DNA of 54,007 nt, taken from the NCBI RefSeq assembly GCF_014698755.1, contig NZ_JACJTO010000031.1:1-54007 (forward strand), read 5' to 3'. Origin of the DNA: Aphanizomenon flos-aquae FACHB-1287 (GTDB lineage Bacteria; Cyanobacteriota; Cyanobacteriia; Cyanobacteriales; Nostocaceae). The notes under the pieces are model-generated. The model saw only the letters and a program-made list of their open reading frames with translations. It did no database searches and was not told the origin of the DNA. A program made the translations under genes and the position numbers. Positions within the stretch are counted from its first letter, which is position 1; each line of letters opens with the position of its first letter. Of this stretch, positions 1 to 54,007 are shown piece after piece.

Positions 1-129
1 GATATATATTTACGGGAAATTCAAGCAGCAATAAAGGAGCAAACAGAAATAGATGTAAGTATATCCAGTTTATCTCGAACTCTAAAACGCTTAGATTTAA
101 GACGTAAAAAAAACTTTAGTAGCCAGTGA
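1..129 (+). pseudogene. IS630-family transposase fragment (partial at window edge)
   Basis: The frame from base 1 is open to a TGA at 127-129 and reads DIYLREIQAAIKEQ, then SSLSRTLKRLDL. This resembles the second winged-helix part of the N-terminal DNA-binding domain of IS630/Tc1-type transposases. The usual continuation after RRKK is lost: the frame ends in NFSSQ where the other IS remnant (minus strand) begins. No DDE catalytic domain follows, so the gene is dead here. The upstream part lies outside the window. The family call rests on a short stretch and is moderate. Confidence 0.55.
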
Positions 130-336
130 GCAAAATTAATAGTTATGCGGTCTTCTAACTGGTTAAAATCTCTTGGTGTAATTCTTTTTATGTCTGTTAA
201 ATAAAAACGCCTGTGGCCAGTTGGGCTGCGTTCAAACTTCAATTTACCAGCGTCAGCCCATACGCACAGTTTTAACTGAAACGCCAAGTTCTTTAGCAGT
301 ATCTCCTATAGAAATCGTCACTTGAGAGTCTTCCAT
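130..336 (-). pseudogene. IS607-family serine recombinase (TnpA) N-terminal fragment, frameshifted
   Basis: Read on the minus strand from the ATG at 336, the product starts MEDSQVTISIGDTAKELGV and runs to SVKTVR. It then goes out of frame, and in the next frame continues WADAGKLKFERSPTGHRR and RITINFA. This is the MerR-like helix-turn-helix of IS607 resolvases followed by the first strand of the serine-recombinase domain (normally ITINYARVSS). One or two bases are missing near 280, and the homology stops at about 135, where the IS630-like sequence begins. It cannot make an active recombinase. The junction suggests one IS was inserted in or deleted against the other. Confidence 0.65.
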
Positions 337-475
337 AATTTGTCTATAATTAGGACTACTCTCAATATATAGACTTTCCGTTAGATTTGTCTATTCATGG
401 GTAGAAATTATCTAGCACAAAGAACCCCTTAAATCATTGTTTTTGTTTAGCGCATAAGCAAAAATAAATATAATA

Positions 476-1054
476 TTACCCTTCCGGTATTTGATTTAAT
501 TCTGCTGTGAGCTTTTCTTGATTGCGTCTGCGGATTTTCGCGTAAAGTTGAATGCTTACAGCCATGAAAATCACTAAACCAAAAATTAGCCAAGCTGTGA
601 TATCGGTGGGTAAGTTATTCTTGAATATGGCTAACATGACAATTACAACTAATAATAGCGTTGGTGCTTCATTCAAAGCGCGTAATTTTTGACCACTCCA
701 TTTACATTCACCTGCTGCTAACTGCTTCATTAATCTACTACAGTAATAGTGATAGCCAATTAAAATCCCTACAAAACCTAATTTGAAGTGTAACCAAGGT
801 TCTTGTAATAATTCCATGTTGGTAGATAAAATACCAATAGCCATTGCTACTGTTACAAACATACCTGGGGTGGTAATAATATCATAAAGACGCTTTTCCA
901 TGATTTGATACTGGTTTTTCAGTATCGTTTTTGCTGGTTCTGGTTCTTGGTCAGCTTCAACGTGGTAAATAAATAACCGCACTAGGTAAAATAACCCCGC
1001 AAACCAAACCACAAAACCAATAATATGAAATGCTTTAAACCAAGAATATGCCAT
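476..1054 (-). CDS. hemJ: Protoporphyrinogen IX oxidase HemJ (CopD-like/UPF0093 membrane protein)
   Basis: Predicted to oxidise protoporphyrinogen IX to protoporphyrin IX in the membrane, for haem and chlorophyll synthesis. The 192-residue product has about five hydrophobic helices, a conserved early His in WFKAFHIIGFV, and the family patterns YDIITTPGM and LKLGFVG-like HFKLGFVGIL; charged loops include YHYYCSRLMKQL. I chose the ATG at 1054 because the protein then begins MAYSWFKAFH as in the family and an AGGTAGG-like ribosome site lies just upstream. A 41-residue upstream extension is open but looks non-coding. The downstream neighbour is IS debris and the upstream neighbour is a same-strand hydrolase. 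Homology to HemJ is strong; enzymatic activity is inferred. Confidence 0.88.
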   Translation of the reverse strand: MAYSWFKAFHIIGFVVWFAGLFYLVRLFIYHVEADQEPEPAKTILKNQYQIMEKRLYDIITTPGMFVTVAMAIGILSTNMELLQEPWLHFKLGFVGILIGYHYYCSRLMKQLAAGECKWSGQKLRALNEAPTLLLVVIVMLAIFKNNLPTDITAWLIFGLVIFMAVSIQLYAKIRRRNQEKLTAELNQIPEG

Positions 1055-1241
1055 GAATTGTAACCTACCTAATTTACAAATGATTGCATCTACTCTTATT
1101 ATCAGGTAATAGGGATTCCACAGCAAGGATATGGATAGATTAAGAAATGTAAATCTATGTCCGGTTTCACTTGACAATCCTCCTTTTAAAAGACATTCCT
1201 ATTTATGATCAAGAGGGATAGTAGAAAACACAGGTATATCC

Positions 1242-2093
1242 CTAATTTGACTCGGAACGGCGGACAAATGGGAGTAAATCTTGTAAAATCACTTCATGAT
1301 AATGTTCTTGGGGATAATGTCCCACATTGTTTAATTTGATTATCTCACCATTAGCCACAGATTGGACAAAAGTTTCTGCTATATTTATAGATAACCAAGG
1401 GTCAATCATCCCCCATTGGACTAAAATAGGTTGTTGCCAGTTTTTAAACCCATTTTCTATTTCTATCATCGCTGTTTCTATCTGTAAATTGCGAATTGTG
1501 TTTAGCAGACTTCTCCCAGCAGCAGAACTTTTCAAAAATGGTTTTCTATAAACATCTAAATCTTGATCTTCAATACGGTAACAACTCCCACTTTCTAAGG
1601 TTCTATCAACTAACAAAGGATCTTGGGTAATGATATCTCCAGCTAATGGTAAACCCATTTGTTTGATTTTCCAAGGTATTTTTGCCCAAGTGGAAATCGG
1701 TGTATTTAAAATAGCGATATTAGCAATCTTTTCTGGATACCGTAATGCGTATTGTAACCCCACTGAACCTAAAAATCCTTGGACAACCAGGGAAAATCTT
1801 TCTAATTCTAAAACTTCCACGAATCCTGCTAAAGCTGTGATAAATGCGTCCGGAGTATAAGCAAAATCCTGTTTTTCGGGTTTACCTGAAAATCCATAAC
1901 CAATCCAGTCCGGTGCGATCGCTCTTGTACCCTGTGCTGCTAAACTAGGAATAACATTTCTCCAACTATAACTTTGAGAAACTATCCCGTGTAACAATAA
2001 CACAGGAATTAAATCACTTCTACCAATCGGTTCAGCTTCCCGATAAAACCATTCTAAAGAATCTACTGTAATTTTATGTTCTTGAATTGACAC
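1242..2093 (-). CDS. Alpha/beta-fold hydrolase-like protein with a non-canonical nucleophile
   Basis: A 283-residue alpha/beta-hydrolase of the haloalkane dehalogenase/epoxide hydrolase-like type. Visible landmarks are the oxyanion-loop HG in LLLHGIVSQ (about 34-36), PDWIGYGFS (61-69), the nucleophile elbow region VVQGFLGS (103-110), the acid Asp231 in QWGMIDPW and His259 in NVGHYPQ. The usual GxSxG is absent: Phe107 sits where Ser or Asp should be. It may therefore be a non-catalytic fold, or use another residue. The substrate is unknown. It lies 190 bp upstream of hemJ on the same strand but probably has its own promoter. No frameshift or truncation is seen. Confidence 0.8.
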   Translation of the reverse strand: MSIQEHKITVDSLEWFYREAEPIGRSDLIPVLLLHGIVSQSYSWRNVIPSLAAQGTRAIAPDWIGYGFSGKPEKQDFAYTPDAFITALAGFVEVLELERFSLVVQGFLGSVGLQYALRYPEKIANIAILNTPISTWAKIPWKIKQMGLPLAGDIITQDPLLVDRTLESGSCYRIEDQDLDVYRKPFLKSSAAGRSLLNTIRNLQIETAMIEIENGFKNWQQPILVQWGMIDPWLSINIAETFVQSVANGEIIKLNNVGHYPQEHYHEVILQDLLPFVRRSESN

Positions 2094-2231
2094 GCTATTT
2101 TCCTATTTGGGAATACAACAACACTATCTAGGTTCTCCATTATCATCTTATAAATAGGTAACAGATAAACAAATCCCAAAACTACTTTACAAAAATAAAG
2201 AAAAAAATTCTCATTTTATGAGTAAAGGTGG

Positions 2232-2260
2232 TTGACTTGCGCCTGGAAATTTGCTATACT
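2232..2260 (+). promoter_or_regulatory. Promoter in repeat unit 1
   Basis: TTGACT (2232-2237), a 17-base spacer and TATACT (2255-2260) form a near-consensus sigma70 promoter pointing to higher coordinates. Transcription would start near 2267 and run into units 2 and 3. No coding region of useful size follows on this strand. Confidence 0.6.
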
Positions 2261-2376
2261 AGTTTCCGATAAGGAAGAACTATCTCACAATAAAAAGTGA
2301 ATTAAACTCCAATACCTTACCCAAAACTACTTTACAAAAATAAAGAAAAAAATTCTCATTTTATGAGTAAAGGTGG

Positions 2377-2405
2377 TTGACTTGTGCCTGGAAATTTGCT
2401 ATACT
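2377..2405 (+). promoter_or_regulatory. Promoter in repeat unit 2
   Basis: TTGACT (2377-2382), 17 bases, TATACT (2400-2405): the same promoter as in unit 1, exactly 145 bp further on. The region just after the -10 differs from units 1 and 3 (AGGTTTCGATGAGG rather than AGTTTCCGATAAGG). Confidence 0.6.
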
Positions 2406-2521
2406 AGGTTTCGATGAGGAAGAACTATATCACAACAAAAAGTGAATTAAACTCCAATACCTTACCCAAAACTACTTTACAAAAATAAAGAAAAAAATTT
2501 GCATTTTATGAGTAAAGGTGG

Positions 2522-2550
2522 TTGACTTGCGCCTGGAAATTTGCTATACT
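2522..2550 (+). promoter_or_regulatory. Promoter in repeat unit 3, antisense to the channel gene
   Basis: TTGACT (2522-2527), 17 bases, TATACT (2545-2550). Predicted transcription begins near 2557 and within about 35 bases enters the 3' end of the minus-strand channel gene, so the RNA would be antisense to that mRNA. Confidence 0.6.
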
Positions 2551-2591
2551 AGTTTCCGATAAGGAAGAACTATCTCGCAATAAAAAGTGAA

Positions 2592-4280
2592 TTAAGCTCC
2601 AATGCCTTTTCCTTCTTCTCGCCATAACTGATTTAACCTAGTCGCAGGCATAGTTAAATACAGCACATCTCCAGGAGAGAGAATAGTTTCTAATAAATCC
2701 CAACCTCGTACAGTTTCGTGGTTGATTTCCACATACAAAGGCACGAAATCCGCAAGTTTAGCCACATCTTTCACCCACTCATCACAAAAAGGGTGTATCG
2801 GTGTAATTGTGGTTGCAAAAGCCACCCATAAACTATCAGCAATAATCCCATTACCAATAATCCTACCACCCAGAGCAGCGGCAGCAAAAGCGGGAGCAGC
2901 TAATTCAGCAGGACTAAAGACAGCTTCAAAATCAAATACCTGTTGTGCCATACCGGCAAAATCAGGATCAGCATAGTTGACAATTACAGGAATTTTGGGA
3001 GCTAAAGCCTTAGATTTGAGGGCAATTTCCAAATTAGTCGCATCATTATTAGTAACAGCTAAAACCGCAGTAGCAGTATTGATATTACTAGCCTGTAAAG
3101 TAGCCCGAAAACTCGCATCAGCAAGGATCACAGGAATACTCATACCTCTAGCAGTAGTCACATATCTATTATTAGCATCTGTTTCAATGACTACTACTTC
3201 ATGGCCACTCAGATGCAATTGTTGAACAATTCTAATACCGATACCACTTAAACCACAAATAATATAATGATTTTGTTGGGGAATTCTCGCAGCATCTAAA
3301 AATTGTTTTAAGCGACTACCCAGGATAAAATCTGTCAGCATAGCGTACCAAATCCCAATTATTGCAGCCCCAATGAGCATAATTACAACGGTAAATAATT
3401 TGATGCTGTCAGGTGCATTTTCTACGACTTTATCATTACCACCAGCCCCTGTAATCATACCTACAGCAAAATATAAAGCATCAATAAAAGACAGACCATG
3501 TTTACTAGCAATATAAGTAAAAGTGGATATTAAAATAATTATCAGTAAAGCAATTGCCATGCCTACAACTGATTGGGCGTGTTTCTGAAATTTCCTAATA
3601 TTAGCAAAAACTTTGACTAGTTTTCTAAATAATGATTTACGTTGGGTACGAATACGGGGTTGAGTGCCAATAATTAAGCGATCTCCTACTCTTAATAATT
3701 GTTCTGATAACACCGCAGATACTAAATTCATTTTTCCTTCTACAGCGACATAATAAATTAGCATTCGCGTCGGATCTTCCCATAAATCACTGATTTTTTG
3801 GCCTTGCCATGGGTGATTTTCGTGAATATATTCTTCTTGAATTGGCCAAATTTGCTCAAGTAATTTGATTTGGCCAATAGCCCTATTTCCCAAAGCCGCA
3901 AAGGTAAATACTGGCGCTGCTAAACCAACAACACTCATACTTAAATGATTTGACAAAGTTTGATCAAGACGTTCACCTAAATTTGTATTATAAAAACGAT
4001 TAATAATCCGAATTTGGGGATTTAGTACCCGTGCTTGCATCATAATTGATAAATTTACGGCATCATCAGAGGTGGCAATTACTAAGGTATGCGCTTCTGT
4101 AATTCCTGCTGCTTCCAAAGTAGAAGCTGCTTGTAACTCACCAACAATTATATTAGTAATATTTTCACCAGCAACAGGTTTCCAATGAATCCCTACTACT
4201 AAAGCTCCTTGTTCTCTGAGTAACCGAAAGATTTTATATCCGGTACGTCCTAAGCCACACACAATAATTCGAGGTTTCAT
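2592..4280 (-). CDS. RCK-channel-RCK potassium channel-like protein (TrkA-N domains)
   Basis: A 562-residue membrane protein with a Rossmann RCK/TrkA-N domain at each end. GLGRTG (9-14) and GLSGIG (343-348) are the two nucleotide-binding loops. Between them lies a two-helix pore unit: helix about 236-257, pore helix 265-275, helix 295-320. This is the plan of ligand-gated K+ channels but with an extra N-terminal RCK copy. The selectivity-filter position reads TGAGGND (277-283) in place of TVGYGD, so ion selectivity cannot be assumed. Nucleotide-controlled ion flux across the membrane is an inference from the fold. The last five codons and stop lie inside the third tandem repeat. Confidence 0.82.
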   Translation of the reverse strand: MKPRIIVCGLGRTGYKIFRLLREQGALVVGIHWKPVAGENITNIIVGELQAASTLEAAGITEAHTLVIATSDDAVNLSIMMQARVLNPQIRIINRFYNTNLGERLDQTLSNHLSMSVVGLAAPVFTFAALGNRAIGQIKLLEQIWPIQEEYIHENHPWQGQKISDLWEDPTRMLIYYVAVEGKMNLVSAVLSEQLLRVGDRLIIGTQPRIRTQRKSLFRKLVKVFANIRKFQKHAQSVVGMAIALLIIILISTFTYIASKHGLSFIDALYFAVGMITGAGGNDKVVENAPDSIKLFTVVIMLIGAAIIGIWYAMLTDFILGSRLKQFLDAARIPQQNHYIICGLSGIGIRIVQQLHLSGHEVVVIETDANNRYVTTARGMSIPVILADASFRATLQASNINTATAVLAVTNNDATNLEIALKSKALAPKIPVIVNYADPDFAGMAQQVFDFEAVFSPAELAAPAFAAAALGGRIIGNGIIADSLWVAFATTITPIHPFCDEWVKDVAKLADFVPLYVEINHETVRGWDLLETILSPGDVLYLTMPATRLNQLWREEGKGIGA

Positions 4281-4615
4281 AAAACCGCAACATAAAATTT
4301 ATATAAATGGCTAAATATAGCAAGTGACTGGGGACTGGGTTAAAAGTCTATTTGTAGAGTTTTATTATCAGTTAATGTCCTACGCTATCCCTATTCTTGC
4401 TTAACTAATGGGATCATAACTGTAACTGAACACACGATCTTTATATATAGGGTTACTATTGAATTTTTGAACATATAGTTATGGTGAACATTGCTCACAG
4501 ATAGAGAATTGAAATTATAAAATTAAAAATAATTAGAAAATGTACACAATCATCCAACATCCCTCTGACTAATGTAGAAAACATAAGTGAAGAGGGGATG
4601 TCGAAAATGAACAAA
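4281..4615. other. Intergenic region between channel and MFS genes
   Basis: 335 bases with no convincing gene. It should hold the promoter of the minus-strand channel gene, and an inverted repeat lies at 4557-4601. A GACTGGGGACTGGG-type short repeat remnant is near 4326. I see no other structure. Confidence 0.5.
4557..4601 (-). terminator. Possible terminator hairpin after the MFS gene
   Basis: ACATCCCTCT (4557-4566) pairs with AGAGGGGATGT (4591-4601) with one bulged base. It lies 15 bases beyond the stop of the minus-strand MFS gene. No clear U-run follows on that strand, so termination activity is uncertain. Confidence 0.4.
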
Positions 4616-5863
4616 TTATTGGACTAAATCAGCATTACTAGAGGTGCGTTTCAGCATGAAGACAGCTACAATAATTCCCACAATTGCTAATCCCGCAGTT
4701 GGATAAAAGAAATTAGTATAACTGCCAAAAATGTCTCTAATTTTGCCAGCTAATAAGGTTCCACCCAAAGCCCCCATACCGTAAGCAGTGAAGACAATAC
4801 CGTAATTTTTAGCGTAGTCTTGTGATTGAAAGATGATTAAAGTGGAAGTAGGAGCGATCGCTAACCAGCCCCCCAAAGCTAAGTAAAATAGCGAAAAGGC
4901 GACTATATAAGTGAGTACATTGCCCTCAACCGCACTCAGCATCATAATTGAACCAATCAAAATTAAAACAAAGGACACAATTGCCCCCAGTTTTGGCGTA
5001 AATTTGTCTGTGAACCACCCAAAAAACAAGCGTCCTACACCGTTAAACACAGCAAACAGAGAAACCGTATTTGCGGCTGTTGCTGCATCCAATTTAATAA
5101 TTTCCTGTGCTAGAGGACTAGAAATACCAATGGCGGCCAGTCCCGCAAAAGAACCAATGGTATAGCACAACCACAATCCGTAAAAACTGGAAGTCTGAAA
5201 AATTGATCCTGACGTTGTTGTGTTAGAATTGCCTTGAACAACTACAGGTGGATTCCATCCTACTGGTTGCCAACCTGGAGGAGGAGTTGTGAGGACAGCA
5301 GAAATAGCCGTAATAATAGCAGCAAAAGCAATACCTAAAATTACAAAAGTTTGCTGAACTCCAAAACCATCTATCAAAAATTTTGCCAAAGGTGCAGTAA
5401 TTAAAGGTGACAAACCAAATCCAATTACAGTGGCACCAACCGCTAAACCTTTTTTATCGGGAAACCACTTAGCTACCACAGCTAAGGGTACACCATAAGT
5501 AATACCCACACCCATACCAGCAATTACACCATAGGTAATAGTTAGTGTGGGAATATTGCCACCCAAACTAGAGAGAATATAACCTAGTGCCGTAATTAAC
5601 CCACCAACACCTGTAATCAGACGAGTATCAAAACGATTGATATAAAAACCAGTGATTGGCATTAAAATTGCAAACACAACCAATAGCACTGTAAATGGTA
5701 ATAGGCTATCAGTTGCACCCACATTGAGAAGTTTTTCCAAAGGTTTTCTAAAAATACTCCAAGAATACACTGTACCTAAGCACAGTAGTATCGTTATACT
5801 CAGGGGTATAAGTAACCATCGCCCTTTTTCCGCAGGCATACCAAACAGTTGTATTTTTTCCAT
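4616..5863 (-). CDS. MFS transporter, oxalate/formate antiporter (OFA)-like
   Basis: A 415-residue, twelve-helix carrier. The N-terminus LLIPLSITILLCLGTVYSWS, the loop PDKKGLAVG between helices 4 and 5 and the GAT...FGLSPLI helix are typical of the OFA subfamily of the major facilitator superfamily, which exchanges small carboxylates. The conserved FGWFTDKFTPK loop after helix 8 is present. The substrate here is unknown; the OFA label is used broadly for monocarboxylate carriers. The gene is monocistronic and divergent from the transaldolase gene at 6045. Length and ends look complete. Confidence 0.82.
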   Translation of the reverse strand: MEKIQLFGMPAEKGRWLLIPLSITILLCLGTVYSWSIFRKPLEKLLNVGATDSLLPFTVLLVVFAILMPITGFYINRFDTRLITGVGGLITALGYILSSLGGNIPTLTITYGVIAGMGVGITYGVPLAVVAKWFPDKKGLAVGATVIGFGLSPLITAPLAKFLIDGFGVQQTFVILGIAFAAIITAISAVLTTPPPGWQPVGWNPPVVVQGNSNTTTSGSIFQTSSFYGLWLCYTIGSFAGLAAIGISSPLAQEIIKLDAATAANTVSLFAVFNGVGRLFFGWFTDKFTPKLGAIVSFVLILIGSIMMLSAVEGNVLTYIVAFSLFYLALGGWLAIAPTSTLIIFQSQDYAKNYGIVFTAYGMGALGGTLLAGKIRDIFGSYTNFFYPTAGLAIVGIIVAVFMLKRTSSNADLVQ

Positions 5864-6044
5864 CTATGTGTTACGTAAAGTGAATATATAATTTTTTGCA
5901 GTATCTCATTTTTTGACTAGATTGACGGAAATGTTTTTGTATTTTTCCTGTGTTAACCTACTTAATTACATTATAAACGATTTAATAATAATGACATGAT
6001 GAAGTGCTGTAAAGTAATCCAGGTAGGAATTTATCAGGATGATT

Positions 6045-6683
6045 ATGGCGTTTTATTTAGATTCAGCTATTACCGCAGAAGCCGAAATCGTTAAACATTG
6101 GGGTTGGGTTACAGGTATCACCACCAACCCCACATTATTGGCGCAAGCTAACACCCCTCCAGAAACTACGCTCAAAACCTTAGTTTCCTTGACTTCGGGT
6201 CCTGTATATTACCAACTCCTCGCTTCAAATCAGCAGAAAATGATCGCCGAAGGGAGAAAGGCCTTTGAAATTATTGGTTCTCAAACTATCTTAAAAATTC
6301 CCGCCACCCCTCTAGGTTTTGAGGTGGTAGCTATCCTTTCCTCAGAAATTACCTGCTCTGTTACCGGTATTTACAGCCCCACCCAAGCCGCTGTGGCTAA
6401 AGAAGCAGGGGCAAAAATCGCCATAGCCTATGTCAACCGGGCTGAACGCTTGTTAGGAGACGGTATTGCTTTGGTACGAGATATGGCCAGTGTTCTCAAG
6501 GGCAGTGATGTAGAAATCTTAGCAGCTAGTATCAAGTCACCAGCCGCCGCCGCCGCTTCTCTTCAAGCCGGGGCAAATCATCTCACTTTACCTTTGGCAA
6601 TGTTGCAAGCCATAGCTACCCATGAATTTTCTGATCAAACTGTTGCTGATTTTGCGGCTGGAGGAATTGGTTTAACAATTTAA
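6045..6683 (+). CDS. Small transaldolase / fructose-6-phosphate aldolase family
   Basis: A 212-residue cytosolic protein of the short transaldolase family (TalC/FSA), which interconverts sugar phosphates through a Schiff base. The active Lys is Lys84 in ILKIPATPLG. YLDSA at the N-terminus, ITTNPTLL (26-33) and the phosphate-binding region near the C-terminus also fit. The first ATG of the frame is at 6039 (MIMAFY). I prefer the second ATG at 6045 because the family begins one residue before the FYLD strand; an AGGTAGG motif at 6021 and CAGG at 6036 could serve either. Whether it is a transaldolase or an F6P aldolase cannot be told from sequence by eye. Confidence 0.88.
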   Translation: MAFYLDSAITAEAEIVKHWGWVTGITTNPTLLAQANTPPETTLKTLVSLTSGPVYYQLLASNQQKMIAEGRKAFEIIGSQTILKIPATPLGFEVVAILSSEITCSVTGIYSPTQAAVAKEAGAKIAIAYVNRAERLLGDGIALVRDMASVLKGSDVEILAASIKSPAAAAASLQAGANHLTLPLAMLQAIATHEFSDQTVADFAAGGIGLTI

Positions 6684-7115
6684 CTTGATATAGCCTCAAT
6701 GCTATATAGAGAAAACTATTAGTGAACTAATGAAGGGTTTCACCCCTCATCCTTAAAACCTTGATTTTACATACTCAAAATATTTTGAAATCGTCTTTAT
6801 AGTTATAGGTTAACTACCTGAAAACCTTTTGAAGTCAAGTCATATTAGGGATGCTGGGTCAGACCCCCTATTAATTATTTTGGGAAAATATAGCCCAAAA
6901 CTGTTACAGATAAACAAATAAAAAGAATTTAAAAATAAATGCCAAATTGGCAACCATCATGAAAAGAACCAAGTTAAATTATATGAGACAAGGAAAAGCA
7001 AGGGATTTGTTAAAAGAGCGAATCAATTAACAAAAGGTTCTTGTGTAAGTTGTCTAAAAAATAAATAGAATTAGTATTTGCTGCATAGGAACACCTGCTA
7101 AAGTATAGACGTTAT

Positions 7116-7250
7116 CGTTAACCTGCAAATTACCCCCCCCCGATTAACGGTTCTCGTCTGTATGAATAAAATTCCTAATCGCTTCAGCAGCAAATGGTAG
7201 AGTGGGAGAGAAAGGCGCTTGGTAATGCCTCCTCCCACTCTCATTTTTTC
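7116..7250 (+). ncRNA. Candidate small RNA or attenuating leader RNA
   Basis: A possible -10 box TATAGA at 7104-7109 would start RNA near 7116. Within the next 135 bases are CGTTAA and TTAACG arms enclosing a C-rich loop (nine Cs at 7133-7141) and a terminal hairpin followed by six Ts. No known RNA family was recognised. It could be a free-standing small RNA or the 5' leader of the aminotransferase gene. The promoter lacks a clear -35, so the 5' end is a guess. Confidence 0.4.
7199..7249 (+). terminator. Intrinsic-terminator-like hairpin upstream of the aminotransferase gene
   Basis: AGAGTGGGAG (7199-7208) pairs perfectly with CTCCCACTCT (7232-7241); an inner AGGC/GCCT extends the stem, and CATTTTTT follows directly. 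It is a textbook intrinsic terminator lying 95 bases before the gene start, so it either ends a small RNA or attenuates the gene. Confidence 0.7.
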
Positions 7251-7344
7251 TGGGTACTTTTGGTTAATTTGTCAAAAACCAATAAAATCTATTAAACAGC
7301 AACTTTGTTATGCGATTAATCACAACTATATCTCACATAAGTTT

Positions 7345-8496
7345 ATGACATCTACAATTTCCATCAATAATAGTCAGCATCTAGGACTAGAACCCCTAGA
7401 TATCCCCCACCGTCTATTACTCGGTCCTGGTCCTTCTAACGCCCATCCAGAGGTATTACAGGCGATGAATACCACACCCTTAGGGCATTTAGATCCGGCT
7501 TTTTTAACTCTGATGGATGAGATTCAATCTCTGTTACGCTATGTATGGCAAACGGAAAACCCCCATACTATCGCTGTCAGTGGCACGGGTACAGCAGCAA
7601 TGGAGGCCTCTCTAGCTAATGCCGTAGAACCGGGTGATGTGGTATTAATTGGTGTGGCAGGTTATTTCGGTAATCGTTTGGTAGATATGGCGGGCAGATA
7701 TGGCGCAGATGTAAGAACTATTACTAAGCCTTGGGGACAAGTTTTCAATTTAGAGGAAATTAGCGCCGCAGTAGCTACCCATAAACCGACGATTTTAGCT
7801 TTAGTTCATGCAGAAACTTCCACCGGTGCTCGTCAACCTTTGGAAGGTGTGGGTGAGTTGTGTCGTCAGCATGGTACGTTATTATTGGTGGATACCGTGA
7901 CTAGTTTAGGTGGTGTTCCCATCTTGTTGGATGATTGGGGTGTTGATTTGGCTTATAGTTGTAGTCAAAAAGGCTTAGGTTGCTCTCCAGGTGCGTCACC
8001 ATTTACCATGAGTGGGCAAGCAATGGAGAAGTTACACAAACGGCAATCTAAGGTGGCAAACTGGTATTTAGATATGACATTGTTGAGGAAATATTGGGGT
8101 ACTGAACGCACATATCACCACACCGCACCAATTAATTTATATTATGGTTTACGGGAAGCTCTGCGTTTGCTGGCAGAAGAAGGTTTAGCAAATTGTTGGC
8201 AACGTCATCAAAAGAATGTAGAATATCTTTGGGAAGGATTGGAAGATATGGGGTTAAAAATGCACGTTGAGAAGCAATACAGGCTACCAACTTTAACTAC
8301 TGTCTGTATTCCTGAAGGCGTAAATGGTAAATTAGTTGCACGCCAATTATTACTTGAGCATAATATTGAGATTGGTGGCGGTTTGGGCGAATTAGCGGGT
8401 AAGGTTTGGCGTGTGGGTTTAATGGGTTTTAATAGTCGTCCTGAAAGTGTGGATAAGCTAATAGCCGCCCTGGGAACAATGATATCTAATAATTAA
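7345..8496 (+). CDS. Serine/alanine-glyoxylate aminotransferase (class V, PLP)
   Basis: A 383-residue cytosolic class-V aminotransferase that moves the amino group of alanine or serine to glyoxylate, fitting removal of photorespiratory glyoxylate. Visible are LLLGPGPSNAHPEVLQAM (family N-terminus), GTGTAAMEASL (80-90, phosphate loop), HAETSTGAR (155-163), VDT (182-184, Asp binding the pyridine N) and the PLP Lys209 in CSQKGLGC. I chose the ATG at 7345; the ATG at 7219 would place 42 unmatched residues inside a terminator hairpin. Regulation may involve that upstream hairpin. Which amino donor is preferred is not visible. Confidence 0.9.
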   Translation: MTSTISINNSQHLGLEPLDIPHRLLLGPGPSNAHPEVLQAMNTTPLGHLDPAFLTLMDEIQSLLRYVWQTENPHTIAVSGTGTAAMEASLANAVEPGDVVLIGVAGYFGNRLVDMAGRYGADVRTITKPWGQVFNLEEISAAVATHKPTILALVHAETSTGARQPLEGVGELCRQHGTLLLVDTVTSLGGVPILLDDWGVDLAYSCSQKGLGCSPGASPFTMSGQAMEKLHKRQSKVANWYLDMTLLRKYWGTERTYHHTAPINLYYGLREALRLLAEEGLANCWQRHQKNVEYLWEGLEDMGLKMHVEKQYRLPTLTTVCIPEGVNGKLVARQLLLEHNIEIGGGLGELAGKVWRVGLMGFNSRPESVDKLIAALGTMISNN

Positions 8497-8652
8497 TTCC
8501 TTTGTGGTTGGGCTGAAGCCTTACATGATGTTTGAAAAGTCATGATTGATCTATCAAATATTTTGACGAGAATTTGTACTTCTTGTATGTTGAATTCAGG
8601 AAGTTGGAGAAATTACCTCAATTTTCGGTATAAATTAAAAGGGGTATCTGTC

Positions 8653-8841
8653 ATGAAAGAATACATGAGTATTTTAGAGGGATTAGTCGAGCAGTTGACA
8701 CTAGCTGCAATTTTAGAAATGCTAGAACGGATATGCCATAAAAAGGCGGAAAATCTCAGAACTCACTGGAATGATGAAGAATCAGCAAAGTTGTGGGAGA
8801 AAGCAGCTAGACAGATAGAAAATATCAATGTTGATATTTAA
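8653..8841 (+). CDS. Small conserved cyanobacterial protein, function unknown
   Basis: A 62-residue soluble, largely helical protein beginning MKEYMSILEGLVEQLTL and ending in a helix with RTHWNDEESAKLWEKAA. It looks like a small uncharacterised family I associate with cyanobacteria. The frame is open back to 8542, but the codons before 8653 look non-coding, and the ATG at 8653 starts a compact helical protein. A hairpin follows at 8872. It has no catalytic motifs or membrane segments. Its place between an aminotransferase and a pseudouridine synthase gives no clear hint. Confidence 0.6.
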   Translation: MKEYMSILEGLVEQLTLAAILEMLERICHKKAENLRTHWNDEESAKLWEKAARQIENINVDI

Positions 8842-8871
8842 ATTTTAGGAAAACAAATTGCTCCTAATTGA

Positions 8872-8900
8872 TGGTTATTTTCAGTTAATGGAAATAACCA
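8872..8900 (+). terminator. Hairpin after the small conserved gene
   Basis: TGGTTATTT (8872-8880) and AAATAACCA (8892-8900) form a perfect 9-bp stem with an 11-base loop. It is followed by a T-rich but broken tract, and is probably a weak terminator. Confidence 0.5.
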
Positions 8901-8983
8901 ATTCTTAATTTTGTAGATAGATAATTACCCTAAAAAACAGCTTTAACAAAAATTTATTACTTATATTATACTCTATATATTTT

Positions 8984-10603
8984 ATGACTCTTCTGCATCC
9001 AATTTCAGACTTTATCAAATCTGATTTAATCATTTCTTCTGCACCTCCTAACTATTATTATCAAGGAAAATGTCCCCAAACTGGTGAAATACTAAGATTA
9101 CCTCGTACCCCTTTAGCTGAAGATATAGCTAATAGTCTCATGCAACAATTTGAGCAAAATCACCTTTATTTCTATGAGGGAAAAATGTATGGTATTTTAT
9201 TAGTTGAATTACCCAATGGTGAACAAAGAATTATTAAAGCTTTTTCTGGTTTATTAAATGGTCATGGTATGGTTTTAGGCTGGGTTTCACCTATTCCTGG
9301 AAGGGAGGAAGTAGCTTTATTAGAAAATGAGATTTTAGCAAAATTAGAAACTATTAAAAAACAGATAATTAATCTTCAAGAAATTACTGAAAGACAAACA
9401 TATCAAACTCTCTCCGATCAATATATCGAAGAATTACAAGCTATTAGTTTCCATCATCATTATAGCAAACTACAACGACAGGAACAAAGGCAAGAATTTG
9501 ATCAAATTCTTACAGGTGAATCTCTAAAAATTGCCCTGGAAAAACTGGAAGCAGAAAGCCGTCAACAGGGAATTGAACGCCGAAATATTAAACGCCGTCA
9601 AAATGAAGTTTTACAACCTTTAAAGGCTATTATAGCCGCTGCTGATAGGAAAATTATCGAACTCAAACAACAACGTAAACAACTATCTCGCCAATTACAA
9701 ACAGAAATGCACGCTGCATATAGTTTAACTAATTTTTATGGACAATCTCTATCTTTACAGCAATTATTACCAGGAGGAACACCAACTGGAACGGGGGAAT
9801 GTTGCGCTCCTAAATTATTACATTATGCAGCTACTCATAAATTAAAACCTTTAGCAATGGCTGAATTTTGGTGGGGTAATTCTTCTATAGAAAATAAAGT
9901 TTCTGGAGAATTTTATGGTGCTTGTTTAGAAAGATGTCAGCCATTAATGGGATTTTTATTGTCAGGATTAAAGCCAAATAAACCAGAAATAATTTATGAG
10001 GATAAATGGCTAATTGTAGTTAATAAATCATCAGGATTATTGTCTGTTCCTGGTCGTTATTCTCATAATCAAGATAGTGTGATTAGTCGTTTACGTTATT
10101 TATATAATCAAGAAATAATGGCGATACATCGTTTAGATCAAGATACTTCTGGGATTTTATTAATAGCTAAAGATGTAGTTACTTGTTCTCAATTAAGTCA
10201 ACAATTTCAACAAAGACAAATTCATAAAGTTTATGAAGCTTTGCTTACAGGTTCTCTAGCTATTAATGAAGGTGAAATTAATTTACCTTTATGGGGAAAT
10301 CCTGATTATCGTCCTTATCAAGAAGTGGATTTATCACGAGGTAAACCTAGTTTAACTCACTTCCGCGTTATGAACAGAGAAGGAAATTATACCCGTGTTG
10401 AATTTGTGCCTTTGACTGGACGTACTCATCAATTACGGGTTCATGCTGCTGACAAGAGAGGACTGGGAATGACGATTTTAGGGGATAAACTCTATGGTTG
10501 TTTGAAGAGTGTCAGTAGATTATATTTACACGCAAGGGAGTTGAGTTTTTATCATCCCCAGCTAGGAAAAATATTACACTTACAGGTAAAAACACCGTTT
10601 TAA
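8984..10603 (+). CDS. RluA-family RNA pseudouridine synthase with long N-terminal region
   Basis: A 539-residue protein that should isomerise uridine in ribosomal or transfer RNA. The C-terminal catalytic domain (about 330-539) carries HRLDQDTSGILL with the catalytic Asp, the KVYEALL motif and GRTHQLRVH. The first ~330 residues hold an N-terminal domain, a charged coiled coil (about 120-240, rich in RRQNEV/KQQRKQ), and the segment GTGECCAPKLLHYAA...MAEFWWG found in the long RluA-type proteins. The target site is unknown. The start at 8984 (MTLLHPISDF) is preceded by AT-rich sequence without a strong ribosome site. Monocistronic; convergent with MFS debris. Confidence 0.88.
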   Translation: MTLLHPISDFIKSDLIISSAPPNYYYQGKCPQTGEILRLPRTPLAEDIANSLMQQFEQNHLYFYEGKMYGILLVELPNGEQRIIKAFSGLLNGHGMVLGWVSPIPGREEVALLENEILAKLETIKKQIINLQEITERQTYQTLSDQYIEELQAISFHHHYSKLQRQEQRQEFDQILTGESLKIALEKLEAESRQQGIERRNIKRRQNEVLQPLKAIIAAADRKIIELKQQRKQLSRQLQTEMHAAYSLTNFYGQSLSLQQLLPGGTPTGTGECCAPKLLHYAATHKLKPLAMAEFWWGNSSIENKVSGEFYGACLERCQPLMGFLLSGLKPNKPEIIYEDKWLIVVNKSSGLLSVPGRYSHNQDSVISRLRYLYNQEIMAIHRLDQDTSGILLIAKDVVTCSQLSQQFQQRQIHKVYEALLTGSLAINEGEINLPLWGNPDYRPYQEVDLSRGKPSLTHFRVMNREGNYTRVEFVPLTGRTHQLRVHAADKRGLGMTILGDKLYGCLKSVSRLYLHARELSFYHPQLGKILHLQVKTPF

Positions 10604-10612
10604 TTATTATTA

Positions 10613-10988
10613 TTAATAAAGCTGTTGTGCAAATTGGAAAAAGCCTTGTAATGCACCTATACCGTAAGCGGATTGTAGATAACCAAAGGTTGTGGCATTA
10701 GCTCCAAACTTTACATTAACTAAGGCTGCAACACCGATGATAATGGGACCTAGCATCGCAAAATTAATCATTGCTATGAGTAACAGGCTAATGCGAATTG
10801 CAGTCCGTGTCCAGGCATACGTTAAACCTAAACTCACCTGTTAAAGCTTGTTCCTCTGGTTCAGTTGTCAGAGGTTGACGACGACGAGTCCGCACTAGGT
10901 ATATGAACAAACTACCAAAGGCAAATATAAGTGTATTGATTGCAAAAGCAACTGAATCCAATGTATTTAATGCTTTAAGCTTGTTCAT
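10613..10988 (-). pseudogene. Decayed MFS transporter (central fragment, frameshifted)
   Basis: Two minus-strand frames join into one MFS-type protein. Frame one begins at 10988 with NTLDSVAFAINTLIFAFGS, then RTRRRQP and LTGE; near 10838 the frame shifts and continues VSLGLTYAWTRTA, LLIAMINFAMLGP and LQSAYGIGALQG. This corresponds to the middle of an EntS/MFS_3-like permease of about 420 residues. The first half and the C-terminal helices are missing and the tail reads into unrelated sequence. At least one indel and two truncations make it non-functional. Confidence 0.75.
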
Positions 10989-11187
10989 ATTTGATTAGAT
11001 GAGACGATAGTATTATAATTTATGTGTTTCACTATGTCAATATTAATATCCAATAATTTCCATTTATTTTAGTGATAGAAGGACTACTTGCAGTCTGTTC
11101 AAAAAGCATCACAAATTATCTCAAAATCATGTTTGAGTCTGTCAATACGTAAGTCCTATTGAATTAATCTGAATTTGTAAAAATATA

Positions 11188-11217
11188 TTGACAAACACTT
11201 TAGGTTTATTATATTAT
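11188..11217 (+). promoter_or_regulatory. Promoter of the TetR-HlyD-DevC operon
   Basis: TTGACA at 11188-11193 is a perfect -35 box; TATATT (11210-11215) or TATTAT (11212-11217) is the -10 at 16 or 18 bases spacing. The operator palindrome at 11222-11241 lies over the predicted start of transcription. Confidence 0.6.
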
Positions 11218-11221
11218 TTAA

Positions 11222-11241
11222 TATAACGAGCGTTCGATATA
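11222..11241. promoter_or_regulatory. Likely TetR-type operator
   Basis: TATAACGAGCGTTCGATATA matches its own reverse complement at 16 of 20 positions. It sits 15 bases before the regulator start codon, just downstream of the -10. This is the size, symmetry and place expected for an autoregulatory TetR-family operator. Confidence 0.6.
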
Positions 11242-11256
11242 AAGACGATAGCTGTT

Positions 11257-11850
11257 ATGCCAAAAATTGTTAATCATGAACAATACCGTAAAGAATTACT
11301 CGGTAAATGTTTTAATTTGTTTGCTGAAAAAGGCTATGCAGCGATTACTATGCGCCAGATTTCTGCGAGTTTAAAGGTTTCCACAGGTACGCTATATCAT
11401 TATTTTCCCAACAAACAAGCTTTGTTTGAACAATTGGTGGAAGAAATTAGTCAGCAGGATATCATTACAGCTTTAACAGAATTTGGAGGAAAAAATAACT
11501 TATTAGAATTGATGGCAGCTTTGGGTCGATATCTTGTTAGAAATGAGGATTACTTAATTAAATGGACTTACCTATGGGTTGATTTTTGTCAACATCAAGA
11601 CTCAAAAATAATGCTAACTAATAGCACTGTTTTTAAACGTGCTAATCAACGATGTCAGCAGTTAGCTTGTGATTTATTAGGTGTTCGAGACGTGGTATTA
11701 GCGTCTTTTGTTTTGAGTTTTGTAAATGGTGTGGTTTTAGAGAAATTATGGGGTAATGAGAATATTGATTTCTCTGAACAGTGTCAGCTTTTAGGAGAAA
11801 TGATTGTAGCCTATTTACGACAAAAAAACGACTTTAAAGTTAGTATTTAA
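11257..11850 (+). CDS. TetR/AcrR-family transcriptional regulator
   Basis: A 197-residue repressor. The N-terminal helix-turn-helix is clear: LGKCFNLFAEKGYAAITMRQ, then ISASLKVSTGTLYHYFPNKQALFEQL (about 12-63). The C-terminal part (about 80-190) is the all-helical ligand-binding and dimer domain, whose ligand is unknown. It is the first gene of an operon with an HlyD-type adaptor and a DevC permease (44 bp to the next ATG), so it probably controls that exporter and itself through the palindrome at 11222-11241. Confidence 0.88.
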   Translation: MPKIVNHEQYRKELLGKCFNLFAEKGYAAITMRQISASLKVSTGTLYHYFPNKQALFEQLVEEISQQDIITALTEFGGKNNLLELMAALGRYLVRNEDYLIKWTYLWVDFCQHQDSKIMLTNSTVFKRANQRCQQLACDLLGVRDVVLASFVLSFVNGVVLEKLWGNENIDFSEQCQLLGEMIVAYLRQKNDFKVSI

Positions 11851-11894
11851 GCATCAATAAATGTAAAGAAATTTGTTTTGTCACTTTGGGAATT

Positions 11895-13187
11895 ATGATG
11901 AGTTATAAACTGTTGTTTAAACCTAAAAATCAAGGGTTAATTGCTTTAATAGTTGCGGCCACTGCGATAACAGGAGGAATTGCTATTTATGGGATTTCTA
12001 ACTTTGGAAAAGTGGAAAAATCTTCTGTAATTGAAGCAAAACCAATTGTCCCAATTTCGCCAATGGTGACTGCTTTAGGAAGATTAGAACCGGAAACGGA
12101 AATAATTAAATTATCTGCACCTTTAGCATTAGATGGCGATCGCATTTCTGAACTATTAGTTAAAGAAAGTGATAATGTTAAAATGGGTCAAGTAATTGCC
12201 GTTTTACAATCTCGTGATCTGTTAGAAAATGCCCTAATTCAAAGTCAGAAACAGGTGAAAGTTGCCCAAGCTAAATTACAACAAATTAAGGCTGGTGCTA
12301 AATCAGGAGAAATTGCCGCACAGCAAGCAATTATTGAGAGAATTAAAGCTCAATATGTAGGAGATAAACAAGCCCAACAGGAAAATATTGCTCGGATATC
12401 AGCCCAATGGGAAGGTGATAGAATCGCCCAAACAGCAACTATTAATAAATTAATAGCAGAATTAAAAAATGCAGAAGCAGAATATCAACGCTATCAACAG
12501 TTATTTTCTGAAGGAGTAATTTCTAATTCTGTAATTGATAGTAAACGTTTAAATGTAGAAACCGCAAAACAAATATTAAATGAATCTCAAGCGGTTCTCA
12601 AACGGATTAATACCACCGCAAATAAACAATTAGCAGAAGCTAAAATTGCCCTAAATCGTATTAATAATACTAGCAATAAAGAAATTAGTGAAGCTAAGGC
12701 TAAACTTAATAGTATTGCCGAAATTCGTCCCGTTGATATAGAATTAGCCAGAACAGAAGTAGATAGTGCGATCGCTAATTTGCAACGTGCAAAAACCGAA
12801 CTACAAGCAGCTTATATTCGCGCTCCTATGACGGGACAAATTATTAAAATTCATGCCCGTGTTGGTGAAAAAATTGATAATTCAGGGGTGGCTGACTTTG
12901 CTCAAACTAAGACAATGATGGCAGTAGCAGAAGTTTATCAAACAGATATTAGTAAGATAAAATTAGGACAAAAAGCCACAATTACCAGTCAAGGATTTAC
13001 AGGAGAATTAAAAGGTATAGTCCAACAAATTGGGTTACAAGTCAAGCGCCAAAACGTCTTTGGTGATCAACCCGGAGAAAACTTAGATGGTCGAATTATT
13101 GAAGTAAAAATCCGCCTAAATCCTGAAGATAGTAAACGAGTTTCTGGCTTAACTAACTTACAAGTCCAAACAGCAATTAAATTGTAA
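11895..13187 (+). CDS. HlyD/DevB-type membrane fusion (adaptor) protein
   Basis: A 430-residue periplasmic adaptor anchored by one N-terminal helix (about 12-33, LIALIVAATAITGGIAIYG). The lipoyl half GRLEPETEIIKLSAP...ISELLVKESDNVKMGQVIAVL (about 63-110) is followed by a long coiled-coil hairpin rich in Ala, Gln and Lys (about 110-285). The returning lipoyl half YIRAPMTGQIIKIHARVGE and the beta-barrel follow. It would link the DevC permease to an outer-membrane pore such as TolC. In Anabaena the DevBCA exporter of this family moves heterocyst envelope glycolipid; the cargo here is unknown. I chose ATG 11895 over the upstream TTG at 11886. Confidence 0.85.
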   Translation: MMSYKLLFKPKNQGLIALIVAATAITGGIAIYGISNFGKVEKSSVIEAKPIVPISPMVTALGRLEPETEIIKLSAPLALDGDRISELLVKESDNVKMGQVIAVLQSRDLLENALIQSQKQVKVAQAKLQQIKAGAKSGEIAAQQAIIERIKAQYVGDKQAQQENIARISAQWEGDRIAQTATINKLIAELKNAEAEYQRYQQLFSEGVISNSVIDSKRLNVETAKQILNESQAVLKRINTTANKQLAEAKIALNRINNTSNKEISEAKAKLNSIAEIRPVDIELARTEVDSAIANLQRAKTELQAAYIRAPMTGQIIKIHARVGEKIDNSGVADFAQTKTMMAVAEVYQTDISKIKLGQKATITSQGFTGELKGIVQQIGLQVKRQNVFGDQPGENLDGRIIEVKIRLNPEDSKRVSGLTNLQVQTAIKL

Positions 13188-13233
13188 TTTACATTGTAAA
13201 TTCCTTACCATAAAGGTGCAAAAAATAAAAATC

Positions 13234-14412
13234 ATGATTAATATATTTCGGAAAACGCCCCTAGCTTGGCGACAATTAATGAAAGAAAAAACGCGGCTAG
13301 TGATTGCAGTATCGGGAATTGCCTTTGCTGATCTACTAATATTTATTCAAATGGGTTTTGAAAGTGCATTATTTGATTCTGCTATCAAACCTCATCGTAA
13401 TTTACAAGCTGATTTAGTTTTAATTAATCCGCAATTTCAAACTCTATTTTCAGTTAAAAGTTTTTCTAGAGAAAGACTTTATCAAGCATTAAGTTATGAA
13501 GGTGTAAAATCAGTTAGCTCTATTTACATTGGTACGGGACAATGGCGTAATCCTCAAACAAAACTTGATCGATCTATTTTAGTTTGGGGTGTAGATCCAG
13601 CTACACCTGGTTTAAAGTTTCCTGAAGTTCAAGCTAATAAAGATTATCTCAAACAATTAAATCAAGTTTTGTTTGATGAAGCTAGTCGTCCAGAATATGG
13701 AGAAATTGGGAAAATTTTTCGAGAAACAGGAAAATTTAATGCTGAATTAAACGGAAAAAATCTGAATATTAAAGGTTTATTTCAAAATGGTGCTTCCTTT
13801 GCTTCTGATGGTAATGTTGTCACTAGTGATTCTACTTTTCTGCAATTATTTCCTACTCGCAAACCTGATCAAATTGAAGTTGGTTTAATTACTCTCAAAC
13901 CTGGTGTAGATATTGAAAAAATCAAAGCCAAATTGAAAATAGGATTAAATTCAGATCCTCAAAATCCTTTTGTGGAAGTTGGGACTCCAGAAACATTTGC
14001 TCAAAAGGAAAAGGATTATTGGGCTAATGGTACAGGTATTGGTTTTATTTTTGGTTTGGGTGTGATTGTCGGTTTCATTGTTGGTATTGTCATTGTTTAT
14101 CAAATCCTTTATTCTGATGTTTCTGATCACTTACCAGAATACGCGACTCTTAAAGCAATGGGTTACACTGATAATTATCTTTTGCTAGTTTTATTACAAG
14201 AAGCATTGTTATTAGCTGTATTTGGTTATTTACCTGCATTTTTGCTATCTTTTGGCATATATCAATTAACTTTTACTGCGACTCTTTTACCCATAGCTAT
14301 GAAATTAGATCGGGCAATTAATGTTTTTATCTTAACAATAATTATGTGTACTTTTTCCGGTGCAATTGCTATGCAAAAACTCCGTTCTGCAGATCCTGCG
14401 GACATTTTTTAA
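13234..14412 (+). CDS. devC: DevC-family ABC exporter permease
   Basis: A 392-residue inner-membrane permease of the MacB/FtsX type. It starts INIFRKTPLAWRQLMKEKTR, has one TM helix at about 21-42, a large periplasmic domain (about 45-265) with DLVLINPQFQTLF, and three C-terminal helices (about 275-385) with YATLKAMGY and FSGAIAMQKLRSADPADIF, all typical of DevC. It follows the adaptor by 46 bases. An in-frame GTG at 13216 is possible, but the ATG at 13234 fits the family start. The partner ATPase DevA, normally next, is absent; the operon is followed by gene debris and glgB in the opposite direction. Confidence 0.88.
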   Translation: MINIFRKTPLAWRQLMKEKTRLVIAVSGIAFADLLIFIQMGFESALFDSAIKPHRNLQADLVLINPQFQTLFSVKSFSRERLYQALSYEGVKSVSSIYIGTGQWRNPQTKLDRSILVWGVDPATPGLKFPEVQANKDYLKQLNQVLFDEASRPEYGEIGKIFRETGKFNAELNGKNLNIKGLFQNGASFASDGNVVTSDSTFLQLFPTRKPDQIEVGLITLKPGVDIEKIKAKLKIGLNSDPQNPFVEVGTPETFAQKEKDYWANGTGIGFIFGLGVIVGFIVGIVIVYQILYSDVSDHLPEYATLKAMGYTDNYLLLVLLQEALLLAVFGYLPAFLLSFGIYQLTFTATLLPIAMKLDRAINVFILTIIMCTFSGAIAMQKLRSADPADIF

Positions 14413-14444
14413 ACTTATAATTGTCAAAGGTAAAAAGCAAAGAA

Positions 14445-14466
14445 CTATTACCTGTGCTGACTTCTG
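14445..14466 (-). pseudogene. Ghost copy of the glgB 3' end
   Basis: These 22 bases match 14627-14648, the coding end of glgB (residues QKSAQVI), with one mismatch. They lie about 180 bases beyond the true glgB stop. The copy shows that a duplication or insertion took place between glgB and devC. Confidence 0.55.
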
Positions 14467-14501
14467 CTCACACATTCAATTCAAAATATCTCTTAGTTTT
14501 A

Positions 14502-14585
14502 GCTCAAATTAACTCCACCACCGGCGTTAAAAGTTTGCCCCTTTAATTCCTCTAAACTACAAATCTGGATATCAATTAGGTCTAA
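14502..14585 (-). pseudogene. Fragment of an NAD-dependent sugar epimerase gene
   Basis: On the minus strand this stretch reads LDLIDIQICSLEELKGQT, then FNAGGGVNLS and a stop. It strongly resembles an internal part of CDP-paratose 2-epimerase-like short-chain dehydrogenases (…GQTFNAGGG…). Nothing of the nucleotide-binding or catalytic parts remains nearby, so it is an isolated remnant of about 28 codons. The call rests on a short match by eye. Confidence 0.45.
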
Positions 14586-14593
14586 CAAACACA

Positions 14594-14616
14594 TAGGGTG
14601 AGCATTGCCCACCCTA
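14594..14616 (-). terminator. Hairpin after glgB
   Basis: TAGGGTG (14594-14600) pairs with CACCCTA (14610-14616) around a short loop, five bases beyond the glgB stop. The GGGTGAGCATTGCCCACCC type of palindrome looks like a dispersed intergenic repeat; it may stop glgB transcription. Confidence 0.45.
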
Positions 14617-14621
14617 CAGGA

Positions 14622-16913
14622 TTATTCTATTACCTGTGCGGACTTCTGTTTATCCAACTTGAGCATCAACACACCCAAAGGAGGTAAACACAAATCCAAG
14701 GAATAAGCACGATTGTGCAAAGACCAATCATCAGTCCACTTACCACCTAAATTGCCCATATTACTACCGCCATACTGACGAGCATCACTATTGAACAACT
14801 CAGTGTAGAAACCCTTTTCAGGAACACCAATACGGTAGTGAGAATGAGGTTGAGGGGTAAAATTACAAACCACAATCATAAAACTATCAGAATTCTTGTC
14901 ACGACGGACAAAGGAAACCACACTATGGCGATTGTCAGTACAATCAATCCACTCAAACCCCGCTTGATCAAAATCTTGAGTGTATAAAGCTGGTTCAGAA
15001 CGGTAAAAATGGTTAAGAGACTGGAAAAAATCCTTCAACTGTCGGTGTGGTTCAAACTGTAAAAGATGCCATTCCAAATCAGCCCAAGCATTCCACTCAC
15101 TCCACTGACCAAATTCCATACTCATAAACATGGTTTTCTTGCCAGGGTGAGCGAACATATAAGTAAACAAACAACGGATATTAGCTAACTTCTGCCATTC
15201 ATCACCAGGCATTTTCCCGATGATATTACTCTTACCATGTACCACCTCATCGTGGGACAGAGCTAACATGAAGTTCTCACTGTGGTTATACCACATACTA
15301 AAGGTAATGTTGTTTTGATGGAACTGACGAAACCAAGGGTCCATGCTGAAGTAATCCAGCATATCATGCATCCAGCCCATGTTCCATTTTAAGTTAAAGC
15401 CCAATCCGCCCGTATACGTAGGCCAAGATACCATTGGCCAAGATGTAGACTCTTCCGCAATAGACAGTACACCGGGATAATAACCAAACAACAAGCTATT
15501 AACTTGACGTAAAAAATCTGCCGCTTCTAAATTTTCTCGACCACCGTATTCGTTAGGTAACCATTCTCCTGCTTCTCGGCAATAGTCCAGGTAGAGCATA
15601 GAAGCAACCGCATCAACACGAATACCGTCAATGTGGTATTTATCAAACCAGAACAGAGCATTAGCTACCAAGAAATTACGGACTTCATGGCGATTGTAGT
15701 TAAAGACTAAAGTTCCCCATTCCTTATGTTCACCTTTGCGGGAATCAGCGTGTTCATACAAGTGACTACCATCAAAGAAGGCTAAACCATGGCCATCTTT
15801 AGGGAAGTGACCGGGAACCCAGTCTACAATTACACCAATGCCATTTTTATGACATTCATCCACAAAATACATCAAGTCTTCGGGTGTACCAAAACGGGAA
15901 GTAGGCGCGAAATAACCAGTCACTTGATAACCCCAGGAACCATCAAAGGGATGTTCAGCAATTGGTAGCAGTTCTAAATGAGTATATCCCAATTTCTTGA
16001 CGTAGGGAATGAGTTTATCAGCTAGTTCCCGATAAGTCAGAAATCGTGAATTGGGTTTTAGTTCGGAAACGACAACCACAGGTTCGGTGTCCCCATTTAG
16101 CAATTTAGCAGGTTCAGCACTAGCAGCGTGTAACCAAGACCCTAAATGTACCTCATACACGGAAATAGGTTCACTCAAGGGGTCAGTGTGTCGCCGTTTT
16201 TCCAGCCAGTCCGCATCATTCCACTTGTAGGAATTTAAGTCAGTAACAATAGATGCTGTTTTCGGACGTGGTTCTTGTTGAAACCCGTAAGGATCAGATT
16301 TTTCGTAAATATGTCCTTCAAAGTTTTTGATTTCGTATTTGTAATTTTCTCCTACACCGATTTCGGGAATAAATAATTCCCAAACCCCTGTGTGTCCTTT
16401 CCGCATTTGGTGTTTGCGTCCATCCCACAGGTTAAAATCTCCCAATAAAGAGACATTGCGGGCATTGGGAGCCCAAACAGCAAAATAAACACCTTTAACA
16501 CCATCTACCTCTGTCGGGTGCGCTCCCAATTTCTCATAAATGCGGTGATGGTTGCCCTCACTAAATAAATGTAGATCAAATTCTGTTAAGTGGGCAGAAC
16601 GGAAAGCGTAGGGATCATTAACCACCCGTTCATGTTCTCCTTCTTGAATGCGTAACTGATAATTTTTCAGTTCTGCGGTTTCAATGGTGCATTCAAAAAA
16701 ATGAGGATTATGCACTGTGTCCATTGGATATTCTTTCCGTTCTTCTGGAACTACTACATAAGCAGCACTGGCATTTGGTAGGTAGGCTCGCACAGCCCAT
16801 ACAGTTTTACCATTTTGTTCGATGAGATGAGAACCCAGAATTTCAAAGGGATCGTGATGTTGATTTCCAACAATCCGATTAACCTGTTCGGGGGCGACTG
16901 TGGTTGTAGACAT
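14622..16913 (-). CDS. glgB: 1,4-alpha-glucan (glycogen) branching enzyme
   Basis: A 763-residue GH13 enzyme that makes the alpha-1,6 branches of glycogen in the cytosol. After the N-terminal E-set/CBM48 modules (RIVGNQHHDPFEILG; VYFAVWAPNARNVSLLGDFN) comes the TIM barrel with DWVPGHFPKDG, the nucleophile region GIRVDAVASMLYLDY, the acid/base IAEESTSWP and LSHDEVVHGK. The C-terminal beta-domain ends LPPLGVLMLKLDK. Length and motifs are complete. It is monocistronic on the minus strand, with a hairpin right after the stop. A partial duplicate of its last codons lies at 14445. Confidence 0.96.
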   Translation of the reverse strand: MSTTTVAPEQVNRIVGNQHHDPFEILGSHLIEQNGKTVWAVRAYLPNASAAYVVVPEERKEYPMDTVHNPHFFECTIETAELKNYQLRIQEGEHERVVNDPYAFRSAHLTEFDLHLFSEGNHHRIYEKLGAHPTEVDGVKGVYFAVWAPNARNVSLLGDFNLWDGRKHQMRKGHTGVWELFIPEIGVGENYKYEIKNFEGHIYEKSDPYGFQQEPRPKTASIVTDLNSYKWNDADWLEKRRHTDPLSEPISVYEVHLGSWLHAASAEPAKLLNGDTEPVVVVSELKPNSRFLTYRELADKLIPYVKKLGYTHLELLPIAEHPFDGSWGYQVTGYFAPTSRFGTPEDLMYFVDECHKNGIGVIVDWVPGHFPKDGHGLAFFDGSHLYEHADSRKGEHKEWGTLVFNYNRHEVRNFLVANALFWFDKYHIDGIRVDAVASMLYLDYCREAGEWLPNEYGGRENLEAADFLRQVNSLLFGYYPGVLSIAEESTSWPMVSWPTYTGGLGFNLKWNMGWMHDMLDYFSMDPWFRQFHQNNITFSMWYNHSENFMLALSHDEVVHGKSNIIGKMPGDEWQKLANIRCLFTYMFAHPGKKTMFMSMEFGQWSEWNAWADLEWHLLQFEPHRQLKDFFQSLNHFYRSEPALYTQDFDQAGFEWIDCTDNRHSVVSFVRRDKNSDSFMIVVCNFTPQPHSHYRIGVPEKGFYTELFNSDARQYGGSNMGNLGGKWTDDWSLHNRAYSLDLCLPPLGVLMLKLDKQKSAQVIE

Positions 16914-16993
16914 GAAGCTACCTATGTGGTATATGGGGATTAACTAAATCTATTTTTTATCTATGTTATATTCTCACATCTTTGTCGCCACTG

Positions 16994-17024
16994 TAAGTTG
17001 TCAGTTTTCAGTTGTCAGTTGTCG
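16994..17024. repeat. Heptamer-type short tandem repeat
   Basis: Degenerate copies of TTGTCAG/TTTTCAG follow each other between a small gene and glgB. Such heptamer tracts are characteristic of heterocystous cyanobacterial genomes. Confidence 0.6.
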
Positions 17025-17060
17025 GAAAGAAATTCCTCCCCAACCTCCCCTGTTCCCCCC

Positions 17061-17375
17061 TCAAAGACTTAAAAACGGGAAAAGTTGTAATAATGTTTTA
17101 CGTAATTGCAGCAAAAATACCTTTTCACGTATACCCGAAGCTAAACGTGGTGGTGGACTTGTTTGTATTTGTGCTTGCAATTCGGCATATTCTGCGGGTG
17201 TAATAATTTTACCATCAATGGGCGATCGCGCTACTAGAATAATCTCCGTCCTTAATATCTCCTCTGGTATATCCTCCGGTGGAGGTAATGCCCTCACAGC
17301 TTTACTACCATGACCACTTAACCCCACCAAAATACTAACAGTAACGCTCAAAATAACAAACAGTATACGTTTCAT
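17061..17375 (-). CDS. Small secreted protein, function unknown
   Basis: A 104-residue protein with a signal peptide (MKRILFVILSVTVSILVGL, cleavage likely near SKAVRA). The mature part contains PPPEDIPEEILRTEIILVAR and SPIDGKIITPAEYAELQAQI. This SPIDG...TPAEYAEL pattern is, as I recall, typical of a family of short exported cyanobacterial proteins with no known role. It probably resides in the periplasm or thylakoid lumen. It lies between glgB and a GST gene on the same strand, 27 bases after the GST stop, so the two may be co-transcribed. Confidence 0.6.
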   Translation of the reverse strand: MKRILFVILSVTVSILVGLSGHGSKAVRALPPPEDIPEEILRTEIILVARSPIDGKIITPAEYAELQAQIQTSPPPRLASGIREKVFLLQLRKTLLQLFPFLSL

Positions 17376-17402
17376 CCTAACTCCTAACTCCCGCTCTAAT
17401 TT

Positions 17403-18071
17403 CTAGAGTCCTGGTGGTAATGGTTCATTACATAGCTCGTGAATATGAGTAATTCGGGTAAAAATCTGTGGATATTGCTGACGATAATCAGGAATCAATG
17501 CTAAAGGACTCAACAAAGCCGCTGCCGTAATATCAGCTATACTCAAGCGACTACCCACTAAATAATCACTTTTTTGCCAATACATAGACAACACTAACAA
17601 AGCATTAGCGAGTCTTTTTCGCGCCAATTCTACGCTAGTATCATTAATACCATATTGTTTTCTGACTACTTTAATTACCACTTGACTAAACAGCGAAGGG
17701 TCAATAGCTTTACCAACACCTGCGCGAAAGTGATAATATATAAACCTAGTCGCTGTGCCTATACTTTCATCTAACCAATCTTCTAACATCGCAGCTTGAT
17801 TTTGGTGTTCTGAATTGGGTAAAAATAAAGCAGGTTCGGGTTGATAACTTTCTAAAAATCTAAAAATTTCTGTAGAATCGGCAACCGCTTGGGGTTGTCC
17901 GACAATTTCGGGTAATAGCACAGGTAGTGTAGTTAACCCCGTTAAAGGCTTCACTTTCACAATATGCAGCCCTGGAGTGAGATTTTCCCTGTGATAACTA
18001 ATTCCCTTATAACCTAATGCCAATCTGGCCTTGCGACAATAATGAGATGTACTAAATTGCAGTAACAGCAT
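17403..18071 (-). CDS. Glutathione S-transferase family protein
   Basis: A 222-residue cytosolic protein with a thioredoxin-like N-terminal domain (LLLQFSTSHYCRKARLAL; the cis-Pro loop is LTTLPVLL; ADSTEIFRFLE binds the gamma-Glu end) and an all-helical C-terminal domain with the capping motif SRLSIADITAAALLSP. Cys12 may be the reactive residue, as in omega- or beta-like GSTs; the substrate is unknown. The start ATG at 18071 gives MLLLQFSTSHYC directly at the first strand. The secreted-protein gene follows on the same strand. Confidence 0.82.
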   Translation of the reverse strand: MLLLQFSTSHYCRKARLALGYKGISYHRENLTPGLHIVKVKPLTGLTTLPVLLPEIVGQPQAVADSTEIFRFLESYQPEPALFLPNSEHQNQAAMLEDWLDESIGTATRFIYYHFRAGVGKAIDPSLFSQVVIKVVRKQYGINDTSVELARKRLANALLVLSMYWQKSDYLVGSRLSIADITAAALLSPLALIPDYRQQYPQIFTRITHIHELCNEPLPPGL

Positions 18072-18482
18072 ACATTAATATTAATTTGGTTACTGACCGA
18101 AAAGACGGGACACAAGCCCCGTCCTTCTAGGACGGCTTTATGTTAAAATTTGGTCATAGTCGCCTTATGGCATTGGGAGACTTTAAACGGACATGGAGGG
18201 ACGATAAGACCACTTGTGGCGTGTTTCATTGAAGTGTCAAGAATCACCGCACCTTCAGTTCGGTGAGTATGTCAAAAAACGAATATAAGAAAATAAGACT
18301 GGGCGAGAAATGAATCTAGCCCAGAACCAAAACCTAATAATGTTCTTGTTCTTTACCCAACATAACACTACTGGGCAGTTGAACCTTTAATTTTTATCTA
18401 CAAATCACTTCTCACTAGAGTTTTGTAGACAATAATTTTTAAAGATGCCAACTACCCATGAAGGATGTTGTATTATCCTATA
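18072..18482. other. Intergenic region holding an IS605-derived element
   Basis: 411 bases. The first half is the small IS200/IS605-like element listed separately (18100-18275). From 18276 to 18482 I see no gene or repeat, only AT-rich sequence that leads to the 3' end of the lipoprotein gene. Confidence 0.5.
18100..18275 (+). mobile_element. Non-autonomous IS200/IS605-type element (MITE/PATE-like)
   Basis: The left part has a subterminal palindrome (GCCCCGTCC-TTCTA-GGACGGC, 18116-18136). The right part has AAGACCACTTGTGGCGTGT, then GAAGTGTCAAGAATCACCG, a CACCG...CGGTG hairpin (18245-18265) and a GTCAA end. The right part resembles the right end of IS605-family elements, where the TnpB guide (omega) RNA is encoded. 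There is no transposase or TnpB frame inside the ~175 bp, so it is a deletion derivative that would need enzymes in trans. Exact ends are uncertain. Confidence 0.65.
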
Positions 18483-18707
18483 CTAGGGCTTTTTAGGGGT
18501 AGCCGCAGGAGAGGTTGTCGCCGCAGGAGAGATTGTCGCTGCAGGAGAGGTTGTCGCCGCCGGGGTAGTACCAGTATCTGCAGGTTCGCCACTTTTTGTT
18601 GCTGCTGGGGAACTTGTGGTATTAGGTGATTCACCACCACCTTCACAAGCTCCAAGCATGGTAGCTAGACTTAACATTAGAGCCAAACCAAAAACTTTTT
18701 TCTTCAT
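18483..18707 (-). CDS. Small Ala/Thr/Pro-rich lipoprotein
   Basis: A 74-residue predicted lipoprotein. The signal peptide MKKKVFGLALMLSLATMLGAC ends in the lipobox LGAC (Cys21), which would be lipidated. The mature part is low-complexity: GGGESPNTTSSPAAT followed by repeats of SPAATT/SPAATI. The DNA repeats an 18-base unit encoding this. No enzymatic motif. The repeat number can probably change by slippage. It is likely membrane-anchored with a disordered tail; the role is unknown. Confidence 0.65.
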   Translation of the reverse strand: MKKKVFGLALMLSLATMLGACEGGGESPNTTSSPAATKSGEPADTGTTPAATTSPAATISPAATTSPAATPKKP

Positions 18708-18960
18708 AACTCCTCTTTCACCAATTGTGGCAATAAAATATGCAGCCTGTTGAATAAGATACCTTATTTATTGATTTTTTTTAAGAACTTTCTGATTACA
18801 TATTTCAACTTATTTTCTCTTGTAACATTTTTGTAGATTATATGTAATACGGACAGAGGGCAATTAACGGTTAGAATGGTTTGGATTCTGGCTCTGAAAA
18901 TGCAACTTTGGCCAAAATCTCAATCAAGTTAAAAATAAAGTATTTGTTATCATAAAAATC

Positions 18961-19632
18961 ATGGTTTTTGAACGTAAATCAGCAGTTTCTAGCAAAAATA
19001 GGTGGTTCTGGGGCAACTCGCCTTTGTTATTAAATCAGCGCCGTTCTCGAAGTGTGAATAAAAAAACACAGGTTTCCTCCCGACTTCATAGTGAACCCAT
19101 AGCAGTTAAATCACCCAATTCCGGCAACGCTTGGATGAATTTATATTTTTTAGGTTCTCGCAGAAGCAAGACATCAATTCGCAATACAAACTTAGAATCA
19201 GGTAAAAAACAAACTCCTGATAATAATATACATTCAAATAATACTGTACACAAAATAAGCGATGATTTAATCATACCTATATGGTTATTGCGTATGTACA
19301 CAGTAAATCGCTATTCATCAATTTTAGCGTTTTTATTAGTGGTGGCGACATTAATAGTTTATGGTTGGACAGTATATTCCCAAGAGCTTTGGAGTGACTC
19401 TTATCGTAAAGTACAAAGCTTACAACGTCATGAGCGACAATTAAACACTGCCAATGCGACACTGACCAGTAAAATGGCACAGCAAGCGGAAAACCCTAAT
19501 ATGAATATGGTATCACCGACTTCTGAGAAAACCATTTTTTTACCATCAACATCTAATAATTATCCCAAGTCGTCATTTTCAACGTCTCAACCAGAATCAC
19601 AACCTGAACCTCCTTCTCCACTAGGATATTAA
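18961..19632 (+). CDS. FtsL-like bitopic cell-division protein
   Basis: A 223-residue protein with a basic, disordered N-terminus (about 1-105), one TM helix (about 116-137, SSILAFLLVVATLIVYGWT), then a periplasmic helix of coiled-coil type (SDSYRKVQSLQRHERQLNTANATL, about 146-172) and a Ser/Pro-rich tail. The topology and its place 49 bases upstream of ftsI match FtsL, the division-site partner of FtsI in many bacteria. FtsL proteins are poorly conserved, so the name rests on context and topology. No strong ribosome site is visible before the ATG. Confidence 0.65.
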   Translation: MVFERKSAVSSKNRWFWGNSPLLLNQRRSRSVNKKTQVSSRLHSEPIAVKSPNSGNAWMNLYFLGSRRSKTSIRNTNLESGKKQTPDNNIHSNNTVHKISDDLIIPIWLLRMYTVNRYSSILAFLLVVATLIVYGWTVYSQELWSDSYRKVQSLQRHERQLNTANATLTSKMAQQAENPNMNMVSPTSEKTIFLPSTSNNYPKSSFSTSQPESQPEPPSPLGY

Positions 19633-19681
19633 AATCGTTAATAACTTCAGGAATCAAGCAGGATTCCCATATATTACTCTC

Positions 19682-21493
19682 ATGTTGAAGACATCAATTA
19701 AAACAAAATTTAGAAACTTACGTAATTTAGAATTTAGACGACAACGCAAATTCACCAAACCACCTAAACTAGAAAATATTGAGCCGAAAACACCGGAAAC
19801 CCCAGTTAATATTAAATTACGAATGTTTGCTGTTTGGGGTGTGTTAATGATTGCTATGTTAGGGTTGGCATTTAATTTATATCGTTTACAAATTGCTCAA
19901 GGAAAAAAGCTGGCTCAAAAGGCACGAAACCAACAAATGGTTAATTTACGTCCTTATATACCTCGTCGTTCAATAGTAGATAGGGGTAGTAATATCTTGG
20001 CTATTGACCGTCCTGTATATAAATTATATGCCCATCCCAAATTATTTGATCAGTCTCAGGAGAAAGTTGCTGGGAAAATTGCTCCGATTATCGGCAAAGA
20101 AAAAGCTGATCTGATCAAAATATTTCAGAGTAAACGTAGTGGAATTTTATTAGCTTCTGGTGTTTCAGAAGATATTACTGATAAATTAATGTCACTGCGT
20201 TTAAATGGGTTTGAGTTTATTCAAAAATACTCCCGATTTTATCCCCAAGATGATTTAGTGGCGGATGTATTGGGCTATGTTAATCTTGACCGTCGTGGCC
20301 AAGCTGGTGTGGAATATAGTCAAGAGAAGTTATTAGAACGTTTGGGAACAACTGTACGGATGAGTAAGTCTGGAAATGGCTCATTAATGCCCGATTATGC
20401 ACCCCAGGGATTTCTGAATTCTGATGATTTGAAACTGCAATTGACTATTGATAGCCGTGTGCAAAGGGTAGCACGTGGGGCGTTAAAAGAACAGATGACT
20501 AAATTTAGTGCCAAACGGGGCGCGGTGATTGTCATGGATGCAGTGGATGGTTCAATACTTGCTTTAGTTTCTCAACCTACCTATAACCCAAATCAATATG
20601 CTATATCGGATATTTCCTTGTTTAAAAATTGGACTGTAGCTGATCTTTATGAACCGGGATCAACTTTTAAACCTGTAAATGTAGCGATCGCTCTGGAAAA
20701 TGGTATCATCAAAGCAGATGATATTTTTGAAGATCCTGGTTCTATAAAAATCGGCACTCATACTATCAAAAATGCAGAAAAAACTGGTTATCGACAATTA
20801 ACTATTCCTGAGATATTACAAACTTCTAGTAATATTGGTATGGTTAGAATCATTCAACGATTAAAACCATCAATATACTACAACTGGCTAGTCCGTTTAG
20901 GGCTAGGACAAAAGGTTGAGACGGATTTACCCTTTGAGGTTAGTGGTCAATTAAAAAGTCAAGAAAAATTTATTTCTTCAGCTATTGAACCAGCTACGGC
21001 ATCTTTTGGACAAGGCTTTTCTCTAACTCCATTACAACTGGTACAATTGCACGGTGCATTAGCTAATGGGGGCAAATTAGTTACACCTCACGTTATCAGA
21101 GGACTAATTGATAGTCAAGGAGAAATGCACTATTCAACTCCTCTCCCAAATCCACGGCAAATTTTCTCGACTACAACTACTCAAAAGGTTGTGGACATGA
21201 TGGAAACAGTAGTAAATTCAGGTACTGGTAAAGCTGCGAGAATTTCAGGATATCGGATTGCTGGAAAAACGGGAACAGCCCAAAAAGCTAGTCCTAATGG
21301 TGGATATACTAAGGGTGCAAGAATTACCAGTTTTGTCGCTATTTTGCCAGTGGAATCTCCCCGTTATGTGGTGTTTGCAGTGGTCGATGAACCAAAGGGA
21401 GAAAACGCCTATGGTTCTACTGTAGCCGCACCAATTGTTAAAACGGTAATGGAATCACTAATCCCTATCGAACAAATTCCACCTAGTCATTAG
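19682..21493 (+). CDS. ftsI: Peptidoglycan transpeptidase FtsI (penicillin-binding protein 3)
   Basis: A 603-residue class B PBP that cross-links septal peptidoglycan. A cytoplasmic basic tail (1-50) is followed by a TM helix (about 51-70), the dimerisation domain (RRSIVDRGSNILA) and the transpeptidase domain. The three active-site motifs are all present: STFK (Ser near 326), SSN (near 382) and KTG (near 528, AGKTGTAQKA). No PASTA repeats. It follows the FtsL-like gene directly, consistent with a small division operon. A short TTAGTTG-type repeat tract follows the stop. Confidence 0.93.
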   Translation: MLKTSIKTKFRNLRNLEFRRQRKFTKPPKLENIEPKTPETPVNIKLRMFAVWGVLMIAMLGLAFNLYRLQIAQGKKLAQKARNQQMVNLRPYIPRRSIVDRGSNILAIDRPVYKLYAHPKLFDQSQEKVAGKIAPIIGKEKADLIKIFQSKRSGILLASGVSEDITDKLMSLRLNGFEFIQKYSRFYPQDDLVADVLGYVNLDRRGQAGVEYSQEKLLERLGTTVRMSKSGNGSLMPDYAPQGFLNSDDLKLQLTIDSRVQRVARGALKEQMTKFSAKRGAVIVMDAVDGSILALVSQPTYNPNQYAISDISLFKNWTVADLYEPGSTFKPVNVAIALENGIIKADDIFEDPGSIKIGTHTIKNAEKTGYRQLTIPEILQTSSNIGMVRIIQRLKPSIYYNWLVRLGLGQKVETDLPFEVSGQLKSQEKFISSAIEPATASFGQGFSLTPLQLVQLHGALANGGKLVTPHVIRGLIDSQGEMHYSTPLPNPRQIFSTTTTQKVVDMMETVVNSGTGKAARISGYRIAGKTGTAQKASPNGGYTKGARITSFVAILPVESPRYVVFAVVDEPKGENAYGSTVAAPIVKTVMESLIPIEQIPPSH

Positions 21494-21533
21494 TTAGTTA
21501 GTTGTTAGTTGTCATTTGTTAGTTGTTAGTTGT
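21491..21533. repeat. Heptamer-type short tandem repeat
   Basis: Degenerate tandem GTTAGTT/TTGTTAG units fill the gap between the convergent ftsI and GCS2-family genes. Confidence 0.6.
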
Positions 21534-21536
21534 AAT

Positions 21537-22646
21537 CTAAAATCTAAAATTGCCATAGGTTTGCTGGAGAGTTGCTTCAATTGAACCTAGATTTTGGAAC
21601 GAATTAATTAACTGATCAGATCTTGTTTTTTTCTCGGATAAAATTACTTTCAGTGGGGTTAAAAATTCTAGATCAGGATCATCTTTAAGAGCAATTTCAG
21701 CAACTTGTAAAAGTTTTTGAGAGTTCATAAAAATGTCTTCATTTTCAAAGCCTGATTTTGCCGAAATTTGATGTAAACCAGCGTCAGGTATCATAGCTCT
21801 ACCTAGTAAAGTTTCGTCTAATACTAAACCTTTTAATAAAGCTAATAAACCCGCGTAAATGGTAAAGTTATCACAACTATCACAAGCTTTAAATTCTATC
21901 CGTCCTACCTCTGAGGGAATGCGGGCAATTTTTGTCAATGAGGGAACACTTTTAATTAATTCTTCGGCTGTTTCCACAAAAACTAATGTTGCGGATCTTT
22001 TTCCAGTTCTGATCAATGTTCTCACTGATAAACCTTCCCATAAACCACCATTATAAAAAGGAGAACTATAACTAAAAGGGATGATATAAGGACTGTAATA
22101 AGTTAATTTTTTACCAATATCAATTAACTTTTCAGTAGACAAATTTGCCAAAGAAATATTTAAATCTGGTCCATAGGAAACCATATAAATATGAGCAGTT
22201 TGTTCATCTGGATAAGCTTGTAATTGCCTAATTTCAAAATCATTTAATGGAGGTTCTGGGTTAAATATGCACCTATAGGGGTTAAAACTGACTAAAACTG
22301 GTGAAAAACCAAAACTAGCAGCCACGTCACTCAATAAAACAAAACTGGCTGTTAATTCATCAATTGCTCCTTGAATAGTAGGGTGAATAGTTGTTCTAAT
22401 TTCGATACCTTTAGCTAAACAATCAATTACCTCTTCAGAATCACTAAATCTTTCAAATCCTTCAATATACCAGCGCTTTTTCTTAATTCCCGCATCACCT
22501 ACTCTTAATTGTGGATAGTCACTGGGATAAATAGGTAGTTTGTCAACAATTTGCTGAAAATCGGCAAATTTTGTATTCTGGAAATCAGCAAACTTTCCTT
22601 GATGATTGAAAAACGCAACTTCATGTTCAATACCAAAGCGAAACAT
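21537..22646 (-). CDS. GCS2-family glutamate-cysteine ligase-like protein
   Basis: A 369-residue cytosolic carboxylate-amine ligase-like protein. It starts MFRFGIEHEVAFF, which is the metal-binding GxEhE-type strand of the GCS2/glutamate-cysteine ligase superfamily. VGDAGIKKKRWYIEG, IEIRTTIHPTIQGAIDEL and RIEFKACDSC follow the expected order of substrate and nucleotide contacts. It probably joins glutamate to an amine-bearing partner with ATP, but whether the product is gamma-glutamylcysteine cannot be told here. Complete, monocistronic, convergent with ftsI. Confidence 0.7.
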   Translation of the reverse strand: MFRFGIEHEVAFFNHQGKFADFQNTKFADFQQIVDKLPIYPSDYPQLRVGDAGIKKKRWYIEGFERFSDSEEVIDCLAKGIEIRTTIHPTIQGAIDELTASFVLLSDVAASFGFSPVLVSFNPYRCIFNPEPPLNDFEIRQLQAYPDEQTAHIYMVSYGPDLNISLANLSTEKLIDIGKKLTYYSPYIIPFSYSSPFYNGGLWEGLSVRTLIRTGKRSATLVFVETAEELIKSVPSLTKIARIPSEVGRIEFKACDSCDNFTIYAGLLALLKGLVLDETLLGRAMIPDAGLHQISAKSGFENEDIFMNSQKLLQVAEIALKDDPDLEFLTPLKVILSEKKTRSDQLINSFQNLGSIEATLQQTYGNFRF

Positions 22647-22930
22647 ACTTTATACCCAATTAATGATAAATATAATTAATTATATCCATATTTTGTGTCA
22701 TTGTGAATAAATACTGCCTAAGTTAATGCTAAAAAGTCATTATATCCTAGATTAGGTTGACCCAAAGAAATCCAAGAAAACCCAAGAAAATTTCTGATTA
22801 TGTTGAGTTTTGTCTTCGCTCAATCCAAGCTATATTTCCTGGATTTTTGCCAGTTAAATACACAGAACTTTAGTCCTTTTCAAGTTACATTAATTAATAT
22901 TGACCAATAAAAATTACAAGGCGTGTTTTT

Positions 22931-23605
22931 ATGACAACTACTGCTCAAACCCCTTACAGTAGCGAACAAATTATGGCTTGGCTACGGGGATTACTGACTA
23001 TTGCTTGGGCTGATGGTAACTTTGATGCTCAAGAACAGGAATTAATTACTAATCTTACCAAAGAAGAATTAGCTCCGTCCATTGACTGGGGTACTCTAGA
23101 GATCATTGAACCGGATGAATTAGCAGCTATATTAGGTAAAGGTACACCTGTGGCGGAAAATTTCTTGCGGACAGCGGTAATGGTAGCGATCGCTGATGGT
23201 GTATACTCTCCTAGTGAAGATAATCTACTTCAGCAATTGTGCCAAAAATTAGAACTGCAAGAGAATTTACTCACGGCCTTACGTCATACCCTAGAAGATA
23301 CCGCAAAATCTGAAAATTTGCCCTCGGCTGGACTTCAAGCCCCACGCCCAGATGCTTTAACTCCCTTGCGTCACTGGTTAGATGGATTAGATATTCAAGA
23401 TCCCAGAGTTGCCCGGTTTTTGTGTAAAATGATTCCTTCCCAATGTCCCTTTGAAAGAGATGTAACCTTATTTGGCCGGAAAATAGTTCATATTCCGCCA
23501 TTATGTAAAATTAACCCACTTTATGAACAAATGGTAGGTTTACGCTTCCGCGCTCTTTCCTACCTAGCAGATGACTGTGGCGAGGATGTTACACCTTATA
23601 TTTAA
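22931..23605 (+). CDS. TerB-like / Mo-dependent nitrogenase C-terminal domain protein
   Basis: A 224-residue protein in two parts. Residues about 10-125 form a helical TerB-like acidic domain (LTIAWADGNFDAQEQELI; AVMVAIADGVYSPSEDNLL). Residues about 150-224 match the Mo-nitro_C family (LRHWLDGLDIQDPRVARFLCKMIPSQCPFERDV...IPPLCKINPLYEQMVGLRFRAL) with conserved Cys. Such fusions are common in cyanobacteria; their role is unknown despite the domain name. It does not itself prove nitrogen fixation. It is upstream of obgE, separated by a repeat tract. Confidence 0.75.
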   Translation: MTTTAQTPYSSEQIMAWLRGLLTIAWADGNFDAQEQELITNLTKEELAPSIDWGTLEIIEPDELAAILGKGTPVAENFLRTAVMVAIADGVYSPSEDNLLQQLCQKLELQENLLTALRHTLEDTAKSENLPSAGLQAPRPDALTPLRHWLDGLDIQDPRVARFLCKMIPSQCPFERDVTLFGRKIVHIPPLCKINPLYEQMVGLRFRALSYLADDCGEDVTPYI

Positions 23606-23608
23606 ATT

Positions 23609-23672
23609 AGTGGTTAGTGGTCAATTGTTCGCATAATTGACTACTAAAAACTGACAACTGACTAATAACTAA
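23609..23672. repeat. Heptamer-type short tandem repeat
   Basis: Degenerate GTGGTTA/ACTGACA/ACTAATA-type units occupy the whole gap before obgE. Confidence 0.55.
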
Positions 23673-23675
23673 TGA

Positions 23676-24710
<1,035 letters not shown>

Positions 24711-24723
24711 TTAATGGGTTCAT

Positions 24724-24752
24724 ATCCCCGACTTATCTAAAAAGTTGGGGAT
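24724..24752 (+). terminator. Intrinsic terminator of obgE
   Basis: ATCCCCGACTT (24724-24734) pairs with AAGTTGGGGAT (24742-24752), followed by CTTGTTTTTGTTTTTG. It is 14 bases after the obgE stop. The same palindrome type recurs at 27386 and 39295. Confidence 0.7.
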
Positions 24753-24786
24753 CTTGTTTTTGTTTTTGATAACTAATTGAGGATAG

Positions 24787-25590
24787 TTAGAAAAAATATT
24801 GAATATTATGGACAAATGCTAAAGTGTTTTCTAGATGAATATTATGTCCGACTTGATCAATTATTTGTAATTTAGCAAATTTAGATTTTTCAGTCATAGC
24901 AATATTAATATTAATAAATTTCTCATCTTTTTCGCCAACTAATAATAATAGAGGAAGAGTATTTTTAGTGATCAATTCCCATAAACAAGGTTGAGAACCT
25001 GTTCCCATAAATTGCAATGATTTTGCTAAATTTAGAGGCTGATTTATTAATCTACTGGCTATCATAGATGGGTATTGAGGATGATTTTTGAGATCAGCAA
25101 AAATTGGCATTTGATACCAATTAGTGAGAAAGTGATAAAAATCATCATTATTTACGATTCTAGTTAATTTTCTAGCTATTTGAGCATCACTTTTAACCCT
25201 AGCTAATCTTGCTGTTTCTGTTGTTAAACCAGGGGAAGCAGATTCTAAAATAACTTTAATAAACCTTTGAGGAAAATATAGGGTGAGATATAAAGCTAAT
25301 CTACCTCCCATTGAGTAACCAATTAAAAAACATTGGTCAATTTTTAATTGATCTAATAGTTGTATAATAGCTGTAGCGGTAGATGCCATTGTATAGCATT
25401 CATCATCTAAAACTTGAGTTTTTCCATGTCCGGGTAAATCAATAGTTAGATAGGAAAAATCATCAAATAGTAATTTTATAGCTTGATCAAATTCATAAAC
25501 ATTACCCATGAATCCATGTAAAAATAGAATTAATGGTTTGTTTGATTTATGAATTAAAGAATAGTGAAATTGATATTGATTTAAACTCAA
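24787..25590 (-). CDS. menH: MenH-like alpha/beta hydrolase (SHCHC synthase)
   Basis: A 267-residue alpha/beta hydrolase. The oxyanion loop LFLHGFMGN, nucleophile elbow LIGYSMGGRLALY (Ser near 95), acid in LVGEKDEKF and His in VGHNIHLEN are all present, together with the early TIDLPGHGKT. MenH releases pyruvate to form SHCHC in the naphthoquinone/phylloquinone pathway, so it would serve photosystem I quinone supply; a relative with another substrate is possible. The start is TTG at 25590, overlapping the TGA stop of the upstream regulator as TTGA, so the two are translationally coupled. Confidence 0.78.
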   Translation of the reverse strand: MSLNQYQFHYSLIHKSNKPLILFLHGFMGNVYEFDQAIKLLFDDFSYLTIDLPGHGKTQVLDDECYTMASTATAIIQLLDQLKIDQCFLIGYSMGGRLALYLTLYFPQRFIKVILESASPGLTTETARLARVKSDAQIARKLTRIVNNDDFYHFLTNWYQMPIFADLKNHPQYPSMIASRLINQPLNLAKSLQFMGTGSQPCLWELITKNTLPLLLLVGEKDEKFININIAMTEKSKFAKLQIIDQVGHNIHLENTLAFVHNIQYFF

Positions 25591-25982
25591 GGTAAAAATC
25601 TGTCTAATGCGGCTTTTAATTGTGCAATCTCTGATTCTATATTACCCTCTTGGGCGGCTCTACCAATACATTCAGTTAAATGTTCATCTAAAACGATACG
25701 TGCTACTTTATCTAATGCCCCACGCACAGCAGCAATTTGTAATAATACATCAGGACAAGGAGTATTTTGCTGTACCATAGTCTTAATACCGCGAACATGA
25801 CCTTCTATACGGGAAAGTCGGTTAATAATCCGCCGTAAAGACTCTTCACTGTGGACATGAGGATGAACATGAACTGAATCAACCTGATTATCCGTATCCT
25901 CTGTATAATTGTGGTGGTGTGAATGTTCTCCTGATTCTGATGTAGTCAAGGATTCGTTAGTTGGTGGGTTTGTTCCATTCAT
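25587..25982 (-). CDS. CsoR/RcnR-family metal-responsive repressor (InrS-like)
   Basis: A 131-residue four-helix DNA-binding repressor. The His-rich N-terminal tail (HSHHHNY, VHVHPHVH; residues 20-44) precedes the CsoR core LRRIINRLSRIEGHVRGIKTM. Cys76, His101 and Cys105 have the same 25- and 4-residue spacing as the primary metal ligands of the Synechocystis nickel sensor InrS, so a Ni- or Cu-type ion is likely. No efflux gene is adjacent; the gene instead leads a two-gene unit with menH and is divergent from an HtrA protease. Its operator was not identified, but a 9-bp inverted repeat lies at 25990-26036. Confidence 0.85.
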   Translation of the reverse strand: MNGTNPPTNESLTTSESGEHSHHHNYTEDTDNQVDSVHVHPHVHSEESLRRIINRLSRIEGHVRGIKTMVQQNTPCPDVLLQIAAVRGALDKVARIVLDEHLTECIGRAAQEGNIESEIAQLKAALDRFLP

Positions 25983-25989
25983 GAGCTAT

Positions 25990-26036
25990 GATATTAATAT
26001 TTGGTTTGTTTTGGCATTTTGGCTTTAATTAATATC
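25990..26036. promoter_or_regulatory. Widely spaced inverted repeat in the regulator/protease divergent promoter region
   Basis: GATATTAAT (25990-25998) and ATTAATATC (26028-26036) are perfect inverted copies separated by 29 bases, immediately upstream of the metal regulator start. They could be operator half-sites or chance in AT-rich DNA. Confidence 0.3.
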
Positions 26037-26150
26037 TTAGCCCAGAGCAGAGGAACGTAAATGGCAATTCTGAATCTGATCTGTAAAAATAGCTGTAGAT
26101 AGATTTGTCAAGAAACAGCAAAAATTAGGCTTGTAGATTAGGTTGTGATT

Positions 26151-27362
26151 ATGCGATTTTTCCAAATGTCCCGGTCTATCCAACAACTCAGTACCCATGT
26201 TTTAGCGATTTTGATGGGTGTGATTTTGACTGTCACCTCCCTACGGGTATTACCTTCAGCAGCAGAACCAGGTCCAAATCCTGTTACTGAGTCATTCACA
26301 AAAGCTGCTCAAAAACCATCTGCTGCTACAAATGTGATTAGTGGTCATAGTTTTGTGACAGCAGCGGTAAATCGTGTGGGTTCGGCAGTAGTAAGAATTG
26401 ATACAGAACGAACGATTACTCGCCGGAATGATCCGATGATGGAAGACCCGTTTTTTCGGCGGTTTTTTGGTGATAGCTTTCCCCAACAATCACCGACTGA
26501 ACAGTTACGTGGTTTAGGTTCTGGTTTTATTCTTGACAAAAGTGGTGTAATTCTTACTAATGCTCACGTAGTTGATAAGGCTGATAAAGTTACAGTCCGC
26601 TTAAAAGATGGACGCACCTTTGAGGGTAAAGTTAAAGGTATTGATGAAGTAACAGATTTAGCTGTGGTCAAGATTAATGCTGGTAAGGATTTACCTATTG
26701 CTCCCTTAGGTTCTTCTAATAATGTCCAAGTAGGGGATTGGGCGATCGCTGTGGGTAATCCGTTAGGATTTGATAATACTGTTACCTTGGGAATTGTTAG
26801 CACTCTCAAACGTTCTAGTGCCCAAGTTGGTATTAGCGATAAACGATTAGACTTCATTCAAACTGATGCAGCTATTAACCCTGGTAACTCTGGTGGACCA
26901 CTATTAAACGGGTTAGGAGAGGTAATTGGAATTAATACGGCAATTCGCGCCGATGCGATGGGGATTGGGTTTGCAATTCCTATTGATAAAGCTAAAGCGA
27001 TCGCTGCTCAATTACAACGTGATGGTAAAGTTGCTCACCCCTACTTAGGTGTACAAATGGTGACATTAACACCGGAATTAGCAAAGCAAAATAACGATGA
27101 TCCTAACTCCATGTTTGTCATTCCTGAAGTTAAGGGAGTTTTAGTGATGCGAGTTGTCCGTAATTCTCCCGCTGCAACCGCAGGTATCCGGCGTGGAGAT
27201 GTAATTGTACAGATTGATAATAAGCCAATTACCACCGCTGAACAGTTGCAAAGTGTAGTAGAAGACAGTACCCTGGGTCAAGCCTTGCAGATAAAAGTCC
27301 AAAGAGGTAATCAAACACAAATACTTTCAGTCCGTACTGCTGAATTGAAAGATATTTCTTAA
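26151..27362 (+). CDS. HtrA/Deg-family serine protease
   Basis: A 403-residue trypsin-like periplasmic protease for damaged proteins (HhoA/HhoB/HtrA group). A signal/anchor segment (about 14-38) precedes the protease domain with His139 (LTNAHVVD), Asp169 (VTDLAVVKI) and Ser247 (INPGNSGGPLL), then one PDZ domain (about 300-395; HPYLGVQMV, GVLVMRVVRNSPAATAGIRRGD). I chose ATG 26151; the GTG at 26145 adds two residues. It is divergent from the metal regulator gene. A palindrome follows at 27386. Confidence 0.92.
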   Translation: MRFFQMSRSIQQLSTHVLAILMGVILTVTSLRVLPSAAEPGPNPVTESFTKAAQKPSAATNVISGHSFVTAAVNRVGSAVVRIDTERTITRRNDPMMEDPFFRRFFGDSFPQQSPTEQLRGLGSGFILDKSGVILTNAHVVDKADKVTVRLKDGRTFEGKVKGIDEVTDLAVVKINAGKDLPIAPLGSSNNVQVGDWAIAVGNPLGFDNTVTLGIVSTLKRSSAQVGISDKRLDFIQTDAAINPGNSGGPLLNGLGEVIGINTAIRADAMGIGFAIPIDKAKAIAAQLQRDGKVAHPYLGVQMVTLTPELAKQNNDDPNSMFVIPEVKGVLVMRVVRNSPAATAGIRRGDVIVQIDNKPITTAEQLQSVVEDSTLGQALQIKVQRGNQTQILSVRTAELKDIS

Positions 27363-27385
27363 TCACTAAATCGCTGACTGCTTGA

Positions 27386-27418
27386 AGATCCCTCACTTCT
27401 TAAAGAAGACAGGGATCT
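27386..27418 (+). terminator. Palindrome after the HtrA gene
   Basis: AGATCCCT...TTCTT-AAAG-AAGA...AGGGATCT forms a nested hairpin 24 bases after the stop. The core ACTTCTTAAAGAAG matches the one at 39295, so it is a dispersed repeat that may double as a terminator. Confidence 0.55.
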
Positions 27419-27471
27419 ACTTCTAAAAAGAGCGCTATCTTATAATTCATATCACTTCATTTAATATTGTT

Positions 27472-29568
27472 ATGTTGAGAATTTTTGCAGACAGAGGTGG
27501 CACATTTACAGATATAGTTGCTGTCACTAATAATGAGACAATAATAGACAGACTGGCAAATTTTACAGAACGGTTTTTAATAGTCCCTTTACCTAACAAA
27601 GAATGGATTATAGTTTATAAATTACTATCAGAAAATCCTGAACAATATGAAGATGCAGTTATTCAAGGAATTCGGGATATTATCGGACTCACTGTTAATG
27701 AACCCATTCCCTACCAAACAATTGAAGTAGTGAAAATGGGAACAACAGTAGCTACAAATGCCCTCTTAGAAAGACATGGAGATCGAGTTGTTTTACTGAT
27801 TACTAAAGGCTTTAAAGATGCGTTAAGAATCGGCTATCAAAATCGTCCAAATATCTTTGCACAGGAAATAATTTTACCTACCATGCTGTATGAACAAGTA
27901 ATTGAGGTAGATGAAAGATATGATGCTCATGGTCATGAATTAGTTTCTGTAAATATTGACCAAGCAAAACAGGATTTACAAACAGTGTATCATACAGGAA
28001 TTAGAAGTTGTGCCATTGTATTTATGCACAGCGATCGCTATCCATTTCATGAACAACAAATAGCCAAAATTGCCCAAGAAATCGGCTTTACACAAATTTC
28101 CGTATCCCATCAAGTTAGCCCATTAATGAAACTGGTAAGTAGAGGAGATACCACCGTTGTTGATGCCTATTTAACTCCTATTTTACGTCGTTATGTTAAC
28201 CAAATTGCCAGTCATTTACCTCAAGTCAAATTAATGTTTATGAAATCTGATGGTGGGTTAACCAACGCAGAACAATTTCAGGGAAAAGATAGTATTTTAA
28301 GTGGTCCGGCTGGTGGTATTGTTGGTGCAGTTCAAACTAGTAAAAGAGCAGGTTTTGAATTAGTAATTACCTTTGATATGGGCGGAACAAGTACAGATGT
28401 TGCCCACTTTAAAGGAGAATATGAAAGACAATTAGATTCAGAAATTGCCGGAGCACGGATGCGAGTTCCCGTATTAGCAATTAACACCATTGCAGCGGGT
28501 GGAGGTTCAATTTTATATTTTGATGGTTCTAGTTATCGTGTTGGTCCAGAATCCGCTGGATCAAATCCTGGACCTGCTTCCTATCGTCGTGGAGGACAAT
28601 TAACAGTAACAGATGCTAACGTCATGTTAGGAAAAATTCAACCTGAATATTTTCCCGCAGTTTTTGGTAGTGAAGGTAAATTACCTTTAGATCAAGAAAT
28701 AGTTATTCAAAAATTTACAGAATTAGCTAAAGAGATTGCATCTGTCACTGGAAATTATCGAACTCCCGAACAAGTAGCATCAGGATTTATTGCGATTGCT
28801 GTCGAAAATATGGCAAATGCTATTAAAAAAATCAGTTTGCAAAGAGGTTATGATGTTAGCCAATATGTACTTTGTTGTTTTGGTGGTGCTGGTGGACAAG
28901 TTGCTTGTTTAATTGCTGATACTTTAGGAATGAAAAAGATATTTCTGCACCCTTTCGCTGGGGTACTTTCTGCTTATGGTATGGGTTTAGCCGATATTAG
29001 AGCGACTAAAATCACAGGAGTAGAACAACCTTTAAATGAAAGCTTAATTCCTCAATTAGAACAGTTAATGGCATCTTTAGAAACCCAATCTCGTAGGGAA
29101 TTAAACATAGAAGAAATCCAGTTTCAACAAGAAATTATTAAGAAAGTAAATTTAAAATATGCAGGAACTAATTCTATTTTAACTGTTGATTTTACTAATG
29201 TAGCAGGAATGAGAGAACAATTTGAAAGTGAACATAAATTACGATATGGTTTCATGCAATCAGAAAAAGACTTAATTATTGAATCTATTTCTGTAGAAGT
29301 AATTCAAAAAATGGATACTCCTGAAGAACCATTAATTAGTCGTACCCGTCCTGAAAATGTAGAACCTAAAATAATGGAAATCGTGAAAATGTTTAGCGAT
29401 AATCAATGGTATGACACACCAGTTTATCGTCGAGAAGATTTACAACTGGGAGATAGAATTAGTCACCCTGCAATTATTGTCGAGAAAATCAGCACAATTA
29501 TAGTCGAACCTAACTGGGAAGCAAAATTAACTGAACTTAATCATTTAATCCTAGAACGTATTGTTTAG
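27472..29568 (+). CDS. Hydantoinase/5-oxoprolinase subunit A (HyuA family)
   Basis: A 698-residue protein covering the ATP-using A half of 5-oxoprolinase. It begins with RGGTFTDIVAV, the actin-like phosphate loop, and includes YKLLSENPEQYEDA, MGTTVATNALLERHGDRV, the second loop TFDMGGTSTDVAHF and CCFGGAGGQVACLIADTL. It would hydrolyse 5-oxoproline (or a hydantoin) to an amino acid with ATP, salvaging glutathione breakdown product. The partner B half (HyuB, about 520 residues) is not encoded next to it; a Uma2 gene follows. Complete at both ends as an A subunit. Confidence 0.85.
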   Translation: MLRIFADRGGTFTDIVAVTNNETIIDRLANFTERFLIVPLPNKEWIIVYKLLSENPEQYEDAVIQGIRDIIGLTVNEPIPYQTIEVVKMGTTVATNALLERHGDRVVLLITKGFKDALRIGYQNRPNIFAQEIILPTMLYEQVIEVDERYDAHGHELVSVNIDQAKQDLQTVYHTGIRSCAIVFMHSDRYPFHEQQIAKIAQEIGFTQISVSHQVSPLMKLVSRGDTTVVDAYLTPILRRYVNQIASHLPQVKLMFMKSDGGLTNAEQFQGKDSILSGPAGGIVGAVQTSKRAGFELVITFDMGGTSTDVAHFKGEYERQLDSEIAGARMRVPVLAINTIAAGGGSILYFDGSSYRVGPESAGSNPGPASYRRGGQLTVTDANVMLGKIQPEYFPAVFGSEGKLPLDQEIVIQKFTELAKEIASVTGNYRTPEQVASGFIAIAVENMANAIKKISLQRGYDVSQYVLCCFGGAGGQVACLIADTLGMKKIFLHPFAGVLSAYGMGLADIRATKITGVEQPLNESLIPQLEQLMASLETQSRRELNIEEIQFQQEIIKKVNLKYAGTNSILTVDFTNVAGMREQFESEHKLRYGFMQSEKDLIIESISVEVIQKMDTPEEPLISRTRPENVEPKIMEIVKMFSDNQWYDTPVYRREDLQLGDRISHPAIIVEKISTIIVEPNWEAKLTELNHLILERIV

Positions 29569-29628
29569 TTATATTTGTAGTGATTGTAATTAATGTTAAA
29601 ATAAATAAATACTACTTGGTATCATATC

Positions 29629-30477
29629 ATGATGATTACTCAAGAAATAGAATCTCAAGAAAACATCTCATCAGATGTAATTTTACCACCCAGTGATTTA
29701 TATAGTGATGAACCTCCCGTGGAAACAGAACTACATTTAGAGCAAATTATGCTCTTAATCAAATGTCTTAAATGGTTATGGAAAGATAGAACTGATTTTT
29801 ATGCAGCGGGAAATCTGAGTATTTATTATAGTCCACATCAGAGGAAAAGGGAAAATTTCCGAGGTCCTGATTTTTTTGTGGTCTTAGGAACTGAGAAAAA
29901 AACCCGTAAAAGTTGGGTAGTCTGGGAAGAAAATGGGAAATATCCTCATGTAATTGTAGAAATTCTCTCACCAACAACAGCTAAGACTGATAGAGAATTA
30001 AAAAAAGAACTTTATCAAGAAACTTTCCGCACTCCAGAGTATTTTTGGTTTGATCCTTATACCTTAGAATTTGCAGGATTTCATATAACAGACGGAAAAT
30101 ATCAACCTATAAAACCCAATGAAAAAGGACATTTATGGAGTGGACAATTAGGGTTATATTTGGGAATTTATGATGGTTTATTGCGTTATTTCACATCAGA
30201 AGGAGATTTAGTTCCTACACCTGAAGAAACCGCAGAATTAGAAGTTAAAAGAGCCGAACGGGAAATGCAAAAAGCAGAACGTGAAGCTCAAAAAGCAGAA
30301 CGTGAAGCTCAAAAAGCAGAACGTGAAGCTCAAAAAGCAGAACGTGAAGCTCAAAAAGCAGAACGTGAAACCCAACGTGCTGAACAAGAATTCCAACGCG
30401 CTGAACAGGAAGCCCAAAAAGCCGAACGTTTAGCAAAAAAATTACGGGAATTAAATATTGACCCAGATACGATTTAA
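29629..30477 (+). CDS. Uma2-family (DUF820) putative nuclease with a repeat coiled-coil tail
   Basis: A 282-residue protein. The first ~190 residues are the PD-(D/E)XK-like Uma2 fold common in cyanobacteria, with RGPDFFVVLG (catalytic Asp) and HVIVEILSPTT (catalytic Glu). Residues about 205-270 form a charged helix made of AEREAQK heptads, encoded by at least four perfect 21-bp repeats, and the tail ends LAKKLRELNIDPDTI. A nuclease role for the family is predicted from fold; the biological function is unknown. The heptad repeat suggests oligomerisation and is likely to vary in copy number between strains. Confidence 0.82.
   Translation: MMITQEIESQENISSDVILPPSDLYSDEPPVETELHLEQIMLLIKCLKWLWKDRTDFYAAGNLSIYYSPHQRKRENFRGPDFFVVLGTEKKTRKSWVVWEENGKYPHVIVEILSPTTAKTDRELKKELYQETFRTPEYFWFDPYTLEFAGFHITDGKYQPIKPNEKGHLWSGQLGLYLGIYDGLLRYFTSEGDLVPTPEETAELEVKRAEREMQKAEREAQKAEREAQKAEREAQKAEREAQKAERETQRAEQEFQRAEQEAQKAERLAKKLRELNIDPDTI
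30274..30357. repeat. Four perfect 21-bp tandem repeats inside the Uma2 gene
   Basis: GCAGAACGTGAAGCTCAAAA(A) is repeated four times without change from 30274 to 30357, flanked by degenerate copies. Each unit encodes one seven-residue helix turn pair (AEREAQK), so gain or loss of a unit keeps the frame. Confidence 0.9.
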
Positions 30478-30793
30478 GAAAAGATTTCTAGCGACTGTCT
30501 CTCAGCTCTCAAAAAGATAATCTAGCTCCCGCACTCCCCCCGCAACGGGGGGAAAGATAAGTTGAGAATTATATCAAAATATGATGACTTTTCCGCACCC
30601 TAGCAATGTATCTGGAGAAAGCTGTAATTGCTGGTACGGTCATAAACATAAAAGTTAAGTTAAAAGAAAAAATCCTAACCATAAGATTTATTTAAGTAAA
30701 TATTCCCTTATGCTAAACTGTGGTAAAAACCTATAAAGAAATTGTTAAAAAGTTTAGTACAATATTCACTGATAAGTATTTTTTCCTATTGAC
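30478..30793. other. Intergenic region before ndhD
   Basis: 316 bases without a gene. A compact hairpin TCCCCCCG-CAA-CGGGGGGA lies at 30535-30553, possibly ending the Uma2 transcript. The rest is AT-rich and must hold the ndhD promoter, but I see no clear boxes. Confidence 0.5.
30535..30553. repeat. Compact G/C hairpin
   Basis: TCCCCCCG and CGGGGGGA pair perfectly over a CAA loop, 58 bases after the Uma2 stop. No T-run follows, so a terminator role is uncertain. Confidence 0.5.
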
Positions 30794-32482
30794 ATGATAG
30801 CGGCTCAATTTCCTTGGCTTACCGCGATTGTCCTATTTCCACTTGTAGCATCCTTTCTCATCCCAATATTGCCCGATAAAGACGGCAAACTTGTCAGATG
30901 GTATGCACTGGGCATAGGTATCACCGACTTTATTTTGATGTGTTACGCTTTTTGGAAACATTACGATACTAGTAATGCGAGTTTTCAACTGGTAGAAAAT
31001 TATGTCTGGATGCCTCAGTTGGGCTTAAACTGGGCGGTTTCTGTTGATGGTATTTCCGCTCCCTTAGTGCTTTTGGCAGGATTTGTTACCACTCTTGCCA
31101 TTTTTTCAGCTTGGCAAGTTGACCGCAGACCAAAGCTTTTCTATTTTCTCATGCTTGTGTTGTATTCCGCACAAGTTGGGGTATTTGTCGCCCAAGACTT
31201 GCTATTATTTTTCATTATGTGGGAAGTCGAACTAATTCCTGTGTACTTATTAGTTTGTATTTGGGGTGGACAACGACGACGTTATGCAGCTACAAAATTT
31301 TTGATTTATACCGCAGCAGCTTCTATATTTATCTTGGTAGCAGCCCTGGCACTGGGACTATATGGCGGCGGAAATGTAACTTTTGATGTTGCAGAACTCG
31401 CAAATAGAGAATATCCCTTGACGCTGCAACTATTACTATATGCAGGTTTGTTAATTGCCTTTGGCGTAAAATTGGCCATTTTCCCCTTGCATACTTGGCT
31501 ACCTGATGCCCACGGAGAAGCATCTTCGCCAGTATCTATGATTTTGGCCGGTGTGTTGTTGAAAATGGGTGGATATGGACTAATTCGCCTAAATCTTGGC
31601 CTACTTGCCGATGCTCATGTTTATTTTGCTCCTGTTCTCGTCATTCTCGGTGTTATTAACATTATCTATGGTGCTTTAAATTCCTTTGCCCAAACGAATA
31701 TGAAACGGCGTTTGGCTAATTCGTCAATTTCCCACATGGGTTTTGTATTAATAGGAATTGCCTCTTTCACCGATTTGGGTATCAATGGCGCAATGTTGCA
31801 AATGATATCACATGGTTTAATTGCTTCGGTGTTGTTCTTCCTGGCTGGTGTCACCTACGATCGCTCTCATACCATGATGATGGCAGAAATGGGCGGTATT
31901 GGTCAAGCCATGCCAAAAGTATTTGCTCTCTTTACCATGGGGGCAATGGCATCTTTGGCTTTACCGGGTATGAGTGGCTTTGTCGGTGAACTTTCGGTGT
32001 TTGTGGGGATAACAACTAGCGATGTTTACACTTCTACGTTCTGTACCGTCACCGTCTTTTTAGCTGCTGTGGGAGTTATTCTTACACCTATTTATCTGCT
32101 GTCCATGCTGCGTCAAGTATTTTACGGTTCTGGTGCTGACCTGGTATGTGATGTTAACAATCAGGGTTTTCAGAATCAAGAAGATGAAGGAACGGCTTGT
32201 TTTGGTACAGATTGCCTTTTACCAACGGAAACTGTATATACTGATGCCAGACCAAGAGAAGTATTTATTGCTGCCTCTTTTCTAGTGCTGATTATTGGCA
32301 TCGGTTTCTACCCTAAACTAGCCATGCAAATGTATGACGCGACCACTGTGGCTGTAAATGCTCATGTTCGCCAATCTTATACCATTATTTCCCAAAGTAA
32401 TCCCCGTGTTTATGCTAGTGGATTTTTAAGTCCGCAAATTCCAGCATCTGAGTTAACTCCCGTTTTGGGAACTTTAAAATAG
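30794..32482 (+). CDS. ndhD: NAD(P)H-quinone oxidoreductase (NDH-1) subunit 4, NdhD
   Basis: A 562-residue antiporter-like subunit of the photosynthetic NDH-1 complex in the thylakoid membrane, used for cyclic and respiratory electron flow. It has about 14 TM helices and the family core: [15 protein letters not shown] with the key Glu, [33 protein letters not shown] with the essential Lys, and [20 protein letters not shown]. The start ISAQF-like [10 protein letters not shown] matches NdhD1-type proteins. No ndhF lies next to it within this window. Complete. Confidence 0.95.
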
Positions 32483-32658
32483 GCAACTTGCGACTAACAC
32501 AAAGTATGGAGAACATATCTTCTAGCACCGGTTGGAGGATATCATCTCCTACTTACTCAAGGTGATCAAGTGACTTGACTTTATCTCTGGCACAAAGAGA
32601 GTTAAGATACACTAGGTTTCCTAACCTTATCTATGGAATTGTCGCACTAATTAAACTC

Positions 32659-33324
32659 ATGAATGCTGCTAATTTAATTCGCTTCACATCTTTATCACTC
32701 ATAGCAGTTTTGGGACTGCTATCACCAGCCTATGCTGAGGGACAAAAGTTATCAAATCCTGTTAGTCAAACAAAACCAACTAATCAACCAAAACCCGGTA
32801 ATCAACCAAAACCAACTAATCAACCAAAACCGACTAATCAACCAAAACCAACTAATCAACCAAAACCCATGGAAGAGGGTGAATCTAACATTCTTAGTCC
32901 CACAGAAAGCAGTAGTAATATTTTAAGTATAGAGGGAGGCGATCGCTTGATGAAAGAGATCGACCAAGCGGTTACTAGTCAAGATTATGCCCTAGCTGTC
33001 AAAAAACTCCAACAAGCACGCCAAGTTTATAATCAGTTGTCTAGCCTTTATCAACAACTAAATTCTAGTTTTACGGGTATTGACATTAGCGCTGCTGATT
33101 CCCACCGTAAAAATGCTTTAGCAACTGCCCAAAAGCGAGATGAAGCTACCTATCAATTAGCTCTGGTCTATAGAGCGCAAAATCAGCCAGAATTAGCCAT
33201 TCCTTTGCTAGTGCAAATTATCACAAGTCAAAACCCCACCAGAGAACTAGGTACAAAAGCTTACCAACAATTATTTGAACTAGGTTTTGTAAAGACACCA
33301 TTTCCTTCTCAAGGTAAAAAATAA
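32659..33324 (+). CDS. Secreted TNQPKP-repeat protein
   Basis: A 221-residue protein with a signal peptide (LIRFTSLSLIAVLGLLSPAYA, cleaved near Ala-Glu). Next comes a low-complexity linker of six-residue TNQPKP repeats encoded by 18-bp units (about 32771-32868), and a helical C-terminal part with DQAVTSQDYALAVKKLQQARQVYN and ALVYRAQNQPELAIPLLVQI that looks like a TPR-type repeat pair. The frame is open to a TTG at 32575, but the ATG at 32659 gives a clean signal peptide. Probably periplasmic; function unknown. Confidence 0.6.
   Translation: MNAANLIRFTSLSLIAVLGLLSPAYAEGQKLSNPVSQTKPTNQPKPGNQPKPTNQPKPTNQPKPTNQPKPMEEGESNILSPTESSSNILSIEGGDRLMKEIDQAVTSQDYALAVKKLQQARQVYNQLSSLYQQLNSSFTGIDISAADSHRKNALATAQKRDEATYQLALVYRAQNQPELAIPLLVQIITSQNPTRELGTKAYQQLFELGFVKTPFPSQGKK
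32771..32868. repeat. 18-bp in-frame tandem repeats
   Basis: Five to six near-identical units of the form ACTAATCAACCAAAACC encode TNQPKP in the secreted protein. Differences between units are single bases. Confidence 0.85.
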
Positions 33325-33402
33325 TCGGCAAATGCTAACAGGCAACAGCCAAGCGTTACATATCTGTTAATAATAGAGAAGTAAGTTTTTTCAGGAATTG
33401 CG

Positions 33403-33654
33403 ATGATGAGTCCGCAACAGGTAGAGGGAATGATCAAGGCAAAACTGCCGGATGCTCAAGTGCAAGTACAAGACTTGACGGGTGGTGGTGATCACTATCA
33501 GGTAACAGTAGTTTCATCGCAGTTTGCAGACAAGGGACTGGTTCAACAACACCAACTAGTTTATGGCGCATTGCAACAAGCTATGTCAAGCGAAGCGATT
33601 CATGCTTTAGCTCTGAAAACCTACACTCCCGAAGCTTGGCAAGCAACAAACTAA
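33403..33654 (+). CDS. BolA-family protein
   Basis: An 83-residue protein with the BolA fold: [58 protein letters not shown] and [13 protein letters not shown]. The conserved GGGDHY loop, FxxxxLVxxHQxVY helix and the C-terminal His are present; the His helps hold a shared 2Fe-2S cluster when BolA pairs with a monothiol glutaredoxin. The gene for such a glutaredoxin follows 88 bases later on the same strand, supporting a joint iron-sulphur or iron-sensing role. Confidence 0.9.
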
Positions 33655-33693
33655 TTTGAAATGATTGCCTTGAGAAAACAAAATCTGAATTTG

Positions 33694-33718
33694 TCTTGAC
33701 TTTTGACTTTTGACTTTT
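33694..33718. repeat. TGACTTT heptamer tract
   Basis: Three direct copies of TTGACTT/TTGACTTT lie between the bolA-like and glutaredoxin genes, another short tandem heptamer tract of the kind seen elsewhere in the window. Confidence 0.6.
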
Positions 33719-33741
33719 AACAACACAGGAAATAATTAATC

Positions 33742-34065
33742 ATGACCCCAGAACTTAAACAAAGAATTGATAGTTTGGTACAAAAAAACAAAATTATGGT
33801 TTTCATGAAGGGTAACAAATTAATGCCCCAATGTGGTTTCTCTAATAACGTTGTGCAAATTATTAATACATTAGGAGTTCCCTTTGAAACCTTTGATGTA
33901 CTTGCAGATCAAGAAATTCGTCAAGGAATCAAAGAATATTCCAACTGGCCAACAATTCCCCAAGTATACCTTAATGGTGAATTTCTAGGCGGTTCTGATA
34001 TTTTGATCGAAATGTACAACAAAGGTGAATTACAACAACTAGTTGAAGTAGCATTAGCTTCTTAA
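33742..34065 (+). CDS. grxD: Monothiol glutaredoxin (GrxD/Grx4 type)
   Basis: A 107-residue thioredoxin-fold protein with the CGFS active site (MPQCGFS, Cys31), KGN/MVFMKGN upstream strand, cis-Pro segment [20 protein letters not shown] and C-terminal helix. CGFS glutaredoxins bind a glutathione-ligated 2Fe-2S cluster and deliver or sense it, often with BolA. Its neighbour is BolA, and the two probably share a transcript. Complete and of normal length. A large hairpin follows at 34077. Confidence 0.95.
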
Positions 34066-34076
34066 TATTAGTTATT

Positions 34077-34113
34077 AGGTGTAGGTTGGGTTAAGGAACG
34101 CAACCCAACACCT
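34077..34113 (+). terminator. Dispersed AACCCAA palindrome after grxD
   Basis: AGGTGT and TTGGGTT pair with AACCCAA and ACACCT-type arms across 34077-34113, twelve bases after the stop. The TAGGTTGGGTT...AACCCAACA form is one I recognise as a frequent cyanobacterial intergenic repeat. No T-run follows. Confidence 0.5.
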
Positions 34114-34188
34114 GATATCTATTGGCGGCAATTTCAAATTTATTTTTAAATATTAAATTATTTATTACTGATATTTTTTACCAAAACT

Positions 34189-37100
34189 ATGAATAATAAA
34201 ACAAAGATAGAAGATTGTGGTTATACATTTATAGGTTCAGCAGTTGATAATTTAGTTCGCCATTTTGAAGGTCAATCATTCCTACAATTATATCCTGATT
34301 TTCGAGAACGGCGAGAACGAGCCAATGAATTATTATTTGATTTAGTTGGTAAACAACCTGGTTTATTTTATATTCGTCGTCAAGGAGCTGCTAAAGAACC
34401 AGGAGAAGAGATTTGGGAGTTAACTATAGCTACAGATCAAGATAACTTTCAATTACCAAAAAGACTGAAAAAATTAGGAAAAACTTTAGGATTTAAAGCT
34501 GCTATTCGTCAAGATGGATATGGTGGATTTAAAATTTTATCAGCTTATTTAATCCAAGAATCACGGGGAAATATTGATGGCTATGCTTTACCTTATTGGT
34601 TGCGACTAATTCCTAATCATCAACAGCGTTTAGATATTCCAAAAACATTATTGGTAAAAATTAAAAATATGCCAATTTGCGGAAATCATGTGCCAACAGA
34701 AGATCAACTTCAAGCCTGGAAAGCCTTTTTAAAAGTTGAAGAACGCATTGCTAAATCTCGACAATTTTGTGTATATTTCCTAAATCATAATAACGGATTA
34801 AACTACCGACAAATCGCTTTAGAAATTAAAATTAATTCGGCTACTTTAGATGGTTCTGAAGAACATTTTTTAGGTGTAGAGAACTTTTGGGAACGGGTAA
34901 GAAAAGCTAAAAATCAAGAAGTTAAATTTTTAGAATCTGTACCAACAGAGAAAAATCGCCGCAATGGTCGTCAACTAGGAACTATTGAAAAAATTGATCA
35001 AAAACATAATTCTATTCATGTTCGATTAGAACGAGAATTAATTGAATATATAGCCAAAGGTAATTATCAACTTCCCAATCATGGCTACTTATTTTTTGAT
35101 GCTGCTGGAGATATAAAACAAATTGAACGTAAAGAAAAAGCCTTGGAACAATTAAGACAAGGACGTACTCAAAATCCCTATTTAGGTAACTTTCTATTTG
35201 ATGCTTCCCAGGCCAGACCGATTATTAAAAGGATTACACTTAAATCAACTGATTTATTATTATCCTCCGCTAATGCTGGACAAAAAGCCGCAGTTGAAAA
35301 AGTCCTTTCAGCAGAGGATCTAGTTTTAATTCAAGGACCACCAGGTACAGGAAAAACTACTGTAATTGCGGAAATTTGCTATCAAATAGCCTTGCGCGGT
35401 GGACGGACATTAATTACATCTCAAGCTAATTTAGCCGTTGATAACGCCCTCAGTCGCTTAGTTCATAATCCTGTTATTCGTGCTATTAGAAAGGGAAAAT
35501 CCGAAAAAGTTGGAGAGGAAGGACAGCCATTTTTAGAAGATCAAGTAATTGGTACATGGCTACAAAATACCGCTACTGACTGCGAAAATAATCTTAATCA
35601 ACGTCACGAAAATATCAAAATCTTAAATCAATTATTACCGTTATTACCACGATTTAAAACCTATTTTTTAGCTGAGGAAGAAACTAATCAACAACAAAAT
35701 GAACTCAAAAATGAAAAAGAAAATTTAGAATTATCTTATCAAAATCAAGAAATTGAATATAATCAAACTTTAGTAAATAAAAATGAAATTGCATCTTTAA
35801 TTACTGGTTTAGAGAATATACTAAAAAAATCAACAAATATAGATTGGGAATCTCCAGAAACTAAAGCTTTTTTCCTCCGTGTTCAACCCTATATAGAAAA
35901 CAATCAACAAGTAGAAGATTTTCGAGAAAATGTCCGTCAAGCTATTAAGTATAGTGAAGAAATTGGTTTTGTCCGTCCTGGTTTTGGTGCATTTGGGTTA
36001 GCGGTTTGGTTACAGGAAAACATCAAAACTCATCTTTCTGAATTTAAATCGGGATTCAATAATGCTAATAATATAGCTGTAGCTGTTTCTGAAGTTGCAG
36101 AATTAGTTGATATTTTTCAACAGCATTCTGTATCCTTGGAGAAATTAGAAACAGATTATCAAAAATTTAGTAACCAAAACGATTTACAGCCAACAATTCA
36201 AATTTGGGAAAATCGCAAACGCGAAATTGATTATATTGTTGCAGCAGTTGTCGAATGGAAATCTACAGCTTATAATAATTTGTATCAAGTTTTAAAAGAA
36301 TGTCAACAATCTGATTTAGTATTAACAGAAAATATGGTAGATTTACCATTAGGTTTATTGATGTTTGCTAAGACATTAAAATTAACTATCGTTCCTAAAA
36401 ATTATAAAATCAGTTTACCAGATTGGGGAGTATTAACAAAAGCTATAGTTTATGAAATTGAAGGTAACTTTACGGATAGAAAAGGCAAGAAATATGATTT
36501 TAGTTATTTTTTACAGCAAAGTTTTAGTCAAATTCCTATAGTATTATCAAAAAGTGATCAAATTCAATGGCAAACAACCTATCAAAAATTCCAAAATTAT
36601 CAACTTCTTAATCCTAAACAGCGAAAATTGCTAGTTGAAAATACTCAAGTCTTTTTAATTAGATTGGAAAAAACTTATGGTAAGTCCTTTGAATGGAATC
36701 ATATTGAAGTTACTCTTACCCGTATTACCCAAGAATTACTAGATATTATTTTAGTTCATGCTCGTCAATGTGTTTTAAGGGTTAAAACTGAAGCTGAACA
36801 ACAATTACAAATTTTACAACAGCAATTAGAAGAACTCCCGAAAAATACAATCTCTTTAGAACAAATATCTGAAGCTAAATCTCAGGTAAAGCAAAGTAAA
36901 GAATCTGCTAATTTAAAAATTGTAGAAGTTATAAATAGTTTACAAGTATTTCGTAAACAGAAAAATATCCCCGCTCCTTTACGGATTTTAGCAGAAAAAT
37001 ATCTGAATAGACAAGCAAATTTTTGGGAACAACCCCAGGAATTTTTCCAGCAAGTTAAATTTTGGGAAAATCGCGTCAATGAAATAGAAACTCTTATTTC

Positions 37101-38493
37101 ATCATTAGCACCTTTTACTATTTTAGAAACAATTAAAAACTCTTTAAATCAAGAATTCATAAATTTGCAAGCAGAAGCTGATATTTATACACAAGAAATT
37201 CAAGAATTAGAAATAAACATATCTGATTTAGAACAACAATTAAAATTACAGTTATCAGATAGTTTAATTCTAGAACGGAATTGGTGGAAGTCAACTTGGC
37301 AAATTATACCAGATAAATTAAAACCAGAATTATCCCATGATGATTTATTTAATTTAGAGTTTTTACGTAGCATCAAAAATAAATTTAAATCATGGAAACA
37401 ACAATTAAAAAGTGAAGAAAATTATCTGCATAAATATCAAAACTTTGTTCAAGATTGGATTACAAAACTCCGTCAACCTTCAGAACAAGACAGCAAAGAT
37501 TTAAGGGGAATTTATTTAGATAATGCTAACGTTGTCGGTATCACTTGCGTTCAAGCTGCAAATTATAATTTTTCAGAAGAATTTCAATCTTTTGATGTTG
37601 TAATTATAGATGAAGTTAGTAAATGCACTCCTCCAGAATTACTAATTCCCGCGTTGAAAGGTAAAAAATTAGTTATGGTAGGAGATCATCGACAATTACC
37701 ACCTATGCTTGATACTAGCACTGTGGAAGAAGTTGCGAAAACAATGGGTAATACTAGAGAAGAATTGCAATTTTTAGAAGAATCATTATTTAAAAATCAG
37801 TTTGAAACTGCAGATAAAAGTATTAAAAAAATGCTGAATACTCAATATCGAATGCACCCGATGATTATGGGAGCAATTAATCAATTTTATCATGGTAAAT
37901 TAGAATGTGGGATTTTAGAACCTGACAGTAAACGCGCTCATAATTTAGCAGGAAAAATCATTCAACCCTATCATCATTTATGTTGGGTAAAAATGCCGCG
38001 AGAAAATGAATTTCAAGAAGAACGCAATGGTACTTCATTTTTTAATACTAAAGAAATTGATGTAATTGCAGGTATCTGTCAACAATTTGAGAATGTTTGG
38101 TTTAATAAAGTTGCTAATGGAGAATCAAAAAAAGAAATAGCTATAATTACATTTTATGGCGCTCAATTAAGAAAAATTGATGAACGTTTGCAATCAGAAC
38201 TTTTTCCTTCTTTACAAATTAGAACGGGTACAGTTGATAGATTTCAAGGTATGGAAAGACCAGTAGTAATTGTCAGTATGGTGCGAAATAATTATCAAGG
38301 AGATGTGGGATTTGCAAATAAACCAGAACGGGTAAATGTGGCCTTTTCTCGCGCTCAAGAATTATTAATAATTGTCGGTTGTCACGATTTATTTACATCT
38401 AAACCCGGTACAGTTGGTAATATGTATTCTCAAGTTGCAAACACCGTTAATCATCATGGAGGTTTTATTGATGTTTCCTATTTCTGTAGTTAA
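34189..38493 (+). CDS. Giant SF1 (Upf1/Dna2-like) helicase with coiled-coil insertion
   Basis: A 1434-residue protein. Walker A (GPPGTGKTT) is at about 382-390 followed by TSQANLAVDNAL (Ia). The next helicase motif, Walker B (VIIDEVSKCTPPE), does not come until about 1137, followed by VGDHRQLPPM (III), NTQYRMHPMI (IV, near 1218), GTVDRFQGMERPV (V, near 1348) and NVAFSRAQ (VI, near 1382). The ~750 residues between motifs I and II are rich in Glu, Gln and Lys and look like long coiled coils. The first ~370 residues have no domain I recognise. It should unwind nucleic acid with ATP. The 3' end overlaps the next gene by 23 bases. Confidence 0.88.
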   Translation: MNNKTKIEDCGYTFIGSAVDNLVRHFEGQSFLQLYPDFRERRERANELLFDLVGKQPGLFYIRRQGAAKEPGEEIWELTIATDQDNFQLPKRLKKLGKTLGFKAAIRQDGYGGFKILSAYLIQESRGNIDGYALPYWLRLIPNHQQRLDIPKTLLVKIKNMPICGNHVPTEDQLQAWKAFLKVEERIAKSRQFCVYFLNHNNGLNYRQIALEIKINSATLDGSEEHFLGVENFWERVRKAKNQEVKFLESVPTEKNRRNGRQLGTIEKIDQKHNSIHVRLERELIEYIAKGNYQLPNHGYLFFDAAGDIKQIERKEKALEQLRQGRTQNPYLGNFLFDASQARPIIKRITLKSTDLLLSSANAGQKAAVEKVLSAEDLVLIQGPPGTGKTTVIAEICYQIALRGGRTLITSQANLAVDNALSRLVHNPVIRAIRKGKSEKVGEEGQPFLEDQVIGTWLQNTATDCENNLNQRHENIKILNQLLPLLPRFKTYFLAEEETNQQQNELKNEKENLELSYQNQEIEYNQTLVNKNEIASLITGLENILKKSTNIDWESPETKAFFLRVQPYIENNQQVEDFRENVRQAIKYSEEIGFVRPGFGAFGLAVWLQENIKTHLSEFKSGFNNANNIAVAVSEVAELVDIFQQHSVSLEKLETDYQKFSNQNDLQPTIQIWENRKREIDYIVAAVVEWKSTAYNNLYQVLKECQQSDLVLTENMVDLPLGLLMFAKTLKLTIVPKNYKISLPDWGVLTKAIVYEIEGNFTDRKGKKYDFSYFLQQSFSQIPIVLSKSDQIQWQTTYQKFQNYQLLNPKQRKLLVENTQVFLIRLEKTYGKSFEWNHIEVTLTRITQELLDIILVHARQCVLRVKTEAEQQLQILQQQLEELPKNTISLEQISEAKSQVKQSKESANLKIVEVINSLQVFRKQKNIPAPLRILAEKYLNRQANFWEQPQEFFQQVKFWENRVNEIETLISSLAPFTILETIKNSLNQEFINLQAEADIYTQEIQELEINISDLEQQLKLQLSDSLILERNWWKSTWQIIPDKLKPELSHDDLFNLEFLRSIKNKFKSWKQQLKSEENYLHKYQNFVQDWITKLRQPSEQDSKDLRGIYLDNANVVGITCVQAANYNFSEEFQSFDVVIIDEVSKCTPPELLIPALKGKKLVMVGDHRQLPPMLDTSTVEEVAKTMGNTREELQFLEESLFKNQFETADKSIKKMLNTQYRMHPMIMGAINQFYHGKLECGILEPDSKRAHNLAGKIIQPYHHLCWVKMPRENEFQEERNGTSFFNTKEIDVIAGICQQFENVWFNKVANGESKKEIAIITFYGAQLRKIDERLQSELFPSLQIRTGTVDRFQGMERPVVIVSMVRNNYQGDVGFANKPERVNVAFSRAQELLIIVGCHDLFTSKPGTVGNMYSQVANTVNHHGGFIDVSYFCS

Positions 38494-39274
38494 AATAATT
38501 GACGACAATTTAAAATATTTAGTTGATAAAATAGAAGCTGAAAATCCTGATTTATCGGTTTTAACAGCGCGTCAATTTCGCTATTATGTAACCCAAAATT
38601 CCTTAGAATTAACTATTAAAGAACCTCGGAAATTTAATATTTTAGAAGAGTTTATTATTCGGGCCGGTATGGAATTTAATCCTCCCCCTACAGCTAATGA
38701 CTTAGCATCTATTTTAGGACTGGATTCTGTATTTGTTAAAAGTACGATTGCTAATTTACAATCTTTACAAACTCTAGCAGATACATCTCAAATTACTGTC
38801 ACCACAGAAGGGAGTTTATTTTATAAACAAGGTTCTGTTCCTAAACCTCCATATTCTGTGTTAATTTATGCAATCACTGATAATTTAGCAGGGAAAATTA
38901 CATTTCAACATCAATCTTTAGAAGATGTTATAATTAAACAGCCATATTTAACAGAATTTGTGAATATTGAAGCAAAAATTTCACCAATTTCTAGTTTACA
39001 ACTTATAGATATTCAAGAAATTGTTCAAACTTCCAATTTACCCCTGCATATTCCCACAGAAGGTAAATTTGTCACCGATTTTAAAATTAAAGGTACTACT
39101 CAAACTATTGAGAGAAATATATCCCTGTTTGTGATTTTTGATGGAAATAAAGATAAATTAAACATCGAAATTAGACGTGGTCAGGAAATTTTAGAAGCTG
39201 CTACTAAGAAGATTGAAGAATTATACAATGAAAAACATATATGTCTAGAAGAATTGTGTCAATTATCTCCATAA
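38471..39274 (+). CDS. Helicase partner protein with a putative winged helix, unknown family
   Basis: A 267-residue protein that I cannot assign. The start ATG at 38471 lies inside the helicase gene and is preceded by GGAGG (38458-38462) at eight bases spacing, so translation is coupled to the helicase. Residues about 65-115 (PPPTANDLASILGLDSVFVKSTIANLQSL, then VTTEGSLFYKQG) resemble a winged-helix domain. The rest is mixed alpha/beta and ends with a helix (ILEAATKKIEELYNEK). No nuclease, metal or membrane motif is visible. Its coupling suggests it acts with the helicase, possibly as a DNA-contacting or regulatory subunit. Confidence 0.7.
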   Translation: MFPISVVKIIDDNLKYLVDKIEAENPDLSVLTARQFRYYVTQNSLELTIKEPRKFNILEEFIIRAGMEFNPPPTANDLASILGLDSVFVKSTIANLQSLQTLADTSQITVTTEGSLFYKQGSVPKPPYSVLIYAITDNLAGKITFQHQSLEDVIIKQPYLTEFVNIEAKISPISSLQLIDIQEIVQTSNLPLHIPTEGKFVTDFKIKGTTQTIERNISLFVIFDGNKDKLNIEIRRGQEILEAATKKIEELYNEKHICLEELCQLSP

Positions 39275-39294
39275 ACTATCAATTTACAATCCAA

Positions 39295-39323
39295 ATTCCC
39301 AACTTCTTAAAGAAGTCGGGAAT
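39295..39323 (+). terminator. Dispersed palindrome after the helicase pair
   Basis: ATTCCCAACTTCTT pairs with AAGAAGTCGGGAAT around a single-base centre, 20 bases after the partner stop. It shares its core with the palindromes at 24724 and 27386. A terminator role is likely but no strong T-run follows. Confidence 0.55.
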
Positions 39324-39459
39324 CTATATCAGAAATAAGCTTTCCCATTCAATTGCAGTATTTCCCAAATTTATCCCACAATAACCCATTGACCAAAGCA
39401 AAAAATTGTGCTATGATCATCACCGAGAATAAATCAATCCAGAAAACTATACAGAACTT

Positions 39460-39714
39460 TTAGTAATAGCCACGTTGTCTTTCTGGTTCTGGTTGAACCA
39501 TAGCAAAATTAGATACATCATACAAGTAGCGGCTGGCTTCCTCTTCTAAACGGTGAATCCAGTAAGGCTCAATGGTGTTACCATGTTGAAGTGCGGCTAA
39601 GTATCCATCCAAATACATCCGCATATCATCCAGACGATAACCGCGATTCCATAATTCGACGAAGGCATCGGTAAGTTTTTGGTAGTAGCGGATAGTTTGT
39701 GTGTCTTGTAGCAT
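39460..39714 (-). CDS. DUF6761-type conserved cyanobacterial protein
   Basis: An 84-residue soluble helical protein starting MLQDTQTIRYYQKLTDAFVE and containing RGYRLDDMRMYLDGYLAAL, PYWIHRLEEEASRYLYD and a Pro/Arg-rich end. I recognise it as a short protein widely conserved in cyanobacteria and annotated as DUF6761; no function is known. The frame extends 18 codons upstream to 39768, but the ATG at 39714 gives the family start. It is convergent with the helicase pair and divergent from the regulator at 40471, with a 750-base gap. Confidence 0.75.
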   Translation of the reverse strand: MLQDTQTIRYYQKLTDAFVELWNRGYRLDDMRMYLDGYLAALQHGNTIEPYWIHRLEEEASRYLYDVSNFAMVQPEPERQRGYY

Positions 39715-40470
39715 AACTGTTGTATAGTCTCGTAGGAATAAGAACTGTAGATATTGACTTACGATCAATGAAGTATCACTTCTTGCCTATGTATTAACTC
39801 ATAAGCTAATATTTTCACCTTGGGTGAGACCCTCCAGCAGCTAAAAACTTAATTAGATATTAAGCCAAAAAATGGGAAATATGGTGATTTTGTAAGGTAT
39901 TTTTACTTTTTTTGTCAAAAATTTGCTCTGAATCACCCTTGGCTATATATTTACAATCACAGAGGGTAATTGACTTTTAGCCAATTTTTTGTACGTTCCT
40001 GTTGATAAATACAAATTTAGCCATGAGTGCAAAATCTGTAAAATCAAGTTTGCGAACTTCCCTCGCAATTTCGGGGGATAAATAACAGGCTGTCTCTACC
40101 TTTGGCAGTAATTAGGTGTAATTTTTATGCTACTCCCTATGGTAAATGATTGTTTCACAAGTCTACCATATCTCTTAGGGAGTAGGACAGATCACTACAA
40201 ATAAACTTTAATAATGGGGGTCAGAACTAAGGAGTCAAGAAAAAGACAGAAGGCGGCAGAAAGAACTGTGTTAATATGATATAAATATGAATGTAATAAA
40301 AATTTAACAAAGCTACCAGTTTGGCTGCAAATAAAGTAAAAAATAAATTTTTGGCAAGGTTTTTTTAAGGGAAATGTAAAGAATATCTCTATTAGGGTAA
40401 CAAAAACTACAAAACCTTGAGCATGAGATTGTTAATTTGAGATTCATCAACGCAAAGGGGTCTTACCACT
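39715..40470. other. Long intergenic region with a structured hairpin
   Basis: About 755 bases between divergent genes. No convincing gene: the longest plus-strand reading from an ATG near 40023 is 20 codons. The main feature is the long imperfect hairpin at 40130-40185. TTCCCTCGCAATTTCGGGGGA near 40058 is another weak inverted repeat. The rest is AT-rich and should contain promoters for both flanking genes. Confidence 0.5.
40130..40185. ncRNA. Candidate structured RNA (long two-part hairpin)
   Basis: CTACTCCCTA (40130-40139) pairs perfectly with TAGGGAGTAG (40176-40185); inside, TATGGTA pairs with TACCATA, leaving a one-sided TCTCT bulge and a ~19-base loop. The element is 285 bases upstream of the response regulator and 415 bases from the DUF6761 start. 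It may be a small RNA, a 5' leader element or a palindromic mobile repeat. No known family recognised. Confidence 0.4.
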
Positions 40471-41241
40471 GTGGGTTCGGTTTGTATAGAAATCGTTGAG
40501 GGGAATCCCCATCTAAGGTCATTATTGGGTTGGCACTTGCAACAACTAGAATACCGAGTTCATCAAGCTGCCAGTATTTATCAAGCCAAGGAAGTATTTA
40601 TCAGCCATCAACCCACTCTAGTCATTCTAGACGCGGATTTATCAGATGGTGATGGTGTGGAGTTTTGTCGCTGGCTACATCATCAACAACAGCCTTTAGT
40701 GCTCATGTTATCCGCTCGTACTAATGAAGCTGATATTGTTACGGGCTTAAAAGCGGGCGCGGATGACTATTTAAGCAAACCTTTTGGAATGCAAGAATTT
40801 TTGGCTAGGGTTGAGGCAATTATCCGCCGTAACCGGACACCTACCGCACCCGCTTATTTAGACTATGGTAGTTTACAAATTGATTTAGTTCAGCGTCGGG
40901 TTCGTTTTCAAGGAGAATTTATTGACTTAACACCCCAGGAGTTTAGCTTATTGTATGTTTTAGCACAAGCTGGAGGTATGGCTTTAAGTAGATCGGAATT
41001 ATTGCGTCGTGCTTGGCCTGATGCTATTGATAATCCACGCACCATTGATACTCATGTTTTATCCCTACGGAAGAAAGTGGAACTTGATCCACGTCAACCC
41101 AGCTTAATTCAAACTATCCGCAATGTGGGATACAGATTTAACATGGAATTTTTGAATGTCAATATTCCGCAAACACAAACAAAATTACCAAGAGAAAGAT
41201 TTATTAATCAAATTCCTGTACTCACTACCCAAAGTTCCTAA
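40471..41241 (+). CDS. OmpR/PhoB-type response regulator
   Basis: A 256-residue cytosolic transcription regulator. The receiver (1-118) has Asp54 (LVILDADL) as phospho-acceptor, LMLSARTNEADIV and the conserved Lys in LSKPFG; the usual acidic pair after the first strand is replaced in part (VEGN instead of VEDD). The winged-helix effector domain (about 128-230) has IDLTPQEFSLLYVLAQ, LRRAW and DTHVLSLRKKVE..IQTIRNVGYRF. The start is GTG at 40471, with AAAGGGG ten bases upstream. No sensor kinase is adjacent. The regulon is unknown. Confidence 0.88.
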   Translation: MGSVCIEIVEGNPHLRSLLGWHLQQLEYRVHQAASIYQAKEVFISHQPTLVILDADLSDGDGVEFCRWLHHQQQPLVLMLSARTNEADIVTGLKAGADDYLSKPFGMQEFLARVEAIIRRNRTPTAPAYLDYGSLQIDLVQRRVRFQGEFIDLTPQEFSLLYVLAQAGGMALSRSELLRRAWPDAIDNPRTIDTHVLSLRKKVELDPRQPSLIQTIRNVGYRFNMEFLNVNIPQTQTKLPRERFINQIPVLTTQSS

Positions 41242-41271
41242 AGCGGGTATCAGAAACCAGGGAACGGTAAG

Positions 41272-42015
41272 TTAAATCCATTCTCCTAGTGCTTGAGTTT
41301 TGGCTTGAGTGAGGCTGGTCGCTAACTGATCCCAATCTATCTCAGCGGCGGGTCGATTGGCAACTAATTGACCTTTTTGAAGATGTAAAAGATGGGTACA
41401 AAATTCTTGGACTAAATCAATTTGGCGATTTACCATCAAAATCGCCGAGGAATGGGCTTGATTTAGGTGGGTGAGTATACTTATTAAATGAGTGGATGTG
41501 GGAGTGTCTAAGGCTGATGTAGGCTCATCTAAAAGTAAAATCTGGGGTTCCGTAACTAGGGCGCGAGTAATGGCAATTAACTGTCTTTGTCCAGCAGCAA
41601 GTTGTACCTCGGTTCGTCCTAACCATTGTTCAGGAATTTGCAGTTGTTCTTGCCAATAACTGACTTTTTCCTGAATCTTTTGCTTTGGTAAACCACGCAA
41701 AATTAAAGGATAAGCCAAAGCTTCCCCAACTGTCATCCCCAATAGTTTAGATTCTTGTTGGACGAGTATTACCTGTTGACGCAGTTGAATAACGGGAATT
41801 TGGCTATATTCCTGATTTTTGAAATAAATTTTGCCACTGGTGGGTTCACTTAAACGGTTAATAAGACGCAATAAAGAGGTTTTACCAGCACCGGATACAC
41901 CGACTATGGACAAGCGATCGCCCGGTGATACCCTCAAGGAAATATCCTGTAGAATTGGGTATTGGTGTTGGTGCTGTAACTGCCCGTAAAAATTAACAGA
42001 TTCTAGCCTGAGCAT
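41272..42015 (-). CDS. Orphan ABC transporter ATP-binding protein
   Basis: A 247-residue cytosolic ATPase. Walker A GVSGAGKTS (near 39-47), Q-loop VILVQQES, Walker B ILLLDEPTSAL and the switch region MVNRQIDL are visible. The signature is LAAGQRQ rather than LSGGQ, and the switch His is replaced by Asn/Arg. Overall it resembles the short FetA/PstB-like ATPases. No permease gene lies next to it, so the partner is elsewhere; it is not a good match to DevA, although the window's DevBC lacks its ATPase. Convergent with the response regulator, divergent from the kinase. Confidence 0.82.
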   Translation of the reverse strand: MLRLESVNFYGQLQHQHQYPILQDISLRVSPGDRLSIVGVSGAGKTSLLRLINRLSEPTSGKIYFKNQEYSQIPVIQLRQQVILVQQESKLLGMTVGEALAYPLILRGLPKQKIQEKVSYWQEQLQIPEQWLGRTEVQLAAGQRQLIAITRALVTEPQILLLDEPTSALDTPTSTHLISILTHLNQAHSSAILMVNRQIDLVQEFCTHLLHLQKGQLVANRPAAEIDWDQLATSLTQAKTQALGEWI

Positions 42016-42092
42016 AGGAAATAGGTAATAAATATATAGATAAGAATGTTATAACCCAGTTAATTATCTGCTTATTTAAGACCGAAAAAATC

Positions 42093-43634
42093 ATGTTAGC
42101 AGGAACAATTTTGCAGAATGGAAAATATACCATCATCCAAGAAATAGGGCGGGGTGGATTTGGTGTTACCTTTAAAGCTATACACCACTATTTAGGTCAG
42201 GAAGTGGTGATGAAAACTATTAATGAAAGATTGCGACAACACCCCGATTTTCCTAAGTTCCAGCGCCAATTTCAAGATGAAGCCAAAAGATTAGCTACTT
42301 GTGTTCATCCTCACATTGTTCGGGTAAGTGACTTTTTTGAGGAAGATAGTTTACCTTACATGGTCATGGAATACATTCCTGGAGATACTTTAGGTGCAAC
42401 ATTTGTTTTACCAGGAATACCCCTACCAGAAGCCACCGCTATTCATTATATCCGCCAAATAGGGGCAGCATTACAAGTAGTACATAATAATGGTTTATTG
42501 CACCGGGATGTTAAACCAGATAATATTATTTTGCGTCAAGGAACTCAGCAAGTCGTACTAATTGATTTTGGCATTGCTAGAGAATTTAATAATGGGGCAA
42601 AACAGACACATACAGGCTTAGTCAGTGAGGGATATGCACCCATTGAACAGTATTTAACTCAAGCTCCACGCACGGCTGCTACAGATGTTTATGGTTTAGC
42701 AGCAACTTTATATGCACTGTTAACGGCACAAGTTCCTATACCTGCATTATTGCGAGACCGGGAAAAAATGCCCTCTCCCCGTGAACTACAACCTCATCTA
42801 AGTGCGGCTATTGATCAAGCAGTTAGCCGGGGAATGGCTGTAGAAGCCCATTTTCGTCCTAAAACAGTAGCAGAATGGCTACAACTCTTACCAGAAAATG
42901 GACCAAATGTGACATCACCCATTTTACCAACTCCAGCGGTACGTACTATTAATTTAGCTAATTTAAAATCAGCATATTTATCTAAACAAGCTACTTCTCA
43001 TTCTCTGGAAACATCATCAAAGGGAAAAAATGCAGGTGTATCTAAGGGAGTGATTAGTATTAGTATTGCTTTATTTGCAGCTATAGCGGGTTTTAGTATG
43101 ATGCGGATATTATTCAAACCTAATTTACAATCATCACCGAAACCAAATTTTGAAAAATCTACTCCCGAATCTAATTCACCGAAATCTATTATAGAAGTAT
43201 CACCATCATCTGTAAATCAAAAAATCCAAAGTTCCCCTTTTAGCGAATCTACACCACTTCGGAAAGTGAGGAAAAAACGCAAAAATATTCCTATTTCTCC
43301 AGAACCAACTCCTACTATTAATAGCAATTCCGAGGAAAAAGCATCTGAAAATAACTCTCAAGCCACTTCACCTCCCAATACGACAATCCAACAATCAATA
43401 CCGGTTGTTACTTTCTCACCATCCTTAATTGATACTCCGCGCGACAGTAAAGAAGTCGAAAAAGTTTCTCCTCCTCCACCCTCAGAAAATACTTTACCGG
43501 AATCTCGTCCTATAGTCACCCCAGCCAAGGAATCTCAACCAGAAAATCCTGCTGCTGTGGTCGTTCCTACTGGAGAAACAAACCCAAATCAAGTACCCGA
43601 AAGTCAACCGCAAAAGGAGGAAAAACCGCAGTAA
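42093..43634 (+). CDS. Membrane-anchored Ser/Thr protein kinase
   Basis: A 513-residue Hanks-type kinase. The kinase domain (about 11-270) has the Gly loop [19 protein letters not shown] (ATP Lys), [21 protein letters not shown] with the catalytic Asp, LIDFGIAR (DFG) and [10 protein letters not shown]. After a linker, one TM helix (about 313-335, [18 protein letters not shown]) anchors it, leaving a Ser/Pro-rich, probably disordered extracytoplasmic tail (336-513) with no sensor domain. Substrates are unknown. The stop codon TAA (43632-43634) directly abuts the 3' end of the convergent tRNA-Ser gene. Confidence 0.92.
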
Positions 43635-43719
43635 CGGAGAGGGGGGGATTTGAACCCCCGTTGAGTTTCCCCAAAACGCATTTCGAGTGCGTCACCATCA
43701 ACCACTCGGACACCTCTCC
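43635..43719 (-). tRNA. tRNA-Ser (anticodon CGA)
   Basis: The 85-base minus-strand sequence folds as a class II tRNA. The acceptor arm GGAGAGG/CCTCTCC is closed by discriminator G, the D arm contains GAGTGGTTGATGG, the anticodon stem is ACGCA/TGCGT with loop CTCGAAA (anticodon CGA, codon UCG), a long variable arm follows, and the T arm has GGTTCAAATCC. CCA is not encoded. The long variable arm and G73 fit serine. It ends exactly at the kinase stop codon on the other strand. Confidence 0.95.
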
Positions 43720-43774
43720 AAAATGGTGGCCATTAGGATTATAACATAATATGTTTAAAATTCCTATATTTATC

Positions 43775-44470
43775 TTAATTTAATCTTCCATAACGTGCTG
43801 TCATTAAGGTTTGGCCATGAGATTGATTATATAACCAAGCCCACATTTGATCACCAAAGGAAAAATGCCACCATTCTTTAGGATTGCGTTGAAATCCGGC
43901 TTGTAACATCACATCCCGCAATAATTGACGGTTTTTATGATATTCTTGATTACTATTCAGATAGTATTCAGGATAGGATCGCTTAGACATTTCATCAATG
44001 GGTGAACCCATATTGACAATTTCCCCAAGGTCATTGACTAGGGTAATATCCACCGCAGCGCCCGTACTGTGGGGAGGAGGGGTTTTTATGTCTAAACTGG
44101 GTAAGGCCCAAACTTGATAAACTGCGTTCCATACTTCTTCCAGTTGCTGGGGTGATAATTCTCTTTCTGTCCAATCTCTAGTTTTTAATGTTTCCTGAAA
44201 GCTATAATCTACCATAAATTTCTGAACAGCTACGGGACGATAAGCATCGAATATTTGAATATGCCAATGGGGATGTAGTAATTGTAAATGATTTTGAGCT
44301 TGAATCAAATTTGTAATCACAGTTTGTCGTAAATAATAGGGTGAATGTCCTTCGTAATTAGCACCTAACTTTTGATAAGGGTGAGGAGATTCTACTGCAA
44401 ATAATTCTAGAGGAATTTGTACTAAAGGTTCACCGCATTCAATAATGGGGATTTGGTAATAAGGTCGCAT
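43775..44470 (-). CDS. D-Ala-D-Ala dipeptidase-like M15 peptidase (VanX/DdpX type)
   Basis: A 231-residue zinc peptidase. The metal and catalytic motifs are visible: PHSTGAAVDITLV (His and Asp ligands), and EWWHFSFGDQ (catalytic Glu and third His). Upstream HIQIFDAYRPVAVQ is the conserved Arg-containing strand. VanX-type enzymes cut D-Ala-D-Ala dipeptide for peptidoglycan turnover; outside vancomycin operons they serve recycling, which is the likely role here. No signal peptide is seen. It lies 32 bases downstream of mazG on the same strand and may be co-transcribed. Confidence 0.87.
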   Translation of the reverse strand: MRPYYQIPIIECGEPLVQIPLELFAVESPHPYQKLGANYEGHSPYYLRQTVITNLIQAQNHLQLLHPHWHIQIFDAYRPVAVQKFMVDYSFQETLKTRDWTERELSPQQLEEVWNAVYQVWALPSLDIKTPPPHSTGAAVDITLVNDLGEIVNMGSPIDEMSKRSYPEYYLNSNQEYHKNRQLLRDVMLQAGFQRNPKEWWHFSFGDQMWAWLYNQSHGQTLMTARYGRLN

Positions 44471-44502
44471 GAGAATGGCACTTTTTAAATCTTTTTTTAA
44501 TA

Positions 44503-45333
44503 TTAAACATTTCTGTTAGCAAGTTGAGCTTTAGCCTGTTGCCAAAGGGCATCTAATTCTTCTAAACTATAATCTGTTAACGGTCGTTCAATCATAGTTT
44601 CTATTTTTTGTAACCGTTGAATAAATCGCTGACTTGTTCCTTGTAAACCTGCACTAGGATCAAGTTTATGCCATCTGGCAACTTGAATAATAGCAAATAG
44701 TAAATCACCTAATTCTGATTCTTGTCTTTCTTTGGTTTCTTCAGCTAAAGCCTGTTGAAATTCCCCTAACTCTTCATGAAATTTTCCCCAAACTTCTTCT
44801 ACATTATTCCACTCAAGACCAACTTTAGCAGCTTTTTCAGATATTTTCATCGCGGCATTTAAGGGGGGGAGACTACGACGATAACGGTTCAATTTATCAC
44901 TGAGTTTTTGTTCTTCTAAAGTTTCTCCTTTTTCCGCTGCTTTAATCGTTTCCCAATTTTTTTGTACCTCTTCCATACTTACTGCATTCACATCAGCAAA
45001 TACATGAGGATGACGACGTATTAACTTTTTAGCAATACCCTCGGTTACTTCTTGCAGCGAAAAATCACCCGCTTCACTGGCAATTTGCGCCTGTAATACT
45101 ACTTGTAATAATAAATCACCTAATTGTTCAGCAATAGCCTGTTTATCACCAGTTTGAATCGCGTCTACTACCTCATAAGCCTCTTCAATCACATAGGGAG
45201 TTAGACTTGATGGGGTTTGTGCCAAATCCCAAGGACAACCTTCAGTCGATAGCGAAGCACTCCGTAGGAATCGCAATTTCGCCACCACATTTATTAACTC
45301 TTGTAATGCCGCTAAAGTCTGATTAACTTCCAT
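44503..45333 (-). CDS. mazG: Nucleoside triphosphate pyrophosphohydrolase MazG
   Basis: A 276-residue two-domain all-alpha NTP pyrophosphatase that cleaves NTPs to NMP and PPi. Each half has the EExxE/ExxD-type metal site: VIEEAYEVVDAI and EQLGDLLLQV in the first, EELGEFQQAL and ESELGDLLFAI in the second. The typical GCPWDLAQTPSSLTPY is present, but ten residues (FLRSASLSTE) are inserted just before it, encoded by an extra repeat-like DNA stretch (45247-45273). The start ATG at 45333 lies four bases beyond the DUF2227 stop, so the genes form an operon. Confidence 0.92.
   Translation of the reverse strand: MEVNQTLAALQELINVVAKLRFLRSASLSTEGCPWDLAQTPSSLTPYVIEEAYEVVDAIQTGDKQAIAEQLGDLLLQVVLQAQIASEAGDFSLQEVTEGIAKKLIRRHPHVFADVNAVSMEEVQKNWETIKAAEKGETLEEQKLSDKLNRYRRSLPPLNAAMKISEKAAKVGLEWNNVEEVWGKFHEELGEFQQALAEETKERQESELGDLLFAIIQVARWHKLDPSAGLQGTSQRFIQRLQKIETMIERPLTDYSLEELDALWQQAKAQLANRNV
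45247..45273. repeat. Short repeat-like insertion inside mazG
   Basis: CGATAGCGAAGCACTCCGTA and the following GGAATCG form an element with CGAT/ATCG ends inside the mazG reading frame. The protein family normally has no residues here, and the segment has the look of the small dispersed repeats of Nostocales genomes. It keeps the frame open. Confidence 0.5.
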
Positions 45334-45337
45334 ATTT

Positions 45338-45922
45338 TTAACGCTTTTTGACACTGCGACGACTGGGGCTAACTTTACGTTTTTTGATTTTGCCACGGGG
45401 GAGTAAACCTTGAACACCCTGTTTTTGAAAGCGTTTATAACCGGAAACAGTCCAATCACTGCCAGAATGGCTCATTGCACCGAGTTCACAACCGACAAAG
45501 AGGGCAAAAAATTCTTTAGAATATGTGTAGACAGTTTTCCCCACATTTCCCCACAGTTTACCCCAATCCCAGGCCACATTTCCCAACTTGGTGAAAATCA
45601 TCACCATGAGAATGGCAACCAACGCCAAAAAAGTCGTCAGATATACCACCCTTAATGTTGTACCAATAATCGGACCGTGAGATAAAAAAGAGCGATGTCG
45701 CAGACTTTTTTGATAAGGTAGCCAAATCCACCGCAGAACACCCCAACGCTGAAATTGACGGGAATAAATATCCAAATCGGGACCAAACATCAGCCCCCCA
45801 AACATAAACCCACCCGCCACTAACAATGTCATATTACTGCTGTGAGTGGAAATTAACGTTATACCCGCCACAACAGGCATAGACCAAATAGTAATGCGAT
45901 CATGAGTTTGACCTGAGGGCAT
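45338..45922 (-). CDS. DUF2227 putative metal-binding membrane protein
   Basis: A 194-residue membrane protein. The His/Asp-rich N-terminus (SGQTHDRITIW) and PDLDIYSR and HRSFLSHGPIIGT match the DUF2227/YdjM-like family of predicted metal-binding membrane proteins. About three hydrophobic helices are seen (residues 15-50 and 88-110), followed by SHSGSDW and a very basic tail (KIKKRKVSPSRRSVKKR). The function is unknown. It is followed four bases later by mazG on the same strand. Confidence 0.78.
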   Translation of the reverse strand: MPSGQTHDRITIWSMPVVAGITLISTHSSNMTLLVAGGFMFGGLMFGPDLDIYSRQFQRWGVLRWIWLPYQKSLRHRSFLSHGPIIGTTLRVVYLTTFLALVAILMVMIFTKLGNVAWDWGKLWGNVGKTVYTYSKEFFALFVGCELGAMSHSGSDWTVSGYKRFQKQGVQGLLPRGKIKKRKVSPSRRSVKKR

Positions 45923-46073
45923 CTTGGAAAACTACAAATATCAAAACTGTAAAACCCTAAATCAGTATAGCTCAATCCCATTCACATCAGCCTTTCCCAG
46001 TTCAAAAAAAATTTTTCTCAAAAGACTTGCAAAATTTTTAAAGGCTATGCTATATTGATTAAGTGAAACAAAA

Positions 46074-46146
<73 letters not shown>

Positions 46147-46339
46147 TTTAGGTTAATCACTGAATGTATTAGTTTGTTTAAGACGGAGTTGGGAGAAAGT
46201 TAAAAACCTTTGGTTTACTCTTTCCTGACTCTTGTTCTATTTGTGAGGTTTTTTGTAGTAATTACAAATATTGTGGTTACTCCGTGCTGTGCTATCAACT
46301 ATCAAGCGGTTTTCAGTTCTGATTCCTGGTTTCTGCTGT

Positions 46340-47836
46340 ATGTCTAATTACAACTGGAAATTTTTAAGGCTGATTTTGTCTTGGCAAAGTCTGTCTGCTA
46401 TTATTATTAATGGTTTATTGATTTTCAACCTGGCTGCTAAATCAGCTATTGCTCAAAAAATACCAGATTGTCGAGTATCATTAAAAGCAATTCAAGAAAA
46501 AGAAAATTTCCGCTTATTAGCTCTCAAAGGCAATAAGAATGCAGCAAATCGCTATCAAACACTTTTAAAACAGCATAAACAAAAATTACAAAGTTGTCGT
46601 AGTCAGACTTGGCCAGAAACTCAAGCCTTATGGTTGCGCTTATATCCTTGTGATATCAGACCGGGTGCGGTTGAGCAAATTATGGATCGTATTGTCAATA
46701 AAGGCTATAATCAAGTTTATTTAGAAGTATTTTATGATGGAAGGGTGCTATTACCAGCCGCAGATAATCCCACTGTTTGGCCTGCTGTAGTTCGCACTGT
46801 TGGTACAGAAACCTTTGATTTATTGGCATTAGCTATTAAAAAAGGACAGCAACGCGGTTTAAAAGTTTACGCTTGGATGTTTACAAATAACTTTGGGTAT
46901 ACTTATGCTCAACGGATTGATAGACAAAGTGCGATCGCTCGTAATGGCAAGAATCAAACCAGTTTATCCGTAGTAGAGGAGGGATCTCAAGTCTTTATTG
47001 ATCCCTATAATACTCAAGCTAAAGCCGATTATTACCTAATGGTACAGCAGGTTTTGCGCCGTCGTCCAGATGGTATTCTCTTTGACTATGTTCGCTATCC
47101 TCGCCAAACTGGTAGTGATTCTATTGCTACCAAGGTTCATGATTTATGGCTATTTACCCCGGCCACCCAAGAGGTCTTGTTTCGTCGTGCCAAAAATTCC
47201 AAAGGGTTAGAATTAATTCGTCGGTTTTTAACTAGGGGATATGTCAGTGCTGGTGATATAGCGGAGGTAGATAAACGCTATCCTCAAGAAGAAGAACCAA
47301 TGTGGGAAGGACGTATTCCTGCAAAAAACCAGAAATCTTTGCCTTCTCCAGAGGAAAAACAGCGCGTTTTGCAATTAGATTTGTGGTTATTTACCGTTGC
47401 TCACGCTATGCAAGGTATTTTAGATTTTGTAGCTTTAGCAACTTACCCAGCAAAACAACAAGGTATTCCTGCTGGAGTGGTATTTTTCCCCGAAGGTAAT
47501 CAAGCTTTAGGACAAGGGTATGATTCCCGTTTACAACCTTGGGATAGGTTTTCTAGTACCTTACAATGGCATCCCATGTCTTACGCAAATTGTGGTAATG
47601 TTAATTGTATTGTGGCGCAGGTTCAACAGGTTTTGAAAATGGCGCAACCAGGTACAAAAGTCATTCCGGCTTTAGCTGGTAAGTGGGGAGAATCAATTAG
47701 TAATCGTCCGTCCTTGGAAGTGCAAATGCAAGCACTTAGGCGATTTTCTCCTAAAATTAAGGGAGTTAGTCATTTTGCTTATTCTTGGCAATATCCTGAA
47801 CATGATAGTGAACGGAAATCTTGTTATAGGGGTTAA
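46340..47836 (+). CDS. Secreted GHL10-type glycoside hydrolase-like protein
   Basis: A 498-residue protein with an N-terminal signal/anchor (LSAIIINGLLIFNLAAKSAIAQ). The body is a TIM-barrel of the glycosyl-hydrolase-like family 10 type: AVEQIMDRIVNKGYNQVYLEVFYDGRVL, RGLKVYAWMFTNNFGY, DPYNTQAKADYY, RRRPDGILFDYVRYP and FSSTLQWHPMSYANCGNVNC. The VRYP strand and DG...FD are typical. It likely acts on a polysaccharide or peptidoglycan outside the cytoplasm; the substrate is unknown. The frame is open from a GTG at 46271, but ATG 46340 gives a cleaner signal. Confidence 0.75.
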   Translation: MSNYNWKFLRLILSWQSLSAIIINGLLIFNLAAKSAIAQKIPDCRVSLKAIQEKENFRLLALKGNKNAANRYQTLLKQHKQKLQSCRSQTWPETQALWLRLYPCDIRPGAVEQIMDRIVNKGYNQVYLEVFYDGRVLLPAADNPTVWPAVVRTVGTETFDLLALAIKKGQQRGLKVYAWMFTNNFGYTYAQRIDRQSAIARNGKNQTSLSVVEEGSQVFIDPYNTQAKADYYLMVQQVLRRRPDGILFDYVRYPRQTGSDSIATKVHDLWLFTPATQEVLFRRAKNSKGLELIRRFLTRGYVSAGDIAEVDKRYPQEEEPMWEGRIPAKNQKSLPSPEEKQRVLQLDLWLFTVAHAMQGILDFVALATYPAKQQGIPAGVVFFPEGNQALGQGYDSRLQPWDRFSSTLQWHPMSYANCGNVNCIVAQVQQVLKMAQPGTKVIPALAGKWGESISNRPSLEVQMQALRRFSPKIKGVSHFAYSWQYPEHDSERKSCYRG

Positions 47837-47970
47837 GCGACAAAAAGCTCACCCTCCGTTAATAGAATTTTGGATCTTCGGTACTTGTTATGCTAAATGA
47901 TCTTCCCTGTTCCCTTTTTTGTGACACTTGCGTAATTCCTATTTTGTTCATATTTAGCTTATTCTACTAA

Positions 47971-48816
47971 CTAATCAAAAGTTTTTAACTGTCGGAAAGA
48001 ATGCAATTTCTTGAGAAATTTTTCACGATCAAAACTTAAAGGATCAACCTTGCCATTACCTACATCTACCATACGATGAGTAGTAATTCTTTCATCAGAA
48101 ACTTGACTTTGGGCAATTAACCAAGCTAGAGAATTATATTGAGGTTCTGTATATCCTGAATGTTGTTTTATATTGTTTTTTCCCCAAGCATCTGGAGGAG
48201 TTTCTAAAGATACATGATAAGCAAAATTATTGACAGACGGGGGTAAATTAGGATTAGTTTGCACAGTTTCCACACCATTAGCTCCTTTAAATACCGAATT
48301 ACCAGCACCAAAAGCGCGTTTTTCTGGGGGTACTAAATAAATCACTTTTCCCCCTAACGTAATTATGGCATGATAACTGGCCTGAACACTTTCATCATCA
48401 TGGGGTGTTTGAAAGAAATTAATGGCGCTAGAAGCAGAATTAGTGGTTTCATGAAGGACAATAATGGCTTGATTATTATAAGGTATACCATTAACATCTG
48501 TTGTATAGCGATCGCCATAATTGCTAGGATCAACTTTAAACTGAGCAAGCGGAGGTCTATAATTAGCAAAATCTCTAGTAGTTATGTACAAAGGATTAAT
48601 GTCATAAACCTTTGCAGGAGACGGTATAAAATCTTGCTTTTCTTTCCGTTTGATTGCTGGTTGTAATTGTGTAGACTGATTCCATGTCATCTTTGTAGTA
48701 GATGCAATTGTTTGATCTTGTCGCTGTCTCGCACCCCCAAGAAATACAGCTAAAATCAGGGTAGCTAACATCAGAAAAATCAGAATAACTCTAGTTGCCC
48801 AATCTCTAAATTTCAT
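47971..48816 (-). CDS. N-acetylmuramoyl-L-alanine amidase (Amidase_2 fold)
   Basis: A 281-residue periplasmic protein anchored or exported by an N-terminal helix (VILIFLMLATLILAVFLGG, about 10-29). The amidase_2/PGRP domain has NQAIIVLHETTNSASSAINFF (first zinc His), VQASYHAIITLGGKVIYLVP, NNFAYHVSLE (second His) and ERITTHRMVDVGNGKVDPLSFD (third zinc ligand region). It should cut the bond between muramic acid and the stem peptide. Complete and monocistronic. Confidence 0.85.
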   Translation of the reverse strand: MKFRDWATRVILIFLMLATLILAVFLGGARQRQDQTIASTTKMTWNQSTQLQPAIKRKEKQDFIPSPAKVYDINPLYITTRDFANYRPPLAQFKVDPSNYGDRYTTDVNGIPYNNQAIIVLHETTNSASSAINFFQTPHDDESVQASYHAIITLGGKVIYLVPPEKRAFGAGNSVFKGANGVETVQTNPNLPPSVNNFAYHVSLETPPDAWGKNNIKQHSGYTEPQYNSLAWLIAQSQVSDERITTHRMVDVGNGKVDPLSFDREKFLKKLHSFRQLKTFD

Positions 48817-49176
48817 ATTTTTGATTGAAAATCGTTAATATACTATAGTGGTTATCAATATTCATCATGCTCAATCAGTCACAATTATACCTGCTAACAA
48901 ACACTAAAATCCTGATGTAATGAGATTTTGATAATTTCTGATTTTTGGCAGTCCTCATCTTGACTAATTGATCAGGTTAAGAGAAACTGATAATTGATAA
49001 ACATGAATACCAACTAAAATAATAACTTTTGTAAAAATTATGAACTATATGTCCTTAAGTATGGAACATTATGAGACAAGTGGCAAATTTGTATCTAAGT
49101 TCCTACCCCCTAAATTTTGAGTAAGTCTAGTAAACTAGAAAAGTACAAATATACTACCTAGGTTGGCTTTCAGCAT
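48817..49176. other. Divergent promoter region with small palindrome
   Basis: 360 bases with no gene between the minus-strand amidase and the plus-strand DUF2997 operon. The notable items are a TCTAGT-AA-ACTAGA palindrome at 49126-49139 and a TATACT box at 49150-49155. Otherwise AT-rich and unremarkable. Confidence 0.5.
49126..49155 (+). promoter_or_regulatory. Promoter/operator candidate of the DUF2997 operon
   Basis: TCTAGT and ACTAGA are perfect inverted half-sites two bases apart (49126-49139), followed by TATACT at 49150-49155 as a -10. There is no consensus -35; the palindrome lies where one would be, so it could bind an activator. It is 22 bases before the start codon. Confidence 0.35.
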
Positions 49177-49386
49177 ATGGAAACATTAGAATTCATCATT
49201 TATCCAGATGGTCGAGTACAGGAAAAAGTCACCGGTATTATCGGTGCATCCTGTGCTGAGGTGACAGCAGCCATAGAAGCCCAGCTAGGACGAGTGTTGA
49301 GTAATGAACCAACCTCAGAATTTTTCGCCACTAACCCCCAACAAAACATGGTCGGGAATCCACAAACCGCCCACAGTGAATGGTAA
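49177..49386 (+). CDS. DUF2997 family protein
   Basis: A 69-residue protein beginning METLEFIIYPDGRVQEKVTGI and continuing GASCAEVTAAIEAQLGRVL. This is the short DUF2997 fold, mostly beta with one helix, which in cyanobacteria is encoded next to DUF1257 and a ferredoxin as here. It is the first gene of that trio (39 bases to the next). Function unknown; association with the ferredoxin suggests a redox or photosynthesis-linked role. Confidence 0.8.
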   Translation: METLEFIIYPDGRVQEKVTGIIGASCAEVTAAIEAQLGRVLSNEPTSEFFATNPQQNMVGNPQTAHSEW

Positions 49387-49425
49387 ATTTTCCAACTAGT
49401 TAATGTTCATTGATTACAAACCACT

Positions 49426-49812
49426 ATGTCACACTTTAGTCAAATTAAAACACAAATCCGTAATCTCGAATCCTTAAAAGATGCCCTTTCCGACTTGGGA
49501 ATAGACTGGAAACCTGGACCTGGTCAGGTGCGCGGTTATCGTGGTCAAACTCAGTCCACCGAAGTAACAATCGAGCAGCAAAACGGCTATGATATCGGTT
49601 TTAGATGGAATGGTCAAGAATACGAATTAGTTGCAGATTTACAATATTGGCAACAAAATCTATCTGTAGATGGATTTCTCCGCCAAGTCACTCAACGTTA
49701 TGCTTATCAAACAGTAGTCAAAGAAACTACTAAAGTTGGTTTCCAAGTAGCGGAACAACAAAAAAATGAAGATGGTTCTATTCGTCTAGTAGTACAACGC
49801 TGGAGCGCGTAA
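49426..49812 (+). CDS. ycf35: DUF1257/Ycf35-family protein
   Basis: A 128-residue protein with SHFSQIKTQIRNLESLKDALSDLG, GQVRGYRGQTQSTEV and FLRQVTQRYAYQTVVKE, matching DUF1257, the family that includes the chloroplast-encoded Ycf35. Its role is unknown. The stop TAA overlaps the ATG of the ferredoxin gene by one base (TAATG), giving tight coupling. Confidence 0.87.
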   Translation: MSHFSQIKTQIRNLESLKDALSDLGIDWKPGPGQVRGYRGQTQSTEVTIEQQNGYDIGFRWNGQEYELVADLQYWQQNLSVDGFLRQVTQRYAYQTVVKETTKVGFQVAEQQKNEDGSIRLVVQRWSA

Positions 49813-50264
49813 TGTCTAAGCCGCCGTCGTCAAAAGAAGAAGAATATAATCGTTCCGGTTTAGAACCAGAATTAGGGAGTTTTTTACGAGATGTCCCCGA
49901 ACGTTCTGGTTTAGAACCGGAATTAGGCGGTGTGGTACGACAAAAAGGCGTTTATGTTGATGAAATTACCTGTATTGGCTGTAAGCATTGCGCTCATGTT
50001 GCTCGAAATACTTTTTTTATTGAAGAAGATTATGGGCGATCGCGTGTCCTCCGTCAAGATGGAGATATGGAGGAGGTAATTCAAGAAGCAATAGATACCT
50101 GTCCTGTTGATTGTATTCACTGGGTTAATTACACAGAACTAAAAAATTTAGAAGAAGATAGAAAATATCAGGTAATTCCTATAGCCGGTTATCCAGTAGA
50201 ACATGGTGTAGCAATTACAGAAAAACGTCGGAAAAAACAAAAGTTAAAAAAATCCAATTCTTAA
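49812..50264 (+). CDS. 4Fe-4S ferredoxin with a duplicated N-terminal motif
   Basis: A 150-residue electron carrier. Cys54, Cys57 and Cys60 (CIGCKHC) plus Cys97 in DTCPVDC are positioned to hold one 4Fe-4S cluster; Cys101 is extra. The N-terminal extension contains the nine-residue motif RSGLEPELG twice (14-22 and 31-39), and the C-terminus is very basic (EKRRKKQKLKK). It is translated by one-base overlap with the DUF1257 gene. The partner enzyme is unknown; the repeat may be a docking segment. Confidence 0.87.
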   Translation: MSKPPSSKEEEYNRSGLEPELGSFLRDVPERSGLEPELGGVVRQKGVYVDEITCIGCKHCAHVARNTFFIEEDYGRSRVLRQDGDMEEVIQEAIDTCPVDCIHWVNYTELKNLEEDRKYQVIPIAGYPVEHGVAITEKRRKKQKLKKSNS

Positions 50265-50320
50265 AAAATTCTATGGGTAATATTCTGACCCAACCTTTAA
50301 TCATAGGTATAAGTATTATT

Positions 50321-51556
50321 TTATGCTTGATTTAGCCGGCGGTAAGGAATAGTAACTGTAACTGTTGTTCCCTTTCCTAATTGACTATCTATCCTAATTT
50401 CCCCTTTATGTAAATCTACACATTTTTTAACTATGGATAGTCCTAAACCTGTTCCTGCAATATTACCAACGTTTGAGGCTCGGTGAAAAGATGTAAATAA
50501 ATTAGCTTTATCTACTTCAGGAATACCAATACCACTATCAATAACTTTAAAAATAACTTGATTATTTTCTTGATTCAAACTAAATTTAACTAAATTATGT
50601 TCAGGGGAATATTTAATAGCATTAGTCAATAGATTAGTAATAATTTGTCGCAACAGTTTTTGATCAAACTGAATAATTAAAGAATTGCTAATTATCTCCG
50701 CTTCTAAATCTACAGAAAAATCAATTTTATGTTGATTATAACTAGCTTCTATTTCTGCTGTTAAATGCTGACAAAAATCAATAATATCTAATGCTTCTAG
50801 ATGCAATTCTATTTTATCCACTTCCACACGGTTGATCATTAACACATCATCGAGGATTTGAGTTATATGTTTGATAGTGTTTTGGATGGTTTTTAAATGT
50901 TCTTGTTTTCTGTCTTCAGTCAGACGATGACTAAATTTTTGTAAAATTCCTGATGATGAAGAAATAATTGCTAAAGGTGTGCGAAACTCATGGGATGCCA
51001 TTGCAATAAACCGTGATTTTAATTGATTTAACTCCTTCTCTTTTTCTAGCGATTGCTTTAATGCTGCTGTTCGTTCCGCAACTCTATTTTCTAAATCCTC
51101 ATTCCGTTGTGTGAGTTGTCTAAGTTCTTGATTTTGGGTTTCTAAAGATCTAATTAACTTCTTTAAATGTAAATGAGTCCGTACACGGGCCAGTAATTCT
51201 TCCTTTTGAAATGGTTTAGTTATATAGTCTACAGCACCTAAACTCAAACCTTTGACCTTATCTACAGTATCAGCCAGAGCGGTCATAAAAATTATAGGAA
51301 TACCCTGAGTTAAAGGATCAGCTTGAAGTTGCTCACAAACTTCAAATCCGCTAATATCAGGCAATATAATATCTAGCATAATTAAATCAGGAATACTAGC
51401 ATGAACTTGTTTCCTGACATTTAGTCCATTTATCTCCATTTTAACCGTGTAACCTGCTTGCCTCAAGATATAATCAAGAAGTTTTAAATTAATAGGATTG
51501 TCATCAACTATTAAAATGGTGGTAGAGTCAGATAAGGTTTTCAAGATTTTGCCCAA
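50321..51556 (-). CDS. Response regulator-histidine kinase hybrid
   Basis: A 411-residue soluble signalling protein. The receiver (about 14-128) has Asp18-Asp19, Asp62 (IMLDIILPD) and Lys in YITKPF; a coiled coil (about 135-175) follows, then the HisKA box MASHEFRTPLAI with the phospho-His and the HATPase domain with NLLTNAIKYSP (N box), DSGIGI and GTGLGLSIVKK. The order receiver-kinase means it is controlled by phosphorylation of its own N-terminus. It follows prmC with a 3-base gap on the same strand. Signal unknown. Confidence 0.92.
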   Translation of the reverse strand: MGKILKTLSDSTTILIVDDNPINLKLLDYILRQAGYTVKMEINGLNVRKQVHASIPDLIMLDIILPDISGFEVCEQLQADPLTQGIPIIFMTALADTVDKVKGLSLGAVDYITKPFQKEELLARVRTHLHLKKLIRSLETQNQELRQLTQRNEDLENRVAERTAALKQSLEKEKELNQLKSRFIAMASHEFRTPLAIISSSSGILQKFSHRLTEDRKQEHLKTIQNTIKHITQILDDVLMINRVEVDKIELHLEALDIIDFCQHLTAEIEASYNQHKIDFSVDLEAEIISNSLIIQFDQKLLRQIITNLLTNAIKYSPEHNLVKFSLNQENNQVIFKVIDSGIGIPEVDKANLFTSFHRASNVGNIAGTGLGLSIVKKCVDLHKGEIRIDSQLGKGTTVTVTIPYRRLNQA

Positions 51557-51559
51557 ATA

Positions 51560-52465
51560 TCAATTACAATTAGTTATATAAGCAACTGCAAAACGTTCAA
51601 TTCCCGCTAAATCAGGATGAATAGAAATATGGCTATAATTGCCATTATTTTCTAATAATTCCCGCACCGTTTCCGCCTGTCCTGCCATCATTTCAATTAA
51701 CCACACCCCACCAGGAGACAAATACGCGGGGGAAACAGTGATCAAATGCCGAATATGGTCTAAACCATCTGCACCACCATCTAAAGCTAAATGTGGCTCA
51801 TGTTTAACCACTTCTGGCTGTAAAGTCAGTACAGTATCCCTAGGAATATAGGGCGGATTTGATATCATACCGCTAAACTGACCTTTGAGGGCTTCTAGAG
51901 GTTGCCACCAAGAACCTTGATAAAATTGAATCCGTTCCCTAAAACCCAAATTTTCAGCATTGGTTTGAGCAATGGTTAAAGCGGCTGGACTAATATCTAC
52001 TGCATGAATAGTAGCATTTGTCAATACTTCAGCTATTGAGAGGGCGATAGCTCCGCTTCCGGTCCCCAAATCCGCCCAATGACCTGCTTTGAGTTCACCC
52101 TGAGCAGCAGCTACAGCCAAATCAATCAATATTTCTGTTTCTGGTCTAGGAATTAAGACCGCATTGGAAACTGTGAGTTGAAATTTTCGCCAAGCCGTCG
52201 TTCCGGCAATATACTGAACTGGTAAATGTTCATGTAATCGCCTTTGCCATAAATGATCTAATTCTGTTAAAGACAATTCTATGGGAATCCGCGGCCATGT
52301 TTTGAAAGACTCTAAACGCAGTGCCAATCGGTCTAAATTAGCTATTGTTAATAATAGCCAATCTACCTCCATTGGCGATATATCCGCAGTTATAGCTGCT
52401 TGAATTGCGGTTTTTCGCCATTGCCAAAGTTCTAATCCAGAAACTACTTGATTTGGCTTTAACAT
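51560..52465 (-). CDS. prmC: Release factor glutamine methyltransferase PrmC
   Basis: A 301-residue enzyme that methylates the Gln of the GGQ loop of peptide release factors using S-adenosylmethionine. The N-terminal helical domain (about 1-90) leads to the Rossmann methyltransferase with ADLGTGSGAIALSIA, HAVDISPAALTIA and the NPPYIPR active-site motif. Complete, normal length. The downstream hybrid kinase gene starts three bases after its stop, and the Tic22 gene is just upstream. Confidence 0.94.
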   Translation of the reverse strand: MLKPNQVVSGLELWQWRKTAIQAAITADISPMEVDWLLLTIANLDRLALRLESFKTWPRIPIELSLTELDHLWQRRLHEHLPVQYIAGTTAWRKFQLTVSNAVLIPRPETEILIDLAVAAAQGELKAGHWADLGTGSGAIALSIAEVLTNATIHAVDISPAALTIAQTNAENLGFRERIQFYQGSWWQPLEALKGQFSGMISNPPYIPRDTVLTLQPEVVKHEPHLALDGGADGLDHIRHLITVSPAYLSPGGVWLIEMMAGQAETVRELLENNGNYSHISIHPDLAGIERFAVAYITNCN

Positions 52466-52487
52466 ATTAGGAGGTAAAGATTATTTT

Positions 52488-53252
52488 CTATTTCTTTGGT
52501 GGATTTGGAACTATAGAACGAAGAAATTCTATTGATTCCTGTGAGGGATATAATAAGATTTTATTAGTGCTGGAATCATTACTACTATTGAGTGTTTCAA
52601 TCACCCCATACAAATCTAATACCTGAATTTCTGTCTTTGCTGCTTCCTTTGGTTGAGCCTTTTTGAAGGCTTCTAAAAGAGCCACTGCCCCTTCTTTTTC
52701 AAAATAGAAAGGAATAGACCTATCTTTGCCATTAGGAATGGTTAGATAGCTGTTTTCTTGCTTCAATTTTAGCACAAATAAAGGAACACCATTAAATTGC
52801 TGAACAGGTTTCCCACTAGAAGTCAAAATACTTTTAGCTCTATCAACTTGTTGTTTTGTTGGAACTAAGATAAAAAATATATCAGAATCTTTTTTCTTCT
52901 TATTTTCTACCACTAATTTGTAGTAATCCGCTAGGGAAACAGGTGTAATTTGGATAGTGCTTGCTAACTGAGGATTTTCTTTTTTAATTCGGTCTTCTAG
53001 GAAAAATTGGGCATCTTTTTTACTGATAAAAAATCCTATTTGAGAAATAGTTTTGGATTGGTCTTTTCTGGAGATAACTACAAATTCTCCCTTGGGATTA
53101 GTTAGTGTAAAAACGGGTACTTCTTGTAAAGTTTTTATCACCTGTTCCTGCGGTAAAGCCAAGGCTTGTAGATTATTCATTCCCAGTATACTGGTAAACA
53201 CCACACTGCCAGCTAAACCCAATGTTAAGCCCCAACGTGCTAATAATTTCAT
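52488..53252 (-). CDS. Tic22-family periplasmic protein
   Basis: A 254-residue secreted protein with a signal peptide (WGLTLGLAGSVVFTSILGM...ALA). The mature part has two Tic22-like alpha/beta repeats: VPVFTLTNPKGEFVVI...IGFFISKKDAQFFLEDRIK and GVPLFVLKLKQENSYLTI...IPFYFEKEGAVALLEAFKKAQP. In Anabaena a Tic22 homologue acts in outer-membrane biogenesis as a periplasmic chaperone, and chloroplast Tic22 is its descendant. The ATG at 53252 has AGGAG ahead of it and gives the signal peptide; the frame is open further upstream. It is 22 bases upstream of prmC on the same strand. Confidence 0.87.
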   Translation of the reverse strand: MKLLARWGLTLGLAGSVVFTSILGMNNLQALALPQEQVIKTLQEVPVFTLTNPKGEFVVISRKDQSKTISQIGFFISKKDAQFFLEDRIKKENPQLASTIQITPVSLADYYKLVVENKKKKDSDIFFILVPTKQQVDRAKSILTSSGKPVQQFNGVPLFVLKLKQENSYLTIPNGKDRSIPFYFEKEGAVALLEAFKKAQPKEAAKTEIQVLDLYGVIETLNSSNDSSTNKILLYPSQESIEFLRSIVPNPPKK

Positions 53253-53851
53253 GATCACTCCTCCTCTCAATAATTTCATTAATGCCAATAAGTTATCAAT
53301 TGTCAAGTGTCAGTTGGTCAATTGTCAATTGTCAGTGGTTAGTGGTCAATTGTCAGTGGTATAATTCTCTATTATGTTTTAAGTTACCTTGTTATTGATT
53401 TCTATTATGCCACCAAAAAGCCTTCAAGCCTTATTATAGGTCTTCTCAATAGACAAAGAATATCCGGATATGCTGATTGAATTTGTGACGTATACCCAGA
53501 ATTTACACTAACCATGACCCAATTTATACGGGTGAAAACTGGTTTTAGAGCATCCGCGACTATTCTCTTACACTAATTGAAGTTTATTATTCAGTATTTA
53601 TGCAGAAGTGTTGAATGTTAAGATTTTGAGGATTGTGTCCAAGTTGTGCATTGGTATTGGTGATACCAAATTTGGTCAATTAATGACTCTATTCTCAATA
53701 GACAATGGATTTTACCTGGGTAAAACGCAAAGATTGTAAAGTTTTATTGCAGGATTCAACACTTGTGGTATTTATGATACTTGTGCCATGAAAGATGGTA
53801 AAATAATTCCAGTGTGGTTATATAATCTCTAAAAAATCCCGATTTTTCAAA
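53253..53851. other. Intergenic region before the secreted adhesin-like gene
   Basis: About 600 bases. It starts with a heptamer tract (53298-53360). TTCTCAATAGACAA occurs twice (53443-53456 and 53692-53705), and TTGGTAT/ATACCAA form a hairpin at 53651-53669. A 20-codon ATG frame at 53514 is not convincing. The rest shows no gene; the adhesin promoter must lie here. Confidence 0.5.
53298..53360. repeat. Heptamer-type short tandem repeat
   Basis: Degenerate GTCAATT/GTCAGTT/GTGGTCA units in tandem, upstream of the Tic22 gene. Confidence 0.65.
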
Positions 53852-54007
53852 ATGAAATCTCAAAAACATCAGTATTGGAAATTAGCAATAAAAACCCTAT
53901 TTATTATTAGTGGAATAATTGCCAATCAAAGCGCATTTGCTCAGTTAATACCGGATAATACCTTAGGAAAAGAAAATTCAATTGTTAATCAAATTGATAG
54001 TTTAAAA
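53852..54007 (+). CDS. Filamentous hemagglutinin-type secreted protein, 5' end only
   Basis: The last 52 codons of the window begin MKSQKHQYWKLAIKTLFII with a signal peptide ending FAQ, then LIPDNTLGKENSIVNQ. The mature N-terminus is characteristic of the TPS (two-partner secretion) domain of cyanobacterial hemagglutinin-like proteins, which are exported across the outer membrane by a TpsB pore. The gene runs off the window, so size and repeats are unknown. No TpsB gene is visible in the window. Confidence 0.7.
   Translation, partial: MKSQKHQYWKLAIKTLFIISGIIANQSAFAQLIPDNTLGKENSIVNQIDSLK

Follow-up and report, generated by a model that had tools for sequence, protein, structure and literature searches.

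Organisation of the array and its surroundings

The window analysed here is a stretch of 54,007 nucleotides from Aphanizomenon flos-aquae FACHB-1287, one contig of a 4.35-Mb genome. It contains a short tandem array that stands between an alpha/beta hydrolase gene and a potassium-channel-like gene with TrkA_N and Ion_trans_2 domains, both of them identified from their open reading frames and Pfam matches. The features of the locus are as follows:

1242..2093, minus strand: alpha/beta hydrolase gene, divergent from the array (ORF and Pfam)
2175..2319, plus strand: repeat unit 1, 145 bp (repeat comparison)
2232..2260, plus strand: promoter-like site 1, TTGACT-N17-TATACT, with TG before the -10 (sequence)
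2268..2284, plus strand: conserved 17-mer core of unit 1, with 7 nt between the -10 and its first G (sequence)
2320..2464, plus strand: repeat unit 2, 145 bp, in which GATGAGGAAGAACTATA replaces the consensus core (repeat comparison)
2377..2405, plus strand: promoter-like site 2, TTGACT-N17-TATACT, with TG before the -10 (sequence)
2413..2429, plus strand: core of unit 2, with 2 mismatches (sequence)
2465..2609, plus strand: repeat unit 3, 145 bp, overlapping the last codons of the channel gene (repeat and ORF comparison)
2522..2550, plus strand: promoter-like site 3, TTGACT-N17-TATACT, with TG before the -10 (sequence)
2558..2574, plus strand: core of unit 3; an RNA from here would be antisense into the channel gene (sequence)
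2592..4280, minus strand: TrkA_N / Ion_trans_2 potassium-channel-like gene, its 3' end antisense to the array read-out (ORF and Pfam)

The three direct copies are each exactly 145 nt long, and units 2 and 3 are both 96% identical to unit 1. Since the pairwise differences among the units amount to 6, 6 and 12 positions, they do not represent a single stretch that the assembler duplicated exactly. Unit 3 is probably the original copy, because the 3' end of the channel gene is intact in it, and units 1 and 2 carry a degenerate copy of that gene end. An initial annotation of this DNA had described three exact 145-bp units with TTGACT-N17-TATACT in the same direction, and this is what is found at 2175-2609, all on the plus strand. 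The "ghost" of the channel gene end that it saw in the unit is real, and its suggestion that a gene end had been amplified together with its flank is borne out by the overlap of unit 3 and by the decayed ends in units 1 and 2. It had also stated that no protein is encoded on the transcribed strand; in agreement with this, the plus strand of the array has no ORF of at least 60 aa inside it. The small palindrome that it had placed upstream of the -35 holds only in part: CTCATTTTATGAG is exact in units 1 and 2, but unit 3 reads GCATTTTATGAG. In those relatives that retain the box, it is mostly CGCATTTTATGAG or close variants, and at the channel site of four genomes (G005, G007, G008 and G012) it is absent. 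Being exact in two of three units and varied or absent in relatives, the palindrome is not a conserved feature.

The initial annotation had missed the 17-mer GATAAGGAAGAACTATC, which lies directly behind each array promoter, at the predicted transcription start; the first G of the unit 1 core is predicted to be +1 or +2 of the RNA. No terminator-like site was found in 2094-2700 and no inverted repeat of at least 12 in 1500-3500.

Other tandem repeats are present in the window at 18499-18584, 30241-30429 and 32766-32867, with periods of 18, 21, 36 and 63 bp. The left end of the window (21-287 on the minus strand, and 1-120) looks by eye like insertion-sequence remains, and the ORF located there presumably encodes an SPTGHRRFY-type HTH, as in IS607-like resolvases.

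Dispersal of the promoter and the core

When the array was used as a query against relatives, partial matches were obtained in 26 of 100 genomes, and what the aligned matches share is the promoter plus GATAAGGAAGAACTATC, not the whole unit. In its own genome the 17-mer occurs 8 times exactly and 18 times with up to 2 mismatches, compared with 3 for the reversed pattern, and reading by eye revealed a TTGAC-led promoter in front of 17 of these 18 matches. A joint promoter-plus-core pattern was then defined as TTGAC, 28-33 nt and GAYRAGGAAGAACTAT, with the reversed pattern as control, and it is found in 15 copies in the own genome, against 0 for the reversed pattern. The significance of the array promoters lies in this comparison. 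Alone they are weak evidence, with 3 sites against a mean of 1.8 in shuffled sequences.

All 16 genomes of the genus examined (Dolichospermum-type) contain promoter-plus-core copies, from 8 to 53 in each. In the family, at least one copy is present in 44 of 217 genomes and in 15 of 56 genera, and the reversed pattern gave a single match in the 217 genomes; in genus g7 the promoter-plus-core pattern is found in 0 of 53 genomes. The hosts named among the matches listed are Dolichospermum, Anabaena, Cuspidothrix, Nodularia, Sphaerospermopsis, Cylindrospermum and Trichormus sp. NMC-1. Four non-cyanobacterial loci among these matches (L112, L114, L122 and L150) were taken as chance and left out of the conservation profile described below, which is built from 187 intergenic copies and has the same row count with or without them. 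These comparisons indicate that the array is a local triplication of one member of a dispersed promoter-plus-17-mer family.

Outside the family, 7 genomes have promoter-like plus core matches, and one of them, G062, carries four tandem copies with a different -35 region. The other six (G068, G408, G434, G708, G716 and G802) were dropped as coding coincidences, the match being inside a protein family that reads DKEELS; this left 21 of 27 genomes in one cross-genome scan and 13 of 16 in another. Related to this, at six loci (L025, L051, L053, L067, L297 and L300) DKEELS, or DKEELY in L025, is encoded by the same 17 nt or with one change. The genes of this type at these loci, which are outside the genus, also carry a -10-like stretch in front, and the extended match is striking; the likeness of DKEELS genes to the element is taken as a coincidence. 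In viral contigs there are 14 stretches with the exact 17-mer, none of which, in the sequence shown, has a correctly spaced TTGAC, and these were taken as chance or coding.

Anatomy and conservation of the element

Conservation across the 187 intergenic copies covers about -65 to +28, counted from the core, and ends there, the remaining transcript being locus-specific: beyond +28 the identity is about 0.27 and the tails are not conserved between loci. Two classes can be distinguished. Class A (38 of the 187 copies, including those of the window) has TTGACT, 7 nt from the -10 to the core, and TTCGCATTTTATGAGTTAAG upstream. Class B (149 of 187) has TTGACA...ATTTTAAATnTGTTATnAT, 6 nt from the -10 to the core, and upstream A-tracts about one helical turn apart. 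Considering 205 copies, the distance from the -10 to the core is 6 nt in 155 and 7 nt in 39, and 11 do not fit; because the core begins 6 or 7 nt after the -10, it marks the predicted 5' end of the RNA. Between classes A (n=36) and B (n=142) the mean identity of the core is 0.945, like the within-class values, and that of the spacer and the upstream box is 0.41 and 0.34, respectively (0.57-0.58 and 0.43-0.61 within classes). As core and TTGAC served to select the copies, all these identities are biased.

Free variation in the core is confined to positions 3-4 (Y and R, respectively), and their partners near the 3' end hardly vary, so the core does not look like a dimer operator. In the possible 4-bp stem GAUA/UAUC no compensatory change was seen, and an RNA stem was rejected for this reason. 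Swapping tails between copies leaves the pairing of the core unchanged (0.519 for real copies, 0.502-0.521 for swapped ones), and shuffled cores are less paired than the real one (0.578-0.587 unpaired). Since the tails are without effect and the core is more paired than its shuffled versions, an accessible seed in the core is not evident.

By a lax rule and with coarse clustering, terminators follow 19 of 53 copies, against 14, 10 and 14 in three controls, which is not a clear enrichment; a stricter rule, applied to the copies only, gives 7 of 99. Strong hairpins (<= -16 kcal/mol) were found in +25..+165 of 20 of 100 copies; the corresponding numbers are 9, 4 and 2 for three windows upstream and 8 and 4 for those further downstream. 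The enrichment is moderate, and some of these hairpins sit at convergent gene ends. As judged from its sequence, the element does have a promoter of its own, which is a feature of stand-alone trans sRNA genes.

The element at the channel site

At the channel site copies were located through the neighbouring gene and not by similarity to the element. From 59 genomes with a channel match, 30 loci were fetched. Promoter and core are present at the channel in 14 of the 16 genus genomes, that of the window included, with cores of up to 3 mismatches and TTGAC invariant in all 14; in three of these genomes (G007, G008 and G013) the core is partly decayed. Two congeners (G004 and G011) have no element at the channel, and outside the genus it is found there in 0 of 14 genomes fetched. 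Within the element, TTGAC has the highest mean identity (1.00, n=14), followed by the core (0.93), the -10 block (0.76), the spacer (0.70), the upstream box (0.64) and the discriminator (0.55). Because TTGAC and core exceed spacer and discriminator, promoter and core are maintained at this site as the intervening letters change, but the adjoining coding DNA is almost as conserved as the core, the gene end having an identity of 0.89. A clean empty site could not be demonstrated at the channel because the intergenic DNA is too diverged.

Tandem arrays at the channel site were found in 3 of the 14 genomes, with spacings of 145 and 145 in the window, 221, 218 and 221 in G003, and 371 and 220 in G015. 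Ten others have a single copy, and G006 is at a contig end. The initial annotation had proposed that promoters and repeat copies be compared with those of close relatives; the promoter proved to be conserved at the site, but 10 of the 13 other element-bearing congeners lack the extra copies, and one more is at a contig end.

Arrays are also frequent elsewhere. The fetched loci display 21 different tandem spacing patterns of up to 400 bp, some of them perhaps partial views of one array. At L176 a 100-bp triplication copies the end of the adjacent gene, as in the window. In G507 (genus g40; loci L287, L292 and L296) four copies are spaced 193-194 bp apart and three more with the same spacing occur elsewhere, which suggests the duplication of a whole array. 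These loci indicate that amplification is a habit of the element family and not of the channel locus.

Neighbouring genes and their changes

Most of the fetched promoter-linked copies (187 of 205) are not inside an ORF. The downstream ORF is on the same strand in 82 cases and on the opposite strand in 96, so there is no orientation preference; the 15 sites of the own genome face 6 same-strand and 9 opposite-strand genes. For some copies a gene begins 27-58 nt downstream, and the element could simply serve as its promoter. Several sites recur, and their neighbours are given Pfam names for one member of each and were read by eye for the rest. One has an HNH gene on one side and alr (alanine racemase) on the other and is found in Nodularia (g40), g28 and Dolichospermum-type loci, where g40 was assigned to Nodularia by sequence shared with L109 and the Dolichospermum-type loci were recognised via downstream DNA similarity. 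Another is found 27-28 nt before a binding-protein-dependent permease gene, which we take to be potC-like, in g22 and g28. In two genomes of one genus the element adjoins a tetrapyrrole-methylase gene.

On the hydrolase side, the element faces the channel in G000, G001, G009, G010, G013, G014 and G015. In three genomes of other genera (G042, G478 and G055) and in the congener G004, it faces instead a gene of a DAO-family oxidase, presumably thiO-like. Six congeners (G002, G003, G005, G007, G008 and G012) keep the element at the channel with no hydrolase found within the fetched locus, and in G003 the hydrolase, with its own element copy, is on another contig (L007). Loci L008 and L007 compared with L237 show the order hydrolase-element-thiO-like or hydrolase-element-channel, and in G003 hydrolase and channel are on separate contigs with their own copies each. 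A rearrangement breakpoint may lie at or next to the element in these loci. The element outlives changes of neighbour on either side.

Possible functions of the element

The sequence comparisons show a conserved block, its dispersal, its retention at one site through neighbour changes and its tandem amplification at many loci. Our tentative reading, which we put forward as the best of several and without much assurance, is that the copies are short non-coding transcription units of one multicopy family; the shared RNA 5' end would be their active part, and copy number would determine the dosage. Each unit would possess a strong promoter of the sigma-70 type, composed of an AT-rich upstream box, TTGAC[AT], a 17-nt spacer and TGn-TATnnT. 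The element would be transcribed, with the RNA starting at, or one base before, GAYRAGGAAGAACUAUC and continuing into a loosely kept ...AAUAA and then into locus-specific sequence. The working part would be the shared 5' end of this non-coding RNA, which may act in trans, either through pairing or through a protein that it binds; the dose would depend on copy number and tandem arrays, and the antisense overlap with the tail of the channel mRNA would be a by-product. It is possible, although we hold it with a little more reserve, that these RNAs share only a 5'-terminal 17-nt tag, which a strong promoter with an upstream A-tract box would position exactly at the transcription start, and that they represent a new regulatory or decoy RNA, or a sequence-encoded initiation signal, of bloom-forming Nostocales, with up to about 50 units per genome. 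The reading as transcription units is supported by the fact that core and promoter travel together (17 of 18 own matches; 15 copies against 0 reversed), and it is weakened because the array has no terminator, terminators are not clearly enriched, the tails are unconserved and the seed does not appear accessible.

The main rival is a role at the DNA or initiation level, in which the elements are a promoter set whose 17-mer at +1..+17 acts as a repressor site or as an escape or pausing sequence, the RNA content being irrelevant. The 17-mer lies directly on the predicted +1, a promoter so near to consensus would need control, and conservation of the core independently of the tail is explained equally well as by an RNA. 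The recurrent sites upstream of alr and of the potC-like permease, each in more than one genus, and beside the tetrapyrrole-methylase gene in two genomes also speak for this role. However, the constraint on the core is without dyad symmetry, as positions 3-4 vary and their 3' partners hardly do, and opposite-strand genes are faced as often as same-strand ones (96 and 82; 9 and 6 in the own genome). We regard this role as rather unlikely, although it has to be taken seriously. A promoter repeat that is mobile or spread by recombination, serves no host function and is conserved because its spread is recent comes third and is unlikely. It would account for the range of 8-53 copies between species of one genus, for the amplification into arrays, and for one site with the element in L093 where about 120 bp are missing in L197; no obvious target duplication was seen at this last site. 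The missing stretch and the variable copy number point to turnover. On the other hand, some sites are common to different genera (hydrolase/thiO-like, HNH/alr), the core is kept at the channel site while the spacer diverges, and no match was obtained in plasmids with one class A query or in phages with one class B query. The comparison of occupied and empty sites covered five locus pairs, taken from candidate empty sites among those listed, and in an unsystematic look at these aligned pairs neither a terminal inverted repeat nor a target duplication was noticed.

The initial annotation had proposed that the array silences the channel gene by antisense. The array promoters do point into the 3' end of the channel gene, and the element is at the channel in 14 of 16 genus genomes. 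As a conserved function this is improbable, mainly because the element outlives neighbour changes: the same element faces the thiO-like gene in the congener G004 and in three genomes of other genera, it is absent from the channel in G004, G011 and all 14 of the extra-genus genomes fetched, six congeners keep it there with no hydrolase found, and copies in the family face either strand about equally.

Should the family be transcribed as its sequence suggests, a genome would gain as many as about 50 strong start sites, most of them non-coding. The variation from 8 to 53 copies between species of one genus, together with the frequent tandem amplification, would constitute a natural dosage series. 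More generally, what looks like an isolated odd array can belong to a family that extends over the whole genome.

Comparison with known systems

At the gathering score, Rfam recognises only two tRNAs in the whole window. When 8 loci were compared with Rfam permissively, three matches below threshold appeared (SNORD56, MEG8_1 and Atu_C9), of which Atu_C9 (15.9 bits, gathering 40, E 2.3) overlaps an element copy in L026. Literature searches with 13-letter and 11-letter forms of the motif and with descriptions retrieved no paper with the motif or with a description that fits, and the 11-letter form gave no cyanobacterial title among the matches listed. The main text of the Nodularia transcriptome study lists the 50 strongest gene starts and a few RNAs (PMC3610870). 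The invariant RNA start is in no paper found and in no Rfam family above threshold.

The initial annotation had likened the layout to that of NsiR1 and had added that sequence and neighbour differ; the likeness of layout and the difference in neighbours are both sustained. In Nostoc sp. PCC 7120, the region upstream of hetF contains 12 copies of NsiR1, which have DIF1 promoters and give an RNA of about 60 nt (PMC9045159); the DIF1 motif is TCCGGA at -35 (PMC6133370). The array resembles NsiR1 in its tandem near-identical copies, each with its own promoter, in having divergent siblings and in one copy being antisense to a neighbour (PMC9045159); it also adjoins a gene end and belongs to a lineage in which heterocyst formers occur. 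Homology with NsiR1 is nevertheless hardly credible: TCCGGA is in none of the three units, the -35 and -10 are canonical, the neighbours are an alpha/beta hydrolase and a TrkA_N/Ion_trans_2 channel instead of hetF, and the window has no Rfam match besides its two tRNAs. Multicopy (sibling) sRNA families exist in other bacteria as well (PMC9045159). By promoter motif and location, the array is not NsiR1; furthermore, the element is dispersed over the genome, its promoters are of the sigma-70 type with an extended -10, and what its copies have in common of the predicted RNA is limited to the first 17-28 nt.

In multicopy sibling sRNA families several loci have a shared RNA segment, and the elements described here are like them in this respect. 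They differ in that no shared body or terminator was found, the shared part being the promoter and the 5' end. Mobile promoters and MITE-like repeats are, putatively, short dispersed repeats carrying a promoter. The element is also short, dispersed and promoter-bearing, but unlike MITE-like repeats it has no inverted-repeat ends that were noticed, it occupies sites common to several genera, and its most conserved part is the transcribed 17-mer and not its ends.
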